Below, piece after piece: positions 1 to 64,000 of a stretch of 64,000 bases of DNA. The notes under the pieces are model-generated. The model was not told the origin of the DNA. It made no database searches and saw nothing but the letters and a program-made list of their open reading frames with translations. Origin of the DNA: Ochromonas danica (lineage: Eukaryota; Sar; Chrysophyceae; Chromulinales; Chromulinaceae). Both the position numbers and the translations under genes were made by a program. Location: positions 44,393-108,392 of the forward strand of contig VKHL01000096.1 in NCBI GenBank assembly GCA_015146655.1. Direction: 5' to 3'. Position 1 is the first letter of the stretch; every line of letters begins with the position of its first letter.

Positions 1-1823
1 TCATCGCAATGCCACACATCGAGCACCGCTCCTGCCACTGGATGTCCGCTATCAGAAAGCACTCGTCCTTGGAAAAGATAAACATGCTGGTCAGAGCTTC
101 TTTTCTTGTCAAATAGCTCCGATCCGTTGTCCAACACTGTGGAGTCACTGAGATGGAATGGGCCCAAAAGAGATCCAGGAGTAACATCTAGTCGGACTTC
201 ACCTTCTTTTCTGGCCTCCCACTTTTCTTCCAGATTAAGTCGGTATTGTATATCTTCAACCAGAGCCTCCAATCCCAGCATATCTGATAGCATGACCATC
301 TCTTGACGTTCTTTGGAGCAGCGAAGACCCACTCGAGAAAGGAAGTTGACACCAGCTGCCCATTCTTCCACCGTTAGGTCCACTTCTCTTGCAACAGCAT
401 GGAGATGTTGCACAACTCTCGTTAAAATCTCTTTCAAGCGATAATCTTGGCAAGTTTGGTATCGATCGAGCACAATAGCTGTGGATGTGAGAGTTTGGAA
501 AGCTGGTTGGTCATTCTGTTGAGCGATCATTGATGCTTCGGTGGTGCATGGAGGCCTTGCCCCTACAATAGCGAGTGAAAGAATTGTGGACAATCTCTCC
601 AATTGCAGAGGAACTGGATTGTCCACTTTTGATGACAAGAGCGTATTGATAAATGTGGGGATGCTGGTCACCCCCATTCCGAGCAAAAGCAACGAGATAC
701 GCTCTGGTAGGAGGAGATATTGCATGTCATAAATGAAAGTGGAAGGATGACAAGTTCCTAGCTCTTCCAGCACTGCGATCAATAGTCTGTCTTGATTGTA
801 CCATGCGGAATAAGCATGAATAGCCAAATGACATTCATCGTATGGAATGCCATGTCTAGCGTGAAGAATATCAACCATGAAATGATGTAGATGAGTCCTT
901 TCCCTTTGCCAACATTCCCCACAGAGATAGGTAGCATAAAGAAGATCGTCAACAACTCGGTCAGAAATCGCTTCATTCACTACAGTTGTCTTCTCAGTTT
1001 TTTCTTGTGCCCATCTTAGCAAAAGCTTGACGCAAATGTGGATAGCCTCTCTTGCGGCCATAAGAGATAAAGGAGAGATGGCTGGATCATACAGCTGGTC
1101 GGTCAGATGAGCCATCAGAAGGAAAGTTCCTTTGATGGCTTCTCCTCTTGTAAGAATCGTTGAGAATAGATGTGTATCATATATCACCAAGACAGGCTTG
1201 ACAATGTCATTGCGAGCAACCAATACAGGTGCATTTCTCATACCGTGGATGATATTTGTCAACTCTCCAGCTGCAATCGTTGTGGGCACCACGATTAACT
1301 TCAAGGATGGAGAAGTTCTACCCAATAGAAATTGCTTCAGAGCCACAGTCTTTGTCGTTCAATATCGCAACATCTCGTTATTCGCACGCTCAGGATTTGC
1401 TTTGCAATGTGGCAGTACTTACCTTGGCAATATTAGTCATGAAGGCTTTTCCCACAACAAGAACACAGTCAGCTTGCATATCCTCGATCATTGATGTCAA
1501 AGCGTTTTCCACTTCTTCGATGTCATTTGACCACTACACAATCAAAAATCTTTGAACGAGGGGAGAAGATGATACCTTCCCAAGTATACCTGATCGAAGA
1601 CTTGGTATACTTTATTCTCAATAGTCTTGTGGAAGTCCTTAATGTACGGGATTCGAAGGGTTTCTGAGGAGCTGAAGAGGACAATTTTGTTTACTCGCTG
1701 TTCATTTATCTCATAGAGACCTTTCTCCAACAAAGTCTTGGGGCCGAGGACCACCTTAGCCAAAGAGTCTCTGGCAGTGAATTGTCTTCTCCTATGTTCG
1801 ATGGAAGAGGAAGCGTCGTGCAT
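1..1823 (-). CDS. Fused maleylacetate reductase / hydroxyquinol 1,2-dioxygenase (5' part, cut by window edge)
   Basis: Three exons read on the minus strand: 1823-1590, 1533-1423 and 1349-1 (open at the window edge); introns are 56 and 73 nt. The first ~330 residues resemble iron-type maleylacetate reductase: an N-terminal segment with AKVVLGPKTLLEKG, then VVPTTIAAGE, and a late HHFMVDILHARHGIPYDECH block matching the family's metal/substrate region. The usual GGGS nucleotide-binding motif reads VVGKAFMTNIAK, so it is degenerate. After a short linker an intradiol dioxygenase begins: DMLGLEALVEDI, GSLLGPFHLSD, then GHPVAGAVLDVWHCDE. The iron-binding Tyr/His residues lie beyond the window. Maleylacetate reductase acts directly after hydroxyquinol ring cleavage, so the fusion would couple consecutive steps of aromatic breakdown; I recall similar fusions in fungi. 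Start chosen as the first ATG giving the family's N-terminus. Family calls are firm, substrate specificity is inferred. Confidence 0.82.
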
Positions 1824-2053
1824 GAGGACAGGACAGACTACTGGTCACGATTCAATTGTGACTTGACTGCCTTGAGCCTGTCCCTGTCGAACAATGTGGG
1901 GCGTATCTTCACGGCGATCTCTCTCAAGAACTGAAAGGGACCACGAAAGACTTTGCGAGGCGAAAAAGCAGTTTTTAAAGTGTTTTGAGTTGTTGGCATT
2001 ATTAACTATTTTACCCCACGATCAACTGACAGTTGTTGCTATCCTTTCATCAT

Positions 2054-3633
2054 CTACTTCTGTGCACCGGCAGCAGCAGATAAATCACCGAACGACTTTC
2101 GAGAAGAGATAGTCGTGCTGCGCGCCACAATAGAGAAGACAATGAACAAGGCCATGAAGGAGGCCACAAGCATGAGCGGCTCGACCACCATGCGCTCCTT
2201 CGAGAAGCTGTACGTGATCTCCACCTTTTGGTCGTGTTCTTGCACCAAGTTGCGCGCCTTGAGAATAATAACTGGGCGTCCGCCATTCCATTTAGAGTCC
2301 AGGAAAGTGTATCTAGGCAGAAGAATAACAATAACAATAATGATAACAATAACAAGAGCTAGACTGCTGACCAACTCTGTCTTACCTGACAGTTCGACTC
2401 TCCTGCACAGTCACGGATGAGGGCTGGTGCACTTGGATATCATCGCAACCTTCGGGAAGGATGACTTTAAGCTCCAAATCCTCCACCCAAACATCACGGA
2501 AGGGAGTGTAGAAGTCAACCTTCAGCTTGTAGCGACCATCCTCAGTCTGGAAGAGAGCCAGCTCGGTGGGGATGCGATAGCCGATGTAGAACTGAGTCTG
2601 CCATCCTCCGAAGATAGGAAAGCGAGTCTGCACCTCCAGATCGAGATCTCCTTTCTGATCGATGTGGACATCAGAGGTGGAGATGTTTCCGATCTGGTCG
2701 CGGTAGTAGATCTCTCTCGCCTGTGCTGGCAACGTGGCAGTTAAGGAGCGGAAAGAGCTGGATGGAGCATTACGACGCATCTGATACTCTAATCGGCTAA
2801 AGCCACCCTTAAGCTTGGCTCCTGCATGCTTCAACTCGTAGACGTCCTCCACGGCGATGCTGCCCCAGTGAGAGACCTCCACCTCTCTCTCCATGGAAGA
2901 GAACTTGGCGAAAGGGAAGTTGTTCGCATAGTGAACACTCAATGGCACGCTCTACCAGACACACACAAGCACAATACGATTATGAACATGTTCACAGCAC
3001 TCCTGCTCACTACTGTCTCTCTCTCTCTCACCTGCAAAGGTCGGATGTCTTTGTACGGCCCGTAGTGGAGATTTGATCCTCGCTGCGCAAAGGGCGTGAC
3101 TTTCGAGAAGGATTCCACACTTCCAGAGGGGAGCTTGACCACGAGCTTCTGGCTCTCGGTGGCGTAGGGGGAGTAGAAGTAGTGGCTGCCCTGCAAGCGC
3201 ACCAGCTGGTTGTCGTTCTGCTGTATTTCCGCGGGATAGAGTTCGAGCAGCTCTGTGAACACCGCCTGCACCTTGAGAATCGGAGAGCCTTCCAGCACTT
3301 GGACGGTGTAGAGCGTGTGGTTGGTGTTCCTAACAGAGCCAGCGGCTGTTAGAGGGAGACAGACAGACAGACGCACGCATTGGCTTACATGACAGGTGGC
3401 TGGATGACTAGAGGCTTTCCACCAGAAGTGACGGAGAGAAAGGAGAGATGGTCCGCCCAGTGGTTGAGGAAAGCGAGACTGTAGTCCTTGCTGGCCTGAG
3501 AGACTTTAATCTCGGCAGACAAGCGCACGATGGAGGTGGAGGCGTCTATGATCCATGATACTTCACGGTTAATTGTCTCGCCTAATACAAGGCTGACTCC
3601 AACAAGCAGGCAGCAGAATAAAAATAGAGTCAT
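2054..3633 (-). CDS. RPN1: Ribophorin I, subunit of the oligosaccharyltransferase complex
   Basis: Four exons (3633-3389, 3329-3032, 2951-2386, 2312-2054) join in frame to 455 residues, with introns of 59, 80 and 73 nt. The protein starts with a signal peptide (LFCCLLVGVSLVLGE). It carries the ribophorin I landmarks LYPAEIQQNDNQLV, HYFYSPYATESQ, EVSHWGSIAVED, IYYRDQIGNISTS and FPIFGGWQTQFYIGY. A C-terminal membrane span (MLVASFMALFIVFSIVA) is followed by a short cytosolic tail. Ribophorin I holds nascent chains in the ER membrane for N-glycosylation by the STT3 catalytic subunit. The length is a little under the animal protein (which has a longer cytosolic part) and close to the yeast Ost1 size. 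The gene lies tail-to-head with the desaturase on the same strand. The call rests on motif order along the whole length. Confidence 0.95.
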
Positions 3634-3999
3634 GGAGTACTTCGATCTGAGCCTATACTATCTTCTGATTGATCTCTCTTGGCTGTCCTCAGACCTTCAC
3701 CCCCGCACCGTAATAATAAAGTCTGGCGTCTGCTGTGGACAACCAAACAGTCTGCAGAATATAAATATCCCAGTCAATTACGTAATATCATATTAAACGC
3801 CACGCTGTGTCTAATTCTGTTCTGGTTGATTCAATTCGAGTGAAGATGAATGTTTGTAAACTACAAAAGAAAAATAAAAGTCCGAAAAAAGGCACAACCT
3901 TAAATGATAACTATACAGGGATGCAAACTCGCTGCGACTTGAGGGCGAGAGAACAAGAAAAGAATGCTATACAAACATAACCACACAAAATGAGAGCCC
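3634..3999. other. Intergenic spacer between desaturase 3' end and RPN1 start
   Basis: This AT-rich stretch holds the RPN1 upstream region and the desaturase 3' UTR. No convincing ORF or RNA gene was seen. On the minus strand there is a TATTTATA-like run about 120 nt upstream of the RPN1 ATG, which could be a core promoter element but is not decisive. Confidence 0.5.
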
Positions 4000-4965
4000 T
4001 TAATCCTGATGTTGAGCAGCGGACTTGAGAGGAGCCTTGGCGCTGTTGGCCTTGTCTCTCGCATCGCGCAGTCTGTGCCAGGCGCCAGTGCCACGCTTGA
4101 AGTTCTTGGCAAGTCCCAAGAGACCGCATACATCGAGAAAGATCTTGGTGGGGTTGAACTGAGATTCGACGCCGAACTCAGATGTGACATAATCATAAGG
4201 GTACTTGTGGTGCCAGTTGTGCCAACCCTCACCAATAGCAACGAAAGCCACAATGGGATTCTCAGCAGGCATGGAGGTGGGTTCATAAGGATGATCGCCG
4301 TAGAAGTGAGCACCAGAGTTGACATTCCAGGTGCAGTGGAGGACGAAACAGTAGCGGAGAGCACCAGCAACCCAGAAACCATTCCAGAAGCTTTCGCCCC
4401 ACTGCATAGCCACGATAGCAGGGAAGATGAAGCACATGAAAAGAGCGAGCCAAGGGTCAAGAGTGTCCTGGAAAATGACAACAGGATCAGTCTCAAGATC
4501 GAAGTAGTCCAGCTTCTCTCCCGCCTCCTTCACTCTCTTGTCCTTCTGGACGAGCAGCCATCCCATGTGAGAGAAGAAGAATCCGCGAAGGGCATTATGA
4601 GGATCGGTGGGAGTATCAGAGAATTTGTGGTGGACACGGTGGTCTCTGGACCAATGGAAGATAGATCCTTGGTTAGCAATAGAGTTGATGAGCATGAGGA
4701 ATATTCTGAGGGGCAAGACAGCCTCATAGGAGCGATGAGACCACAGGCGATGCGCACCAGCGGTGATTCCCAAGCCAGTAATAGGCCAGAGCAGATAAGC
4801 CCAGAGGAGGGTGTATTTCTGGCACTTGGGGATCATGAAAACTCCGATGATTGCAGCCAAGTGAACCAGACCCATGTAGATGATCATGGGCCAGTTCAAG
4901 TCCTTCTTCTGATAGTGCTTGTTCCAAGCATGAATGGCATCGGAGACAAGAGTGACTGGATTCAT
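4000..4965 (-). CDS. Delta-9 acyl-CoA (stearoyl-CoA) desaturase
   Basis: A single uninterrupted frame of 321 residues. The three histidine boxes that bind the di-iron centre are all present and correctly spaced: HRLWSH, HRVHH and HNWHH, with flanking GITAGAHRLWSHRSYEA and EGWHNWHHKYPYDY. Four hydrophobic spans surround the boxes, as expected for an ER membrane enzyme that inserts the first double bond into saturated acyl-CoA. No C-terminal cytochrome b5 domain is present, so it resembles the animal/algal form rather than the fungal Ole1 fusion and would need a separate cytochrome b5. The C-terminus (RDKANSAKAPLKS) is basic and soluble. The long plus-strand frame opposite is a coding-bias shadow. 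Regiospecificity (delta-9) is inferred from family resemblance. Confidence 0.95.
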   Translation of the reverse strand: MNPVTLVSDAIHAWNKHYQKKDLNWPMIIYMGLVHLAAIIGVFMIPKCQKYTLLWAYLLWPITGLGITAGAHRLWSHRSYEAVLPLRIFLMLINSIANQGSIFHWSRDHRVHHKFSDTPTDPHNALRGFFFSHMGWLLVQKDKRVKEAGEKLDYFDLETDPVVIFQDTLDPWLALFMCFIFPAIVAMQWGESFWNGFWVAGALRYCFVLHCTWNVNSGAHFYGDHPYEPTSMPAENPIVAFVAIGEGWHNWHHKYPYDYVTSEFGVESQFNPTKIFLDVCGLLGLAKNFKRGTGAWHRLRDARDKANSAKAPLKSAAQHQD

Positions 4966-5405
4966 TTTGGTTGGCCCTTTTCAAAGATTTGCGAAGGCAA
5001 TCAATTATGATTGCAGTGATGAAGTGGTGAGTGGGTTGATGGAGAGCGAGAGGAGTGGCAAGCGGCAGGCCAAGTGCTGATGACACCGTGTCATCATCAC
5101 ATACGCATCATCGACTTTGTTGTCTCCTGGGACTTTCAACTCATCTTATTGGACTTTCTGACTCTCCACGTGGTGATGATGCGGGAGAGCGGCGTCACTC
5201 TGTTCTGCCAGCCGCACTCGGGCCCAGACGGCCGTTTGAGGTTTGCAGAGAATCTTCTGGGATTCTGGCGATATTCTGATGCCCCACGCAATGCCTTGCG
5301 ATAAGATGGTCTGCATTTTCATCACTTGCACTGCAGCGGATCAATTGAGATCATATTTAATTAGCACTCCGCAAACCTCCCAGTGTTTAGTAAGAGCTCT
5401 TAAAG
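4966..5405. promoter_or_regulatory. Divergent intergenic region between desaturase and PAPS reductase
   Basis: About 440 bp separate two genes transcribed away from each other, so both promoters should lie here. I see no conserved core element or long ORF that I would defend. The ORFs on either strand lack homology signal. Confidence 0.4.
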
Positions 5406-6379
5406 ATGTTGGCACTTTTTATCGCTTTTGTTCTCGCTCTTTCCGTGAGCGGCTTCACCCTCAAGATGGGGCTGGACCCCGTGCTGGCCAAGACCTTCCC
5501 TCGCGACTTCTCCAAAATCCCTCTTGGCACAGAGTACGGACATGGACAAGACGAGGTGCTCAACAAGCAGGTCGAGGCTCGTCGTCTGCAATTTTTGGAA
5601 GGCGAGCTGTTCGACAGTCTGAAGCAGGCCGTCAACTCCAAGCTGCGCCCCATCTTCACCACCGCTCTCATCGCCGGAGATAACGTCATCCTCGATGCCC
5701 TCGCCAAGACCAACTTGTTGCATAAGGTGCCTATCATTTTCGTGGACACCTTCACCCTCTTCCCTGAGACCTTGGCCCACCTCCGCGAAGTGGAGCAGCA
5801 CTACGGCTTCAAAAGCCAGGTCTATCACGCGCAGGGGTGCAAGGACCAGGAAGACTACTACACCAAGTATGGCCGCGACTACTGGGTGAAGGATATCGAT
5901 CAGTACGACATGCTGTGCAAGGTGGAGCCCATGAACCGCGCGCTGAAGGAGCACGACAGCGACTGCTGGATCAACGGACGTAGACGCGATCATGGTGCTG
6001 AGCGCGCTGCTCTCCCTGTGTGGGAAGGCAAGAAGCTCAACCCTCTGGCCTTCTGGTCATTTGAGGACTGCTGGAGCTACTTGCGCAAGCACAGCGTGCC
6101 CTATCATCCCCTGCACGATGTCGGCTTCTCCTCTCTTGGAGACATGCATTCCACGAAGAAGGTCGAGCACAAGATATGGTTCACTTATGGCGGAGAGCGC
6201 TCTGGTCGCTTCCAAAACCTCGTCAACAAGGTGAGACAGGCTTCGTCTACTCAAATCCTCCTTTATTCTTCTCTGATTGCTTGTTGATTGCTTTCGCGCA
6301 GGACGGATCGGCAAAGACTGAGTGCGGAATCCACACTGCTATCTCCAACAACGACCTGAGCATTAAGCCCAATGCCTAA
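5406..6379 (+). CDS. Phosphoadenylyl-sulfate (PAPS/APS) reductase, CysH family, probably plastid-targeted
   Basis: Two exons (5406-6230, 6302-6379) with a 71-nt intron give 300 residues. Residues ~65-300 match CysH: FVDTFTLFPETLAHL, KVEPMNRALKEH, GRRRDHGAERAALPV, YHPLHDVGFSSLGD, and the C-terminal catalytic ECGIHT supplied by exon 2. The enzyme reduces activated sulfate to sulfite. The usual SSSFG phosphate-loop segment is replaced by TALIAGDN, so nucleotide binding may differ. The N-terminus MLALFIAFVLALSVSG-FTLKM is a signal peptide followed by Phe, the pattern of plastid presequences in red-derived complex plastids; this is inference. There is no thioredoxin-like C-terminal domain, unlike plant APS reductases, so an external reductant is expected. 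APS versus PAPS preference cannot be told here. Confidence 0.88.
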
Positions 6380-6614
6380 GAGAGAGCTTCTCTTGGAGGG
6401 GCAACCAACCTGATAGTGTGTAGCAAGTAATTTTTGAATCTCTCGGTGCTTATGCGATGAATCCTAACTTAATAGACATATCCTATTCATGATTTCGACT
6501 ACTCACTATTCACTATCTACAACAGCTACAGCACAGCCAGCCAGCAGCCTGACAAGACATGACTCTCTGCCCTCTTCCCAATCTTATATACCTGCTTGGC
6601 ACACAACGTGAAGG

Positions 6615-6875
6615 TCAGGTGTGGTAGCGATTGTGAAGGTCTGCGCGAGTTACTGTAGCATGGCTGCGCTCGTCCACAGTGTGCTGGTTGGCGTAGACGG
6701 CGCGGCGCAGCTTGGCCTGGGAGAGGTACTCCTGCATGCCACGCACTTTCGCTAGGCGGTCCGTGATAATGCGATCCTCGATAGGCACGTTGGCTTGCAG
6801 GTCATCTTCAAGGATTTTTCTTCTTTTCTCTATATCGGCTTTGATCGAGTCAACGAATTCATCCACTGAGCCCAT
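6615..6875 (-). CDS. Small hypothetical helical protein
   Basis: An 86-residue ATG-to-stop frame lies divergently from the DENN gene, 225 bp away, in a spacer otherwise without genes. The translated protein is highly charged and predicted to be helical (DSIKADIEKRRKILEDDL, then AKVRGMQEYLSQAKLRRA), with no signal peptide or membrane span. I do not recognise the family. Its composition looks protein-like rather than random and it does not overlap another coding region, which is the main support. It could also be the visible exon of a slightly larger gene. Confidence 0.45.
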   Translation of the reverse strand: MGSVDEFVDSIKADIEKRRKILEDDLQANVPIEDRIITDRLAKVRGMQEYLSQAKLRRAVYANQHTVDERSHATVTRADLHNRYHT

Positions 6876-7100
6876 TTAGACTATCAATTCTTCACCAGGG
6901 ACTTGGCTGCTGTCCGTAACCGTCTGAAAATCGCGTTTGTAAAGCAAAGGTGAACTGAACGCGTTCTTCGATATCGAAGGCAAAGGTCTGTGAAAAGAAA
7001 GAGGATCCAACCAAGATTGAAGATAGAGAGCTTGTCTTGAATTTCACCTCCATTTCAGTTTCCTTTCCTTCATTACACTGAAGATACTGTGAAGTGTCCA

Positions 7101-10100
7101 ATGGATAAGGTTCACCCCATCCAGCTCATCGCGCAGAATGACCACGACCTTAACACCATCCTGCACTCTTTCTTCCTCTTCCACTACGAGGCGGAGACCT
7201 CCTCGCTGGTCATCGACTGCCGCCATCCGCAAGTCAGAAGAGAAATGGACTCTGTGGAGGAGGGTCTGCAGGGACTAGTCTTGGAGTCTCTCAACCTCTC
7301 CAGCAGCAAGGCGCAGGTCTCCAATCTAATTATTTCCAATCACAGCGGCCGCTTCTATGTATTCACGAAAAAGGTGAAGAACAAGGTCTTCGCTTTGGTG
7401 AGCACTTTCGCTATTTTTTCCTTCTGCCGCAGCCTGCTGGATGCCTTGGAGAGCCAGCAGGGAGAGGAGTGCTCCCTGCCGCTGTTGTGCTGCCTCTGCG
7501 ACTTGCCGCTCTTCCGCATGCCGGAGATTACCTACAAGTTCCGACTGCCTAACGAGCAGCTTCTCTCTATCCAGTTTTCCTCTCTGAGCTATATCCATGA
7601 CTTGGACGTTGATTTGGTCCTACAGTTTGCCCTCACGCCGGCGATGATCGTCAAGGCATGGGAGGCTCTGCTCATCGAGTCCAGGCTGCTTGTCATCAGC
7701 AAATTCTCTGCTGTTCTACTCCCTTGCTGTGAGTTCTTGCGGAGATTGATCGCTCCCATGCCTTACACGGGGACCTTCATCCCCACTCTGCCTCCCACTT
7801 GGTTCGAGGCAATCGAAGCCCCAGGCACTTTCATTATTGGTGCTGAAATGGATGCACAGCGAGCTTCTACGATGAACTTAAGTGGAATGATTGTTTTGGA
7901 TCTGGATCGGCAGTCGATCATTGATCTTAGTGCGCCGGCAGCTCCCCATACTAAAGCACCGCCTTTCCTCACGACCAAACTCACCCAGAAGGTGCGCACC
8001 ATTATGATGGATCCCGTTGTTAGCTGGTGTGGGCGCTCAAGAAACGGCGGACCAAAGGAGCCTCACAGCACGACACAGTTGCACCACACGACAGAGCTGA
8101 TTCTGGAGCTATTCTCCGAGGTCAACCTCACTCTATTCTCTGCCCAGCTGTGCTACATAAAGGCTTTCTTTCGTTCTTCATTTCAACCCATGCAGCATGT
8201 GGTGGACTGTTTTCGAGGTCTGGATCAAGCTCGTGACTTGATCGCACGATCTCCGGTGATCAGCTTCAGCAAGCTCTTCGACATAACTGTCGGGTGCTTA
8301 CAGCGTTGGATCGATGTGGACGTGGACAATAGTGAAGCTCTTCACCATACTGTGCATTGCTGGTTGGAGATGGACAGCGCAGCTCTGGCTATCTATGACT
8401 TCGCAGATGATCTCCCTCGTATTGTGATCCGCATCGAAGAAATGGAGGCAGTTCTGGGTTCCTTCGTAGAACCTGATGGTTGTGTGTTTGAAATCCAGCT
8501 GTTTAGTCAAAGAATCTATCGCTTTACAACAACCGACCGCGACTCAAGACAGCTCTGGATGTCGATGATCGAGGAGCGGATTAAAGCTGTTCACCAGGTT
8601 CATGTGGTACTTTCTGCTGCTTCATGTGACCGACAGGCTACTGGAGGAGGAATTGATTTATCAGCTTTGGACAATGTGCCTTCAGATCCTCCGAGTTCTT
8701 CGCACGTTACTTCTGACGGTAGAGCTCCCAGTATTTACCATCGCTTCGTGGAGCCTATCGCCCCCTTGGCAGTGACGGAACCCAATGACTTCTCAGACCC
8801 AGAAACATTTTGCGACCTGTTTCGATTTCGAGATGTGATCCGCTCGAGCCAGCTCATGGCCAATCTCTATAGCTTGACGGACTGCCCCAGCTATGCCTCA
8901 CTACTTTCTGAGCGTGGGGACTGCCTTCTACAGTATGCTTTACATAATGGCGATCACGAAGAACGATTGCGGCGATACATGCGTAGACTTGGACACACTG
9001 GAGACATCTTGCATCATCTCCAAAAGCATTTGGCCACCAATCCAAGTTCAGACTCTCAAATAAAGAACCCCGAAGAAGGCAATTCAGAGGACAAGGACTC
9101 CATGCTCTGGTATGGTCCTGCTGCCCAGTCTGCGGACAGCAGTAAGTCTCAATGGACCCTCACGGATATTGAAGCAGCTTTGAAGGTTTGCTCTGTCTTT
9201 TAGTGAATTATCTTGTTCTCGATCACGTCTAAAAGATGGACCATGATGTTAATAGGAATTGGATGGCGATGTGTGCAACTCTCCGGTCAACTCGGCTCAA
9301 CATGGTCATTCACACAATGCCCTCTCGTTGACAAAGGAAGCTCTGGCCATCACATCTAGTGCGCACAATCGATGCTTATCGGATCTGTCACATCAGATGG
9401 TTATGGTGAGCTTTATCTTTTTCATCCGTTTTGTGCCAAGGCTCACGGTTGGGACTGACGACTTTAGGATCGTATTGAGGCAATGAAGACTTACTTCAAA
9501 CGTCTGCCCCTTTCTGTTGGCGAGGGTAGTGCAATGCCTACACCTGAAATATTCTTTGATCTAGGATCATTAAGCAAAGCCATAGTGCAACATCTCGAGA
9601 CAGAACCATGTCTTTCTCCGATGAACATGACGTGTGGCCTCACATCTCCACTCGCAAACCGCAAAGCAGTGATTGACGCTTTACATGCATCCATTCCTCC
9701 CTCAGAGGGAAAGAATAGTTGGCTTGTTTATGATCGTGTTAAATCTGCCTTCACTGCGCTAACAGGCTTCGTTGGTGGTTCGACTGCTAGTATCACTCCT
9801 CCTCGATCGCTCAGTCTGGGAGAGGCTGATATTACTGATCGCACAATCAGCACAAGTAGTGTGAGCCACAGCGACACGCCTTTAGAGGGTGGTGTAGAAG
9901 AGGCTCACCAGGATGACTCTAACGCACTGGCGGATCTACAGGTTGACTTGCAGGACCAAGATAGTGCTGGTGCAGACGGATGTTTAGAAGAGCAATACTC
10001 ACTGAAGCTTCAGCGATTGATCCAAAAAGAGATTTCACTTTGTTTAGAAGATTTGATAGCAACTCATATGCCTTCAAGTGTATCTGCTACGCCGTCATCC

Positions 10101-11912
10101 TCAGAAGACGAAGAAGAATGTGTAAAGAAGACGAAGAGTGATCACTTCCTGAGGCCTGTTGGTGACGTCTTACTGGGATTTGTGCTTCATCAAATGGGAA
10201 AAGATGAAAAGGCTCTACGGACTCTCGCGCGGCATAACCTTTGTCCGCCTCGCTTGTTGTCGCTCACTTTGCTGGAAATGTTCATCAAACAAATTCTGCA
10301 CGTGCGCAGCGCAGTCAGCGAAGGCGATCGTGGCGATCCTTCCGATGACGAGGCCTTCCGACCTTTGCAATTTGTCGTCCGTGCCTGGAAACTCCATCCG
10401 ACCACAGGATTGCATGCTTTCCGTCTCCTGCTGGAGCTTCTTCATTCAGAACAGCAGAGCAAGCTCTGGCAGCAAGAAGCAAAGACAAAGCACACCCTAT
10501 ATGATCGCTCTGCTATGTTGCAAGAGTCATTTCGCAGTCTTCCAAGGTCTGGCTTGACCATGGACAAGGCGGAGAAGCGCTCAGTGTCCATCTCCATGTC
10601 GGGGCGCTTCAATCGCTTCCAGGAGTTCACATGGACTGAGCCAGTGACCAAGTCTCCAATCGTTAATGAGACGTATATTTGCACTCGTCTTGACACAACG
10701 GTATACTGCTTCTCTTCGTCTGGTTGACACTTCTTTTTCACTAACGTCATTTCTTGTGTCTTTGTTGTCTTTCTCAGGTTCATCCATGTGAGTTGTCCAT
10801 AGATCTGCTCATGCGGTTAAGAGAAGTACTTCGTTCCTATTCGCAAACGTCTGCCGCGGCCAAGTATTTAAACCGCGCAGCTGATGGGACCTGTCGATTG
10901 AAAGCTGATGGAGATATGCTGAAGGACATGCAGCATCTTTCGGCCTTCAAGAAGTTTGAAATCGAGACTTGCCAGCTTCAGGTTAGTCTTTATTTTGCTC
11001 TCCATGCTTACAAATCGATGATAATCACGTGATTGGAATAGAAAACTGATCTCACGGAGCTGAACAATAACGAGCGAGCTGTTTTCTTCATCAATGTCTT
11101 CAACACTATGATAGGTACATGCACTATACCGATCTTTGTTTGTTTGATGGGCCTGGTTGTGACTTGTCTGTTTGTTCCGTAAAATGCAGTACACTCCATG
11201 GTGCGCCTCATTCCCCAGTACAACAAGATTTCTGATTTCATGACTTTCCATCACATGGCCAAGTACAATATTGGGGGCTTGGTCTACTCACTCATGGATG
11301 TAAGCCGAGCAATGCAGTCTTTATGCTATTGAATGCTCATCATTGTCTCTGCCAATCAGATAAAGCAAGGCATTTTGCAGAGCAGTATGACAGCGCCTCA
11401 GATACTCAGTCCCTTCCCCACTGATCTGCGCTTCAATCGTAAGAACAACCAAACTGATCTTATCTCAAATAGTATGAATTAGTGTTTAATCACATCATAT
11501 GTGCATTTGATTTTCAGAGAAAGACCCGCGAAGACGATACTCCCTCGCCAATCCTATTCCTTATCTAACATTTTGTCTCAATCAGGGCATCGCGAGCAGC
11601 CCTGAGCTTTGTTTGTTGACTGATCCATCCTCTTTGGAGGTGGACATTGTGAACAATGCCGGCTCTTTTCTTCGTAGATTGGCTGTCTTTGATATACCGC
11701 ACCGTACCGTCGTTCTCCCCGCTTTATGCAAACCATTTTGGGCAGATTTTGGCAAGAAGAAGGAGGAGCTACTGCGAGATCTGGCCGCCACGATGGGACC
11801 TGAGTATGTGGAGAAGATGAAACAGATGGCAGGATCCTTCCGCCGCCGCGTGAAGATGACCTTCGCCACCTATGACCTCACTCCCACCTTCATCTTCACT
11901 GACAACATGTGA
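7101..11912 (+). CDS. DENN domain - PH-like - DUF547 protein (putative Rab GEF)
   Basis: Eight exons join in phase: 7101-9185, 9256-9405, 9468-10700, 10778-10981, 11042-11114, 11190-11299, 11360-11438 and 11518-11912 (about 1,442 residues; introns 60-79 nt). Residues ~75-310 look like a DENN module: NKVFALVSTFAIFSFCRSLL, EALLIESRLLVIS, FIPTLPPTWFEAIEAP, GTFIIGAEMD. Residues ~425-495 resemble a PH fold ending RDSRQLWMSMIEERI. A long acidic, Ser-rich linker follows. The last ~230 residues are a DUF547 domain (NNERAVFFINVFNTMIVHSM, AKYNIGGLVYSLMDIKQGIL, RRYSLANPIPYLTFCLNQ). DENN proteins exchange nucleotide on Rab GTPases, so a membrane-trafficking role is inferred. The start is the first ATG; an upstream exon is not excluded. 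DENN call moderate, DUF547 call strong. Confidence 0.78.
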
Positions 11913-12338
11913 GGCGAGCTACAGTATGCTTGCAGTAACGCGAACACTTTGCTAACTCACCTCGCTTCACTTCACAGCTAGACTGCTATTGTCTGCCTAT
12001 TGTTCTTAAAGTAGACTAACTGGTTATTTATTGAATAGATTCATTCAATCATTGTATTAATTTTGGACAAAGTCTTCCTTTCTCCATTCTTTGATGCCTA
12101 GCTCACTTACAGTATACTATCATACTTGTAGTATATAATAGATGGTCAACAGCTGAGATGACCTCTGCTATCATACACTACAGTAGAATAGTATTCTGCT
12201 GCATCAAGACGAAAGAGTCCAGAGCAGAACAACAGAAATTAGTTAGTTAGACTAATTGACATAACCAAGACACCACACACACACACAAGAAAGAGAAGAG
12301 ACGGAAGGAAGATGACGACGACAATCACATAGCAGAGC
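11913..12338. other. Convergent 3' spacer with a short CA microsatellite
   Basis: AT-rich sequence between two converging genes. It holds a short (CA)n run near 12273-12287 and TTAG repeats just before it. No gene seen. Confidence 0.6.
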
Positions 12339-12699
12339 TCAGCCTATTCTGGGAGGCCTCACGACTTTCCCCGAGGCGTTGACGAAGATTCGCACACGAT
12401 CGGCGCGGTAGTCCATAGTTGTCATGGCGTTCTGGAATGAACACGACAGTGAGCAGCAGCCAGCAGAGAGAGAGAGAAAGAAGAGGAGCGCTTACATGAG
12501 GAACAGTGACCACTTGGAGCTCTGGCCTCTCCTTCTGAATGATCTCCGCCACGATGAATCCTTCTTGTCCCACCAGCTGAGACCACTCGTTCCGATTGTG
12601 CAGGTGTCCGTGCAGCTGGTCGGGGCTGGGGCTGGCCTCGGAGAAGGACATGATGACGAGGAAGAGAAGAACAATGACGACAAGCAGAGGGGAAGGCAT
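12339..12699 (-). CDS. Secreted potato inhibitor I family serine protease inhibitor
   Basis: Two exons (12699-12496, 12431-12339; 64-nt intron) give 98 residues. The first ~25 form a signal peptide (LLVVIVLLFLVIMSFSEA), so the product enters the secretory pathway. The mature part is the chymotrypsin-inhibitor-2/eglin fold: EWSQLVGQEGFIVAEIIQKE, then PELQVVTVPH, the reactive-site loop TTMDYRADRVRIFVN, and the classic end RPPRIG. By alignment to CI-2 and eglin the scissile bond would be Met-Asp (P1 Met), suggesting action on subtilisin/chymotrypsin-like proteases. The ATG at 12699 was preferred over an upstream GTG. The gene is divergent from eEF1B-gamma, sharing a 170-bp spacer. Known family, inferred target. 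Confidence 0.9.
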
Positions 12700-12869
12700 T
12701 AATCCCCACACACTCTTCTTTCAGTCCGCTTTCAGTTTATCCTCCCAACTCATCCATCGTCCAGATCTCCAAATCTTGGATCTGAGTGGTTAACTTGTCG
12801 CCTTCGCAGCCACTCGTCCCACCCAAGCGGCTGCAGATTCATTGACTTAATTGACTTCTTCATCCCACC

Positions 12870-14225
12870 ATGGCCACCTACAAGCTCTACACCGACGCCG
12901 GAAACTTCCGTGCCTTTAAGATCTTGATCGCTGCCGAGTATGCGCAGGTTGCTGTCGAAGTGCCTGACTTCAAGCTGGGCCAGGACAACCAGACCCCTGC
13001 CTTCCTCGCCAAGTCTCCTCTCGGCCGCGTGCCCGTGCTCGACACCCCCGCTGGCGCCATCTTCGAGAGCAATGCCATCGCTCGTTATGTCGCTCGCCTC
13101 CGCCCTGACGTGGAGCTCCTGGGCACTTCCTTCTTCGAGTCTGCCCAGGTGGACTCCTGGATTGACTTCTCCGCTCATGACCTCGAGCTGCCCGCCTCTC
13201 TCTGGTTCTACCCCGTCCTTGGCACTATTCCTGCCAACGCCGCTGTGATCCAGAAGGCTAAGGCTGACTTGGCCAAGGGCCTCGCCGTGCTGAACGCCCA
13301 CCTCGCTGACAAGACCTTCCTGGTCGGCGAGAAGGTCACTCTCGCGGATATCACCGTGGCCTCCACCCTCGTCTACCCTTTCAAGTTCGTCGCTGACGCT
13401 GCCTACCGCGCTGCCTTCCCTCACGTGGTGCGCTGGTTCGTGACTCTTGTCAACCAGCCCCAGTTCGCCGCTGTGGTGGGAACTGTCGTGCTCGCTGAGA
13501 AGGAGTTGGAGAAGGGCACCATCGTGGCCACCAAGTCCAGCGGCGACAACAAGAAGAACAACGCCGCTCCTAAGGAGAAGAAGGCCAAGGAGGAGAAGAA
13601 GCCCAAGGAAGAGAAGAAGCCCAAGGAAGAGAAGCCAAAGGAAGAGAAGAAGCCCAAGGAGGAGAAGAAGAAGGCCAAGAAGGACGACGACGATGATGGC
13701 GAGGACGAGGACCTTGTTCCTCAGGAGAAGAAGGCTGAGCACCCCTTCAAGATCTTGGACAAGACCAACCCCACTCCCTTCGTCATGGACACCTGGAAGA
13801 AGACCTACTCCAACTGCGCGGACTACAAGGACGCCATGAACACCTTCTGGGAGACCTTCGATGCCAACGGATGGTCCATCTTCCGCGGCGACTACAAGTA
13901 CAACGAGGAGTGCAAGGTGCTCTTCATGACCTCCAACCTCATCGGAGGATTCATTCAGCGCACTGAGGAGATCCGAAAGTGGCTCTTCGGCACCATGACC
14001 ATCCGCGGCGTGGAGGGCGAGGGCATGAAGGTCACTGGCTACTTCCTCATTCGCGGCGACTCCATCCAGCCCCTCATTGCTTGCAATGACGACGCTGAGT
14101 GCTACGAGTGGACCAAGATCTCCGTCCCCGCCTCCGAGGAGGACAAGCAGAAGCTCTACGACTACTGGTGCAGCGAGGGTCCTCTCGACGGAGAGGCTTG
14201 CCTCGACTCCAGAGTCTACAAATAA
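12870..14225 (+). CDS. EEF1G: Translation elongation factor 1B subunit gamma
   Basis: One exon, 451 residues. The N-terminal ~215 residues form a glutathione-S-transferase fold (KLYTDAGNFRAFKILIAAEY, SPLGRVPVLDTPAGAIFESN, then an all-helical part). Residues ~220-285 are a Lys/Glu-rich linker built from repeated PKEEKK units. The C-terminal ~160 residues are the conserved EF1G domain (HPFKILDKTNPTPFVMDTWK, FDANGWSIFRGDYKYNEECK, ending SEGPLDGEACLDSRVYK). The subunit anchors the eEF1B complex that recycles eEF1A-GDP. The gene uses a strongly C-ending codon set, which creates long antisense shadow frames and suggests high expression. Confidence 0.97.
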   Translation: MATYKLYTDAGNFRAFKILIAAEYAQVAVEVPDFKLGQDNQTPAFLAKSPLGRVPVLDTPAGAIFESNAIARYVARLRPDVELLGTSFFESAQVDSWIDFSAHDLELPASLWFYPVLGTIPANAAVIQKAKADLAKGLAVLNAHLADKTFLVGEKVTLADITVASTLVYPFKFVADAAYRAAFPHVVRWFVTLVNQPQFAAVVGTVVLAEKELEKGTIVATKSSGDNKKNNAAPKEKKAKEEKKPKEEKKPKEEKPKEEKKPKEEKKKAKKDDDDDGEDEDLVPQEKKAEHPFKILDKTNPTPFVMDTWKKTYSNCADYKDAMNTFWETFDANGWSIFRGDYKYNEECKVLFMTSNLIGGFIQRTEEIRKWLFGTMTIRGVEGEGMKVTGYFLIRGDSIQPLIACNDDAECYEWTKISVPASEEDKQKLYDYWCSEGPLDGEACLDSRVYK

Positions 14226-14439
14226 ATGATGAGAGGGATGATGGAGATTGATCGAGAGAAGAGGATTGAGTGAAGGGTGGGTGCTGCCAGAGGGGAAGAG
14301 GTGGCGATGTGAGCGATGGGCTGCTAAGCTAAGCTAGATAACGCTATGTAACCTAATCGCTGCTGTCAGTTTGTCTTTCTCGATGATCTCTATTTACACT
14401 ATCATTAGTCACTGTAGCTGCTGTCATTGTCTCTGTCAT

Positions 14440-16120
14440 TTAGTCTTCCTTGTCCTTCTGCTTCACTGCCTCCTCCTCCTGCTCCTGCTCCAATCGGGCC
14501 AAGGCACGCAAAGAAGGCGGACAAAACACTTTCCTGTCACACATCGGGCCAATGAACAATGTAAGCAGCAAACAACGAGCAATGCAAGCGGTGCAGACTG
14601 ACCGCAGGGCAGTGAGGAAGGGGATCTGGTAGATGTTGCGGGGCAGCAGCTGGCCAGGGTCTTGCTCGATGAGGTCGGGGATGCGCTCCGCCCCCGCGGC
14701 TTCCAACTGCTCGATCATGACGCGCACCGCTTGCTGCAGACAATCCCATGAGAGCTATCAGAGCTATCCAAGCAGTCGAGATGGCTCACCTTTCGATATC
14801 CCGCGGGCTTATGAAAGGAGAAGCCTTGAGGCAAGCAGCCCACGAAGTCCTCCTCTGCACTCTTGCCTTCTCTCGACTCTGCAGCACCTTCCGCAGAAGA
14901 GGAAGAGGCGAGGGGTAGTTCAGCAGTAGCAGGAGGGGGAGGAGGAGGTGGTGGGAGTGATCCCTCCGCCAAGCGCTTGAGATACCTCCGATGGCCTTTA
15001 ACGAGCGCATCATGTGCTTGACGGATGGAAGACCATTTGAAGGTCTCGTTAGTGGTCTGTCCGCGGTAGATCAAGTAGAGGTGGTAGACGAGGAAGGCCC
15101 CCACAGCGACGGCCATGACGGCGGCGAGCACGAAGATGATGAAGATCGCCATCTGAGAGTTGAGCACGTAGATGGCCACGATCGACCAGGTGGGGACGAA
15201 CTCCTGCCCCGTCCGTCGATCAATAAACAGAGTGCTGAGCAGGCGGCGCTGCACGACCTCACTGGCCAGCACGCCCCCCAAGACGAAAGAGCCGTAAGCG
15301 AAGAAGAGCGCGTTGGTGAGCAGGAAGAGCAGGAAGTAGCCGTGGTTCAGCTCGCCCACGCACTGGTTCAGCCTGCACATTAACAACCACCACCACTGAG
15401 TGAGTGAGCAGGACCAGACAGCAAGACAGCAAGCAAGGGCTAGGAGAGTGATGGTCACCAGATGCAGTGATGGTCGAAGGTCGGCACACAGACGCCACAG
15501 AGTGAACAGTGCTTGGACCGTGCCAGCTGTGCACAGAGAGACACACACAGTGTTGTCAGACAGAAAGACAGAGACAGAGACAGAGAGAGAGGTCTACCCA
15601 CCTTGGGCACCTGGCAAGTCTTGCAGAACATGTCGCTGGCGTAGAGCAATCCGTCGAAAGGCTCGTGGGCGAAGCAGGCGGCGGTCTGCGCGGTCACCCT
15701 CCCAGGAGACACGGTGCACGCCCAGTAGAAGGTGAGGTGGCACAGCAAGACGCCGGCGATGGCGATGTAGCGGTGCACCTCAGGCACGTAGACCATTGGC
15801 AGCTGCGGGTCACCGTATAGCAGCCAGCACAGGAAGGCTCCGTTGAGGATGGCCAGGTAGACCATCTGCATGATGGGGTTGCGCTGGTTCATCACATAGT
15901 CATAAGCGCCATGCAGCACTCGCCACACTCGCTGCCCTGCGAGGCGCACGACTGCCTGGCGGAAGAGGCGAGGCAGTCGCACGGACAGAAAGCGAGCGAT
16001 GCTGCCACCGCAGCCCTCCTCCTCTGGATCAGCACAGCAGAAGAGGAAGATGATGAAGGCGAAGACTAGCACATAGAGCAGCAGCACGAAGGCCAGGCCT
16101 GGAGAGACAGAAGAGATCAT
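14440..16120 (-). CDS. DHHC-type protein S-acyltransferase (palmitoyltransferase)
   Basis: Five exons (16120-15602, 15526-15459, 15372-14790, 14733-14603, 14533-14440) join in phase to 464 residues; introns 56-86 nt. The Cys-rich core spans exons 1-3: FCKTCQVPK, SKHCSLCGVCVPTFDHHC, WLNQCVGELNHGYFLLF, with the catalytic DHHC near residue 193. Two membrane spans precede and two follow it, giving the typical four-pass topology. The C-terminal cytosolic tail has a polyproline run and a Ser/Glu-rich stretch. The enzyme transfers palmitate to protein cysteines on Golgi/ER or plasma membrane. The ATG at 16120 begins in an open frame; an additional upstream exon ending at a good GT donor near 16139 was considered, but its phase does not fit. 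Confidence 0.92.
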
Positions 16121-16609
16121 ACCGTAGCTATTCACTTACCTCACCGCCACCTTGTACTGGGACTGAAAAACAGTTTTCCTACCTTCTTCCAACAATAAAC
16201 GAGCTTCTTCTTCTGCTACACTGCGACGGTGCACTGTGTTAGGTGTCTGCTGATGTAATCTAATGTAGCCTAGATCTTGTTGACTATTGGATGCAATCTG
16301 TCGTAATGCTAACAAGAAACAACACAATCATGTCCTAACGAAAACTATCTAATTATATAGTTTACAATTAGACTAGGCAGGTCCTAAACTAAACTAGGCT
16401 AGAGCAATAGAAACAAGTCTACTTCAACAGTTCCTTCTCACAAGAACTGCGGCGGGCCAATAGCACTCACTAGAATGACAAGACAACAACACACAGTCTC
16501 GATCTATGTACAGCAGGACAGAACAGAATGTATTGATGTGGAGGCACTACCGAGGTAGTGCGGCGCTTATGTGTTGCTAAACAGAGGATGTGCTGAGGCG
16601 AGAAGACGA
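16121..16609. other. Intergenic spacer upstream of the DHHC gene
   Basis: Nearly 490 bp, AT-rich in its left half. A 63-codon minus-strand frame (16136-16327) is open but cannot be joined to the DHHC gene in phase. No recognisable gene. Confidence 0.4.
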
Positions 16610-19600
16610 TCAACTCAGAGGAATGGGTAGCAGCTCAGGGCAAGCGGACGCTTGGACCAACTCGAGCAGCTCGTGCCGTCCCAAACGACTCTCGACAACA
16701 GCCAGCTGGTTCTTCATGAGCTCCGCTACTGGCTGGGCCACCGAGACGTCGCTGGCAAGGAGGCGACAGAGGCGGTCGCGCACACCCACTGCAGAGGCGG
16801 AATTGGCGAGGAACTGCAAGAAACAGGTGCAGCCGTCGTCCAGCAGATCCGCTGCTTCTCTTCCAGCAGCACAACCCATCTTAGAGCTACAAGCACACCC
16901 ACTCGTTTCAGATGAAGGCTCCACATAAATGTCCTCTTCCCCAGTCCTCACAATGAGCTCGTCCACGCTTCTTATCCACTGCTCTTGAACCTTTTCCCCT
17001 CCCTGAGGATGTAGGAATGTCTGCTGCAACATGCGATGGAAGAGCGATACCGCTGTCAGCACCAATCGAGCGCTTGTTTCATTCGAGGCACTTGCTTGAG
17101 TCACAGCGACCCAAGCAGCAATCATCCACGAGCGAAGACAGAGAAGTCCCCCGGGCACGCACTCCAGCTGGTGAATCACTTCTGAGGAGGTGTTCGCAGG
17201 CTGCAGTAAAGCCGCCACTAGCCCTTCCAGACACATCTTGGAGGTCGTGGACTGCTGGGCTTCACATTGCTGCCGACAGACCAGCTGGGCCAACACTGAC
17301 AAAGCCACGGCTCTGTGCGTCGCTCCTGCTACACCTGTTACACCATTCTCATTGCTTGCTGGACAAGGAGCGAGGAGGTGCTGCATAGCAGACGATAATA
17401 TCCCACTCTTCTGGAGAACATCCACAACATATTGAGTGGCGTTGGGGTCAACATCTTCGCGAGATTGCAACAGGATGGAGAAGAGCAGGCGCTGGAGGGT
17501 GTATAGCTGAGAGCCTCCAGATCCCATATCAGCTGTTGGAGCATTCAGAAAGGAAGCTGGGCAGAGACAACTCAACAAGCCAGACACTACTTCGCGCACT
17601 TCCTCGTCAGCAAGCCACGATCCCGAAGGAGAAGTTTGAACTGCATAAGCCTGCAAGAGGTTGACAGTGGTGACGATAGCATATTCCAAGTCCATCCTCT
17701 CTTTGTCCTGAGCTCCACCACTACCTCTCGACAGCAGGTGATGGAGGGGCGGACCAAGAATTGCGAGCAGAGGGTCTGCTGCGAGTGGACAGGCACCACA
17801 TCGCAGATACTCACTGGGAGCCGTTCGAACCAACGCGAGCCAGAAAGCAAGTGCTTCATCAAGCAACACGCTGACCGTGACGAGGAGGCTGCATGTGTTC
17901 GCAGGTCGAGTGGGACGAGGAAAAGGGACTTTAGCACAGCGGGCGGGGGTCAAAGCAGGGAAAGGATAGCGACTATCGCTAACTCCAAAGGCATCTAGAA
18001 GGACAGGCAGATAAAAGCCTTCTACAGAATGACTGACACCGCCTGCTGTTTCCACCAGAGCACGGAAAACCTACAGGGAAACACAACAGTTCCATTAGAC
18101 AAGCAAGAAGAGGAAGGAGAGAGGAAGACTTCTTCTATTACCTCAAGCACACCGCGGCGAACCATATCTGATGGCTCCAGGAAAAGCCAAAGACGAACAA
18201 GATACTCCGAGAGGGGTATCAAGAGTTGCTCCATGGAGCCGTTTTGGAAGTTTAACAGGCGAATCAAGTCGGCGCTGGTCTGCAAGATACCAAGTCGAAC
18301 TTCACTCTGCTTTAGCTCCCACACTAGCCGACAGAGGCCAGACAATGCAGGCATTGCACAAGGGGGTAGCAAAGCGGGTTGAAAGGAAGGCACTTGCAGC
18401 AGTTTATCTAACGCACGCACTGTGAACAGCTTGACCACAACATCTGATCGAGCTTCACAAGCCACAAGATCCGACAAGAACCGCAACACCACTTGCTGCA
18501 CAGAGATATCGAAGAAAGGAAGATAAGTGGCCAGCAGCCACAGCAGACGAGCTCTCAGCAATTGCTGTTTCTGCGCAGGCCAGGCCCCGGCCGCTGGGTC
18601 GACCAGCAAGAGGTTGAGCAAAGGACCGAGGCCATCCACTAACCACTTCGTGGCTCCTCGGCACTTCTTCTTCTCTTCGTTCACCTCGTTCTCGCTCTCA
18701 ACTTCACATGCCCCTTCTTCTAAGGAAGCTTCCCCATAAGAAGCGTCCAAGCGCTGGGCAATGAGATCGACCGCAAGGCCAGCACAAAGGTACATCGAGT
18801 CCCAGTAAGCCAAACTCGAAGGCTGTGGATTCATTATGGCTTCTTTCTGCTTCTCATAGTCCAGCAAGGCAGGGAGGATTTCTTCCAAAACTGCTTCGCT
18901 CTCTAGCCGAACGAGACCCTTGAACACTTGCACAGCAGCAGCTCGGACTGCACTGCTCTCTTCTCCGCCAGGATCTTGCTCCAAAGCAAAGTAATCCTCG
19001 GGATTATCTGTCCACAGACTCAGCTGCGCAGGAGTGAGCGGGAGGAATGTGCTTGTCAAGGTGCGCAACAAAACCAAACAGTTCTCACGAGAAAAGAAGA
19101 CTCGCCGCATCTCTTGGACACGTTGCGAAGCACTCTCCGCTTCTTCTTCTTCCATAGCATCGAAGCATGCGACAGACTTGTCAGGGTTGGAGAAGTGAAG
19201 GTGGCTGTTCTCGTAGACAGGAGCGGTCAGAAGGGTCGCCAGAAAGCGCAACCCTGCAAGAGACACCGCATGTAAAGGAAGAACTTCTTTCTCTTCGCAG
19301 TTAGGCGTAGAGGAGAATCGAGTGTTGGAGCATTCTTCTTCGTGCAGATGATGGCAGAAGAAGGGCACGAAGGGCTGCAGCAAGGGGAACGCCTTCAGCG
19401 GGTACCTGCACAGCACAGAGGCGGGTAACTCCGCAAGAGTGCGCACCATCTTTGTGAGCAAATAGGTAGTGGCGATGATTCCACGGCGACAAAGAGGGGC
19501 GGGAGGCATGACTTCATCGTCATCCTCTTCCAGGTAGTGGTCCACAGTCACCTCCACTTTCTCCAGCTCTGTTTGGGAATCAAGAAGCACAGAGGAAGGA

Positions 19601-20472
19601 GAAGGCGGGAAGCAAGGAGAGGAAGGGAACGATGAAGTCGGCGACTCATATAGCTTTCGAACGGCAGGTCTGGATGCTCGTAAGTACCCCGTGAAGACCT
19701 TCAACGCTGCTAAGAAGGTCTGCCAGAAACAGCCAAAGCACCCACAGCGCTCTTGTAACTGCACAAAAGCTGTGTTGAGGACGATGGACATGGTGCGAGA
19801 CAAGATGTTGCACATCGCCAGCAGAGCTTCGAGGCTGCGAGGACTGCTGGAGGAGGGGGAGGCCAACTGCGCCTGCAACGTCTTTAATTTGGTTGCCCAA
19901 AGCTTTGATAGTGCTACAAATATCTTGATACATAGCTCAAGGAAATGTCGATGCAGCTTGCAGTCCTGCTTAGAGTGGCGCTGCAGCTCTTCGCAGAGGA
20001 GATAGAGGCAGGAGGCTGCGCGATAGGCTGAGAGGAATTCATCCTTTTGAATGGTCTGCACTACACTGCAAAAGATATCCCTCCATCCCTCTGGCCAGCA
20101 TATACGAGCGATCTTGGCTGCGAGGTCGTGCAGCTGGCGGGCGACTCGGCAGTCGGGCTCGTCCACGTAGGAGGCCAAGAACTGCTTGAGATGCGTGCGC
20201 ACTGCCTCTTGGCCTGCGCTGTGGTCGTCTGATTTCCAGTATTTCGAAGCTTCATTCTTCAAGATAATGGCTGCTAGTTGACGACATGGTTGTGAACAAG
20301 TGGCGCCGATGTCGTGGATGTCAACGATTCGTGTGAGAATGACGATGTATTGCAAGGGGGAGCGGTCAAAGCCCTCTAAGACGTCCATCATGTGGCGTCG
20401 AAGGTGTGGACATTGAGCATGACAGGCTTGGAAGAGGGCTTCCTTCACCTGGTCGGCATGAATAGGTTCCAT
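16610..20472 (-). CDS. Importin-beta family nuclear transport receptor (importin-11-like)
   Basis: Two exons (20472-18142 and 18070-16610) separated by a 71-nt intron encode about 1,263 residues. Near the N-terminus (residues ~63-80) lies an importin-beta N-terminal signature, CRQLAAIILKNEASKYWKS, preceded by a helix typical of the Ran-binding repeat. The rest is all-helical and HEAT-repeat-like, with acidic insertions such as DHYLEEDDDEVMPP. Such karyopherins carry cargo through nuclear pores under Ran-GTP control. The closest remembered family is importin-11/Kap120; the protein is longer than the usual ~1,000 residues because of low-complexity inserts. Family assignment moderate to good; the specific orthologue is a guess. 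MOG1, another Ran-cycle gene, lies 41 kb away in the same window. Confidence 0.72.
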
Positions 20473-20994
20473 CAGAATCGGGTCAGGAAATGAGTGAGAT
20501 CTGGAGGAACTGTGCGGTCTCTACTAGGAGAAGACGTCTAAGAGTTTCTAAAAGTTAAGTAGCAAGAAGAGTTCTGATCAGTTTAAGATTGACAAGTGGT
20601 GGCCAGGATGGTCATGTCTTTCTGTCGGAAGTCTCTCTCATGCCATCACAGCCCAGCAGCACTCACTCACTCAGTCAGTCACTCAGTCACAGTCAGTCAC
20701 AGCAGCAGAGCACAGCTCACGCCTTGTTTAACCTTCTTAGCGCTTCTAAAACACCACCGGGGCGCCAAGACCTTCTTAAGTTAACCTCCTTGAGAGAAGT
20801 GACAAGATTAAATTTACGTTGCTTAGACTATTGCGGTAGAAGTGACTAGACAAATTATCATGGACGCCAATGGTGTTCACTTGATTTGCACTATTGGAGT
20901 GCAATCAACACAAACCATGGGATACTGAGAAAGCAGGCACAGCTTTACATTTCAACCAACAGTGTAGCCCACTAAAGTTCGTCAAATGTTGGGA
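20473..20994. other. Intergenic spacer with CAGTCACT-like low complexity
   Basis: Spacer between two genes on the same strand. Positions ~20660-20700 carry imperfect repeats of CACTCAGTCAGTCA type. The ORFs here lack homology signal. Confidence 0.5.
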
Positions 20995-23257
20995 CTATTT
21001 CCCTCTTTCCAACTGCTCTTTCTCGCGCTCCGTCACCATGTTGACAATAAGGTTGTCAATGCGTTGCATAATCCGCTTCCACAATTCTTCTTCTTGCTTT
21101 TCTCCGCTATTTGCCTTGACAGGCAAGGCGAAGCCATTCTGCAGGTAATCCGCACCGTTGGGTCGCTTGACACCTTCCAAGCTGTGCAGCTGCTGCCAAG
21201 TGGGACCATCGCCAGGCATAGGAGGAGCATATTGCATCCTAGCTGGTTTGCCTTCTCGCTTAGCTAGCCAGTTCGCATGCTTCGCTGGCGTTCTTCGTAC
21301 AAATGTTTGGATGCTATCCCAAGAATAGCCAAACTCCTTCATGATAGCGATGCGGTCTTGAATCAAAGCACAAGAGGTGCCGAGGAGATGAGGCATCTTC
21401 AACACTGCCTCGCGCACCATGGCTCGGACAGGATGGCTTCTCCAAGCGAGGACGGCAGTTCGCGAATTCATAGGAAGAGCCGAAAAACTGGCGAAATCCT
21501 CAGAAAGGTCTTTAGAAGAGCGAAGTCGACTAGCCCTGCGCACATTGATAGGGGCATGAAGCAAGTCATCCAGAGCAGCTTTTCCAAGCAATTCCAGCAC
21601 TTCCTTGAGCTTTCCATCGACAGACAAGGTTAGCATTCTGTGACACGATGGACTGACAGTGAGACGGAGACATCCAACGGAAGATTGTGAGGGACACACA
21701 CCTGGGAAACGCATTCACGATCCGATGAAGCTCATAGCGGGTTAGACCTAGCGAAAACGTCAGCACATTTAACACATTCTGTGCCCGTCCGATGCGATAA
21801 CCCAACAAAGCAGGCTCAGCACGCAGAATGGCCATCGCTCGCTCCACAGGCAAATGCAATTGCGCAGACACTCGAAGAAAGAATTCCGGCACTTCATCCT
21901 TGATCCTGTCAGGTGCTTGCTTAAGATCCGAGGTTAGTGCCGCATTCTCCCGGAATACACTCTTAATGAAGTTCAAATAGGAAACACGCGATAAGGTCAG
22001 CTGGCGGTCGTATTTCCTGGTCGAGTCGGACAGCCAATCGCACTCCACCAAAGGTCTTTCTTGCACAGCTTCTTCCAAACTCGCACTATCAATCACTTCT
22101 TTATGGTATTGAACAGCTTTGGGGAGTGCCAGGGCGAAGGGCTGCTGGTCACTGGCAGAGTCAATAAGAGGCGAGGGGCTGGACGAAAACACTTGCAATC
22201 CTGTGAGAAGAAGCAGTATTTCTCTGCACTTTCTGGTCAATGTAGCAGGTTCAGAGGTCAACAAAACCGGATAGTACCGCAGCACTTTGCGCAATGCCAG
22301 CACCTCTGCCTCAGACATGCTGCTACCATTGACAAGGGCTTGGGACGCGTTGACTGTGCCCACACCCAGCCATTCCCTCAACAAGGCAGTGTTGGACTGC
22401 AAGAAGTATTTGAAATCCTTGAAGAGGAGCGGTGGCCACCTCAGAATGATCTTCAGATAGTCTGGGCCCAGGAAGGTCTCGAAGAACGCCTTGCGCTGGT
22501 CGACCTCCTCCAGCATAGAAGGCGAGAGAATGCCTGGAAACCGCAAAACCATGCTTTTGCACGTGTCGTGATCGATGGCGAAGAGGTCGGTGAGCACCGC
22601 CCAGCAGTCCAGCAGCACGAACTTGTTCAGCATCGTGATGCGCGGGTTGGCCTGCACCAGCCTCGCGATCTCCTGCGGAGAGAAGTCCATGACATCTCCG
22701 AGAATGTTTGCAATATCCAGGTTTCGGTCGATGGAGGAGGTGAGCAGGTAGGGCTGGGCGAGAACGACCTTGACCAAAGCCGCCTTGCTCAGGCCAAACA
22801 TCTGCTTCAGACCCACGCAGCGCTCAGCGATGGAGAGCTTGGCGTTGAGTGATAGAATGCTTGGGGCGGAGGATACAAGTTGGCGGATGTCTCTCATCTT
22901 GAAGCCAAAGGACTGCAAGACTTTGATCGTTGGCTTGAGGTTGGTCTCCACCTTGAGGTACAGCAGGTAGGAGTGCTGCTCGATTATGCGACTCAGCACT
23001 TCTTCATCGAGCTTCAGCACGTTCTTGTAGAATGAGATCGCCATGTCGTTCTCTCTGGCCATGAAGGAGGGCATGAGGTCGCCGTCCTTGGCGAGGCTGT
23101 CGCCCAGCAGCCATGGTGGCAGAAAGTCAATATCGTCCAATGCCTTGCCTGCTAAAGCCTTCCCTTTCTCCCAGTTGATCCATCTCCGGAACGCAAAGGA
23201 GCCACACAGGACGGCATAAGAATAGAGGATGAAGACCAAAAGGTTGGTTCTCCACAT
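20995..23257 (-). CDS. mTERF-family helical-repeat protein, organelle-targeted
   Basis: Two exons (23257-21702, 21637-20995; 64-nt intron) encode 732 residues. After a hydrophobic N-terminus (LLVFILYSYAVLCGS-FAFRR, again signal-like and followed by Phe) come repeated ~30-residue units with the mTERF pattern of a Pro after a hydrophobic helix: LVSSAPSILSLNAKL, VVLAQPYLLTSSID, LVQANPRITMLNK, MVLRFPGILSPSML, LRYYPVLLTSEP. mTERF proteins bind organelle nucleic acids and act in transcription termination or RNA processing. The first ATG (23257) was preferred to an upstream TTG. The presequence suggests plastid more than mitochondrion, but this is inference. Confidence 0.82.
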
Positions 23258-23638
23258 ACTTCGGACTTGTTGTTTCTGGACTTTTGGAATCAATCCCAGC
23301 CAGAAAATACCGCGCAATAATAATATTATGGCAGTTCTGCTGCTATCGTTTGTACAAAAAGCGCGTTTCTCCTAGCCTCCTCAAACCGCCGCATTTGCTG
23401 CTGAGCTGGGCTTGACATTTTTCACAGTCTTTCACAGCCCTGTGAAGGTTTTTCAGGATCTTTGGGGAACATCTTCAGCCTCCTACAAACACTTCGCCTT
23501 CCTGATCACTTGAGGGACTGATTGGTTGCCACAATTAATACCACCAGAAGACCTCATCCCTCAGATCTCCTCTCTTGACCTCTCTCACCTCTCTTGACCT
23601 CTCAGCGATACTGACCTAACCGGTTGAAACCTTCGCAA
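23258..23638. promoter_or_regulatory. Divergent spacer between mTERF and annexin genes
   Basis: About 380 bp between divergently transcribed genes. It contains a tandem CCTCTCTTGACCTCTCTCACCTCTCTTGACCTCTC-like pyrimidine block immediately upstream of the annexin ATG (about 23566-23605), in 18-nt-like repeats. No gene. Confidence 0.4.
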
Positions 23639-25657
23639 ATGGGATGTGGAGGTAGCAAGAACGATGTCAAAGATAATGATAATCCTTTAGAATTTGTTCC
23701 AAAGGATATCTCAGATGCGCGTCCTGACAAGTTGAGGAAGGACATCACTGCTCTCTATGCTGTATATCTCGTCAATCGAGACAGACTCAAGCCTCTCCTA
23801 GCAGAGAAGTATGGTATAAATGCAGCCATTGATGAGGAACGTGAAAAGCTGATGCCTGTGATAGCTCAGAAAGAGGAGTTATACAACAAGCGCCAGCCGC
23901 TAATGGAACGCGTTTGGGAACGAGATGCCGACGAACTCCATAAGGCATTTCAGAAATTCTCCACAGACAAAAATGTCTTGGTCAATATTCTATGTGCTCG
24001 GACGTATTGGCAAATTCAAGCTATTAATACTGTCTATACGAAGAAGTACAACACTCCTCTGTTGGCAAAGATTGTGCAAGAGTTGACCACTGTTTTAGGT
24101 ACAATATTAACTGGCTCTGGCACAGGATTAAGTCGTCTTTTGACCTATCGCCTTCTTCCTCAGCCAGAGCGCGATGCTGCTTTGTTGAAAGACTGCATCG
24201 ATAGCCTCACTCTTGATGATGCAGGTTTGTTGGAGATCATCTGCACACGAACCAATATAGAGGTCAAACTTGCCCTTGCGCATTTCTCAGCGACATACAA
24301 GAAAGATTTTGTGGAGATCTTTAAGTCGAGATCTACCTATAAGAATTATCGTGAGTTCATGCTAAAGTTGCTGGAGTGCCAGAGAGATGAGGACAATACG
24401 CGCTTAGACATAGATATTGCTCGCCAATATGCCCAAGAACTTTATGCTGCTGGCGCTGGTAGGACATTAGGATTTGATCCTGAACCATTCATTCGTATTT
24501 TAGCAAATATTTCGCGCACCCAGTTTGAGAGCATCAACGATGTATATCCTAATAAATCATTGATCAAAGATATCACAGCCAAACTTGGAGGTGATTTCCA
24601 ATTGGCAGTTTTAACGAGATGCTCAGACAAGTTTGAATATCTTGCAGGTCGTATCGAGGTAGCACTTAAAGGGTTTAGTCCAGATAAGGAGACACTTTGC
24701 AGGTATTGACAATACCCCAATGCTCACTTTGCATAGTGTGATTAGTTGTCATATCATGTGCTAATAGAATTCTCGGCTGTCTTTCTCGCCCGGATTGCGT
24801 AAAGTTGAAGCAGACTTATGCTCGAATGGGCTACAAACGAACACTTGAAGAAGCTTTTCGTTCTGTGTTGCGGTCACAAGCGACTTACCTCACTGCTTGC
24901 CTTATGTTAATATCTGAGGATACTTCTATAACGCCTCTGGGCTCAGATAAAGAGATCGATGAAGAGGAGTTAGAACTGCAGCGTGAGGCAGATCGCATAG
25001 CTGCCACGGATATGCTACAATACGATTCTGCGAAGGTTTGTTGTTCCAGATGATGAAATTTATAATGTAACATAACGTTTTATTCTTTGTATAGATGGTG
25101 CATAAAGGGGAGGAGATCATGGCAGCTAAAAGAAAGCGCCGCATTCGCTTATTGCCCTCTTTGAAGCTCACCTCCAGCACACCTGCTGCGAACTCTTCTG
25201 CACTCGATGGAGATGCTCAACAGCTAGGAGCGGAGGACCAGCCACCAGAGGAAGAAGAGACTGGAAATAATGACGCGCCTGATCCTTCTGCTGACCCTGT
25301 CATTCAGGAGGAAGATCGAATGTTGGGTGTGTCTTGGGATGGCAAAGGTCGTTTTCTTGATGCCACCAAGCTAGCTACGATCTATCGTGAATTAGAGAAG
25401 GCCAACAATGACTGTGCCGTTCTTCTGGACAGGTGCGCTTTTATGTGAAATTTTATGTGTTTGGCTTCTGACAATAATGGTGAAACAGGCTGCCGGATGA
25501 GTTAGTTGCTTTACAGGGAATATATCGCACTATCCTTCGACACAAGTATGAGAGCGATGCCTATGTGCGGATCTACCAGGGACAGATTCGTCATCTGGAA
25601 CAGTTCCTCTATAACCGCGAGAGAAGCATGTCCATTGCTAAATCGGCGAAATATTAG
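23639..25657 (+). CDS. Annexin-like protein with N-terminal dual-acylation motif
   Basis: Four exons (23639-24702, 24768-25035, 25095-25432, 25489-25657) join to 612 residues; introns 56-65 nt. The ATG at 23639 gives MGCGGSKND, a textbook N-myristoylation (Gly2) plus palmitoylation (Cys3) signal; the open frame starts upstream, but only with a TTG codon. Annexin repeats are recognisable: DADELHKAFQKFSTDKNVLV followed by ILCARTYWQIQAINTVYTKK; then LLEIICTRTNIEVKLAL; then FEYLAGRIEVALKGF and RILGCLSRP. The canonical GxGTD calcium loops are mostly missing (STDK in repeat 1), so calcium binding may be weak and membrane attachment could rely on the lipids. The C-terminal ~170 residues, after an acidic linker, are unique and helical. 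Annexin fold confident to moderate; function inferred. Confidence 0.75.
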
Positions 25658-26046
25658 CTTTGACATAGATGATAACGCAGGATTCGCTTTCAACTATGCG
25701 ATGGAGAATGGTTTTGTGGAGCATTAAGAGCTGGGTAAATAAGTAGAATTTGCCTGTGTATAGAATAGTATATTTTGTGCTCGACCTCCATAATACTAAC
25801 CGCAATGTGACAATGTTATATAGTGTTACATACAACTAACGTACAACCTGTTACTTTCTAACTCCCTACCTCAACAACATATCCCTCCGAGGTTCGGGAC
25901 ATGCACCTAAGAGACAACTACTTGTATCAGATAACCCCTTTCGAATGAAGCGATTAGTTCCACAACTTCCTAAAACCAAAACTATAAGTCAAGAACAAGA
26001 CTACCCAATTACCTGTCTCAAAATAATTATCGTACTAGCCTTGAAC
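25658..26046. other. Convergent 3' spacer
   Basis: AT-rich region between two converging genes; no ORF or RNA gene seen. Confidence 0.6.
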
Positions 26047-27345
26047 CTACTTCATAGATAAGGCTGAAAGAGCAAGGATGACCTCCTTATGCAGATCGGG
26101 AGTGAGCACGCTAAAGAAGTCTTTCTGTTGCACCACCTCACGAGCATTCTTCACTATGAACGCCAGGGCTGCTTGGCGTAGCTCAGACGATCCACAACTA
26201 TCTGCAGCACGCAAGATGCGAGCTACGTTCTCCGTGTTGATCGTGGAATAGACTGATTGAGCACATAGCGCCTGCACACCTACCAACTCATATTGGCAAG
26301 CCAATAACAGCACTTGATCATAGTGCAGACGCAACACATCGTTAGAGAAGACATCCGTGTAGAGATAACGCACCATCTCGCGCACCACAACTGCATCCAC
26401 ATCCACTTCGATCTGCACCATCTCAGGTTTCGTCACACCACTCTTGAAGACACTGTTACAGCTGTTATTTGAGCTAATTTGGTTGTTACTATTGCTGTTG
26501 TTGCTGGAGATGTTTTTGGCTGAGGCTAAGGTTGTAGTAGGGAAAGCCATGGTGACGGTACCTTCTTCCTCTCCACTCACTCCACGACTCAGACTAGCAA
26601 CATCTACCATACTCATGCTGCTAATATTGTTTATCATATTAGGAAGCATTTTAAGCTCAATATCATCACCAAGAAGTTCGGCACCAATATTTGCGAGACG
26701 TTTGCGAAATACGTCGGATCGCAGAGATAGCATGAACTTATGGGCTGGAATGGCTTCGCCTCCTGCCAACAACAAGACGTCTGCCGTGTGAGGATCGAAG
26801 AGAAGACTCGATAACGCCTCCAGAATACTCTGACAACTCTTGTTGCCCTCTTGCTGGCGAGGTTTGCGAGGAGTAGCCACCACCAAGGTCTTCGGAGGAA
26901 AGAAGATCGTCAAGTCAATGCGCAACACCAAGGCATCCTCCGCACAGTATCGAGGAAGAGCACTCTGCAGCAGAAACTTCGCCCAACCGATCGTAGAACC
27001 CTTGCCTGGCATTAACTTGTCCATCTCCGTTGCTGCGATGTGATTGTCGCTGGAGTACTTCGCATTGATCAATGTGATCTTCACTGCCGCACGAATTGCT
27101 TCTTCTGACTCATGCACAAGATAGCACGAGATAAACCCCGCGGCATTCTCATCTACTCCACTCGCATACAGACGTACGCTCCATTGGTGACCTTCGATCT
27201 CCACGCTGGGGCTATTGATCGGCACTCCAGGTTGAGAGGGAAAACAGGAGAAGCCAGAGAAAGTTGCCACGAAGCATCCGAAGGACTTCTGCAGCTTGGT
27301 CTCAGCAAAGGTGGAGATGTTCTTCAGATGGGGACTGGCATAGGC
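26036..27345 (-). repeat. Left arm of inverted MATH-BTB duplication
   Basis: Positions 27345 down to ~26714 pair with 28286-~28917, and 26460 down to 26036 pair with 29234-29652 apart from the last few bases, in inverted orientation. The two blocks align with very few substitutions and no length change that I can see. The segment between the blocks (~26461-26713), coding the BTB insert, has diverged in both length and sequence. Identity extends about 10 bp past the stop codon. Confidence 0.88.
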
Positions 27346-27492
27346 CGAGCAATTCAATCTTGGGCCCGTCGGTGCCACATTTGCTGGCAGCGAGACGTTA
27401 CGAGGTGTGCTCGTGATGATTGATTCTTTCCCACTCTCATTCTCTAAAGATCCTCTAGAACTAGTCGTGGAAGTTAAAGAGAGTCTTTCCAT
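26047..27492 (-). CDS. MATH-BTB protein, copy 1
   Basis: Single exon, 481 residues from the ATG at 27492. Residues ~50-190 form a MATH (TRAF-C-like) domain (FVATFSGFSCFPSQPG, WSVRLYASGVDENAAGFISC, GSTIGWAKFLLQSALPRYC). A BTB/POZ domain follows (HTADVLLLAGGEAIPAHKFM ... VREMVRYLYTDVFSNDV) with a BACK-like helical end (ENVARILRAADSCGSSEL). The BTB fold is interrupted by an ~80-residue Asn/Ser-rich insert. MATH-BTB proteins are substrate adaptors for CUL3 ubiquitin ligases, the MATH part recruiting substrates. It lies head-to-head with a near-identical copy. Only the N-terminal ~45 residues and the insert differ between them. Confidence 0.9.
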   Translation of the reverse strand: MERLSLTSTTSSRGSLENESGKESIITSTPRNVSLPANVAPTGPRLNCSAYASPHLKNISTFAETKLQKSFGCFVATFSGFSCFPSQPGVPINSPSVEIEGHQWSVRLYASGVDENAAGFISCYLVHESEEAIRAAVKITLINAKYSSDNHIAATEMDKLMPGKGSTIGWAKFLLQSALPRYCAEDALVLRIDLTIFFPPKTLVVATPRKPRQQEGNKSCQSILEALSSLLFDPHTADVLLLAGGEAIPAHKFMLSLRSDVFRKRLANIGAELLGDDIELKMLPNMINNISSMSMVDVASLSRGVSGEEEGTVTMAFPTTTLASAKNISSNNSNSNNQISSNNSCNSVFKSGVTKPEMVQIEVDVDAVVVREMVRYLYTDVFSNDVLRLHYDQVLLLACQYELVGVQALCAQSVYSTINTENVARILRAADSCGSSELRQAALAFIVKNAREVVQQKDFFSVLTPDLHKEVILALSALSMK

Positions 27493-28129
27493 GATTGACA
27501 GTGAGAAGAAGAATTTCCTCAATGGTTGTTGATGGATTGCATTGCCAAAAGTTGGTGTGGGTGGAGGTGAGAGGTAGAGAGAAAGGAAGTGGTTGAGAGG
27601 GGAAGACAGCCGCCAGCAGACAGTAGCGAGTGCAGCGGTGAGGGCCAGGGAGTGGCGCGCACTTTCGTTTTCCGTTCACTTCTGTGATGCAATTGGCCAA
27701 CAGTCTTCGTCATGCATTGTTTGAGGGGAGGTTGGTAGTCTTTGAACTATATACTTTTTCAAATGCATTTTGAGTTGTTTTGTCCCTATCTCATACGATG
27801 ACTACAGAAGAAGCAACACAAAAATTACAGTCATTGGAGGTGAAGTGGTTGACGAATGAGAATAAACAGCTTTTGTCAGCTGTTTTCATCTGAGAGGTGG
27901 CTGGGAGGATGAGAGGCGCTGCTGTGAGGGAGAGAAGCGAGGGAGAGGAGCTGTTGGGTGCTGCCACGCCGCTGTTGGCTGGGAGGAGCAGAGCATGTGG
28001 CAGCACTCAGACTGTCACTGTCAGAATGCAGTAGCAAATCAAATCCTCTCGTTAGTTTGTTACCAATCCAGAGCCTTTCAATCTCGCCAAAAGCCACTAT
28101 TCTAGTACAGTTTTTTATTTTTCTCTGAA
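27493..28129. promoter_or_regulatory. Bidirectional spacer between the two MATH-BTB genes
   Basis: About 640 bp forming the centre of the inverted duplication but not itself symmetrical, so the two copies have unrelated upstream regions. Contains purine-rich and pyrimidine-rich runs; no gene. Confidence 0.5.
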
Positions 28130-29647
28130 ATGTTTTATTTTAATAACACCGCGACCATTCCTCAGCCACCTTTTCAACCTCCAAGTCCAACTGCCAGTAT
28201 AAATAGTTTGGGAAGTATGAGTAGCAGCAACAACCTTCCTGTCGGATCTGGAGGATTACAAGGCACACCACGACACGCTTTTTCCGCCTATGCCAGTCCC
28301 CATCTGAAGAACATCTCCACCTTTGCTGAGACCAAGCTGCAGAAGTCCTTCGGATGCTTCGTGGCAACTTTCTCTGGCTTCTCCTGTTTTCCCTCTCAAC
28401 CTGGAGTGCCGATCAATAGCCCCAGCGTGGAGATCGAAGGTCACCAATGGAGCGTACGTCTGTATGCGAGTGGAGTAGATGAGAATGCCGCGGGGTTTAT
28501 CTCGTGCTATCTTGTGCATGAGTCAGAAGAAGCAATTCGTGCGGCAGTGAAGATCACATTGATCAATGCGAAGTACTCCAGCGACAATCACATCGCAGCA
28601 ACGGAGATGGACAAGTTAATGCCAGGCAAGGGTTCTACGATCGGTTGGGCGAAGTTTCTGCTGCAGAGTGCTCTTCCTCGATACTGTGCGGAGGATGCCT
28701 TGGTGTTGCGCATTGACTTGACGATCTTCTTTCCTCCGAAGACCTTGGTGGTGGCTACTCCTCGCAAACCTCGCCAGCAAGAGGGCAACAAGAGTTGTCA
28801 GAGTATTCTGGAGGCGTTATCGAGTCTTCTCTTCGATCCTCACACGGCAGACGTCTTGTTGTTGGCGGGAGGCGAAGCCATTCCAGCCCATAAGTTCATG
28901 CTATCTCTGCGATCCGACGTGTTTCGCAGGCAGCTTCGCAAGAGTGTTAATGGGTCGAACAGCCTCAATCCTGATTTCGCTAACATTGACTCCAAGATGT
29001 CCTCCCAGAGTCTTCTCAAATCTGTCACTATCAACAGCTTAAGCTCTCTGACTCTTGGAGAAGAAGGCAGTCTGAGCCGTGGTGTGAGTTGTGAGGAAGA
29101 AGGTACCGTCACGACGACTTCTTTGCCTGCTACAACCGTAGCCCCAGCCAAAAGCATCTCCAGCAACAACAGCAATAACAACAGCAATAGTAACAACCAA
29201 ATTAGCTCAAGTAACAATGGTGGTGGCAGCAGCTGTAACAGTGTCTTCAAGAGTGGTGTGACGAAACCTGAGATGGTGCAGATCGAAGTGGATGTGGATG
29301 CAGTGGTGGTGCGCGAGATGGTACGCTATCTCTACACGGATGTCTTCTCTAACGATGTGTTGCGTCTGCACTATGATCAAGTGCTGTTATTGGCTTGCCA
29401 ATATGAGTTGGTAGGTGTGCAGGCGCTATGTGCTCAATCAGTCTATTCCACGATCAACACGGAGAACGTAGCTCGCATCTTGCGTGCTGCAGATAGTTGT
29501 GGATCGTCTGAGCTACGCCAAGCAGCCCTGGCGTTCATAGTGAAGAATGCTCGTGAGGTGGTGCAACAGAAAGACTTCTTTAGCGTGCTCACTCCCGATC
29601 TGCATAAGGAGGTCATCCTTGCTCTTTCAGCCTTATCTATGAAGTAG
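28130..29647 (+). CDS. MATH-BTB protein, copy 2
   Basis: Single exon, 505 residues from the ATG at 28130. The MATH domain (from AYASPHLKNIST) and both halves of the BTB domain are identical in protein sequence to copy 1. Differences are confined to the first ~50 residues (a Pro/Ser-rich segment beginning MFYFNNTATIPQPPFQPP) and to the BTB insert, which is longer here and contains runs of Asn and Ser (AKSISSNNSNNNSNSNNQIS) plus a Gly4-like stretch. As for copy 1, a CUL3 adaptor role is inferred from the domain pair. Identical domains with divergent ends suggest a recent duplication kept homogeneous by gene conversion. Confidence 0.9.
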   Translation: MFYFNNTATIPQPPFQPPSPTASINSLGSMSSSNNLPVGSGGLQGTPRHAFSAYASPHLKNISTFAETKLQKSFGCFVATFSGFSCFPSQPGVPINSPSVEIEGHQWSVRLYASGVDENAAGFISCYLVHESEEAIRAAVKITLINAKYSSDNHIAATEMDKLMPGKGSTIGWAKFLLQSALPRYCAEDALVLRIDLTIFFPPKTLVVATPRKPRQQEGNKSCQSILEALSSLLFDPHTADVLLLAGGEAIPAHKFMLSLRSDVFRRQLRKSVNGSNSLNPDFANIDSKMSSQSLLKSVTINSLSSLTLGEEGSLSRGVSCEEEGTVTTTSLPATTVAPAKSISSNNSNNNSNSNNQISSSNNGGGSSCNSVFKSGVTKPEMVQIEVDVDAVVVREMVRYLYTDVFSNDVLRLHYDQVLLLACQYELVGVQALCAQSVYSTINTENVARILRAADSCGSSELRQAALAFIVKNAREVVQQKDFFSVLTPDLHKEVILALSALSMK

Positions 29648-29652
29648 GTTCA
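28286..29652 (+). repeat. Right arm of inverted MATH-BTB duplication
   Basis: Partner of the block at 26036-27345. The two conserved blocks (28286-~28917 and 29234-29652) flank a diverged insert at ~28918-29233 that is longer than its counterpart. Confidence 0.88.
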
Positions 29653-30163
29653 AGGCTTGTATGTTATATGTTGCATGTTAGATGGTTCTAGAGTTTGTTT
29701 GATTTTGGAGAACTGTCAGTTTCAAGTGTTAGAGCTTTTTGTTTCATATATGAATGGCAGCTGATAAGAACTGACTTGGATGTGACTGCTCGCTTGAGTG
29801 ACTGTTAAGCCTGTCATCTTCATGCTTCTTGTTGCTATTTATGGTGTTGTTTGGTGTATGGTAGACCTGGTAAAGAACGAGTCAGTCGATGGTATAGTTT
29901 AGGTCAAGAGTCGTTTTCTCTGATATATCATGTCTACTACCCTCCTATGATGCAATTTTGACTTGTCTTCATCATTGAGATGAGTTTGTGCTGACCTAGT
30001 AGAGCTAGCTGCTCGTAGTATAAGTAATCATCATCATTTCCCTTGGTTGGAGTTGAGAAAGCCAAAGCCAATGGAACTTCTTGTGTTAGTGCAATCATGA
30101 TCATCTTGATTAATTTTATAGAATTCTTACTTAGCCTCTATCCTGTTGCTTAGACACCATGTC
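29648..30163. other. Convergent 3' spacer
   Basis: About 515 bp between the ends of two converging genes. AT-rich, no ORF with any homology signal and no RNA gene noticed. Confidence 0.6.
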
Positions 30164-31372
30164 TCACTTCTTTCCACCAGGCAGGGGTGCTTGTAGCAGG
30201 CTTTGGATGTAATTGGTGCGCGCCTCGCCCCTCTTTCTGTCTGAGGGATTGAGAAGCTTCTCTATGTAGGCGTCATTGCTGGCTGCCTTGCTCTTCTTCG
30301 AGTCCTTCGCACTGTCGTTCTCTTCCTTGCTCTTCAGCAAGTGCACTTTCTCCACGAGCAGTTGATCTCTCTCGTACTTGACCTTCTCCACCTCGAACTG
30401 CAACTGCTCGATATCCTGCACGAACTTCTCCGCCGCTGCTTGATGACTCTTCCAGTTTTGAAGCAACGTCCTCTCTAAAGTGGTCATAAGCTCCACAGGC
30501 TTGTCGAAAGTCGTTTCCTTTGTTCTGCCATGCACATAGTAGCGATCTGGTTTTTCGGCTTTTCCTCCTCCTGCCCCTACCGCTCCCTCCTCCTCCTCCT
30601 CCTCCTCTTCTTCTTCCTCCTCCTCTGCTGATTTCTTCCCTGTCCTGACACATATCCAGCCTTTACAAACGTCATCATAGAGTGCGGAGGCATGGAAGCG
30701 CAGTGAGCCCACGTGATGGACGAGGTCGAAGCAGGCGATGCAGTAGGGGTCCCAGCACTCCAAACACATCTTAGTGGCCTGCTTCACGCTGCACTCGATG
30801 CACTTGACAATGTTCGGATCGTCATGAGTCTGGAAGTCCTTCTTGCTGGGCAGTTCCTTCGCGGACCATTTGTGTCGCTTGGCTCTCAAGGCCTCCAAGT
30901 CGCCCACCGCCACGCCCTCAGCAGGCAAGGGGTCCTTGTTGTGCTTCTTGGCGAAATGCTTGTCACAGAAGGAAGCCGAGCAGTCCTGACACCACTTGTC
31001 TGCTAGCTTGTAGCAGATCGAGCAAGGCGCTAACCACGTGCTCTCCCCAGTTTGCGTGTTGTAGTAGTAGATGCAGCGATTGATGTCCATGCACCGCACC
31101 CAGAAGTCATAGTCAGCTGGCTTCTCATCCTCTGGAACAAGCTCTTTGTTTCCACTTGAATCAGACTTGTCCTTCTTTTTCTTCTTTTTCTTGGAGCTGG
31201 AGGAGGAGGAGGAGGCTATGAGGGTGTTGTTGTTATTGTCCAGCACTGGCAGGACATCATCGCTTGACTTGTTGACCTCTTTTCCATCACCTGCTGAACC
31301 TTGAGGCTTTTGAGGTGAAATAGCTGGAAGGGTGAAGCTAACCTTGGAAGGTGAAGACAGAGAAGCCTCCAT
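30164..31372 (-). CDS. WW domain / B-box-like zinc finger / coiled-coil protein
   Basis: Single frame; the ATG at 31372 gives 402 residues (the frame continues upstream only through a low-complexity CTGT tract). Order: a Lys-rich N-terminus; a WW domain (FWVRCMDINRCIYYYNTQTG ... STWLAP); a B-box-like Cys/His cluster (CSICYKLADKWCQDCSASFC, then HFAKKH); a second Cys cluster (CIECSVKQATKMCLECWDPY, then CIACFDLVHH). Next comes a second, broken WW-like unit (GWICVRTG ... YYVHGRTKETTFDKP), split by a 13-residue Glu run and Gly stretch and with the second Trp replaced by Phe. A coiled coil follows (EKFVQDIEQLQFEVEKVKYE). Such proteins are protein-protein scaffolds; the partner is unknown. The C-terminus (TNYIQSLLQAPLPGGKK) is basic. 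Confidence 0.75.
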   Translation of the reverse strand: MEASLSSPSKVSFTLPAISPQKPQGSAGDGKEVNKSSDDVLPVLDNNNNTLIASSSSSSSKKKKKKKDKSDSSGNKELVPEDEKPADYDFWVRCMDINRCIYYYNTQTGESTWLAPCSICYKLADKWCQDCSASFCDKHFAKKHNKDPLPAEGVAVGDLEALRAKRHKWSAKELPSKKDFQTHDDPNIVKCIECSVKQATKMCLECWDPYCIACFDLVHHVGSLRFHASALYDDVCKGWICVRTGKKSAEEEEEEEEEEEEEGAVGAGGGKAEKPDRYYVHGRTKETTFDKPVELMTTLERTLLQNWKSHQAAAEKFVQDIEQLQFEVEKVKYERDQLLVEKVHLLKSKEENDSAKDSKKSKAASNDAYIEKLLNPSDRKRGEARTNYIQSLLQAPLPGGKK

Positions 31373-31751
31373 GGATATCTTGCCAGCAGCAGAGAAGACA
31401 AAGACAAAGAGAGAGACAACAGAGAGACAGACAGACAGACAACAAAGACAGACAAAGAGACAGACCAACCAAGAGATAACAAAGAGACAACAACAGACAG
31501 ACAAAAAGCAAAGACCAACAGAGACAGAGAGAGAGAGAAACGGGAACGGACATAAGAGAGAACAACGCGCTTCTCAACGTTCTTGAGGACAAAATCGCGT
31601 TCTTCTCAACACACAGCAGTCATCCAATCCGGCAAGAATTCCATCGCGCAGTTGCTGGCAGCAGATCTGATTGAGTGAGTCAGTCAATCCTCTGCCACTT
31701 TGCTGCCATTAAATAGAGAAACACCCAGCTGCTGTTATTGTACTCTCAGTG
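31373..31751. repeat. CTGT/GACA-rich low-complexity tract in a divergent promoter
   Basis: Positions ~31385-31545 are an almost continuous GACA/GAGACA repeat on the plus strand (CTGTCT on the minus strand), directly upstream of the WW-protein ATG and between two divergent genes. It probably lies in the 5' UTR or promoter. It creates spurious hydrophobic Cys/Leu/Ser reading frames on the minus strand. Confidence 0.7.
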
Positions 31752-34700
31752 ATGTGGGCACGAGGTCTTCTCTCTCTCTGCCTCGTAGTGGAGGCAATGC
31801 AATTGCTGCGAATCTTCTGCAGGAATCTCCTCCTCTGCACCCCCTCCTTCACCCTCTCCTCCAGCTCTCCTCTCATCGTCTCTTCTTTGCCGTGCAAGAA
31901 CCGCTCGTTGAGAACTGCCAAGTCTTTTAGGTTCTGGAGGCTGCAGGTGAAGGGCGAGGACGTGCAGGAAGAGACTGTCCCCGCTGACGCTGACGGTGAG
32001 CGCTCTGCAGCCTGCAGCCTGCCTTCCCTGCTGCCTAACACTACCACCACCAACACATGCAGCTTCCAGGAAAATCCCTCGATGGGGCTCATTTGTGAAC
32101 TTTGCTGGTCGTTGGCAGCGCGACCCCGCGACCTTCCTCTCGGCTGCTCACCTCCTGAAGCTCAACCAACAGTTGCAGCACTATCGCTCTGTGCCCAGAT
32201 CAGAGCGCCGCTTGCTCTTTGAGGACTTGGCAACGACTTACTTTGCTCGCTTCCATCAGTTACTCAGAGAAGAGTATCAACACGAGAAGCGCACGACTCA
32301 GACGCGCTTGTCGTCTTCGCCGCTCTTCCAGCTGATCGAGGAAGGCTACACGGTCGTAGACCTGGACTGCACCATTGCAAGGCGACTGTATCAAGACTAT
32401 ATTCTGAAGTTTTCTGTCACGGATGACTCATCACCTTCGAGACGTGCACGCATTGCCCCTCATCGCCTGGCAGTGGGCGATGCTGTCTTGGTGTCTCGCA
32501 GACTGCCACAGACCAACCATAAGGCTAACCGTGAGCGGACCTCTTCTGTATGTCAGGGTATTGTGTATTCTGTTGGGGCTTATGCCATCGAAGTGGCAGT
32601 GCCGGGCAGTTGCCCTTTGCAGTCCCTCGATGACAGTCGATCTGAGATTAAGAGCTTTCGACTGGATTACATTGTCAATCGCTTGCCCTATGACCGCATG
32701 TTAACTGCCTTGCAGTATTTCTTACATCCGATGCCTGGTGGATCCAGCAGCTCGGGGACGCTCTTGTCCACTACAATACGAGACCTCATTCTCTACACGT
32801 ACCCCAACGGAGTGTTACGTAGTAGCAGCGGTAGAGCGCAGAGTGTAGCTGATGCGCTGCATGAGCCACCTCGCTTTCATAATATGACGATCAGCCCATT
32901 GGTGGGTGGGGAGATCTCCATGCCTTGGCCGCAGAAACGACGACGTGGACATGATGACGACAACAGAATGAAAGATAACAGAAACCAGAAGTCAGAAAGC
33001 CAGCTTTCTATGCCTGATGCTGTTTTGACGACCAATCGCCGCCTTCATGCCATGCTGCATCCTCCACAGCGCACAACAGAACGACTGGAGGTGACGCAGT
33101 CGTTGGTGCCTTTCAGTCTGTTGGAGATTGACCGAGCTCTCTGTCAGGTAGACCTCCAGCTACAGGACCACCCCACAAATCAACTCAACCCTTCGCAATG
33201 GGAGGCGGTACGAGAATCTCTACTTCATCCCGTGGCTTGCATCCAAGGACCACCTGGAACTGGCAAGGTTGGCTTCTCTCCTAATGTTTGTGCACTTCCT
33301 TTGCTTATTCTCATGCTGTGCTCAGACAAAAACAGTGTGTACCATGCTCAAGGTCTGGTTAGAGCTGCGCAATTATCGACTCTCATTAGGTGGACAGTTG
33401 AGTCGCGGACTGGCGCGCAGCACTGCCATTGTCTGCGCACATAGCAACTTGGCCACCGACCACCTGGTTGCGGGTCTGTTGGATCTCAACATAACCAATA
33501 TAGGTCAGTCTTATCAATAGTCCATGCTTCTTCCCCTTCTCTCTTTAGCTCTTGCTCTTGTTATAGTACGTGTTGGCCGACCCGCCTCGATCCATTCTTC
33601 TTCACAGAAGTGCAGCCTCGATGCTCAGATCGAAGCGGATGAAGACTATCGAGAAGTCAAGATGGCTGCCGAGGAGGCTTGGAAGCATTACCTCTCTATC
33701 CGAGAGTATCTCGCTACAGTACCGTCTCACCGGTCTAGTCGCTTCACGGAGAGCGATCTCGGCTATGCACAGGCTGAAGTTCATCGCACGAGGAGAAGTT
33801 TGGAGAAGAGCTATGACCTAACTGCCAAGAAAGTACTGTCGCGCGCGAGCATCATAGTTTCCACAACTATTGGCGCAGGGAATGATATGCTTTGGAACTA
33901 TTTGAACCCTGTGTCTTCCTCCTCCTCTGCTGAAGCAACTACATGTGTGGAGGATAGAGCGCGAGTTGATCTCGTGGTTGTGGATGAAGCGGGGCAGTGC
34001 CACGAGGCAGACCTCTTCCCTGTCCTGCAATACCATCCGCGCAAGTTGGTATTGGCAGGAGACCAGCAGCAGTTGCCGCCAACAGTGCTGTCGACCTTCG
34101 GCCAGAGGCATGGCCTGCAGATTAGCCTCTTTAGTCGCTTGCTGGAGAGTGGCTTGCATCCGTCCTTCCTGGCTGTGCAGTACCGCATGCATGTGAACAT
34201 TTCTTTTTGGCCCAACCACTTCTTCTATGGCAATCGACTTCAAACACCTTCCCTTCAGGACGCGGTATTTAGGGACAACAGGAAGAATGCATACGCTCAC
34301 CTTCGCGAAGCTGTTCGTTGGAAGGGTTGGGATTTCCCCAATAGGGCCGTCCCTGTGGCTTTCATTGACATCGCAACAACACCATCTTTAGCTGCACATG
34401 GAAAGAGGATATTCCTCACAGAATGCTTGCCTTCGCGAACCAAAGAAGAACTGGAGAGTTTGAAGACTTTATTGAGTCTAAGACAACGTGAGGCAATCTC
34501 TCAAAGCCACTATGCATCGTATACCAACCCCTTCGAAGCCGCAGTCACTCTGGCCGTCCTCGAAGCACTGCTTGTACATGATAGTAAGATCAGCCAATCG
34601 ACTGACGAATACCATCATTTGGTTAATAAGGATGGCGGTGATAAAGATGGAGGGCAAGCGGCGAAGTTGGAAGACATCGGTGTGCTCTCACCATACCGTG

Positions 34701-35176
34701 CCCAGGTTGCCCTCCTTCAAAGTCTCGCAGCCCAGCGCGGGTGGTCCACAAGACTTGATCCTCACGATTCCTCATCACCTAAAACAACACCCACTGCTTT
34801 GGTCTCAGTGGGAAACAGTGCGTCTGACATAGAGGTCGACGACGAGGAGACTACTAATGACCACAACAGCGATGATTACTATTCATCGCCTTCATTTGCT
34901 CCTTCGACGGGCCAGCCTGGAGTTTTAGAAATCAATTCTATCGATGGCTTTCAAGGACGAGAAAAGAACTTCATCATCCTCTCCACAGTGAGGTCTAATG
35001 ATCGAGGACAGCTCGGCTTCCTCACGGACTATCGCCGCCTCAATGTGGCGCTGACAAGGGCGAGGAAAGGACTTGTTGTGGTCGGGGACAGCTCCACACT
35101 CGCAGCAGATCCAGTGTGGAAGGACTTTCTCCTCTATTGCAATACCAATGGCCTCATTGTTCACACCAACTGCTAG
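31752..35176 (+). CDS. UPF1-like superfamily 1 DNA/RNA helicase (IGHMBP2/senataxin-like)
   Basis: Four exons (31752-31995, 32063-33267, 33326-33503, 33567-35176) join in phase to 1,078 residues; introns 67, 58 and 63 nt. Motifs: Q-motif region LNPSQWEAV; Walker A GPPGTGK with the next exon starting TKT, so the P-loop is split by an intron; Walker B VVVDEAGQCHEADL; motif III LAGDQQQLPPTV; motif IV AVQYRMHVNISFWPNHFFY; motif V INSIDGFQGREKNFIILSTV; motif VI RRLNVALTRARKGLVVVGD. This order is the UPF1-like SF1B arrangement. The N-terminal ~350 residues are unique and may be a regulatory or nucleic-acid-binding part. The role (RNA surveillance, R-loop or DNA repair) cannot be decided. The first exon's hydrophobic start is less certain than the rest. 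Confidence 0.9.
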
Positions 35177-35293
35177 GTTAAGTGTTGATGTTTGTGATGG
35201 AGTTGTGGATGAGATTAATAATAGTAATAATGATAACATCTTACTTAATCTTACTTATTGCTAATATAGACTATTAAGCTAACTCAGAACAAA

Positions 35294-35626
35294 TCACAAA
35301 TGCATCTGGGCAAAGTTCAATTGGGATCTTGTCACACCAATTTTCTTCGCTAAGCGAAGGCGACGGGCAGGAGAACTCACGCTGTTGTCGTCTTCTGTGT
35401 CTGTGTGTTCATCATCACCATAGAATTGCAGCAATGCCATGGACTTCCGTTTATTCCACTTGTTAGGTGCTCCACTTGGCAGCATCTCATTGTCTGCAGC
35501 GAGCAAGCACTCGATAGAAGGTGGAAACTCAACTGCTTGTGGAGTGTTCTGAGAAGGTAACTTCCCGTCAATGCCTCTCGCAACCTCAGCCAACTCATCG
35601 CTACGTCCAATGAGGGAGTTACTTTG
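35294..35626 (-). CDS. Possible C-terminal exon or small gene, unassigned
   Basis: An open minus-strand frame of ~110 codons ending at 35294, without its own ATG. The protein looks coding: acidic Asp/Glu/Thr cluster (YGDDEHTDTEDDNSV) followed by a basic run (ARRLRLAKKIGVTRSQ). A plausible acceptor (GAAAG) lies at its upstream end near 35627. It could be a last exon of the Myb/SANT gene to its right, whose frame stops at 35905, but I cannot find a donor that joins both in phase. Confidence 0.3.
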   Translation of the reverse strand, partial: QSNSLIGRSDELAEVARGIDGKLPSQNTPQAVEFPPSIECLLAADNEMLPSGAPNKWNKRKSMALLQFYGDDEHTDTEDDNSVSSPARRLRLAKKIGVTRSQLNFAQMHL

Positions 35627-35650
35627 CTTTCAAAGTCGAGGTGTGAGGTG

Positions 35651-35840
35651 GCATCATCCTCTCTACTATGAGGTCTAATGATCGAGGACAGCTCGGCTTC
35701 CTCACGGACTATCGCCGCCTCAATGCGGTGATAGTCCGTGAGGAAGCCGAGCTGTCCTCGATCATTGGACCTCATAGTGGAGCAACAACCTCATTGTTCA
35801 TTCCGGTTGATGATATTGATAGAGTTGTGGATAGGATGGT
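35651..35840. pseudogene. Rearranged fragment of the upstream helicase gene with a fold-back hairpin
   Basis: Positions ~35651-35727 copy the helicase segment 34967-35045 (near-identical from GAGGTCTAATGATCGAGGAC on). The copy is then followed by its own reverse complement, making an inverted repeat ~35664-35779 with arms of about 50 bp, at least one mismatch, and a loop of ~16 nt (around 35713-35729). After the hairpin, ~35788-35835 resembles the sequence around the helicase stop codon (35152-35211, CCTCATTGTTCA ... GAGTTGTGGAT). The order of the parts shows an internally deleted partial duplicate of the helicase 3' end carrying a fold-back. Not functional as a helicase. Confidence 0.82.
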
Positions 35841-35904
35841 ATTAAATGTCTTTATAAAAGCCATATACGATACACTCAATTGTTTGTTATGCTTTGCCTT
35901 ACAG

Positions 35905-36687
35905 TCAAATCGGGGTGACCTTATTGTCTTGCACATCTGGAGTATTCACTGGGGGTGCTTCATGACTGGACCCAGTTCTTGTTTTGCTCTGCTCTGATAG
36001 ATATCTCCAGCGGACCCGGCAAGCTTTCTCGGTCCGATGAGGCAAGACAGTCGCTGCGATTGTTGTCCAATTCTTCCCACTGCGCTGCTCCACTGCCAAA
36101 CGAAGCTGACTGTCTTCCTCCTCTGTCCACCTCTTCCTTGGAGCGCCCTTACTTTCTTTGCCCTTACCTTCAAGCTTCTTCCATTCAGTCTCGAGGCGAT
36201 GGTATAGCTCTTTAGGGAGGGCATACAGATCCATGTGGGTTTTGTCTTGCTCATTAGTGAGATGGATGAGAAAAGAGGTCCAGTTTGTCCTTTGACCACT
36301 GGGAATGTGCACAGATGTCGTCACCTTCTTCTCTCTCTCCGTCTCTTTAGCCTGGTCTCTCTCCATCCCGTGGGCCGCCAGGGGGTGGTTGTTGGTCAGG
36401 TTGTTGGCGCTAGAGGGCTGGGGCTGCCAAACTTCCCGCACATGAGCAGGAGAATAAAACAATGTGGAGACTTTGTCGAAAGAGTCTGGACTACTCGCTT
36501 CAGAGGCATCGTTGGTCGCGACGACTGGCTCCAGAGAGCGATCATAGGCAGTCATGGCGTGGATTGGGAGAGTCCTCACAAAATGGAGAGCTTTGTGTTG
36601 AATTGGCTGAAGCTTCGCGAAGCAGCCGCCTAGTAGCTGGACTAGTAGTAGCCATGAGATGGTCAGAAGCATAGCCACAGATCTCAT
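35905..36687 (-). CDS. Myb/SANT domain protein with signal-like presequence
   Basis: Single frame; the first ATG at 36687 gives 260 residues. The C-terminal part holds one Myb/SANT repeat with the spaced aromatic residues: RKRWTEEEDSQLRLAVEQRS, GKNWTTIAATVLPHRT, EKACRVRWRYLS. The N-terminus is a hydrophobic signal-like segment (MLLTISWLLLVQLLGGC-FAKLQP) with Phe just after the likely cleavage point. This is what a plastid presequence looks like in complex-plastid algae. A nuclear role would be the default for Myb proteins, so localisation is a genuine question; an organellar DNA-binding protein is possible. A further 3' exon at 35294-35626 is possible but unproven. The gene is divergent from the coiled-coil gene 138 bp away. 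Confidence 0.68.
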   Translation of the reverse strand: MRSVAMLLTISWLLLVQLLGGCFAKLQPIQHKALHFVRTLPIHAMTAYDRSLEPVVATNDASEASSPDSFDKVSTLFYSPAHVREVWQPQPSSANNLTNNHPLAAHGMERDQAKETEREKKVTTSVHIPSGQRTNWTSFLIHLTNEQDKTHMDLYALPKELYHRLETEWKKLEGKGKESKGAPRKRWTEEEDSQLRLAVEQRSGKNWTTIAATVLPHRTEKACRVRWRYLSEQSKTRTGSSHEAPPVNTPDVQDNKVTPI

Positions 36688-36825
36688 CGCCTTCTTCGCT
36701 TTCAGTTCTGGTCCTATGAAGGAGGAGAAGGATCTGTGTGGTGTAGAAACGCGTTTTCTCTCCAAGCCAAATAGAAAGAAACGGCCGCCCTTTCGCTCTC
36801 ATTCCACTTTTTTCAGTCCGAGGGC

Positions 36826-38064
36826 ATGAAAAGATCTCCCCACCGCGTCAGCTTTGGCTCTTCTGTGGCTGCGGCGAGTCCTCCCGCCAGCCCCGCAGCC
36901 AGTGAGGCGCAGACCATCTCGCTCACCATCTCCTCGCACTTCCCCTCCAGCTCGACAGGCCTGGGCAGATGCATCTCCGTGACCAAATTCAACCCTCGCC
37001 AGGTCTCAGGAACGCTTTCATCTTCCAAAAGAGAGAAGTCGCATGTCAGCATCAAGATGAATCCCGGCACCACCCAGCAGGCCAAGCGATGGCCTGACAA
37101 GCCCATGATGAAGAAGGATATCGAAGCCAAGCCATGGTATATGCGATCCTTCGATGAAGTCGTGGAGCTCCACTGTGGTGACGCTATTCGCGCCGAGAAA
37201 TTCCCTCAATACAACAAGTCTTTCGTGACCAAGATGAGGTCTCCTACGCGACCTGAAGAAACCGCGAAGGATGAGCGATCTCTGCAGGTCGCCACTCCGC
37301 CAAGTTCCTCGAAAGCTAAGAGAGCATCTGCTCCTCTTCAGCGATCTCTTTCGAGTGATAACGCTACTCCTGGTAGCACCCCTTCGAGGCCAAGAGGTAG
37401 TGTTGGCCAACAGTCGACCCGCAATGAGAAAGAAATCGTCCGCGAGGTCAAGATGCAGCATCTTCGCCTGCAGGATATGGCGAAGCTCATTGAGAAGGCA
37501 GACCGTGAAATAGCGACCCTTGAGACCAACGCCAAGCATGACTACCGTGTCATACAGGATCTCATCGTGTCCACGAAACAATCCGATGAAGATCTGCAAA
37601 AGTTGCGTCACTACGCAGGAACCGTATTGACCAATGCACGGTCAGTGGTCAAGAAGCTCATCTCCTGCAGAAAGATTCAGCAGACCAACTACGATAAGTA
37701 CGAGTCTGCAATAAAAGAGTTCCAGGATGCGCACATGCAGGAGTTGCGTTGGCAGCCAATTGACAAATTGACAAATCTAATAGCTGAAGAGGAGAGGCGA
37801 AACAGAGTGAAACAGAAGGTGCAGCGCATTCTCTTACTCTTCGCTGCAACTATTAAGGCAAAGGGGTACACTGCCAATAGACCTCTCACTGGCAGTGCAG
37901 CTACACGTACCGCAGCGAATTTGTCAACAGCGGGCGGGTTGAAAGCGACGAATGCTCAACACTCGATGAAGAACGCCAATCGCTTCAAGGCTGCTCTGCG
38001 CAGACGAGTGTCAGCAGATAGCACAAGGAAGAGTATCTATGATCTCCCTCCTCCAGCCTTTTAG
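36826..38064 (+). CDS. Hypothetical basic coiled-coil protein
   Basis: Single exon, 412 residues. The N-terminal half is Ser/Pro/Lys-rich and probably disordered, with a short conserved-looking stretch (AKPWYMRSFDEVVELHCGDA). Residues ~200-330 are helical and coiled-coil-like (LIEKADREIATLETNAKHDY, SDEDLQKLRHYAGTVLTNAR, KLTNLIAEEERRNRVKQKVQ). The C-terminus is basic with Ser/Thr/Ala. No signal peptide or membrane span. I do not recognise the family; a cytoskeletal or flagellar component would fit the composition, but this is only a guess. Confidence 0.7.
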   Translation: MKRSPHRVSFGSSVAAASPPASPAASEAQTISLTISSHFPSSSTGLGRCISVTKFNPRQVSGTLSSSKREKSHVSIKMNPGTTQQAKRWPDKPMMKKDIEAKPWYMRSFDEVVELHCGDAIRAEKFPQYNKSFVTKMRSPTRPEETAKDERSLQVATPPSSSKAKRASAPLQRSLSSDNATPGSTPSRPRGSVGQQSTRNEKEIVREVKMQHLRLQDMAKLIEKADREIATLETNAKHDYRVIQDLIVSTKQSDEDLQKLRHYAGTVLTNARSVVKKLISCRKIQQTNYDKYESAIKEFQDAHMQELRWQPIDKLTNLIAEEERRNRVKQKVQRILLLFAATIKAKGYTANRPLTGSAATRTAANLSTAGGLKATNAQHSMKNANRFKAALRRRVSADSTRKSIYDLPPPAF

Positions 38065-38252
38065 GCAGCAACAGACTGATCAACACGTAACTTTACATGC
38101 AACGTCTCACGATAACATAATACTTTAGTAGAAAATTAACTTAGAGATGGACAATTCTGATTGTTTCACTCTGCGATTCTTGCTATTATACCTCACGATA
38201 GAAAGTGTTGTTTGAGAAAGTGGTGCTTATCAATTTTGATTGGAAAGCCATT

Positions 38253-40166
38253 TTAGCTTTCCTCTGGCAGGGGTGCCTGCAGCTTTTCGCTTGTGCTGAA
38301 GGGCGAGTCGAAGAAGCCATTATCCTCGGGCATGCTGACGATGGAGGGCTTCTCAAAGGGACTGACGTCTTCTTCCACAATGCAGACGTTCGCGTTGGAA
38401 ATGAGGGAATGACGAACAGGGGCAGGATGATGAAAATCCTTGTGCTCGCTCAGAGGTTCAATGTCGGCGTCAATGGCGAAGTCGTTCACGCTTATATTGA
38501 AATCATCCGACCCGTGACGATGAGCGGTGGGAGTGTATGGAGAGGTCAAGCCAGCGCCCTTCAAAACGCTGTGGCTGCCATCGCTCTCCGCCTCCCACAG
38601 CCCGTACTGCGCAGTGAAGGCGACCTTCTGCCGACCTGTCTCAGGACTGCCCAGCACATTGAGGTTGACAGGAGTAATGGTGAGGTCAGATACGGTGCTG
38701 GTAATAGTGGACTCTGTCTTGTTGGTCTGCACAGTATTGATTTGTGCGGCTGCGACTGTAGAGGGCTGTGGAGTGGAGAGACCGTCCGCCAACTGAATGA
38801 ACAGATTCTTCTCTCTCAATGGACGATTCTCTTCATTAGCCTGATGATCCTCACTTCGTGATTCGAGCCGCTCCCTCTCTTCGCTCGCGGAGATCATCTG
38901 GTCTGTTGAGCTGAAGACTTTTTTCAATCCCCTGGCGGCGGTAGACTTGCTGGGAGTGACTGGCGAGAGATTGGCCGTGTTCTCGTTCTCCTTACTCTCC
39001 TCAGCGAAAGGCTCTTGATCGACACTTCTCTCCTCTACAGCCTCCTGTTGGTTGGTTTTGATGCCACTCTCCTGCAGGCGATGATCCTGCACGACGAAGG
39101 GATTGGATTTAGTGCTGCCCGAGACCTGCCTGGAGGGGTCCCGCTTGTGGGACTGAACCCTCTCCTGGAACAGTCGGCTCTCTTCCTCTTTTGCTTCTTG
39201 GAACTTCTGGATGAGACGGGCCTTCTTCTCTTTGTCCACCTCGATGGAGGGCGTGGCTTGGCCTTCCACAGACAGTCGCTTGGCCTTCTCGCTGGGGGTC
39301 GCCGAAGCACTCTCTGGGTACATGGCAATCCCACCTGTAGGCCGGTCTGGAGTGGCCGCCAGAGTTGAGAAGTTTCTTTCGGAGTGCCTTCGAATCTGCT
39401 GCAAAGGATTGGGTCCCATAGGCGCGGCGATGGAGGAGGAGGGCGAGGGTGATCGAGGCCATGCTGGATCATGAACGAAGCTCCTTCGCGCAGGCGTGAC
39501 GAGTGAGTCTACATGCCCTCCACTGGGTCGACGGACAGCTGGCACAGGCGGGAGAGGCGCGGCGACTGCCTGGCCTACTAGCGCGGCGCTCTGCCCGGAG
39601 AAGGACAGCCTGCCGACTGGGTTGGTCGTGTAGGTGATGGCGTCCGGCCCTCCCTTGTTCTCATAGCAGATCAGGCACACTCGAGAACCATTAGGCTCCA
39701 GTGAGATCTGCTTGGCGGGCGACGGGGTAGAGGAGGAGGACGAGGGCAGGAGCACAATGATGCTGACCTGGCTACGCGAGCAGTGCGCGCAGACCAGGTA
39801 GCCGCAGAGGCGGCAATGGTGCCTCCAATTGTACGCGGAGAAGGCGGAGAGGCAGCGCATGCAGCGCGGCGACTGGCTGTTGAGCACCCAGGGCACCCCG
39901 TAGGACAGCAGGCGCACCTTATCGTCTACGATGCGCCCGTCGCCCTGCTGCAGGTGCTCATCGTTGGTGTTGTTGGCCTTGGGCGAGAGGTTGAGGAAGG
40001 CCACAGTGCGCACCTCTAGGCGCTCGCCGTGCACAGTGACGGCCTTGCGGTCGAAGCGCAGCAGGTGGTGGTAGTCGCCCGTCGCGGCCTGATTGCCTTT
40101 ACAGCAGGCGCGCAGGATCTCGACGTTATAGAAACTGTTGAGGTTGACAGAGTCTTTCTCGACCAT
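38253..40166 (-). CDS. FYVE-type zinc finger protein
   Basis: Single frame of 637 residues from the ATG at 40166. Residues ~105-170 form a FYVE/FYVE-related zinc finger: WVLNSQSPRCMRCLSAFS, the basic RHHCRLCG signature (Arg-His-His-Cys), YLVCAHCSRSQV, and the last Cys pair in RVCLICYE. The canonical WxxD of true PI3P-binding FYVE domains is WVLN, so lipid specificity may differ. An inserted Ser/Pro-rich loop sits between the third and fourth Cys pairs. The first ~100 residues may be a PH-like fold (LLRFDRKAVTVHGERLEVRT). The remaining ~450 residues are disordered and Ser/Glu-rich. An endosomal role is inferred. A good 3' splice site just upstream (TTCTTCTGTGACAG) leaves open a 5' non-coding or short coding exon. 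Confidence 0.82.
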   Translation of the reverse strand: MVEKDSVNLNSFYNVEILRACCKGNQAATGDYHHLLRFDRKAVTVHGERLEVRTVAFLNLSPKANNTNDEHLQQGDGRIVDDKVRLLSYGVPWVLNSQSPRCMRCLSAFSAYNWRHHCRLCGYLVCAHCSRSQVSIIVLLPSSSSSTPSPAKQISLEPNGSRVCLICYENKGGPDAITYTTNPVGRLSFSGQSAALVGQAVAAPLPPVPAVRRPSGGHVDSLVTPARRSFVHDPAWPRSPSPSSSIAAPMGPNPLQQIRRHSERNFSTLAATPDRPTGGIAMYPESASATPSEKAKRLSVEGQATPSIEVDKEKKARLIQKFQEAKEEESRLFQERVQSHKRDPSRQVSGSTKSNPFVVQDHRLQESGIKTNQQEAVEERSVDQEPFAEESKENENTANLSPVTPSKSTAARGLKKVFSSTDQMISASEERERLESRSEDHQANEENRPLREKNLFIQLADGLSTPQPSTVAAAQINTVQTNKTESTITSTVSDLTITPVNLNVLGSPETGRQKVAFTAQYGLWEAESDGSHSVLKGAGLTSPYTPTAHRHGSDDFNISVNDFAIDADIEPLSEHKDFHHPAPVRHSLISNANVCIVEEDVSPFEKPSIVSMPEDNGFFDSPFSTSEKLQAPLPEES

Positions 40167-40413
40167 CCTCGACACGCTCTGTCACAGAAGAAGAGGAGGA
40201 GGAGGAGGAGGGGGAAGTTGTCAACGCTGGACTGTTGTGTTCCCAAAGTGATCGTTGTCTCTCTCCAGAGGCCAGAAGTCGACTTATAACTCCTAAAACA
40301 CGTTATTGGACATTACAAAAGGCAGGTTTGCAAATTACCACTTTGCTGAGTGGGTAGTGCGACTTTGCCGTTGTGGAGGAAGAAGAGACTTTTCAGTCTT
40401 TCATTTGCTGGTG

Positions 40414-41372
40414 ATGAGTGAATTGGTAGAATTAGGCAAGCGATCAGCGCAAGTGGAGGAGGAAGAGAGCAAGAGCGGAGAGATCGTCGCTCTCTCGGTG
40501 CCCAAGAAGAAGTTCTTTCGGTCTCGCGCGCACTGCAACCCGCTGAGCCACAACGACAGCTTCGCCTACCCGCGCACCCCCGAGGACTTCCTCTGGCAGG
40601 ACCTCTACCCGGGCATTCCTGCTGAGGACCGTGTGGTGCGCATTTTGGACATGGGCATGGGCTTTGGGGGTCTGACAGTGAAGCTGGCCGAGATCTTCCC
40701 GCAGACTCTCGTGCTGGGCATGGAGATCCGCGCCAAGGTGACCCTCCTCCTCCTCCTCCTCCTCCTCCCTCTCCTACGCTATGCTCACTCTCTTGGTATG
40801 TGATGTGCATAGGTTTGTGAATATGTGCGGCTGCGCATTGAGGCGCTGCGCAAAGACAATCCCGGGCGCTACCAGAACGCAGCCTGCCTCAGGTACCTCC
40901 TCCTCCTGCTGCTCTATCACCCGCCACTGACCTTGTGGCAACTTCTAGGACGAACTGCATGCGCTACCTGCCGCACTACTTCCAGCGAGGTCAGCTGCAG
41001 AAGCTCTTCATCTGCTTCCCTGACCCGCACTTCAAGGCCAAGAACCACCGGCGACGCATCGTGACGGCCGAGCTGCTCTCCGAGTACGCCTATTTCATAC
41101 AGCCCGGGGGCCGTCTGTACACTATCACTGACGTGGAGGAGCTCTACCAATGGCACGTGGAGAAGTGCGACGCTCATCCGCACTTCCGGCGCGTGGAGAG
41201 CGAAGAGGCGCTGGCCGCTGACCCGGCCGTGGCTGCGATGACCTTCGAGACTGAGGAGAGCAAGAAGGTGGCACGCATCGGAGGACGCAAGTACGTCGCA
41301 GTCTACGAGCGCCTCGTGGATGCCGAGGAGCGCTGCAACCAGTCGCCTCGCCTGCTGCAGCTGTGGGAGTAG
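40414..41372 (+). CDS. METTL1: tRNA (guanine-N7)-methyltransferase catalytic subunit
   Basis: Three exons (40414-40737, 40813-40892, 40949-41372) join to 275 residues; introns 75 and 56 nt, the first containing a (CTC)n run. Landmarks of TrmB/Trm8/METTL1: KKKFFRSRAHCNPLSHND, ILDMGMGFGGLTVKLAE (SAM-binding loop), LGMEIRAKVCEYVRLRIEAL, NCMRYLPHYF, LFICFPDPHFKAKNHRRRIV (catalytic PDPH..K..H), LYTITDVEELYQWHVEK. The enzyme makes m7G46 in the variable loop of many tRNAs, with a WDR4/Trm82 partner not in this window. The ATG at 40414 was chosen over an upstream TTG. The next gene is ALKBH8, another tRNA modifier. Confidence 0.96.
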
Positions 41373-41784
41373 CCGCTGCTTAGTTAGCTGTGACTACTGG
41401 ATAGTATTGGGAGTTGGCGTAGTAGTGGCAGTAGTTCTAGGAGGACTGTATAGAGGATGAGTAGTGTGTGTGGGACTGTGTAGATAATTCGTACTGCAGC
41501 AGGCCTAGCGGCTGTCTTGTTGGCCATAGCAGCGACTCAACAGTCTCTCGCGAACAGCCATTCATCTCTATGTCTAGTCTAGATGCCCTTTCTCTCCTCT
41601 ACTCAGTACTGCTGGAGCTCTGCTGGAATCATTTCGTGGACTTGTCATCCATCCATACAGCGAAGAAGAAACAGCTTTTACTGTTAGAAGAATCGCGTTT
41701 ATTGATGAAGAGAGACAGCAGTCCAGCCCGAGCCATCGATCACTACAAGCAGACCAAGCTAAGCTAGTGTAGGCTAGGCTAGGG
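41373..41784. other. Spacer between the two tRNA-modification genes
   Basis: About 410 bp between tandem genes. It holds the METTL1 3' end and ALKBH8 upstream region, including AAGCTAAGCTAGTGTAGGCTAGGCTAG-type short repeats right before the ALKBH8 ATG. No separate gene. Confidence 0.5.
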
Positions 41785-43520
41785 ATGGGCTTCAAGGACA
41801 GTCGCTTCGCCAAGCCTGGGGCAGGCTTTAAGGGCCCAAGCCGCCACCTGTACATCTCCGGCCTGGGCCACCAGTTGCAGACAGACAAGAAGGCGCTGCT
41901 GGACTTCTTCCGCTCCTTCGGGACCCTCGAGGACGTGGAGGGAGACGAAGGCATCTACATGCCCCTCGAGAAGCGCTTTCTCTTCGTCACCTTCCAAGAG
42001 GTGCGCGTTGCCCAGGAAGTCTTCGCGCGCCTCGCGGCCGACGCGTCCATCCCTGCGGTGGGGGCGCACAACTTGTCAGTCAAATACGCGCAACTCGCCG
42101 CCAGCAAGCGCCCGCCAGAGCCAGAGTGCACTTCCTCCACCGAGGAGGTGGTCGTTCCAGGCGCCCTGGTGGTGCCCGACTTCCTCTCCCAGGAAGAGGA
42201 GCAGCAGTTGCTGGGCTTCTACGAGGCGCAGGACTGGAAGGCCAACCTCAACCGCCGAGTGCAACACTACGGCTACATCTTCAACTACCGCACTCTCATG
42301 GCAGACTATGTGCGGCCCTGCCCGCCTCTTCCAGACCACGTGGCCCCTCTGGCCGAGCGCATCTACTCAGTCTACAGAGAGAGGGACACCCTCGCGCCCG
42401 TGCCTCTGGAGCAGATCCGCATCAACCAGCTCACAGTCAATGAATACCTGCCAGGCCAAGGCATCGCCCCTCACATAGGTGAGCTACTCGACTAGACTAA
42501 CTTGTTAGACTACCACTAAGACTAGACAGGCTGACCACTGATGGACACAGACACAGAGGCTTGCTTTGGACCCGCTTTGCTCATCGTCAGCCTGGGATCT
42601 GATATCGTGATGGCGCTGACGAAGTTCGCCAAGCAGCAGGAGGAGGAGGAGGGAGGAGGAGGAGGAGGAGAGGATGCTATCATCGAGTCTCGCAAATACG
42701 TGCACGTGCCTCGCCGCAGTCTTCTCATCCTCTCGGGGGCTGCGCGTTACGAATACACGCACGGTATCGCTCCGAGGAAATGGGACAAAGTGGCGGGCGA
42801 TTTACAGCCTCGAGGCACTCGTCTGTCCCTCACTTTCCGCCACGTCATCGCCCCCGCGCTACCCTTCGCTGACACCTCCTCCTCCTCCGGCGGCAAAGGA
42901 GGTGTAGCAGTAGAGGGAGGTGTCTCAGAGATGTCTTCGCATGAGCTGGAGCAGCGCCATGTGCACGACGTGTACAACACCATCGCAGAGCACTGGCACC
43001 ACACGCGAGGCAAGCGACAAGTGCACTGGGCGAGAGTCAAGCACTTCCTCCTCGGCCTCCCGCCCGGCAGTCTCGTGGCGGATGTTGGCTGCGGCGATGG
43101 CAAGTACTTCAGCGTCAATCCGCTGCTGCAGATCGTTGGCTGCGATCGTTCGTGGGGACTGCTGAGTGTCTCCCGGCGCACGGCGATGGAGGAGGAGGAG
43201 GGCATAGGGGCGGCGGGGCACGAGAGCTTCTGCTGCGATGCTCTGGCCCTTCCCTTCCGCAGCGACCTCTTCGACGCCACGCTGTGCATCGCCGTGCTGC
43301 ACCACCTCTCCACGAGGGCGAGGAGACTGCAGGTGCTCGCTGAGCTGCAGAGAGTCACGCGGCTGGGCGGGTCGATCTTTCTGCAGGCTTGGGCTCAAGA
43401 ACAGGATGAAGGTAGTCGCCACGTCTTCGCCGAGCAGGACATCTTCGTGCCCTGGAAGCTCAACCGCCGCTTCCTCTCCCCTGCCACTCCCTCCTCCTCC
43501 TCCTCCTCCTCCTCCAACAC

Positions 43521-43555
<35 letters not shown>

Positions 43556-43788
43556 ATGGAGGAGAGAAGAACGAGCTCATTGTTTATAATCGCTACTGCC
43601 ATGTCTACAAGGAGGGCGAGCTGGAAGACCTTTGCTCCTGCCTGCCTGGCCTCGAGATCGTGGAGAGTGGATACGATAAGGGCAACTGGTTCCTGCACTT
43701 GCGCCGCCGTGTGGACGACCGCCTAGGCGCTTCCCTTGCCAATGTCTATGCACTGCCCGAGAAAGTGATTAGGAAGGGTAACATCTAG
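41785..43788 (+). CDS. ALKBH8: ALKBH8: RRM - AlkB dioxygenase - Trm9-like tRNA methyltransferase
   Basis: Two exons (41785-42478, 42551-43788) join in phase to 643 residues. Residues ~20-105 are an RRM (HLYISGLGHQ, FLFVTFQEVRVAQEVFARL). Next is an AlkB Fe(II)/2-oxoglutarate oxygenase: INQLTVNEYLPGQGIAPHI with the Asp of the HxD iron motif supplied by the second exon, the distal His in YEYTHGIAPRKWD, and the 2-oxoglutarate Arg in RGTRLSLTFRHV. From ~residue 375 a Trm9-like SAM methyltransferase follows (HDVYNTIAEHW, LVADVGCGDGKYFSVNP, DATLCIAVLHHLST, VYKEGELEDL). ALKBH8 makes and hydroxylates mcm5U at the tRNA wobble position. Oddities: a Gly/Glu run in the AlkB part, and Ser and Ala homopolymer runs (GCT repeats near 43520) inside the methyltransferase. 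Confidence 0.95.
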
Positions 43789-44003
43789 GATGATATGTAG
43801 CAGTTAACTTACTGAAGTGTAGCAATAGTGTGGTTTAATAGAAACAGCTTTTACTGTGATGGAGGTGTTTTTGAGTGTTTTTCAGTCCGGGTGCCTTAGG
43901 TCTGTGAAAGATCGGGTCCTGGGTCTTGTGGACAGGGCAAGTCGCCACTGGCCGCTATGGCCTGCACTTCCCTGGCCATCGATGAACTCGGAACTGTCTC
44001 GCC

Positions 44004-47000
44004 ATGCCCGCCCATGCCTTTCTGTCAGGCCTGTCGCTATCTTTATTGCTGCTGCTCGTTGGTGCAGTCCAGAACAGCGGCAGGCTGCCCTTCTATGACT
44101 ACGAGCCCTTGAGGTACACTCTGCCTCCGTCCAATGACAGCGTGTCCTCTCTGCTCAAGTCGTTCTACAACTTCTCCTCCTTCAGCTGCCATGCAGCACT
44201 GCCGCGCAACTCCCCCGCCGCCCTGTGCTCTGACCTGGTCACCTACTCCTTCCTCCTCCCCGCAGGCGTGACCTTGCAGGGCTTGGAAGAGATCGGTCGC
44301 GCATGGAGTGCTCTCTATCCGCTCTTCCTGCCTGCCACTTGCTTGTCTTCTCTCAAGCGCGTGGTCTGCTCCTCCGTCTACCTGCCCTGTACCTCTCTGG
44401 AAGGGCAGAGCGAATCTCTGCCTTTTGTGCGTCCCTGCATTTCCCTCTGCGCCTCGTTGACATCGTCTTGTGAGGGACAACTCGAAGCGCTGGGCCTCTC
44501 CCTGCCTTGTGATCTGACAGCATCAGTTGGGCAGTGGCCCATCTATGACAACCTCTCCCTGCCCTGGAGCAATCGCATGCAGGAAGCTGAACAAGAGAAG
44601 GAGTTTAGCGGATATTGCAACGACCTTCCAGCTGGTCAGAATCGATTGTTGGTGGGCACAGCCTCTGAACGCTATGAAGGCAGTGTCTGTGGCCCTGTGG
44701 TGGAGGAAACCTTTCTCCCGCCTCCATCGCAAGTTGACCCTTCTTTGTCTCCGTGGCAGCCGCCAGGCAGAGTACAAGCTGTGCTAGAGGGTCGACTAGC
44801 TGATGCTCTGTCTGAGTTACCGCGAGCTTTCTCTCCCTCCTGCCTCTCCTCGCTGACCAGCCTGTACTGCCTCTCGACCTTTCCCATCCCTCTGCAGGCT
44901 GGCGTGTGGAAGATGTCTTTGACTTACCCTTCCCTGCCCCATCGCTCTCTTTGCCTGGAAGTGGTGGCCAGCTGCGGGGGATCGCTATTCGCTCTGCACC
45001 CTGATTGGGCCCTTAATTGCAATTCCACAACCTCAGCTGCTTTACATGTGTTTCCTGACCAAGAAGAAGTTGCTGTGGTGCTACAGAAGGAGGAAGAGGA
45101 GATTGTTATCGCGAGTCAGCCCTATCAGCTATCTAACCATTCTTCAACACTGTTCACCATAAGTCCACAGTGTCCTGAAGGATATGCAGTTGTTGATGCA
45201 ACAGAAGGAAGAACGGATGCGGCAGAGGCGACAGTTTGTGCTCCTGCCTGTCCGAGTTTGCCCTACACTTCATCAGAATTGAATGCGATCTATCGGGTCG
45301 ATGGGGCGAGCGCGTTGGTAGCATTTCTCTTCTTCGCTCTTCAAATTGTAAATATAGCCATGATGAAAGTGTCCAAGTTCAATCCATTCCTCCTCTTGGC
45401 GATGGTCACGGTGGTATTAGGAGAGGTGTTGCAGGCGGTGCAGATTATGGCAGTGCTGCTCTTCCACCGACCTGCTCCATATTGCCGCTCGGAGACAGAC
45501 TATGTGAGCAAGAGCGATCTGTTGAGCGGAAGGGGGCATCCATTGGACGTGCTTTGCGTCTTAACTGCTCTCTGCTCTCTTTGGCTGCGAATATTTTCTT
45601 GGGCGGTTGGACTCATCCTTTGCACTGACCTCTGGCTTTGTGTGACCTGGAGGATGAAGAAAGGAACCACCATGCGATTGATACAGTCCATCCACTACTC
45701 CATTTGCTCTTCTGCTTTCCTCGCGCTAGCTCTGGTAGTAACCTTGTCTCGCGAAGGGGATGTGGACACCTCGGGTCTATACTGTCGCTGGACTATCGGT
45801 AGCAGCGAGGAACATTATCTCATCGTCACTTTATGCGGCACCTTTGCCTACTCCTGCACGATCGTGTTTGTCGTTCATTCTCTTCTAATTTGTGTTCACA
45901 CCTCTTTTCGTGCCACAATCCCCGGGCAGTCCATGTTGGGGCAACTTTGGCGCTCATATTCGAATATCTTTCGCTTCCTGTTGCTCGTGGTCGTGCTCTA
46001 TTCTATCCCTCTGTTTTACTACGACATGTACGTCTATTTTATAGCAGCGCAGGAGCAGGAGAAAGAAGGAGAGGTCTGGCAGGACTGTATCTTCCGGTAT
46101 TTTGTCAACGAGGAGGATGCAGACTATCGAGAACAGTGTGGCAGCGAGTCTGAGGAGGTACTCTCTCCAGAGGCAGTCTGTTGGCCTCATTTTGTTCACA
46201 CAATGTTGGCAAGTCTTGTCATCTGGATGTTCACTCTCAACAAGGAGGTGCGCGCCAATTGGATAAACTTGTCTCTGACTGCCTTGGGGGTGAGAGGCGC
46301 TTTCACGAAATACCAGGTCGACTCTACTGAAATGGCCGCCGCCATTTATCGCAAGCGCGAAGATGGTTCAATGGATTGCGGTGGCGTTAGCAACCTTTTG
46401 TTTTGCTGCTCTTGTGGCTACTACCCGATTAATCGAGGAGGAGAGGACAGTGCCAATGCTATACAAATCGCCTCGCAATTTCGACCCAGTCTCTTTCGGG
46501 CGAGCTTGCTGTCATCACTGGCAAGGAAGTTGGACTTCTTCTGCTTCCCTTCAGCATCTTCAACTGCGATTGACTCGTCGAAAGGGAACAAACACATCAA
46601 ACGCGTCCAGGTTTTGCCTGGCCAAGACTGTAGCAACGTTCATTCTGCGAGCTCGTCACCCTTCCGTCCCTTTGGAGCAAGTACAACACATAGACTCTTC
46701 TTCAGGGAGTCCTTCCAGATGACTATCGAAGACCCATTACCTGGGAGAGGCGACCTGTCGGAGGAAGGAACAGACCGCTACGAGCTCAAGAAGATTGCGC
46801 ATGTCTTTGTGGAGGAGGAGGGCAAGGAAGAAGAGGACAAGGACGAGGGAGGATGCAGGCGAGGGGAGGAAGGGCTGCCAGCAGGGTCGATGTCGAGGTC
46901 GAGGTCGAGGTCAACGCGTGACCTTCTAGTTCGTGCTCGTGCTCCCACTTCTTGCCTGCATGCCTTGGTGGAGGAGCTTTCCTCCATCCAAATGGATTGA
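44004..47000 (+). CDS. Frizzled/Smoothened-like seven-transmembrane receptor
   Basis: Single exon, 998 residues. A signal peptide (LSLSLLLLLVGAVQ) leads into a large Cys-rich ectodomain of ~410 residues. It contains two Cys-rich units reminiscent of Frizzled CRDs (VCSSVYLPCTSLEG, FVRPCISLCASLTSSCEGQL; then CLSSLTSLYCLSTFPIPL). Seven hydrophobic spans follow from about residue 433 to 750, beginning ALVAFLFFALQIVNIAMM and ending MLASLVIWMFTLNKEVRANW. A conserved-like Cys in the loop before TM3 and the extracellular loops match the Frizzled topology. The strict KTxxxW motif is not present; the equivalent place reads KEVRANW. The ~240-residue tail is Ser/Glu-rich with an Arg-Ser repeat. Frizzled-like receptors also exist in amoebae, so a ligand cannot be inferred. 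Seven-pass and CRD-like calls good; family assignment moderate. Confidence 0.72.
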   Translation: MPAHAFLSGLSLSLLLLLVGAVQNSGRLPFYDYEPLRYTLPPSNDSVSSLLKSFYNFSSFSCHAALPRNSPAALCSDLVTYSFLLPAGVTLQGLEEIGRAWSALYPLFLPATCLSSLKRVVCSSVYLPCTSLEGQSESLPFVRPCISLCASLTSSCEGQLEALGLSLPCDLTASVGQWPIYDNLSLPWSNRMQEAEQEKEFSGYCNDLPAGQNRLLVGTASERYEGSVCGPVVEETFLPPPSQVDPSLSPWQPPGRVQAVLEGRLADALSELPRAFSPSCLSSLTSLYCLSTFPIPLQAGVWKMSLTYPSLPHRSLCLEVVASCGGSLFALHPDWALNCNSTTSAALHVFPDQEEVAVVLQKEEEEIVIASQPYQLSNHSSTLFTISPQCPEGYAVVDATEGRTDAAEATVCAPACPSLPYTSSELNAIYRVDGASALVAFLFFALQIVNIAMMKVSKFNPFLLLAMVTVVLGEVLQAVQIMAVLLFHRPAPYCRSETDYVSKSDLLSGRGHPLDVLCVLTALCSLWLRIFSWAVGLILCTDLWLCVTWRMKKGTTMRLIQSIHYSICSSAFLALALVVTLSREGDVDTSGLYCRWTIGSSEEHYLIVTLCGTFAYSCTIVFVVHSLLICVHTSFRATIPGQSMLGQLWRSYSNIFRFLLLVVVLYSIPLFYYDMYVYFIAAQEQEKEGEVWQDCIFRYFVNEEDADYREQCGSESEEVLSPEAVCWPHFVHTMLASLVIWMFTLNKEVRANWINLSLTALGVRGAFTKYQVDSTEMAAAIYRKREDGSMDCGGVSNLLFCCSCGYYPINRGGEDSANAIQIASQFRPSLFRASLLSSLARKLDFFCFPSASSTAIDSSKGNKHIKRVQVLPGQDCSNVHSASSSPFRPFGASTTHRLFFRESFQMTIEDPLPGRGDLSEEGTDRYELKKIAHVFVEEEGKEEEDKDEGGCRRGEEGLPAGSMSRSRSRSTRDLLVRARAPTSCLHALVEELSSIQMD

Positions 47001-47386
47001 GTTGATAGTCGAGCAAATAATAATCACGTCCCATTCGGTGACTCACTTGTATAATGTTGTAAGTTTGTTGATGGTCTTGATCGATCTTGTTAACTTCTCA
47101 CTGCCTCACACCATACAACGCAGTACAGTATAACCTTCTACAGTATAGTACAGTATAACCTTCTGTACAATTCTGAGTTACACCTCGTAGCTGATTATGT
47201 CTTCATCATTGCTTTCTCTCTCTTCTGACAAGACTGCTAACAGCGGTTGTGATGTGTACAGTACAGTACTATAGCACTGCACTCCTTAACTTCATGGTGG
47301 AGTTTACTCGAAGCAGTAAATTGTGACTTTGTCTGGCGGGAGAGGCGGGTTTGTCTCGTTGCTCTAGTTCAGCTTTGACCTTCTTG
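47001..47386. other. Spacer with a 17-bp direct repeat
   Basis: Spacer of ~385 bp. A 17-bp unit GTACAGTATAACCTTCT occurs twice, at about 47123 and 47148, and related GTACAGTA words recur near 47260. No gene. Confidence 0.6.
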
Positions 47387-48300
47387 ATGGCGTTTGGAGA
47401 GATGAACCGCTTGCTCCTCCTCCTCCTCGCCTGTCTCCTGCTACTGCTCCAGACCTCTCGCCTCGAGGCAATGATGGCGGGAAGTGGGCGGCTGCAGGGA
47501 CTCTTGGCCAGCCATTCCCTGACCTCCACTACCACCTCTTCTTCCTCCCTTCGAACCATTACTGACACCCTCCAGAAAAAGGCGGAACCCGTCAGCGATG
47601 CCCTGAGCAAAGTGGGCGACACAGTCTGGCGGAAGCGCGTGTTGGCCGAGGCGCAGGCCATGGCTGGCAGACTGCCCATGGCGCTGCGCGAGAGTCTCGT
47701 CACCTCGTCCTCCTCCTTCCTGCAGTCCGCCGTCATGCTCATCCCCATAGGCCTCTTGCTCAACGTGCAGCTGATTCGGTCGAATGTGGTCGAGTGGCTG
47801 CGGAAAGGCGCTGCCGTGGGTGTGGAATGGTCGAAGATCGGCGCTGTCTTTGTGGTATGCCCTCCTTCCTTCCCTCCCGCCACCGCCTGTCTGTCTGCTT
47901 GGTTTAGTTCTTCTGATTGCTGATTGTCTTCGACTTGTCTTGGTCAGGGTGGAGAGATTTTGTGTCAGAAGTTGAGAGCTTGTGATGATCGGTGAGTTCT
48001 CCCCTCCTTCCCTCTTGTAACCTGCGGTGCGCTGACTGTTCCTCTAGACTCAATGTTTATGTTGGCTCGGGGCTGAGCTCGGCAGTTCTGCGCATTGAGG
48101 AAGGACCGTTCGGCATGCTTCAGGGCTTCCTCGTGGGCTACGCCTTCATGTACGTCATCGACAAGTTCTTCGTTGAGACGCCTCAGTCGATGCCGACTGT
48201 GGAGTCGCTCGTGCGCAGCAAACAGTCCGCGGCGGTCTCGGCACGGCGCAAGAATTTCTCGGCGCCAACCACTCGCCGTCCACCTCCAAAGCTGCGCTAA
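47387..48300 (+). CDS. Hypothetical signal-peptide membrane protein
   Basis: Three exons (47387-47854, 47948-47991, 48048-48300) join in phase to 254 residues; introns 93 and 56 nt. The N-terminus is a strong signal peptide (MNRLLLLLLACLLLLLQTSR). Two hydrophobic stretches follow (SAVMLIPIGLLLNVQLI and GMLQGFLVGYAFMYVIDKFF), the second Gly-rich as in a membrane helix. Between them lies WSKIGAVFVGGEILCQKLRA. The C-terminus is basic and Pro-rich (RRPPPKLR). I do not recognise the family. The plan suggests a membrane protein of the secretory pathway or plastid envelope. Exon joins are supported by phase and by continuous, sensible protein sequence. Confidence 0.65.
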
Positions 48301-48629
48301 ACGTCTTGCTTCTCCTCCTGGCTTCACCCTCATGCTGTGGTCCTCACAGCTGTTGGATGCCTCCCATTGGCCAGGGACTGCCTCGGATTGTTTGGTCTCA
48401 TAGGGTGGAGGCGTCTCTCATTTGTTCAAACGGTGCGGATGGATCGATCAAACCAATTTGATTTGTTGTTGTCGCCCTTTTGCATGGCTCAATACATTCT
48501 CTCTAAAGCCTTAAAAACAACTACTACTATCATCATCATATCTTTCCTTCCTTCTTATTGGCTATTGTATTCTCTACGGTAGGTGTATCAAATAAGCAAA
48601 TGTGACATCTTGTGCAGCGCAGCGTAGAT
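48301..48629. other. Convergent 3' spacer
   Basis: About 330 bp between two converging genes; nothing recognisable. Confidence 0.55.
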
Positions 48630-51600
48630 CTAGTCTACCGTGTGGTAGCAATCTTGCAACAGAGTCCACTCGCTCAGTAGCGGTCGACGCAGTGCTTCTT
48701 GATTCCATTTCGTGCGAAACACCTCAAAGGCTTCAATGTGCTCTTGCAGGCGCTCTATCACATCACCAGATTTGATATCATACGCTTTCACCGCTTCCGT
48801 GCTCGAGCGAGTCCATATCACTTCCATCCAAAGTCTTCGTTGACGGCTCACCATGACTGGACCACCATCGCTGCTTCTATTGTTGTTAATTGTAGTGTAC
48901 AAGAAGGTGGCATCGTTGCTGTAGTCTCCTAGAGCCTCTCTCAATGAACGATAGTTGTCTCTGATCACCACGGCGGCTATAGTGCGCTCACCAAGAAAGG
49001 TCCCCGATCCACTACTCGCTCCTGGCGCAGTGATTGTCGCTCCACTGCTTGTAATCACTGAGGATACACTGCCTTGCGCCAGGCCATTGGGAGGAGCACC
49101 ATTATTCTGTTTCCGTGTCTTGCTCATCACAGAGCCTTTTGCCACATTATCACCTGCAATATCTCCATGCTTGGGCCGTAAGAAGAGGCGCTCAGTAAAC
49201 AAGACGGTGTCTCCAACACAGACATCACGAGTGCACTCGACATTAAAGTCACGACCAGCTGTTTTCGCAGTAAGTCCCAGATTCTCACTCCGGGCTGGAG
49301 TAGTTATCGAGAGAATATCTGAAGGAGCACTGGCAGTGCCCTGATAATTGACACAGAAAACTCTCACTTCATAGATCATTTCTGGGGTTAGAGTGGTGCA
49401 GGTGTAGAGATTATCGGGGCCATTGTAAACAATAAACCACCCCTCTTGCTGAGTATCCACACCTACAATAGGTCCCGGAATCTTCTTAACCGTCGCCACA
49501 CACCCTCGACATCGAAGCATGACCATAAACTTGAACGTTCCTTGTTCGGATGGATAATACTTCACTCTCACTGTTGAAGCAGAAAGGTCAACCAAAACAG
49601 GTGCACTTGGGGGTAGTGGGGCAGTCATTATCATAAGCGGGGCAGAAAGAATAGAATTCGATCTAGATCCCACATAGCGCAGACGAAAGTGATAATAAGA
49701 ATTGGGCTTCAGCCCTTTCACTTCACAACGCGTCCGGTTGTCGCGATACACTACGATCGGTACTCCTGCTGGACGAGGAAAAAAGTTCACCTGCGTTGAA
49801 CCATTCCCACTTGCAGACGCACTCGCAGCACTGGGCTGAGTCGGCGCGGAAAGACGAGTTCCAGGTGCTGAAGAAGGTCTCAATCGCGCGTTGACAGATC
49901 GCACTGAACCGTTACCACCAGCCACGCCTTCTTCTTCTCCACTGTCTTCGATAATGGCTGCCATACGGCTGGTCAGGGCTCTCGATCTTGAGACAGCTCT
50001 TGTGGTTGCAGTTGCTGTAGCACTGTTCGGTTTGGCATTCGCTTTGAGTGCAAGAGCCTGTGATGAAGAATACTTGAAAGGAAGCTCTTCAGAGCGTTTG
50101 AGGACATAGTTGACCTCGTCTCGTTTCCACCACCTGGCAAACTCCTCAAAAGATATCACACCATCGTGGTTAATGTCTAACACTTCAAAGGCATGACTTA
50201 AGCGCTCTTCTGTAATTGCCACGCCAAGATCTTTGAGCACGGCAACCAATTCTTGGCTGTCAATGTCGCCACTTCGATTAACGTCATACTTAGCAAACGC
50301 GGCTTCAATCGAAACTCCTTGATCACTAAGACTGTCGGAGTGCGTCCAATCACCTACCATTCTCTCAATGAACTTTTCTGTACGGGTGTTAGTGACAATA
50401 TTTCGAGCTTTCCAGCCAAGAGTGATACTGTTGCAAAGGATCTGTTTTGGAACAGGAGCTGGGGGAGCTGGTGTTTCCAAAAGAGTGTGGATTAGAACTG
50501 GGTCAGAAGGAGGACCAGGAAGATCGTCTGCATTTACTGCATAGACTCGGAAACGGTACGAGCGACCAGGCTCGAGATGATTGATGGTGCCTTGGCCCAG
50601 AGTGGTCCGAAGAACTTCAACATAACGGTCATCAAACTCATTCTGTAATTGTAAAGAAAAGAAACAGTGAGAAGCTTCCTCAGAATTTCGACTGAACTAT
50701 GCCTACCTCGCATTTTTCGACGACGTAGGTGATGTCCCCAGGCCGCACAGTTGCTCCACTGGAACTTCGGAGACTGTTCGTAGATCGACGCGTCGACGCC
50801 AGACTAGTTACGCTTCGGTTAGTGTCTGACGCAAGTGCACCAGGATTTGTCCATCCTGCGGAGAGGAAGAATGCCTCAAACTCCTCCCACGACAAGCCGC
50901 CATCATCATCTCCTTCTATCATATCGAATAAGACGCCATAGCCCAGTCGATCATCGACCACAACTCCTTTCGAAGAAGCAATCTTCTCAAGGAATTGACG
51001 TAACGGGGAAGCCCTCCCAGCTCGATCATCCAGAACAGCTGCGAGCTCTTCACGACTAACCTTTCCTGAGCTGTCCCTGTCTGCTGTTAGGAAGATTTGC
51101 TTGAGCTCGTCAATACGTTGAAAGAATCCTTCTGAGAACGTCCAGCGTAGAGTTACACTATCTGATGTCAATTTGATCGATTTGGGGGTTAACGGAGAGG
51201 TTGTTGCCGTTGTGAACTTCTTGTAGGTGTATTCGCTGGGTCCAAAGCCATTAAAGGCTCGAATACGGAACTTATAGGTCAGACCTGGTTGAAGGTTTTG
51301 CATGGTATATTGAAAGACAAACTGACTAACGAGCCCGGCCTCCACAGGATCACGAAATACTTCGGTATATACAGTGTCCCCAGCAGCTTTAGTTTTGTTG
51401 GTAATCGGTCCGCCAAATTCGATTGAGTAGAAAGAAACTAAATCTTGGGCTGATGCCGGGGCCCAAAATAGCGATATACTGGTGCTAGGATCATTATCCA
51501 AGTGATCCTAATCATAACATTAGATAGATCTCATGGTTAATAACAACTCTTTGAGCCAAACACAACAACTCTTACCTCCATGTCTTTCATCTCCCCACTA

Positions 51601-54600
51601 TCACGAGAGTTGTTATCCAATTTGAAACGATTAACACTTTTAGTGGCTATTTTCTTCTCGAATGAACACCAAAATCGCGGGGGTGATGGCGGGTTGCCAT
51701 TGGTAAGCATTCCTTTTAAAACTTCTTCTTCTCGTGCATCTCGAGTGATTGACATCATGTATTTGAGTCCAGCTTTACGATCTTTGAATGCCCATCGACT
51801 GAAAGGGCAAGAATCTAGAACAGCAACAACCGAAGAAGAGGTGGAATTATTGCGTTTTAGAGCTAGTTTTCCTCCTTTCGGCTTTTTGTCATTGTGATCG
51901 TCGTCTTCAGAATAACGATCTTCCTCGTAGTCGTCTTCGTACTGATTGTCATCACGATCCTTGGCACTCTTCTCATCCTCCTCTCTACTTGGCAGCAAGC
52001 CAAACTTGCGGAGCAACTCTTCGCGCTTTTTGCGTTCCACTAATTCAACACACATTCGCTGCTCTCCGTTGGCCAGCTTCTTAATCACTGTTGCTCCCGT
52101 GAACTGATCGTTGGTCTTATAGTCTTCTTCCTCTTCCTCAAAACCGTCATCATCGTATCGATTACCTCGAGCAGACTTTGGCAGAAGATTCGACGCAGAA
52201 TTGCGAGTTTTCATTCGTGATTCCTGCTCTTGTCTAAGGTAGCGCCTGGTTGGATTGGAAACAGTATATCCATTGGGCATTCCAGTAAGTCTGCACGTGG
52301 TCATCCAGCAACATCTTTGAGATAACAAGGCAGAGACTCCGCCCTTTCGATCACGTTTGGGGCCAATAAAATCGAGGAACTCTGTGAGGGTGACAACTCC
52401 ATCACCATTCGCATCAAAGGCATCAACCAAAGTGCGCATTTCATGTGGTGATAAGGACATTCCCAACTTCCGCAAGAGGATCTTAAGATGGTTCTTGGAG
52501 ATACTCACGTCCTGCATCCAACTTTCTTTCAACTCTTCGATTTCCTTGTCCACTTCTCTTTGCTCCTCAGGCTCCAAGCGGAAATACTTTTTATCATCTT
52601 TAATTTGCTGAATACGTCGCGAGAACACTGTTTTCTGTACGAAATCCAGGAAAGTCTCCTTGTAGTCCATTCCAGGCTTCAGGAGTTTCAAGAAAGTGTC
52701 TCTGACCTGAGAGAAGGTCGATGAATGCACATCACAAGAACGCGGTTCAAAGAAATCCCACAGCACCATACACACATTGGCCGACAAGACTTGATCTGCC
52801 CATTTAGACCAATCTGTAAATAGTGTGCGATCAACAGACTTGAGAGCTTTACCAACGTCAACAATGTGATTGAGCTTTTCCTTATGATCGGGATTCCGAA
52901 TATTGAGTGCTCCCTTAGTCGCAGAAGAGTCAGTGGTTGAAGTGACACTCCTGCGCATTCTGTTGTCTACATCTTCTGCTTCTTGGAGAGTAGGCTTCGG
53001 CAGCAACCCAAGACATTTTATTGCCTGGTCTTTCATTTCCTTCACTTGAACCCATTCCTCATACGCCTTGGCGCTCTCTTCCCGTATCTTTGCTTCCAAT
53101 TGTCTCTTCTCAGTTAAGGTTGAGTTTTCGCGCTTCTCGCGCTCGTATCGATCAGTATCCTCCTCGTCGAAGTTCTCCTTGTTGACATAACCCATTTTAA
53201 GCAACTAGAATACAAACATACCACGGATCAGGATGACCGGCAAACAGAATCGACCACAAATATGAGTATACCTGATTCCGACTGCGTTCCAAATCTCCTT
53301 CCATCCCAGTACGCCCCTTATTGGTAGCATGGACATATTTCAACCCACTACCAACCATAAGCTCAACCGTTGTTCGAGGTCCAGATTTCTCTGCTCGGAT
53401 GCCTGCAAGCTCCTTCCCATAAGACATGGGTAAAGGGGTTGGATGAGAGATGTCCGCTGGCATGCGGATACGTAAGCTGATCCCATCAATCACAATTAGC
53501 TGCGAGAACATTCAAAAGGTAAATGATGTATTTAAGCCAACCTGTCCTTTTTCTTCAAAAACTGCTCATGAGACTTCTTGGCGTCGTGCAATTTCTCCAA
53601 AGCAGCTTCGTTCTCTTCTGCAATCTTCTTGTCCTCGTCCTCTTCTATCCACGTTCTCAAGCGTTTCAACGAGAGGTCATGAAGGCACATGTTCTCCAAG
53701 GAGCGGGCCACTTTGTCGTAATTAACTCCACTGCTCGAGCCAGAGGCAGCTGCCGCGGCCGCTTTACTTTTGCCTTCCTTTTCACTGCGCTCTTGACGTT
53801 GTACTTTCACACCCTTCGCTACGTATTCCACCACTGCATTATCCAACTCCTCTTTTGCCTTGTACCAAAGCTTGCGAAGCTCGCGCATGAAGATTGCATT
53901 TTGTGCCTTTTGATCATTTGTCAGAGACTTGGGCTTCTCGTTGGGTTTGGGCACGGCAGGGAAAAAGTACTTGAGAGACGGCAGAACAGACTTGTCGCGG
54001 TTAGCGCGCTCTAATTCTTCACTAGGAGCTCCTGACGAGGCAATCATATCCGCCTCTGAAAACAGGAACTCCTTCACGGCGTCAGACAAAGTGGCGACAT
54101 CTGCACGCGAGAGATGCAACATGTTAAAGGTGTAGTACTCCATGGCCCACTTCATCCAAGCACTCTTGAGAGTCTTCTTGGAGGAAGCCGATTCAATCTG
54201 AGAGCAGATCCATGCAATAGTTGGCACACTCAGAGAAAGCACAAAGCACACTCAGAGCAGGGGAGCTGCCCCTCACCTTCTTCCTGGACAACACGCCGGT
54301 AGAGGCTTTGTTTCCTTTTCCTTCTTCAGTGGCCTGTTGGTTCGAAACGAAAGCATCTTCATCAGCTCCCAACAGACGGTCAACAGCACAGAGAGCAACT
54401 CCCACTTGCACCAAGGAGTCTTCCGCCATAGCTCGCTCAGAGCTCAGCTTTGAGAGATACTGGGGCAGAGCAAGAGAAGAGACCTGTCGTCAGCAAAAAG
54501 AGTCGAGCGGCGCATTCCCGGCACTCACCTCGAAGGCCTTCTCCTTGATGGCCTTGTTCTGCAGCCATTTTTTGAATTTCGCGTCTCTCTCTCTCGCGAG

Positions 54601-54636
54601 GGGATCATCCGCTGCCTGCGCACTCTTCGAGGCCAT
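48630..54636 (-). CDS. Giant EF-hand / fibronectin type III multidomain protein
   Basis: Seven exons (54636-54529, 54459-54277, 54197-53542, 53476-53272, 53204-51576, 51507-50707, 50642-48630) join in phase to about 1,864 residues; introns 64-79 nt. The N-terminal ~900 residues are mostly helical and charged (REREAKFKKWLQNKAIKEKA) with one EF-hand near residue 650 (DAFDANGDGVVTLTEF). From ~928 there is a typical FN3 domain (STSISLFWAPASAQ ... YKFRIRAFNGFGPSEYTY). A second FN3 starts (SIKLTSDSVTLRW) but is interrupted by an EF-hand pair (TADRDSSGKVSREEL, EGDDDGGLSWEEF) before finishing (DITYVVEKCE ... YRFRVYAVNADDLPGPP). A third FN3 is broken the same way (NSITLGWKA, then EF-hands KYDVNRSGDIDSQEL and DINHDGVISFEEF, then YYHFRLRYVGS). 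A fourth FN3 and a unique tail end the protein. No signal peptide, so probably cytosolic; a calcium-responsive axonemal or cytoskeletal scaffold is a guess. One exon border (53476/53542) was chosen by phase and intron length. Confidence 0.8.
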
Positions 54637-54854
54637 TCACTGCCCATACAACAAAACTGAAAGATACGAAATGTGAAGAAAGCAGTTGCGCTGTTGTAGT
54701 AATTTTCAGCTTCTTGGCAATGAAAAGAAAACAAAGAAGCCCACCAGCAAGGACAAGGAAAACCGGCGGAAGAAACTCGTTTTTCGCAGAAGTGAGTTTA
54801 TTGAACAACCTTGCACTGTGTGTGCAAGGTAGTTACAATGTACAAGGTAACACC

Positions 54855-55151
54855 CTGTTCGGCGCCTACGTAGTTTTTGACCAAAAGCGTAGTTTGAGTG
54901 GGGCGACCGTACTTCAACTACGAATACGGCGTAGAAACCGTTCGGTCGACTACGTAGAAAAAATCATCGAAAACTACGGATGGCCGTAGTTTTGGACTAC
55001 GCCTGATTAGGCGTAGTTTTGGGGAGGATCCGTAGTTTTGATGGGGGTGGCTGTTCGGTGACTGCGTGGTTTTTGGTGCAAAACTACGGCGTAGTTGAAG
55101 AAGAAACTACGGCGTAGTTTTTGGCCAAAAAACTACGTAGCCGCCGAACGG
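54855..55151. mobile_element. MITE-like inverted-repeat element built of CGTAGTTT/AAACTACG units
   Basis: About 297 bp in the spacer between two genes. The ends are terminal inverted repeats of ~26-28 bp with few mismatches: left CTGTTCGGCGCCTACGTAG, right end the reverse complement of CCGTTCGGCGGCTACGTAG. The interior is packed with both orientations of CGTAGTTT, giving many nested hairpins and the palindrome CTACGTAG near both ends. There is no ORF, so a transposase would have to act in trans. I could not define a clear target-site duplication. The remaining flanking spacer (54637-54854 and 55152-55407) shows no gene. Confidence 0.72.
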
Positions 55152-55407
55152 TATGTAAGAAACACGGACAAAGGCAGTCTATCTAATTTGTGTGCACACC
55201 AGGAGGTAGCCAATAGCCAACAACAAAGCATGCTTCCCTAAAGCAGCTTAGCGCTTACAAAGGGCAATCTACCTACTATTGTATACATCAATAAACTAAC
55301 CTACCCGCTGCCCTATCCCCCTCTCACTATCAATTCACTCGCACGGCATTACCCTAAACCAACACCAAAGCAAAGACCGTTACGTCATAGAAAACCTGTG
55401 GGTGATA

Positions 55408-58400
55408 TTACCCCCTGACCTGTTCGTCAAATACAGTACGCGGTGGAGGCTTGTGCTTGATTTGGTTCTGGATGATGAAATGAGCTTGAATGGGAGTCAT
55501 CTGGTTGACGAGCCGACGCGGATAGTTGAGCTCCTCGACCAAGATTTTCATCCTAACACAATAACATGTATCAGATAACCAGAACAAGTGGATCCAATCT
55601 GTCTCCCACTTACATGTTCTTTGTCACCATAAAGGGTATCTGAGCGACAGAAGAGTCGCTATCAGCTGTTCCTTCAGGAGAAGAGACTGGAGGAGGAGAC
55701 ACCGTTGCAGCACTTTCCTCTCTTTCCGCCTCGTAGCGCTGAGGATCGTGTCCCAAGATGGACGAGAAAATGTCATTTTGCTCGCGTTGTTGGTTGAGTC
55801 GTTGCTGGTACTCATACTCCGCCCATTGCCTGTGCAGACCAAACCAGTGCCAAGTGAGAAAAGAGGCAAACACGAAAACAATATAGTAGCTCACCGTTGC
55901 TGACGTGCCATATCAAAGTCACGCGCTGCTTCCACAACATTTTGCCAGTTGAGAGGTCCTTCTTCTTCCGTCAGCGACACGTCACTTGGGATGTCGTCGC
56001 TGGTCAATCCTTGATAGCCTCGTAGCTCCGGCCCAACTTCATTTCCTCTAGCAACCGCTTTTTCCTGTTCTTTCGCAGTCACCGTAGGGTTTGATGGTGT
56101 TTCATCCCCACTGACAGAAGTAGAGGAAGTAGCTCTCTGGCGCTGCTGATTGCGCCGCTTCCAACGCTGAACCAAAGTGTTCTCTCGCTTCTCCAGCTCA
56201 CGCAAAGCTTGAATGCGCGCTTGATCGCGTATTTCATTCGCTTCTTGAACAACGCGATGGGCGGAGGAAAGATCCTCCAAGGCTTGTTGGTAGGACTCGA
56301 CAGGGGGAGGGGGAGATGCAGGCCTTGTCACCTCATCTCGCACGCGTTCTTCTTCTTCTTGGTCTGCGCGAGAAGGTGCTTGTGAAGAAGAGCCATAGAG
56401 GGATTGGGCGAGCTGGCGAAGAGTTTGATAAGCAGACTCCACTCTTCTCGACTCTTCTGCACTGACATCCGTCTTCTCGGGCTCTTCGACTGGAATAGCT
56501 ACTTCAGGAATCTGCACTCTCTGAGCAGATGCATCACCATTCGTTGCGGGTGGCTCGAAGCTGGACAGCCAGCTCTCCAAACGACTCTTGTCAGGAATCT
56601 CCTCTGAGGGTTGTTTGGACTTATCTCGGACGTCATCGAAGGCCACACTCACTGATTTAGGATTGTGCTTTTGCTCTTCATCAACGCGGTGAGCTTGTTG
56701 CAAGAGATTAGCCCATTGTTGCCTGGCGGTGGAGAGTTTGTCTTCTTGCTGTGCACGCTGTACCGCCCAGCCCTGCTCCAAGGCCTTCAACCAATCCCTG
56801 CGACAACAAGCATGCAAATAATGACATGTGCAACTCTAAATCATCAGAAGCGACCAATTCTTACAGCGTGTCTTGCTTGTCTGTCATCACTCGGCGGTCC
56901 TCGGCGACATGGTCTTCCCGCACAACTTCCTCTGCAAGGCGACGAGGCAGCTTTGCCTTCACTTCCGAAATCGCGTCATCTTCCTCATACCGCTGTTGCT
57001 GTTGCTTAACCGCCTCCTCTCGAGCTTTCATGAGCGATTCAATACGCTTGCGGAATGTCTCCAGCTCACCATCTTCCCCCTTCTCTTCTTCTTCCTCTTC
57101 CTCGTCGTCTTCTTCATCTTCTTCATCGAAGTAATCATCGTCTTCGCCATCATCATCGTCTTGTTGAGCACGACTCTTTGGGTTGCGGAAAGAGACGGAG
57201 CGGCGACGATTACGGAAGGCTTTGATCAGATCGCCTAGAGTCAATGGCGTCGCCTCGTCCCGCCGCCCTCCACCAAATGCGGTGCTCGTCGAACCAGGAC
57301 CTTGAGGAGGGATAGGTGGCAGACCATTTCCACTCATTTTCATGACTTCTTCAAGCAGAGTAGCCCCATCTTGACTCAAGAACCATCGCATGAGATCTCG
57401 AGGGCGAGGATCGTTGGGCTGCAGTCTTTGGGCCTCTAAGACATATTGCAACGCCTTCTTCTTGTTTATCAAATTGCTTTGTTGGTTATAATTCGATTGA
57501 GCAGATTGCCAAAGCAGTGCTGCGAGGTTGCAGAGATTGGTGACACGCTCGGTGTCAAGGGTTAGCGCTTTCCTCAAACACGCCAAGGCCGCCTGCTTCA
57601 TGCCCAGCGAGGAGTAAGCTATGCCAAGATTGCGATGTGCATGTGCATGGGAAGGCATGATGTCGATGGCTTTCTGATAACAAGGGATGGCCTCCATCAA
57701 GCGCCCCATGTCTCCAAGAACCACTCCTGTGAGAAAAGCTGCTTGGGCGGCCTGTTCAGGCGTAGTTACAACTGATTGTAGAGCTTCATAGCCTGCTAAT
57801 GCTAACGACAAGTCACCCGATCGATGAGCGGCTTCTGCTTGGCGAAGGAGGAACCTCGCTTGCTGAGAGAATGGGCTGCTCAACGACTGTTGCGATTGTT
57901 GGCGATGATGATGCTCACCTTGATTATCATCATGTTGCTGGTGAAGCAGTTGTTGATGTTGATGCTCAAGATCATATCTTTGCTTCGCTCGAAGAACTTC
58001 TTTCGCCTCGTCGACTCTTCCACGACGGAAGAGAGCAGTGACGAGGGCGTTGACTAGGCTGTCCTGAGCCAACACTTGCTTTCCTTGGCCCAGCAGCGAC
58101 TGGATGAGGAAGTCAGCCATGCCTTGCCTATGATCTGAAGCAAGATCTGATGTGATAGGCTGTCCTCTGGGGGCCAGGCCATAGCGATGCAAGCCCAGCA
58201 GTCGGTTGCTCTGCGGCTGCGATGCGATGGGTCCCAGTGCACGCATACCCAGATTATTCTTAATCCACCGCATGATATGCTTCAGATCATCAATGCGGTC
58301 CATATTGGAAGAGACGATAGGCAGAGTGTTGGCGGCGGGGAGATCGAGTGGCGCGAGCAGTCGCTCGTCTCTCTCGATGAAGCCTGCGCTCTGCATAGCC

Positions 58401-58774
58401 ATAGCCTCGGGTGACGCCGAGTAGTAGACCTCGATGATCCAGGTCCCTTCCTTCGTCCGCTGACGCAAGACTCCATATGTGTGGAGGTCGTGAAGGTAGA
58501 TGAGCTGTCCAGGCGTGAGGGTGGTGTGATAATTCCCCGCCGTGCCCACAGCCCGCAGACGAGTTGATCTGAAGCGACCAGGTCGATCGAGGCCAAGGTA
58601 TTCATCGGATTTACCAATAGCCAAATTGTTGTTCTGAATAGGGTGGTGGGCGGCAATGAGGAGGGATTTGGTCAATTGTGTGGCAGGGAGGGGCAGTGGC
58701 CGCGGCATCAGCAGCGCCTGCGCTGGCCTGCTCCCTTGTTGAAGAATCAAGATTAATACCCAAAGCAGGAGCAT
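55408..58774 (-). CDS. TPR-repeat and coiled-coil protein with signal-like N-terminus
   Basis: Four exons (58774-56865, 56797-55895, 55829-55614, 55552-55408) join in phase to 1,057 residues; introns 61-67 nt. The N-terminus is hydrophobic (MLLLWVLILILQQGSRPAQA), suggesting entry to the secretory or plastid route. Residues ~300-480 hold TPR repeats (AAFLTGVVLGDMGRLMEAIP, YQKAIDIMPSHAHAHRNLGI, AYSSLGMKQAALACLRKAL). Then come a His/Gln-rich stretch before and a long acidic, coiled-coil region after (a Glu/Asp run near 57080-57140). The last exon supplies a compact C-terminus (PIQAHFIIQNQIKHKPPPRT). The start is the first ATG after a TTG-opened frame; a splice acceptor just upstream (CTTTCCCTCAG) allows a 5' untranslated exon. 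Partner and function unknown; TPRs indicate protein binding. Confidence 0.75.
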
Positions 58775-59110
58775 TTCCACAAGACACCACGTCCAAACTG
58801 AGGGAAAGATAGGTCTAATCAATCAGGCAATGTAATCAATAATCTGTGGGATGTACTTGAAGCAGCAGGTCATGTCCTGTGCTGCCAATGCATGCAAAAG
58901 GTGATGAGGATGATGATGTGACATCACCGCAAGAGAAGCCTTCAGCAAAATACGCTTTCTAACTCCAAATTGTGGGGTTAGCACTTTCGCGAAGTTATCT
59001 AAATATCGATATTTATAAAAGTGGAGATTCTCCCCTCTGTCCACTCTCTCTCTTCCTTGCCAAGTTGTCTATCAAGAGAAATAGAGAAATACCAGGTGCA
59101 GACTATTGGC
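58775..59110. promoter_or_regulatory. Divergent spacer between TPR and tetraspan genes
   Basis: About 335 bp between divergent genes. On the plus strand a TATTTATAAAAG sequence lies at 59011-59022, about 90 nt before the tetraspan ATG, a reasonable TATA-box candidate. No ORF of interest. Confidence 0.4.
59015..59020 (+). promoter_or_regulatory. Candidate TATA box
   Basis: TATAAA within TATTTATAAAAG, ~91 nt upstream of the ATG at 59111. Position fits, but AT-rich spacers make chance matches common. Confidence 0.3.
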
Positions 59111-59827
59111 ATGCAGAGAAAAGAAGGGCGACCATCGATCCTAATATTCCTAGTCTATTTGACCTTCCTTGGCTTAGGCGCGGCGAAGGTCTTCCTCGCT
59201 CTGGCCAAGGAGCGCTTCGAGCTCGTCCTCGCGCTGTTGCTTCTCTCCAGTGGGGCGCTGGGAATCACCACTTTCTACAGCAAGAAGGTCGATCTCAAGG
59301 GTCTGTTGTGGGCAAAGCTATTTATTGATTTTATCTTCATGTTCTGTGGCTTCGTGTACTATGACAAGAAGATTCGGTGGAGGGGAGACTTGCTGGCCTG
59401 CCTCTGTCCCTCTGACGTGCTCTCCAACACCTGCGAATTGAACAAGTTCTCTTTCTATACCTGCGGTGGAGAGAGTGAGTATTTCCGAGAGCTGGTGCTC
59501 ACTCACCCTCACTACGCGGTGCACTGCCTGTGCAAGCAAGAGCTACCCTCCTCAGAGACCATCTTCACTCTGGTTGAAAAACAGTTCGCCTTGCTGTCTA
59601 AAAATGACGCCTTTCTCTTTCATCTTAGCTTGACGATGGCAGCTTTATCGGTGATTTTGGTGTTTGCTTCCTTGTGGCAGCTGATGGCGGTAGAGTCCAA
59701 GGCGATGCCAGCGAGTGCCGCGGAGTTCGTCTCCGAGGAGAAAGATCCATCAGCCCCTGGCGTCTCTCGCTCAAACTCGTCGGGTTTGTTGACCAAGCGA
59801 CCCTTGCAGAGGAGAATGGTGGTTTGA
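59111..59827 (+). CDS. Four-pass membrane protein, tetraspanin-like topology
   Basis: Single exon, 238 residues from the ATG at 59111 (the frame is open upstream only from a GTG). Four hydrophobic spans: LIFLVYLTFLGLGAAKVFLA, LVLALLLLSSGALGITTF, LFIDFIFMFCGFVYYD, then after a ~100-residue Cys-rich loop a fourth (LTMAALSVILVFASLWQLMA). The loop holds seven cysteines (ACLCPSDVLSNTC, FYTCGGES, HCLCKQ). This spacing, three close spans, a big Cys-rich loop and a last span, is like tetraspanins, although the CCG signature is absent (CGG occurs instead). The C-terminus is cytosolic and Ser-rich. Family uncertain. Confidence 0.7.
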   Translation: MQRKEGRPSILIFLVYLTFLGLGAAKVFLALAKERFELVLALLLLSSGALGITTFYSKKVDLKGLLWAKLFIDFIFMFCGFVYYDKKIRWRGDLLACLCPSDVLSNTCELNKFSFYTCGGESEYFRELVLTHPHYAVHCLCKQELPSSETIFTLVEKQFALLSKNDAFLFHLSLTMAALSVILVFASLWQLMAVESKAMPASAAEFVSEEKDPSAPGVSRSNSSGLLTKRPLQRRMVV

Positions 59828-60368
59828 TTTCCCTGTGAGGCTCTTCAATCATATGCAACCATCACGTTCAGTCGGAAAGGGTGCTTGGTTGATTATTTGT
59901 TCAAATGAAGTATTTTATGTTAGCCTAGACTTTGCTGATTGCTTTGTGCTGATTAGTGTTCTGCTCCTTCTCCACCAGACCAATCTACACCCAGCCTAAT
60001 TCTGTTCAATTAATAAGTGCCATCGATTTGCTGGTATAGAATTGGATCTTTCTTATAGAAGTGCCAATTCTTTGTCTGGATCAGATGGATTAGAGATTGA
60101 TTGCAGAGAGTGGGTGAAGCGTACAGTCACAGTCAACAACACAGTAAACAGCACTCTTAGCACAACGTACTCTGTCCCGCCAAAACAAGAAAGTGTGAGA
60201 TTTTAGGCTGCTTTTTGGAGTTTCTGGGCCTGCCCCTCCTCGGCTGTGAGGGGGTGGCGAAAGGAGACAAACAGAATCAAAACAATCACCACTGTCATCA
60301 TCATAATCATTATCCATCCTTCTTTTCCATCCTTCTTTGATTTATTCTGATTTCCTTTCTTTTCGATC
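59828..60368. other. Intergenic spacer
   Basis: About 540 bp between two tandem genes, AT-rich with no ORF of note and no RNA gene recognised. Confidence 0.55.
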
Positions 60369-60839
60369 ATGACCAACTCAATCACAGAAACTGAGCTGTC
60401 GATGAAAGAGCAGAGTATTGTGGCAGGCCTTGTCCTGGTCGCCGTCTTCCTGGCCTACGGCACTGTCGATGTCTCCGCTATTTTAGATCGCACCAGTGAG
60501 TTTGCGAATTATTGGTTGGCTGAATGGGCCTCCATAGAGCTCTGCAAGGTGGACTGGACCTACTTCTCGCTGCTCCTCGCCGCCCTCTCAGCCCTCGCCT
60601 ATTATATCAAAGTGGAGATCCGAGACCAAGCATCCTCCGTGCCTCTCTTCCACAGAACTATTATTGGCTGTCTCTCTGCGGTGGCCATTCTGCGGATGAT
60701 CGCGGTGAACATGGAGGCCGTGGTGGGTCTCCTGGTGGCCTTCTACCAGCCACACCTGCTGCTGATCAGCGGCGCCGCGGCCGGACTAATCGGAGGCAAG
60801 CGCTACATGAACAAAGAGAGCAAAGCGAAGTCTGCTTAG
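60369..60839 (+). CDS. Small hypothetical membrane protein
   Basis: Single ATG-started exon, 156 residues. Hydrophobic helices at about residues 16-36 (SIVAGLVLVAVFLAYGTVDV), 63-80 (YFSLLLAALSALAYYI), 95-112 and 115-140 (VVGLLVAFYQPHLLLISG), then a Gly/Lys end (GGKRYMNKESKAKSA). The C-terminal KxKxx-like end (KAKSA) could be an ER-retention-type tail, but this is weak. Nothing I recognise. The coding character is good: a real ATG and no overlap with any other gene. Confidence 0.65.
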   Translation: MTNSITETELSMKEQSIVAGLVLVAVFLAYGTVDVSAILDRTSEFANYWLAEWASIELCKVDWTYFSLLLAALSALAYYIKVEIRDQASSVPLFHRTIIGCLSAVAILRMIAVNMEAVVGLLVAFYQPHLLLISGAAAGLIGGKRYMNKESKAKSA

Positions 60840-61018
60840 ATAGAATAAAAGTGCTGAGGATCGTATAAGTTTTGTGTTTCCAATATTCTGCTGCTGGGCT
60901 AATTTACGGCAACGCTAATTACTATTAGATTACACGAACTTCTTTCCTCATAAGCCTATTGCTACCTGCTACTTACAGTACCACTACCCTTGTCACGTTG
61001 TTCTGAGTCCCTTAGCGG

Positions 61019-61642
61019 TCAAGGGGAGAAAAGGCCCCAGTCGACAATGTGGAAAGTCTGCAGGAAGGTCTGCAATGCTGCCAGCCTCTCCCATCCGGGG
61101 TAGGGCAGATCATAATTAGTCCCTGGTCTCAGCAGAGACAGTGAGAGGTTTTGGTTGAGAACGCGGTGCCCCTGCTCTGACAGGGCAGTGGGCAGGTTGA
61201 GCGTGATGAGCAGGTCCGTGCCCACCTCCTTCAGTCGCACGAGGATCATGAAGATGTAGACGGTGTCCAGTGGAGCACTAGGTGAGTGATGCTTCCTACA
61301 CTGTTGCACGCCAATCAGAGCCATGCGAGGATTGACAGGCAGAGCGCCTCCCAGCTGCGGCAGGAGAGGCTCTCCCGCAGGCACTCCCTCAGCCAGAATG
61401 AGATTGCTAACTGCCTCGTTGGAGCGACCCAACTCTTCGAAATGAAATCGAATCGCCTCAGCATCGGGAACAGAACGGTCCAAGTCCAGCAGCTCCACGA
61501 TGAGCGAGGCATCGCTGGGTTTCTTGAGGTCCACGAAAACCTCTTGATGGTCAGGCACATCTCGCAACTTGCTGGCATCTTCAAATTCATTAGTCAAAGT
61601 GGAAGTGATAGCACCACCAAAGAGATTGCGAACAAGCGCCAT
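61019..61642 (-). CDS. RANGRF: MOG1 (Ran guanine nucleotide release factor)
   Basis: Single exon, 207 residues. The N-terminal block is diagnostic: LFGGAITSTLTNEFEDASKL, RDVPDHQEVFVDL, SLIVELLDLDRSVPDAEAI, RFHFEELGR. A later block has the Q-rich segment (ALIGVQQCRK) and the conserved LKEVGTDLLITLNLP stretch. MOG1 binds Ran and promotes release of its nucleotide, supporting nuclear import. Length is near the family norm (~190-220). No presequence. The importin-beta-like gene in this window would act in the same transport cycle; their presence here is probably coincidence. Confidence 0.93.
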   Translation of the reverse strand: MALVRNLFGGAITSTLTNEFEDASKLRDVPDHQEVFVDLKKPSDASLIVELLDLDRSVPDAEAIRFHFEELGRSNEAVSNLILAEGVPAGEPLLPQLGGALPVNPRMALIGVQQCRKHHSPSAPLDTVYIFMILVRLKEVGTDLLITLNLPTALSEQGHRVLNQNLSLSLLRPGTNYDLPYPGWERLAALQTFLQTFHIVDWGLFSP

Positions 61643-61924
61643 GGTTCGCAGTGGTCTGTCCTATTGAATAGCAAATGATGAAAAGGGGCTTGAGGCTTGA
61701 GAGAAAGACATACCACGCAACACAATAATATATCACAATAACTTGCTGCAGTTATTATTGTGGAGAGGGAGTGAGAATGCTGGGAAAAGGATCTCTCTCT
61801 CTCTCCTCACATGATGAGAAAGACCTTCTGGGGTCTGCCTCTTGTCACTTTGACAGGAATACTCTTAACTTATTACATGCTTTCAGACTCCTCTTCAACG
61901 CTACCTGATGCCAGCCAGACTCTG

Positions 61925-62270
61925 CTACCTATAGTCGATGTCGTGGTAGAGGTAGGACACTGGGTAAGGTCGATCGTGCTCGCTGAGCAGTCGCCTGGTT
62001 AACCGCTGCACTGCCTGCACGGCTTGCTGCTTTCTCTTTCGAGCATAATAAGAGCGAGCGAGCAGTTGGTAGGTCAGAGCACAGAAGGCTGACACAAGCA
62101 CAACATTTCGCAGCAGAAGCATCAGATAGTGACCCACACCCACCACAGTCAGCACGATGCGGCGGACGAGAAAGACTCCAGAGGCCACGATAGCAGCAAC
62201 AGCCAGCAAGTATCGCAGGAGGAGTATCAGAATAATATGTTCAGTAGAGTAAGTCTGGGTTATTGGTAAT
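61925..62270 (-). pseudogene. Membrane-protein fragment, no start codon
   Basis: An open minus-strand frame of ~115 codons, without an ATG at its head (only TTG). It encodes hydrophobic spans (ILLLRYLLAVAAIVASGVFL, YLMLLLRNVVLVSAFCALTY) and a basic end (RKRKQQAVQAVQRLTRRLL). The end PYPVSYLYHDI weakly resembles the MAN1/Src1 C-terminal domain of inner nuclear membrane proteins. It sits only ~12 bp from the stop of the next gene. It could be a gene remnant or an exon whose partner exons I cannot find. A 49-bp piece of it is duplicated in the neighbour's intron. Confidence 0.35.
62060..62108. repeat. 49-bp repeat, source copy
   Basis: Identical over 49 bp to 63398-63446 in direct orientation (begins GAGCAGTTGGTAGGTCAGAG, ends AACATTT). 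It lies in the middle of the membrane-protein fragment. Confidence 0.9.
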
Positions 62271-62282
62271 TATTAAAACACA

Positions 62283-63601
62283 TTAAAATTCATTTTTCAC
62301 TTTCTTTGTCACTGGGCTGTTATCAACTGCACTTTTCTGGTCCAGTAAGATCTGAACAATCCGTCGCACTACCTCCATCACCTCGCTCTGCAGATCCACG
62401 GAATCTTCACTATCCATTTTGATGGTGAAAGGGCTGGACTTGTAAATCAGATTCTTAGGATTTGACTCAACGTACTTCTGAAACATCCACATCTTGCCTG
62501 ACATAATAATTCCAAAGCTGGGAACAGTCGAAATGTCTACGACTTCAAGAAGCTTTCGCTTTCGGGTGGCAGGAAACGCGTCAGGTGTATTGACAGGATA
62601 ATCAAACTTATATTGCTGCCTGCCAGCCACTATTTGCGCATCGTTCTGCGCCACTCCAGCGTCTACCTTGTCGTCTTTAACTTCCGTCATCGTCACGGGA
62701 AATTTCTTGTATAGGTAAATGTAGTCGACAGGCCCATTTCCTCGCAGACCGTTCACTTGCCGTTCACATTGCATAAGAATGTCCCCTGCAATTAATGCAG
62801 CGAGGGACAAAACCGGACTCACGTGCTCTCGAACGGATGCCTCGCATGTTTGCTCGATTGGACCGTAGAGTTTGATTTTATTCCGCAAATCTTGAATTGC
62901 ATGACTAATCTGAGAATGCCATTTGGTCTGATCCACCTCAGCGGCGGGAAATAAAGCTCTTTCCTCCTTGGTAATGTTCTCCAATTCAAGAAAATCTTTC
63001 TCTTTCACGTACTTGGAGAAGCCCTGACAGTCACTTATAACATGGAAGACAACTTCCCTTTTCGCCAATTTCGAAAGAACTTTGTTGGAGAAATCGTCAT
63101 TAACCGGAATGTCGTTGAATTCGAGATGAAATTCCTCTGTTTCAAACGACTTCCATTTTTCCATGACCGCGTCGCGTATTTCATCCATCGTCCATGAGCT
63201 GAACTGAGTTGTGTGTGTCGCCTTCCCGTACTTGAACACAGCAGTAAAAGGGAGGAAACCTAAACATTGAAGGTGTTTGAAATGTCAAATGAATTGCCTT
63301 TTGCAACCAACAAAACACATTCAAATCACCTCCATTGCTGCCAGTCACAAGATTGTCACTTCCTGCCAACACAACAAAATCAGTTGAGCAGTTGAGTGAG
63401 CAGTTGGTAGGTCAGAGCACAGAAGGCTGACACAAGCACAACATTTTGCAAGATGGAATGAATAATGGATTTACCTGCATTGGGACAGAGCTGAATGGCA
63501 TCAGTGGAGTCTTCCCATCTTCCACACTCACACTTTCCAATAGGTCTTCCAGCTCCATCCAGAGGTCCATTCGCAGGGAAAACAATGTATCTATGAGCCA
63601 T
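62283..63601 (-). CDS. Hypothetical protein with PD-(D/E)XK nuclease-like motif (Crinkler-like architecture)
   Basis: Three exons (63601-63475, 63362-63330, 63259-62283) join in phase to 378 residues; introns 112 and 70 nt, exon 2 only 33 nt. The N-terminus (MAHRYIVFPANGP) carries a Cys pair in GKCECGRWED. Across the exon joins it reads NAGGSDNLVTGSNGGFLPFT. The C-terminal half contains GPVDYIYLYKKFPVTMTEVK: an Asp, then Glu-x-Lys after a strand, followed by DAGVAQNDAQIV with Gln residues, the order seen in PD-(D/E)XK restriction-endonuclease-like folds. The plan (variable N-terminus, REase-like C-terminus) recalls the Crinkler/RHS-type proteins widespread in stramenopiles and fungi. No signal peptide. 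Family assignment is inference; catalytic activity untested. Confidence 0.6.
63398..63446. repeat. 49-bp repeat, copy inside an intron
   Basis: Exact copy of 62060-62108, lying wholly within the first intron (63363-63474) of the neighbouring gene. That intron is 112 nt, the longest I placed; removing ~50 nt gives 62 nt, the normal size here. Confidence 0.9.
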
Positions 63602-64000
63602 GATTCAATCCTAAATTGTCTTAAATTTCTTTGCCTGAAATGTTATGAGAAGACTTCGTTGTTCTTTGACTCAAGTTTCTTCGAAAGCTTGCCCCTTCCA
63701 GCCCGACAAACTCCGAACTGGTCGAAAAACAACTTCAAGTTAGTACAGCACGTCCAGAGGTGGACAACACGCAAAATGGCCGTTATTTTTAATACTGAAT
63801 TGTCGCTTTTAACTGTGAATTTCTCACTTACGGTAGTTCCTCTGAGGAAAAGACCAATTCCTCTTGATCTGCCCATTCTAATGATATATTATGTTAGGGG
63901 TCTTCTCTTTAAGATGAAAGACTTTTTGTTGGTATTTTAAGAGGCATGGCGTTTTTGAGTGCCTTTTATCTAAGAGGAGATTCGATATGAACAAAGAGCT
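63602..64000. other. Upstream region of the PD-(D/E)XK-like gene to window end
   Basis: AT-rich region, presumably the promoter of the minus-strand gene. Frames on both strands here lack homology signal. No gene call. Confidence 0.5.

What the first reader, a model, noticed from the sequence alone, without database searches (positions are those of the whole stretch)
48630..54636. EF-hand pairs nested inside fibronectin type III domains, twice in one protein
Two FN3 domains of the giant protein each start normally (strands A-B: SIKLTSDSVTLRW and NSITLGWKA). Each then gives way to an EF-hand pair and only afterwards resumes with the FN3 strand-E/F signature (YRFRVYAV, YYHFRLRY). The same insertion point, after the conserved Trp of strand B, suggests one insertion followed by domain duplication. 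A calcium sensor embedded in an adhesion-type fold would be an unusual way to make FN3 shape calcium-dependent.
Basis: partly seen in the sequence, partly recalled or inferred. Interest (0 to 1): 0.75.

Follow-up and report, generated by a model that had tools for sequence, protein, structure and literature searches.

The report
Calcium-binding EF-hands nested in FN3 domains
A large, probably intracellular protein of a photosynthetic flagellate and its relatives carries two calcium-binding modules, each built into the middle of a different beta-sandwich domain, an unusual design that may let calcium move or open a chain of structural domains.

Summary
The minus-strand gene (7 exons, 54636 to 48630, 1864 aa) is letter-for-letter a EukProt protein. 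It has four FN3 domains in tandem; the second and third each carry an EF-hand pair in the B-C connection. AlphaFold models plus structural alignment show FN3 strands on both sides of each pair: in the window's own sequence for the third domain, and for both domains in homolog P0030. All 32 aligned sequences that span both sites (one transcript-derived) keep both inserts, and calcium-ligand positions are conserved.

The two EF pairs are not each other's closest relatives (as pairs or hand by hand), so 'one insertion, then duplication' is not supported. No signal peptide or membrane segment is evident, so 'adhesion-type' is not supported either.

A new feature: coupling is one-sided and mirrored. 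Pair 1 is tied at fixed distance to strand B, with a loose exit; pair 2 has a loose entry and is tied at fixed distance to strand C. I propose calcium-switched arms at FN3-FN3 junctions of a cytosolic rod. The architecture is well supported; the mechanism is inference.

The parts
48630..54636 (-). whole gene, 7 exons, 1864 aa
   Evidence: splice model; identical to EukProt P0001
52356..52523 (-). N-terminal EF-hand pair (aa 612-667), second loop canonical (DANGDGVVTLTE), first hand degenerate
   Evidence: Pfam EF-hand_7 2.7e-8; ligand columns
51199..51483 (-). FN3-A (aa 936-1030), uninterrupted
   Evidence: Pfam fn3 934-1020
51139..51183 (-). FN3-B strands A and B (aa 1036-1050)
   Evidence: alignment; homolog model
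50848..51123 (-). EF-hand pair nested in FN3-B (aa 1056-1147); loops 1070-1081 and 1125-1136
   Evidence: Pfam; ligands conserved; homolog model
50740..50847 (-). low-complexity linker of variable length between EF pair B and strand C (aa 1148-1183)
   Evidence: length spread; low pLDDT in homolog
50707..50739 (-). FN3-B strand C (aa 1184-1194)
   Evidence: alignment; homolog strand 427-434
50643..50706 (-). intron 6, inside FN3-B
50475..50642 (-). rest of FN3-B to strand G (aa 1195-1250)
   Evidence: Pfam fn3 partial match (stretch 36-66 of the open segment)
50403..50456 (-). FN3-C strands A and B (aa 1257-1274)
   Evidence: model strands 62-68 and 72-76
50118..50381 (-). pre-helix and EF-hand pair nested in FN3-C (aa 1282-1369); loops 1314-1325 and 1350-1361
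   Evidence: model helices 89-173; Pfam EF-hand_7 1306-1366; ligands
50085..50117 (-). FN3-C strand C (aa 1370-1380), directly after the last EF helix
   Evidence: model strand 178-183; fixed spacing 32 of 32
49776..50072 (-). disordered variable linker inside FN3-C (aa 1385-1483)
   Evidence: pLDDT under 50 at model 190-266 and 271-292; length spread
49605..49775 (-). FN3-C strands C' to G (aa 1484-1540)
   Evidence: model strands 296-339
49290..49604 (-). FN3-D (aa 1541-1645), uninterrupted
48633..49262 (-). conserved C-terminal region of unknown function (aa 1655-1864)
   Evidence: conserved columns; no family over its cut-off has its best stretch here

Best explanation
Shown by sequence and predicted structure: a cytosolic-looking 1864-aa protein with four tandem FN3 domains, the second and third of which each hold a functional-looking EF-hand pair in the B-C connection. 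Inferred mechanism: the FN3 domains form a rod and the EF pairs are calcium-switched arms at its junctions. The B-C loop of an FN3 domain lies at the pole facing the preceding domain (recalled knowledge of FN3 geometry), so EF-B should sit at the FN3-A/B junction and EF-C at the FN3-B/C junction. Each pair is held stiffly on one side only: EF-B by a helix at fixed distance from strand B, EF-C by its last helix running at fixed distance into strand C. Calcium would open the EF pair and expose its hydrophobic groove, which would then either clamp the neighbouring FN3 domain (changing the hinge angle or stiffness of the rod) or catch a partner. It would do this without having to tear the host FN3 fold apart. 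The two pairs most likely came from separate insertions at the same permissive site. My confidence: nested architecture about 0.93; calcium binding by at least EF-C about 0.85; separate insertions about 0.65; junction or arm mechanism about 0.4. The confidence below is for the statement as a whole.
Against: FN3-B of the window itself was not modelled (intron 6 splits it); its nesting rests on alignment and on homolog P0030, 29% identical to P0001. pTM is moderate (0.55 and 0.45). EF-B loop 2 begins with Glu instead of Asp in 21 of 26 sequences, so EF-B may bind one ion weakly. The FN3-C E-G profile weakly prefers FN3-B (9.0 bits against 6.0 and 5.5), which leans towards a B-C duplication. The hydropathy test is simple, and three homologs start with hydrophobic residues. 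No calcium, localisation or partner data exist here. The junction position of the EF pairs is from recalled FN3 geometry. The 32 sequences are not independent (several are close relatives).
Confidence: 0.5

Rival explanations
1. One EF-hand insertion in an ancestral FN3 domain followed by tandem duplication of the composite domain. The two copies then diverged.
For: Same insertion site, after the strand-B Trp and before strand C, and similar strand-C motifs (YVVEKCE and YVLKRSE) in both domains. The FN3-C E-G profile ranks FN3-B first of the other three, weakly (9.0 bits). hhalign of the two EF pairs gives probability 97.5, but this only shows that both are EF hands.
Against: EF-C profile scores EF-B last of 23 (24.1 bits; best ordinary pair 66.1); EF-B profile scores EF-C tenth of 23 including itself (26.4; best ordinary pair 41.4). 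Hand by hand, where inter-loop length plays no part, partner hands rank 14, 5, 12 and 21 of 22. FN3-B E-G profile prefers A (25.2) and D (13.0) over C (11.7). Entry, exit and inter-loop spacings differ.
Confidence: 0.25
2. The EF pairs are calmodulin-like hooks: the FN3 scaffold only displays them, and calcium recruits a target peptide; the FN3 shape does not change.
For: One-sided tethering with a long floppy linker on the other side suits a free arm; both EF-C loops are canonical with 25-residue loop spacing; the family profile matches calmodulin chains at about 1e-21 for the whole sequence.
Against: A hook would work as well appended between domains; conserved fixed spacing to one strand in 31 and 32 of 32 suggests mechanical coupling to the host domain.
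Confidence: 0.35
3. The calcium sites are structural: ions are bound permanently and merely fold the inserts; no switching.
For: Very strong conservation of position 1 and 12 ligands; the two best PDB sequence matches of the family profile are titin chains (60 of 647 shown), an intracellular rod rich in FN3.
Against: Regulatory EF pairs show the same conservation; EF-B loop 2 with Glu at position 1 would be a poor permanent site.
Confidence: 0.2
4. EF-hand pairs are separate domains between complete FN3 units, or the exons belong to different genes.
For: The gene is spread over several frames, so a reader could suspect it.
Against: Splice model equals a database protein; transcript-labelled P0040 has one open frame with both inserts; FN3 templates align across the inserts.
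Confidence: 0.03

Closest known systems
Tandem FN3 domains (fibronectin III 10-12, tenascin, titin A-band)
   Same: Sandwich strand order and tandem arrangement; structural alignment nearly full length
   Different: Those chains align almost whole to the FN3 parts alone; here two of four domains carry a 90-residue EF pair in the B-C connection plus long linkers
EF-hand pairs of calmodulin, centrin and troponin C
   Same: Loop ligands and helix pattern; sequence matches
   Different: Here both ends of the pair run into another domain; EF-B has a longer inter-loop segment (34-78 residues)
Integrin beta subunit: beta-I domain inserted into the Ig-like hybrid domain (recalled, not tested)
   Same: A metal-regulated domain inserted into a loop of a beta-sandwich, so that its motion can swing the host domain
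   Different: Unrelated inserted fold, extracellular, single insertion; used here only as an analogy of how it may work

Membership tests
FN3 domain | seven-strand sandwich in order A B C C' E F G | tested here: met
   FN3-C and FN3-D strands; FN3-A, C and D in homolog (FN3-B there lacks a listed C' strand, and strand A of FN3-C is not listed at 3 residues or more); VIA alignments
FN3 domain | sequence match to the Pfam fn3 profile | tested here: met
   P0001 fn3 72.5 bits over cut-off 25, 4 stretches; the listed stretch in FN3-B covers only profile 51-80 of 84
FN3 domain | conserved strand-B Trp | tested here: met
   W1049 invariant in 34; W1271 in 90% or more; lost in P0043 FN3-C
EF-hand pair | 12-residue loops with ligands at 1, 3, 5, 9, 12 and Gly at 6 | tested here: met
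   exception EF-B loop 2 position 1 is Glu in 21 of 26
EF-hand pair | binds calcium | not testable with these tools
   needs ITC, NMR or terbium binding
Cell-adhesion FN3 protein | signal peptide and extracellular or membrane location | tested here: not met
   no hydrophobic start and top 19-residue hydropathy 1.24 against 2.17 in the Fz ORF control; simple hydropathy, no dedicated predictor
Nested (inserted) domain | host fold resumes after the guest | tested here: met
   FN3-B only in a homolog model and by alignment
Axonemal or flagellar protein | location in the axoneme | not tested
   the genome does hold radial-spoke matches, but nothing ties this protein to the flagellum

The most novel reading that the evidence does not exclude
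A single chain that combines a titin-like FN3 rod with two separately acquired EF-hand switches of mirrored polarity (one braced on strand B, one on strand C), so that calcium sets the hinge angles or unfolding resistance of neighbouring FN3 domains: an intracellular calcium-gated elastic element specific to algal and related protists.
Probability: 0.2. Interest if true: 0.75.

Novelty: new variant of a known kind. Interest (0 to 1): 0.55.

Why it matters
FN3 is among the most used structural folds, and it is engineered through its B-C loop (recalled). A natural, conserved case in which a calcium sensor sits in that loop twice, with fixed spacing to one strand, shows how a sandwich domain could be coupled to calcium. 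It offers a template for calcium-responsive FN3 tools and a testable model of calcium control in algal cytoskeletal or signalling scaffolds. I found no description of it in nine full-text searches of an open-access library, which does not hold most subscription journals; only listings were seen.

Tried and rejected
Single insertion with duplication: tested with profiles; not supported by the EF hands, mixed for the FN3 segments (the FN3-C profile ranks FN3-B first at 9.0 bits). The control set was 20 EF pairs chosen from the top of the 137 rows (some duplicates and same-gene rows left out), plus the three pairs of this gene. The two best ordinary matches of EF-C were checked in their surroundings (L029, L030), as were two further matches (L031, L032); by eye none showed an FN3-like frame around the EF pair.

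Paralogs: no second copy found; the five other matches of P0001 in the genome lie in its EF-C part, at 1.4e-5 to 1.7e-4 (25 of 39 candidates scored). N-terminal half: among the families listed for P0001 at E up to 10 none but EF hands has its best stretch there or is known to match there (exons 3 and 5 alone); the 60 PDB matches shown of 269 for exon 5 are EF-hand proteins. I had a lead, recalled only, that its repeated W-x-x-K segments resemble microtubule-associated coiled-coil proteins; no tool supported it. A weak NCBIfam match of the EF-C region (NF041410, 42.4 bits against a cut-off of 120) is taken as generic EF-hand similarity.

Rows dropped before counting: P0022-P0026 and P0032-P0035, nine rows that match the query over 8-41% and were not aligned; eight list fn3 among their Pfam domains and P0025 lists EF hands. 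P0036 and P0041 were aligned but left out of spacing counts because they end early. Each protein search scored only the 7983-7991 candidates sharing most words, so the family may be larger than counted. Papers: only search listings were seen; none was opened.

Full report
What is there. The finding lies on the minus strand. Open frames in three phases join through six GT-AG introns of 64-79 bp into a 7-exon gene, 54636 to 48630, coding for 1864 aa. That translation is letter-for-letter identical to a EukProt entry returned as P0001 (gene7761-8572_t), so the model is not mine alone. No second copy was found in its 31.2-Mb assembly. The genome has many light-harvesting matches (47 rows for PF00504) and radial-spoke matches (4 rows, 3 over the cut-off), so the source is probably a photosynthetic flagellate; I did not identify it further.

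Anatomy. From N to C terminus: a charged half without a recognised family but with an EF-hand pair at aa 612-667, FN3-A (936-1030), FN3-B (1036-1250), FN3-C (1257-1540), FN3-D (1541-1645), and a conserved C-terminal region (1655-1864). Pfam finds fn3 in four stretches and EF-hand pairs in three. In FN3-B, strands A and B (KSIKLTSDSVTLRW) are followed by an EF pair, a low-complexity linker, strand C (DITYVVEKCE), intron 6, and the remaining strands. In FN3-C, strands A and B (NSITLGW) are followed by a helix, an EF pair, strand C (VNYVLKR), a disordered linker of about 100 residues, and the remaining strands.

Conservation. Three protein searches gave 33 homologs that I aligned with P0001. Of the 34 sequences, 32 span both sites and all 32 carry both EF pairs between strands B and C; P0036 and P0041 end before the second. 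P0040 bears an MMETSP transcript label with 'type:complete', which argues against a split gene (that MMETSP is a transcriptome project is recalled). In the 26 sequences of A2 the first and last ligands are kept: EF-B1 26 and 26, EF-C1 26 and 26, EF-C2 25 and 25, EF-B2 position 12 26; EF-B2 position 1 is Glu in 21 and Asp in 5. P0043, the most distant of the search, has lost the FN3-C strand-B Trp. The sequences are related to each other, so counts are not independent tests.

A new regularity. Spacings over the 32 sequences are mirrored. From the strand-B Trp position to the first EF-B loop there are 21 residues in 31 and 23 in one, while the way out to strand C varies from 32 to 62. For EF-C the way in varies from 41 to 122 (43 in 16), while the way out to the strand-C Tyr position is 12 in all 32. 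EF-C's loop-to-loop distance is 25 in all 32; EF-B's ranges from 34 to 78 (42 in 17). So EF-B is braced on strand B and EF-C on strand C, each with a loose opposite end. The models agree: the loose segments have pLDDT under 50 (residues 83-110; residues 388-422 and 520-606).

One insertion or two? Profiles of EF-B and EF-C (15 sequences each) were scored against 23 EF pairs: 20 from elsewhere in this genome and the three of this gene. EF-C's profile ranks EF-B last (24.1 bits), behind the 20 ordinary pairs (28.4 to 66.1). EF-B's profile ranks EF-C tenth including itself (26.4; best ordinary 41.4). Because EF-B has a longer inter-loop segment, which costs it score, I repeated the test with single hands: among 22 hands of the same position (20 ordinary, the query's own and its partner) the partner ranks 14 for B1, 5 for B2, 12 for C1 and 21 for C2. 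The E-G segments of the FN3 domains are mixed: FN3-B's profile prefers A (25.2) and D (13.0) to C (11.7), FN3-C's profile puts B first (9.0, then D 6.0, A 5.5). Direct duplication of a composite domain is therefore not supported; separate insertions at one permissive site, or a very old duplication with replacement, fit better. Short EF-hand sequences carry little phylogenetic signal, so this is a moderate conclusion. The hhalign match of the two profiles (97.5%) shows only shared EF-hand ancestry.

Where does it work? There is no hydrophobic start and the most hydrophobic 19-residue stretch averages 1.24, against 2.17 in the neighbouring Frizzled-like ORF used as control; the homologs reach 0.88 to 1.73. 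Three homologs begin with hydrophobic residues (P0016, P0019, P0031), but they start well inside the gene relative to P0001, so I read these as unspliced leaders of metagenome gene calls; that is inference. The protein is most likely cytosolic, which speaks against an adhesion role.

How it may work. Inference from anatomy: the four FN3 domains form a rod; the B-C loops point to the preceding domain (recalled FN3 geometry), so the EF pairs sit at junctions A/B and B/C. Calcium opens an EF pair; because only one end is stiff, the motion should swing an arm or clamp a neighbour, not pull the host sandwich apart. Rivals are a calmodulin-like hook for a partner and a purely structural calcium site; I cannot separate these without experiments.

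Known or new? The parts are ordinary FN3 and EF-hand domains; the arrangement is the news. Nine literature searches on it listed no paper whose title or abstract start describes EF hands inside FN3 domains; a tenth concerned the neighbouring Frizzled-like gene. I opened no paper. I rate it a new variant of a known kind.

Noticed in passing
window 54850-55156: About 300-bp element with 29-nt terminal inverted repeats (86% complementary), eight AAAACTACG motifs in the window, all here (0.17 expected), and related copies at four other places of the genome (91-99% identity in the longer matches), about 210 bp upstream of the gene's start codon: a MITE-like repeat.
   Followed up: partly
window 44004-47000 (+): 998-aa ORF with a Frizzled-type cysteine-rich domain (Pfam Fz 3.3e-9) and strongly hydrophobic segments: a Frizzled-like receptor in a photosynthetic protist. 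One literature search, listing only.
   Followed up: partly
own genome contig C2, about 283,380-329,681 (-): A single open frame given as 16,150 aa that holds 15 of the 43 fn3 matches of the genome: an intronless giant FN3 protein.
   Followed up: no
window 48633-49262 (-): C-terminal 210 residues are conserved through the family, without a Pfam match over cut-off; P0021 has a weak match to DUF7699 (23.2 bits, cut-off 27).
   Followed up: no
window 50881-50916 (-), EF-B loop 2 (aa 1125-1136): Loop position 1 is Glu in 21 of 26 sequences and Asp in the five of the P0021/P0027-P0030 group, which hints at different calcium affinity between the two branches of the family.
   Followed up: no
L030 (own genome C282): EF-hand pairs followed by what looks like ankyrin-type repeats in one 644-aa open frame; its EF pair ends in the same WW motif as EF-C. 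The ankyrin label is by eye.
   Followed up: no
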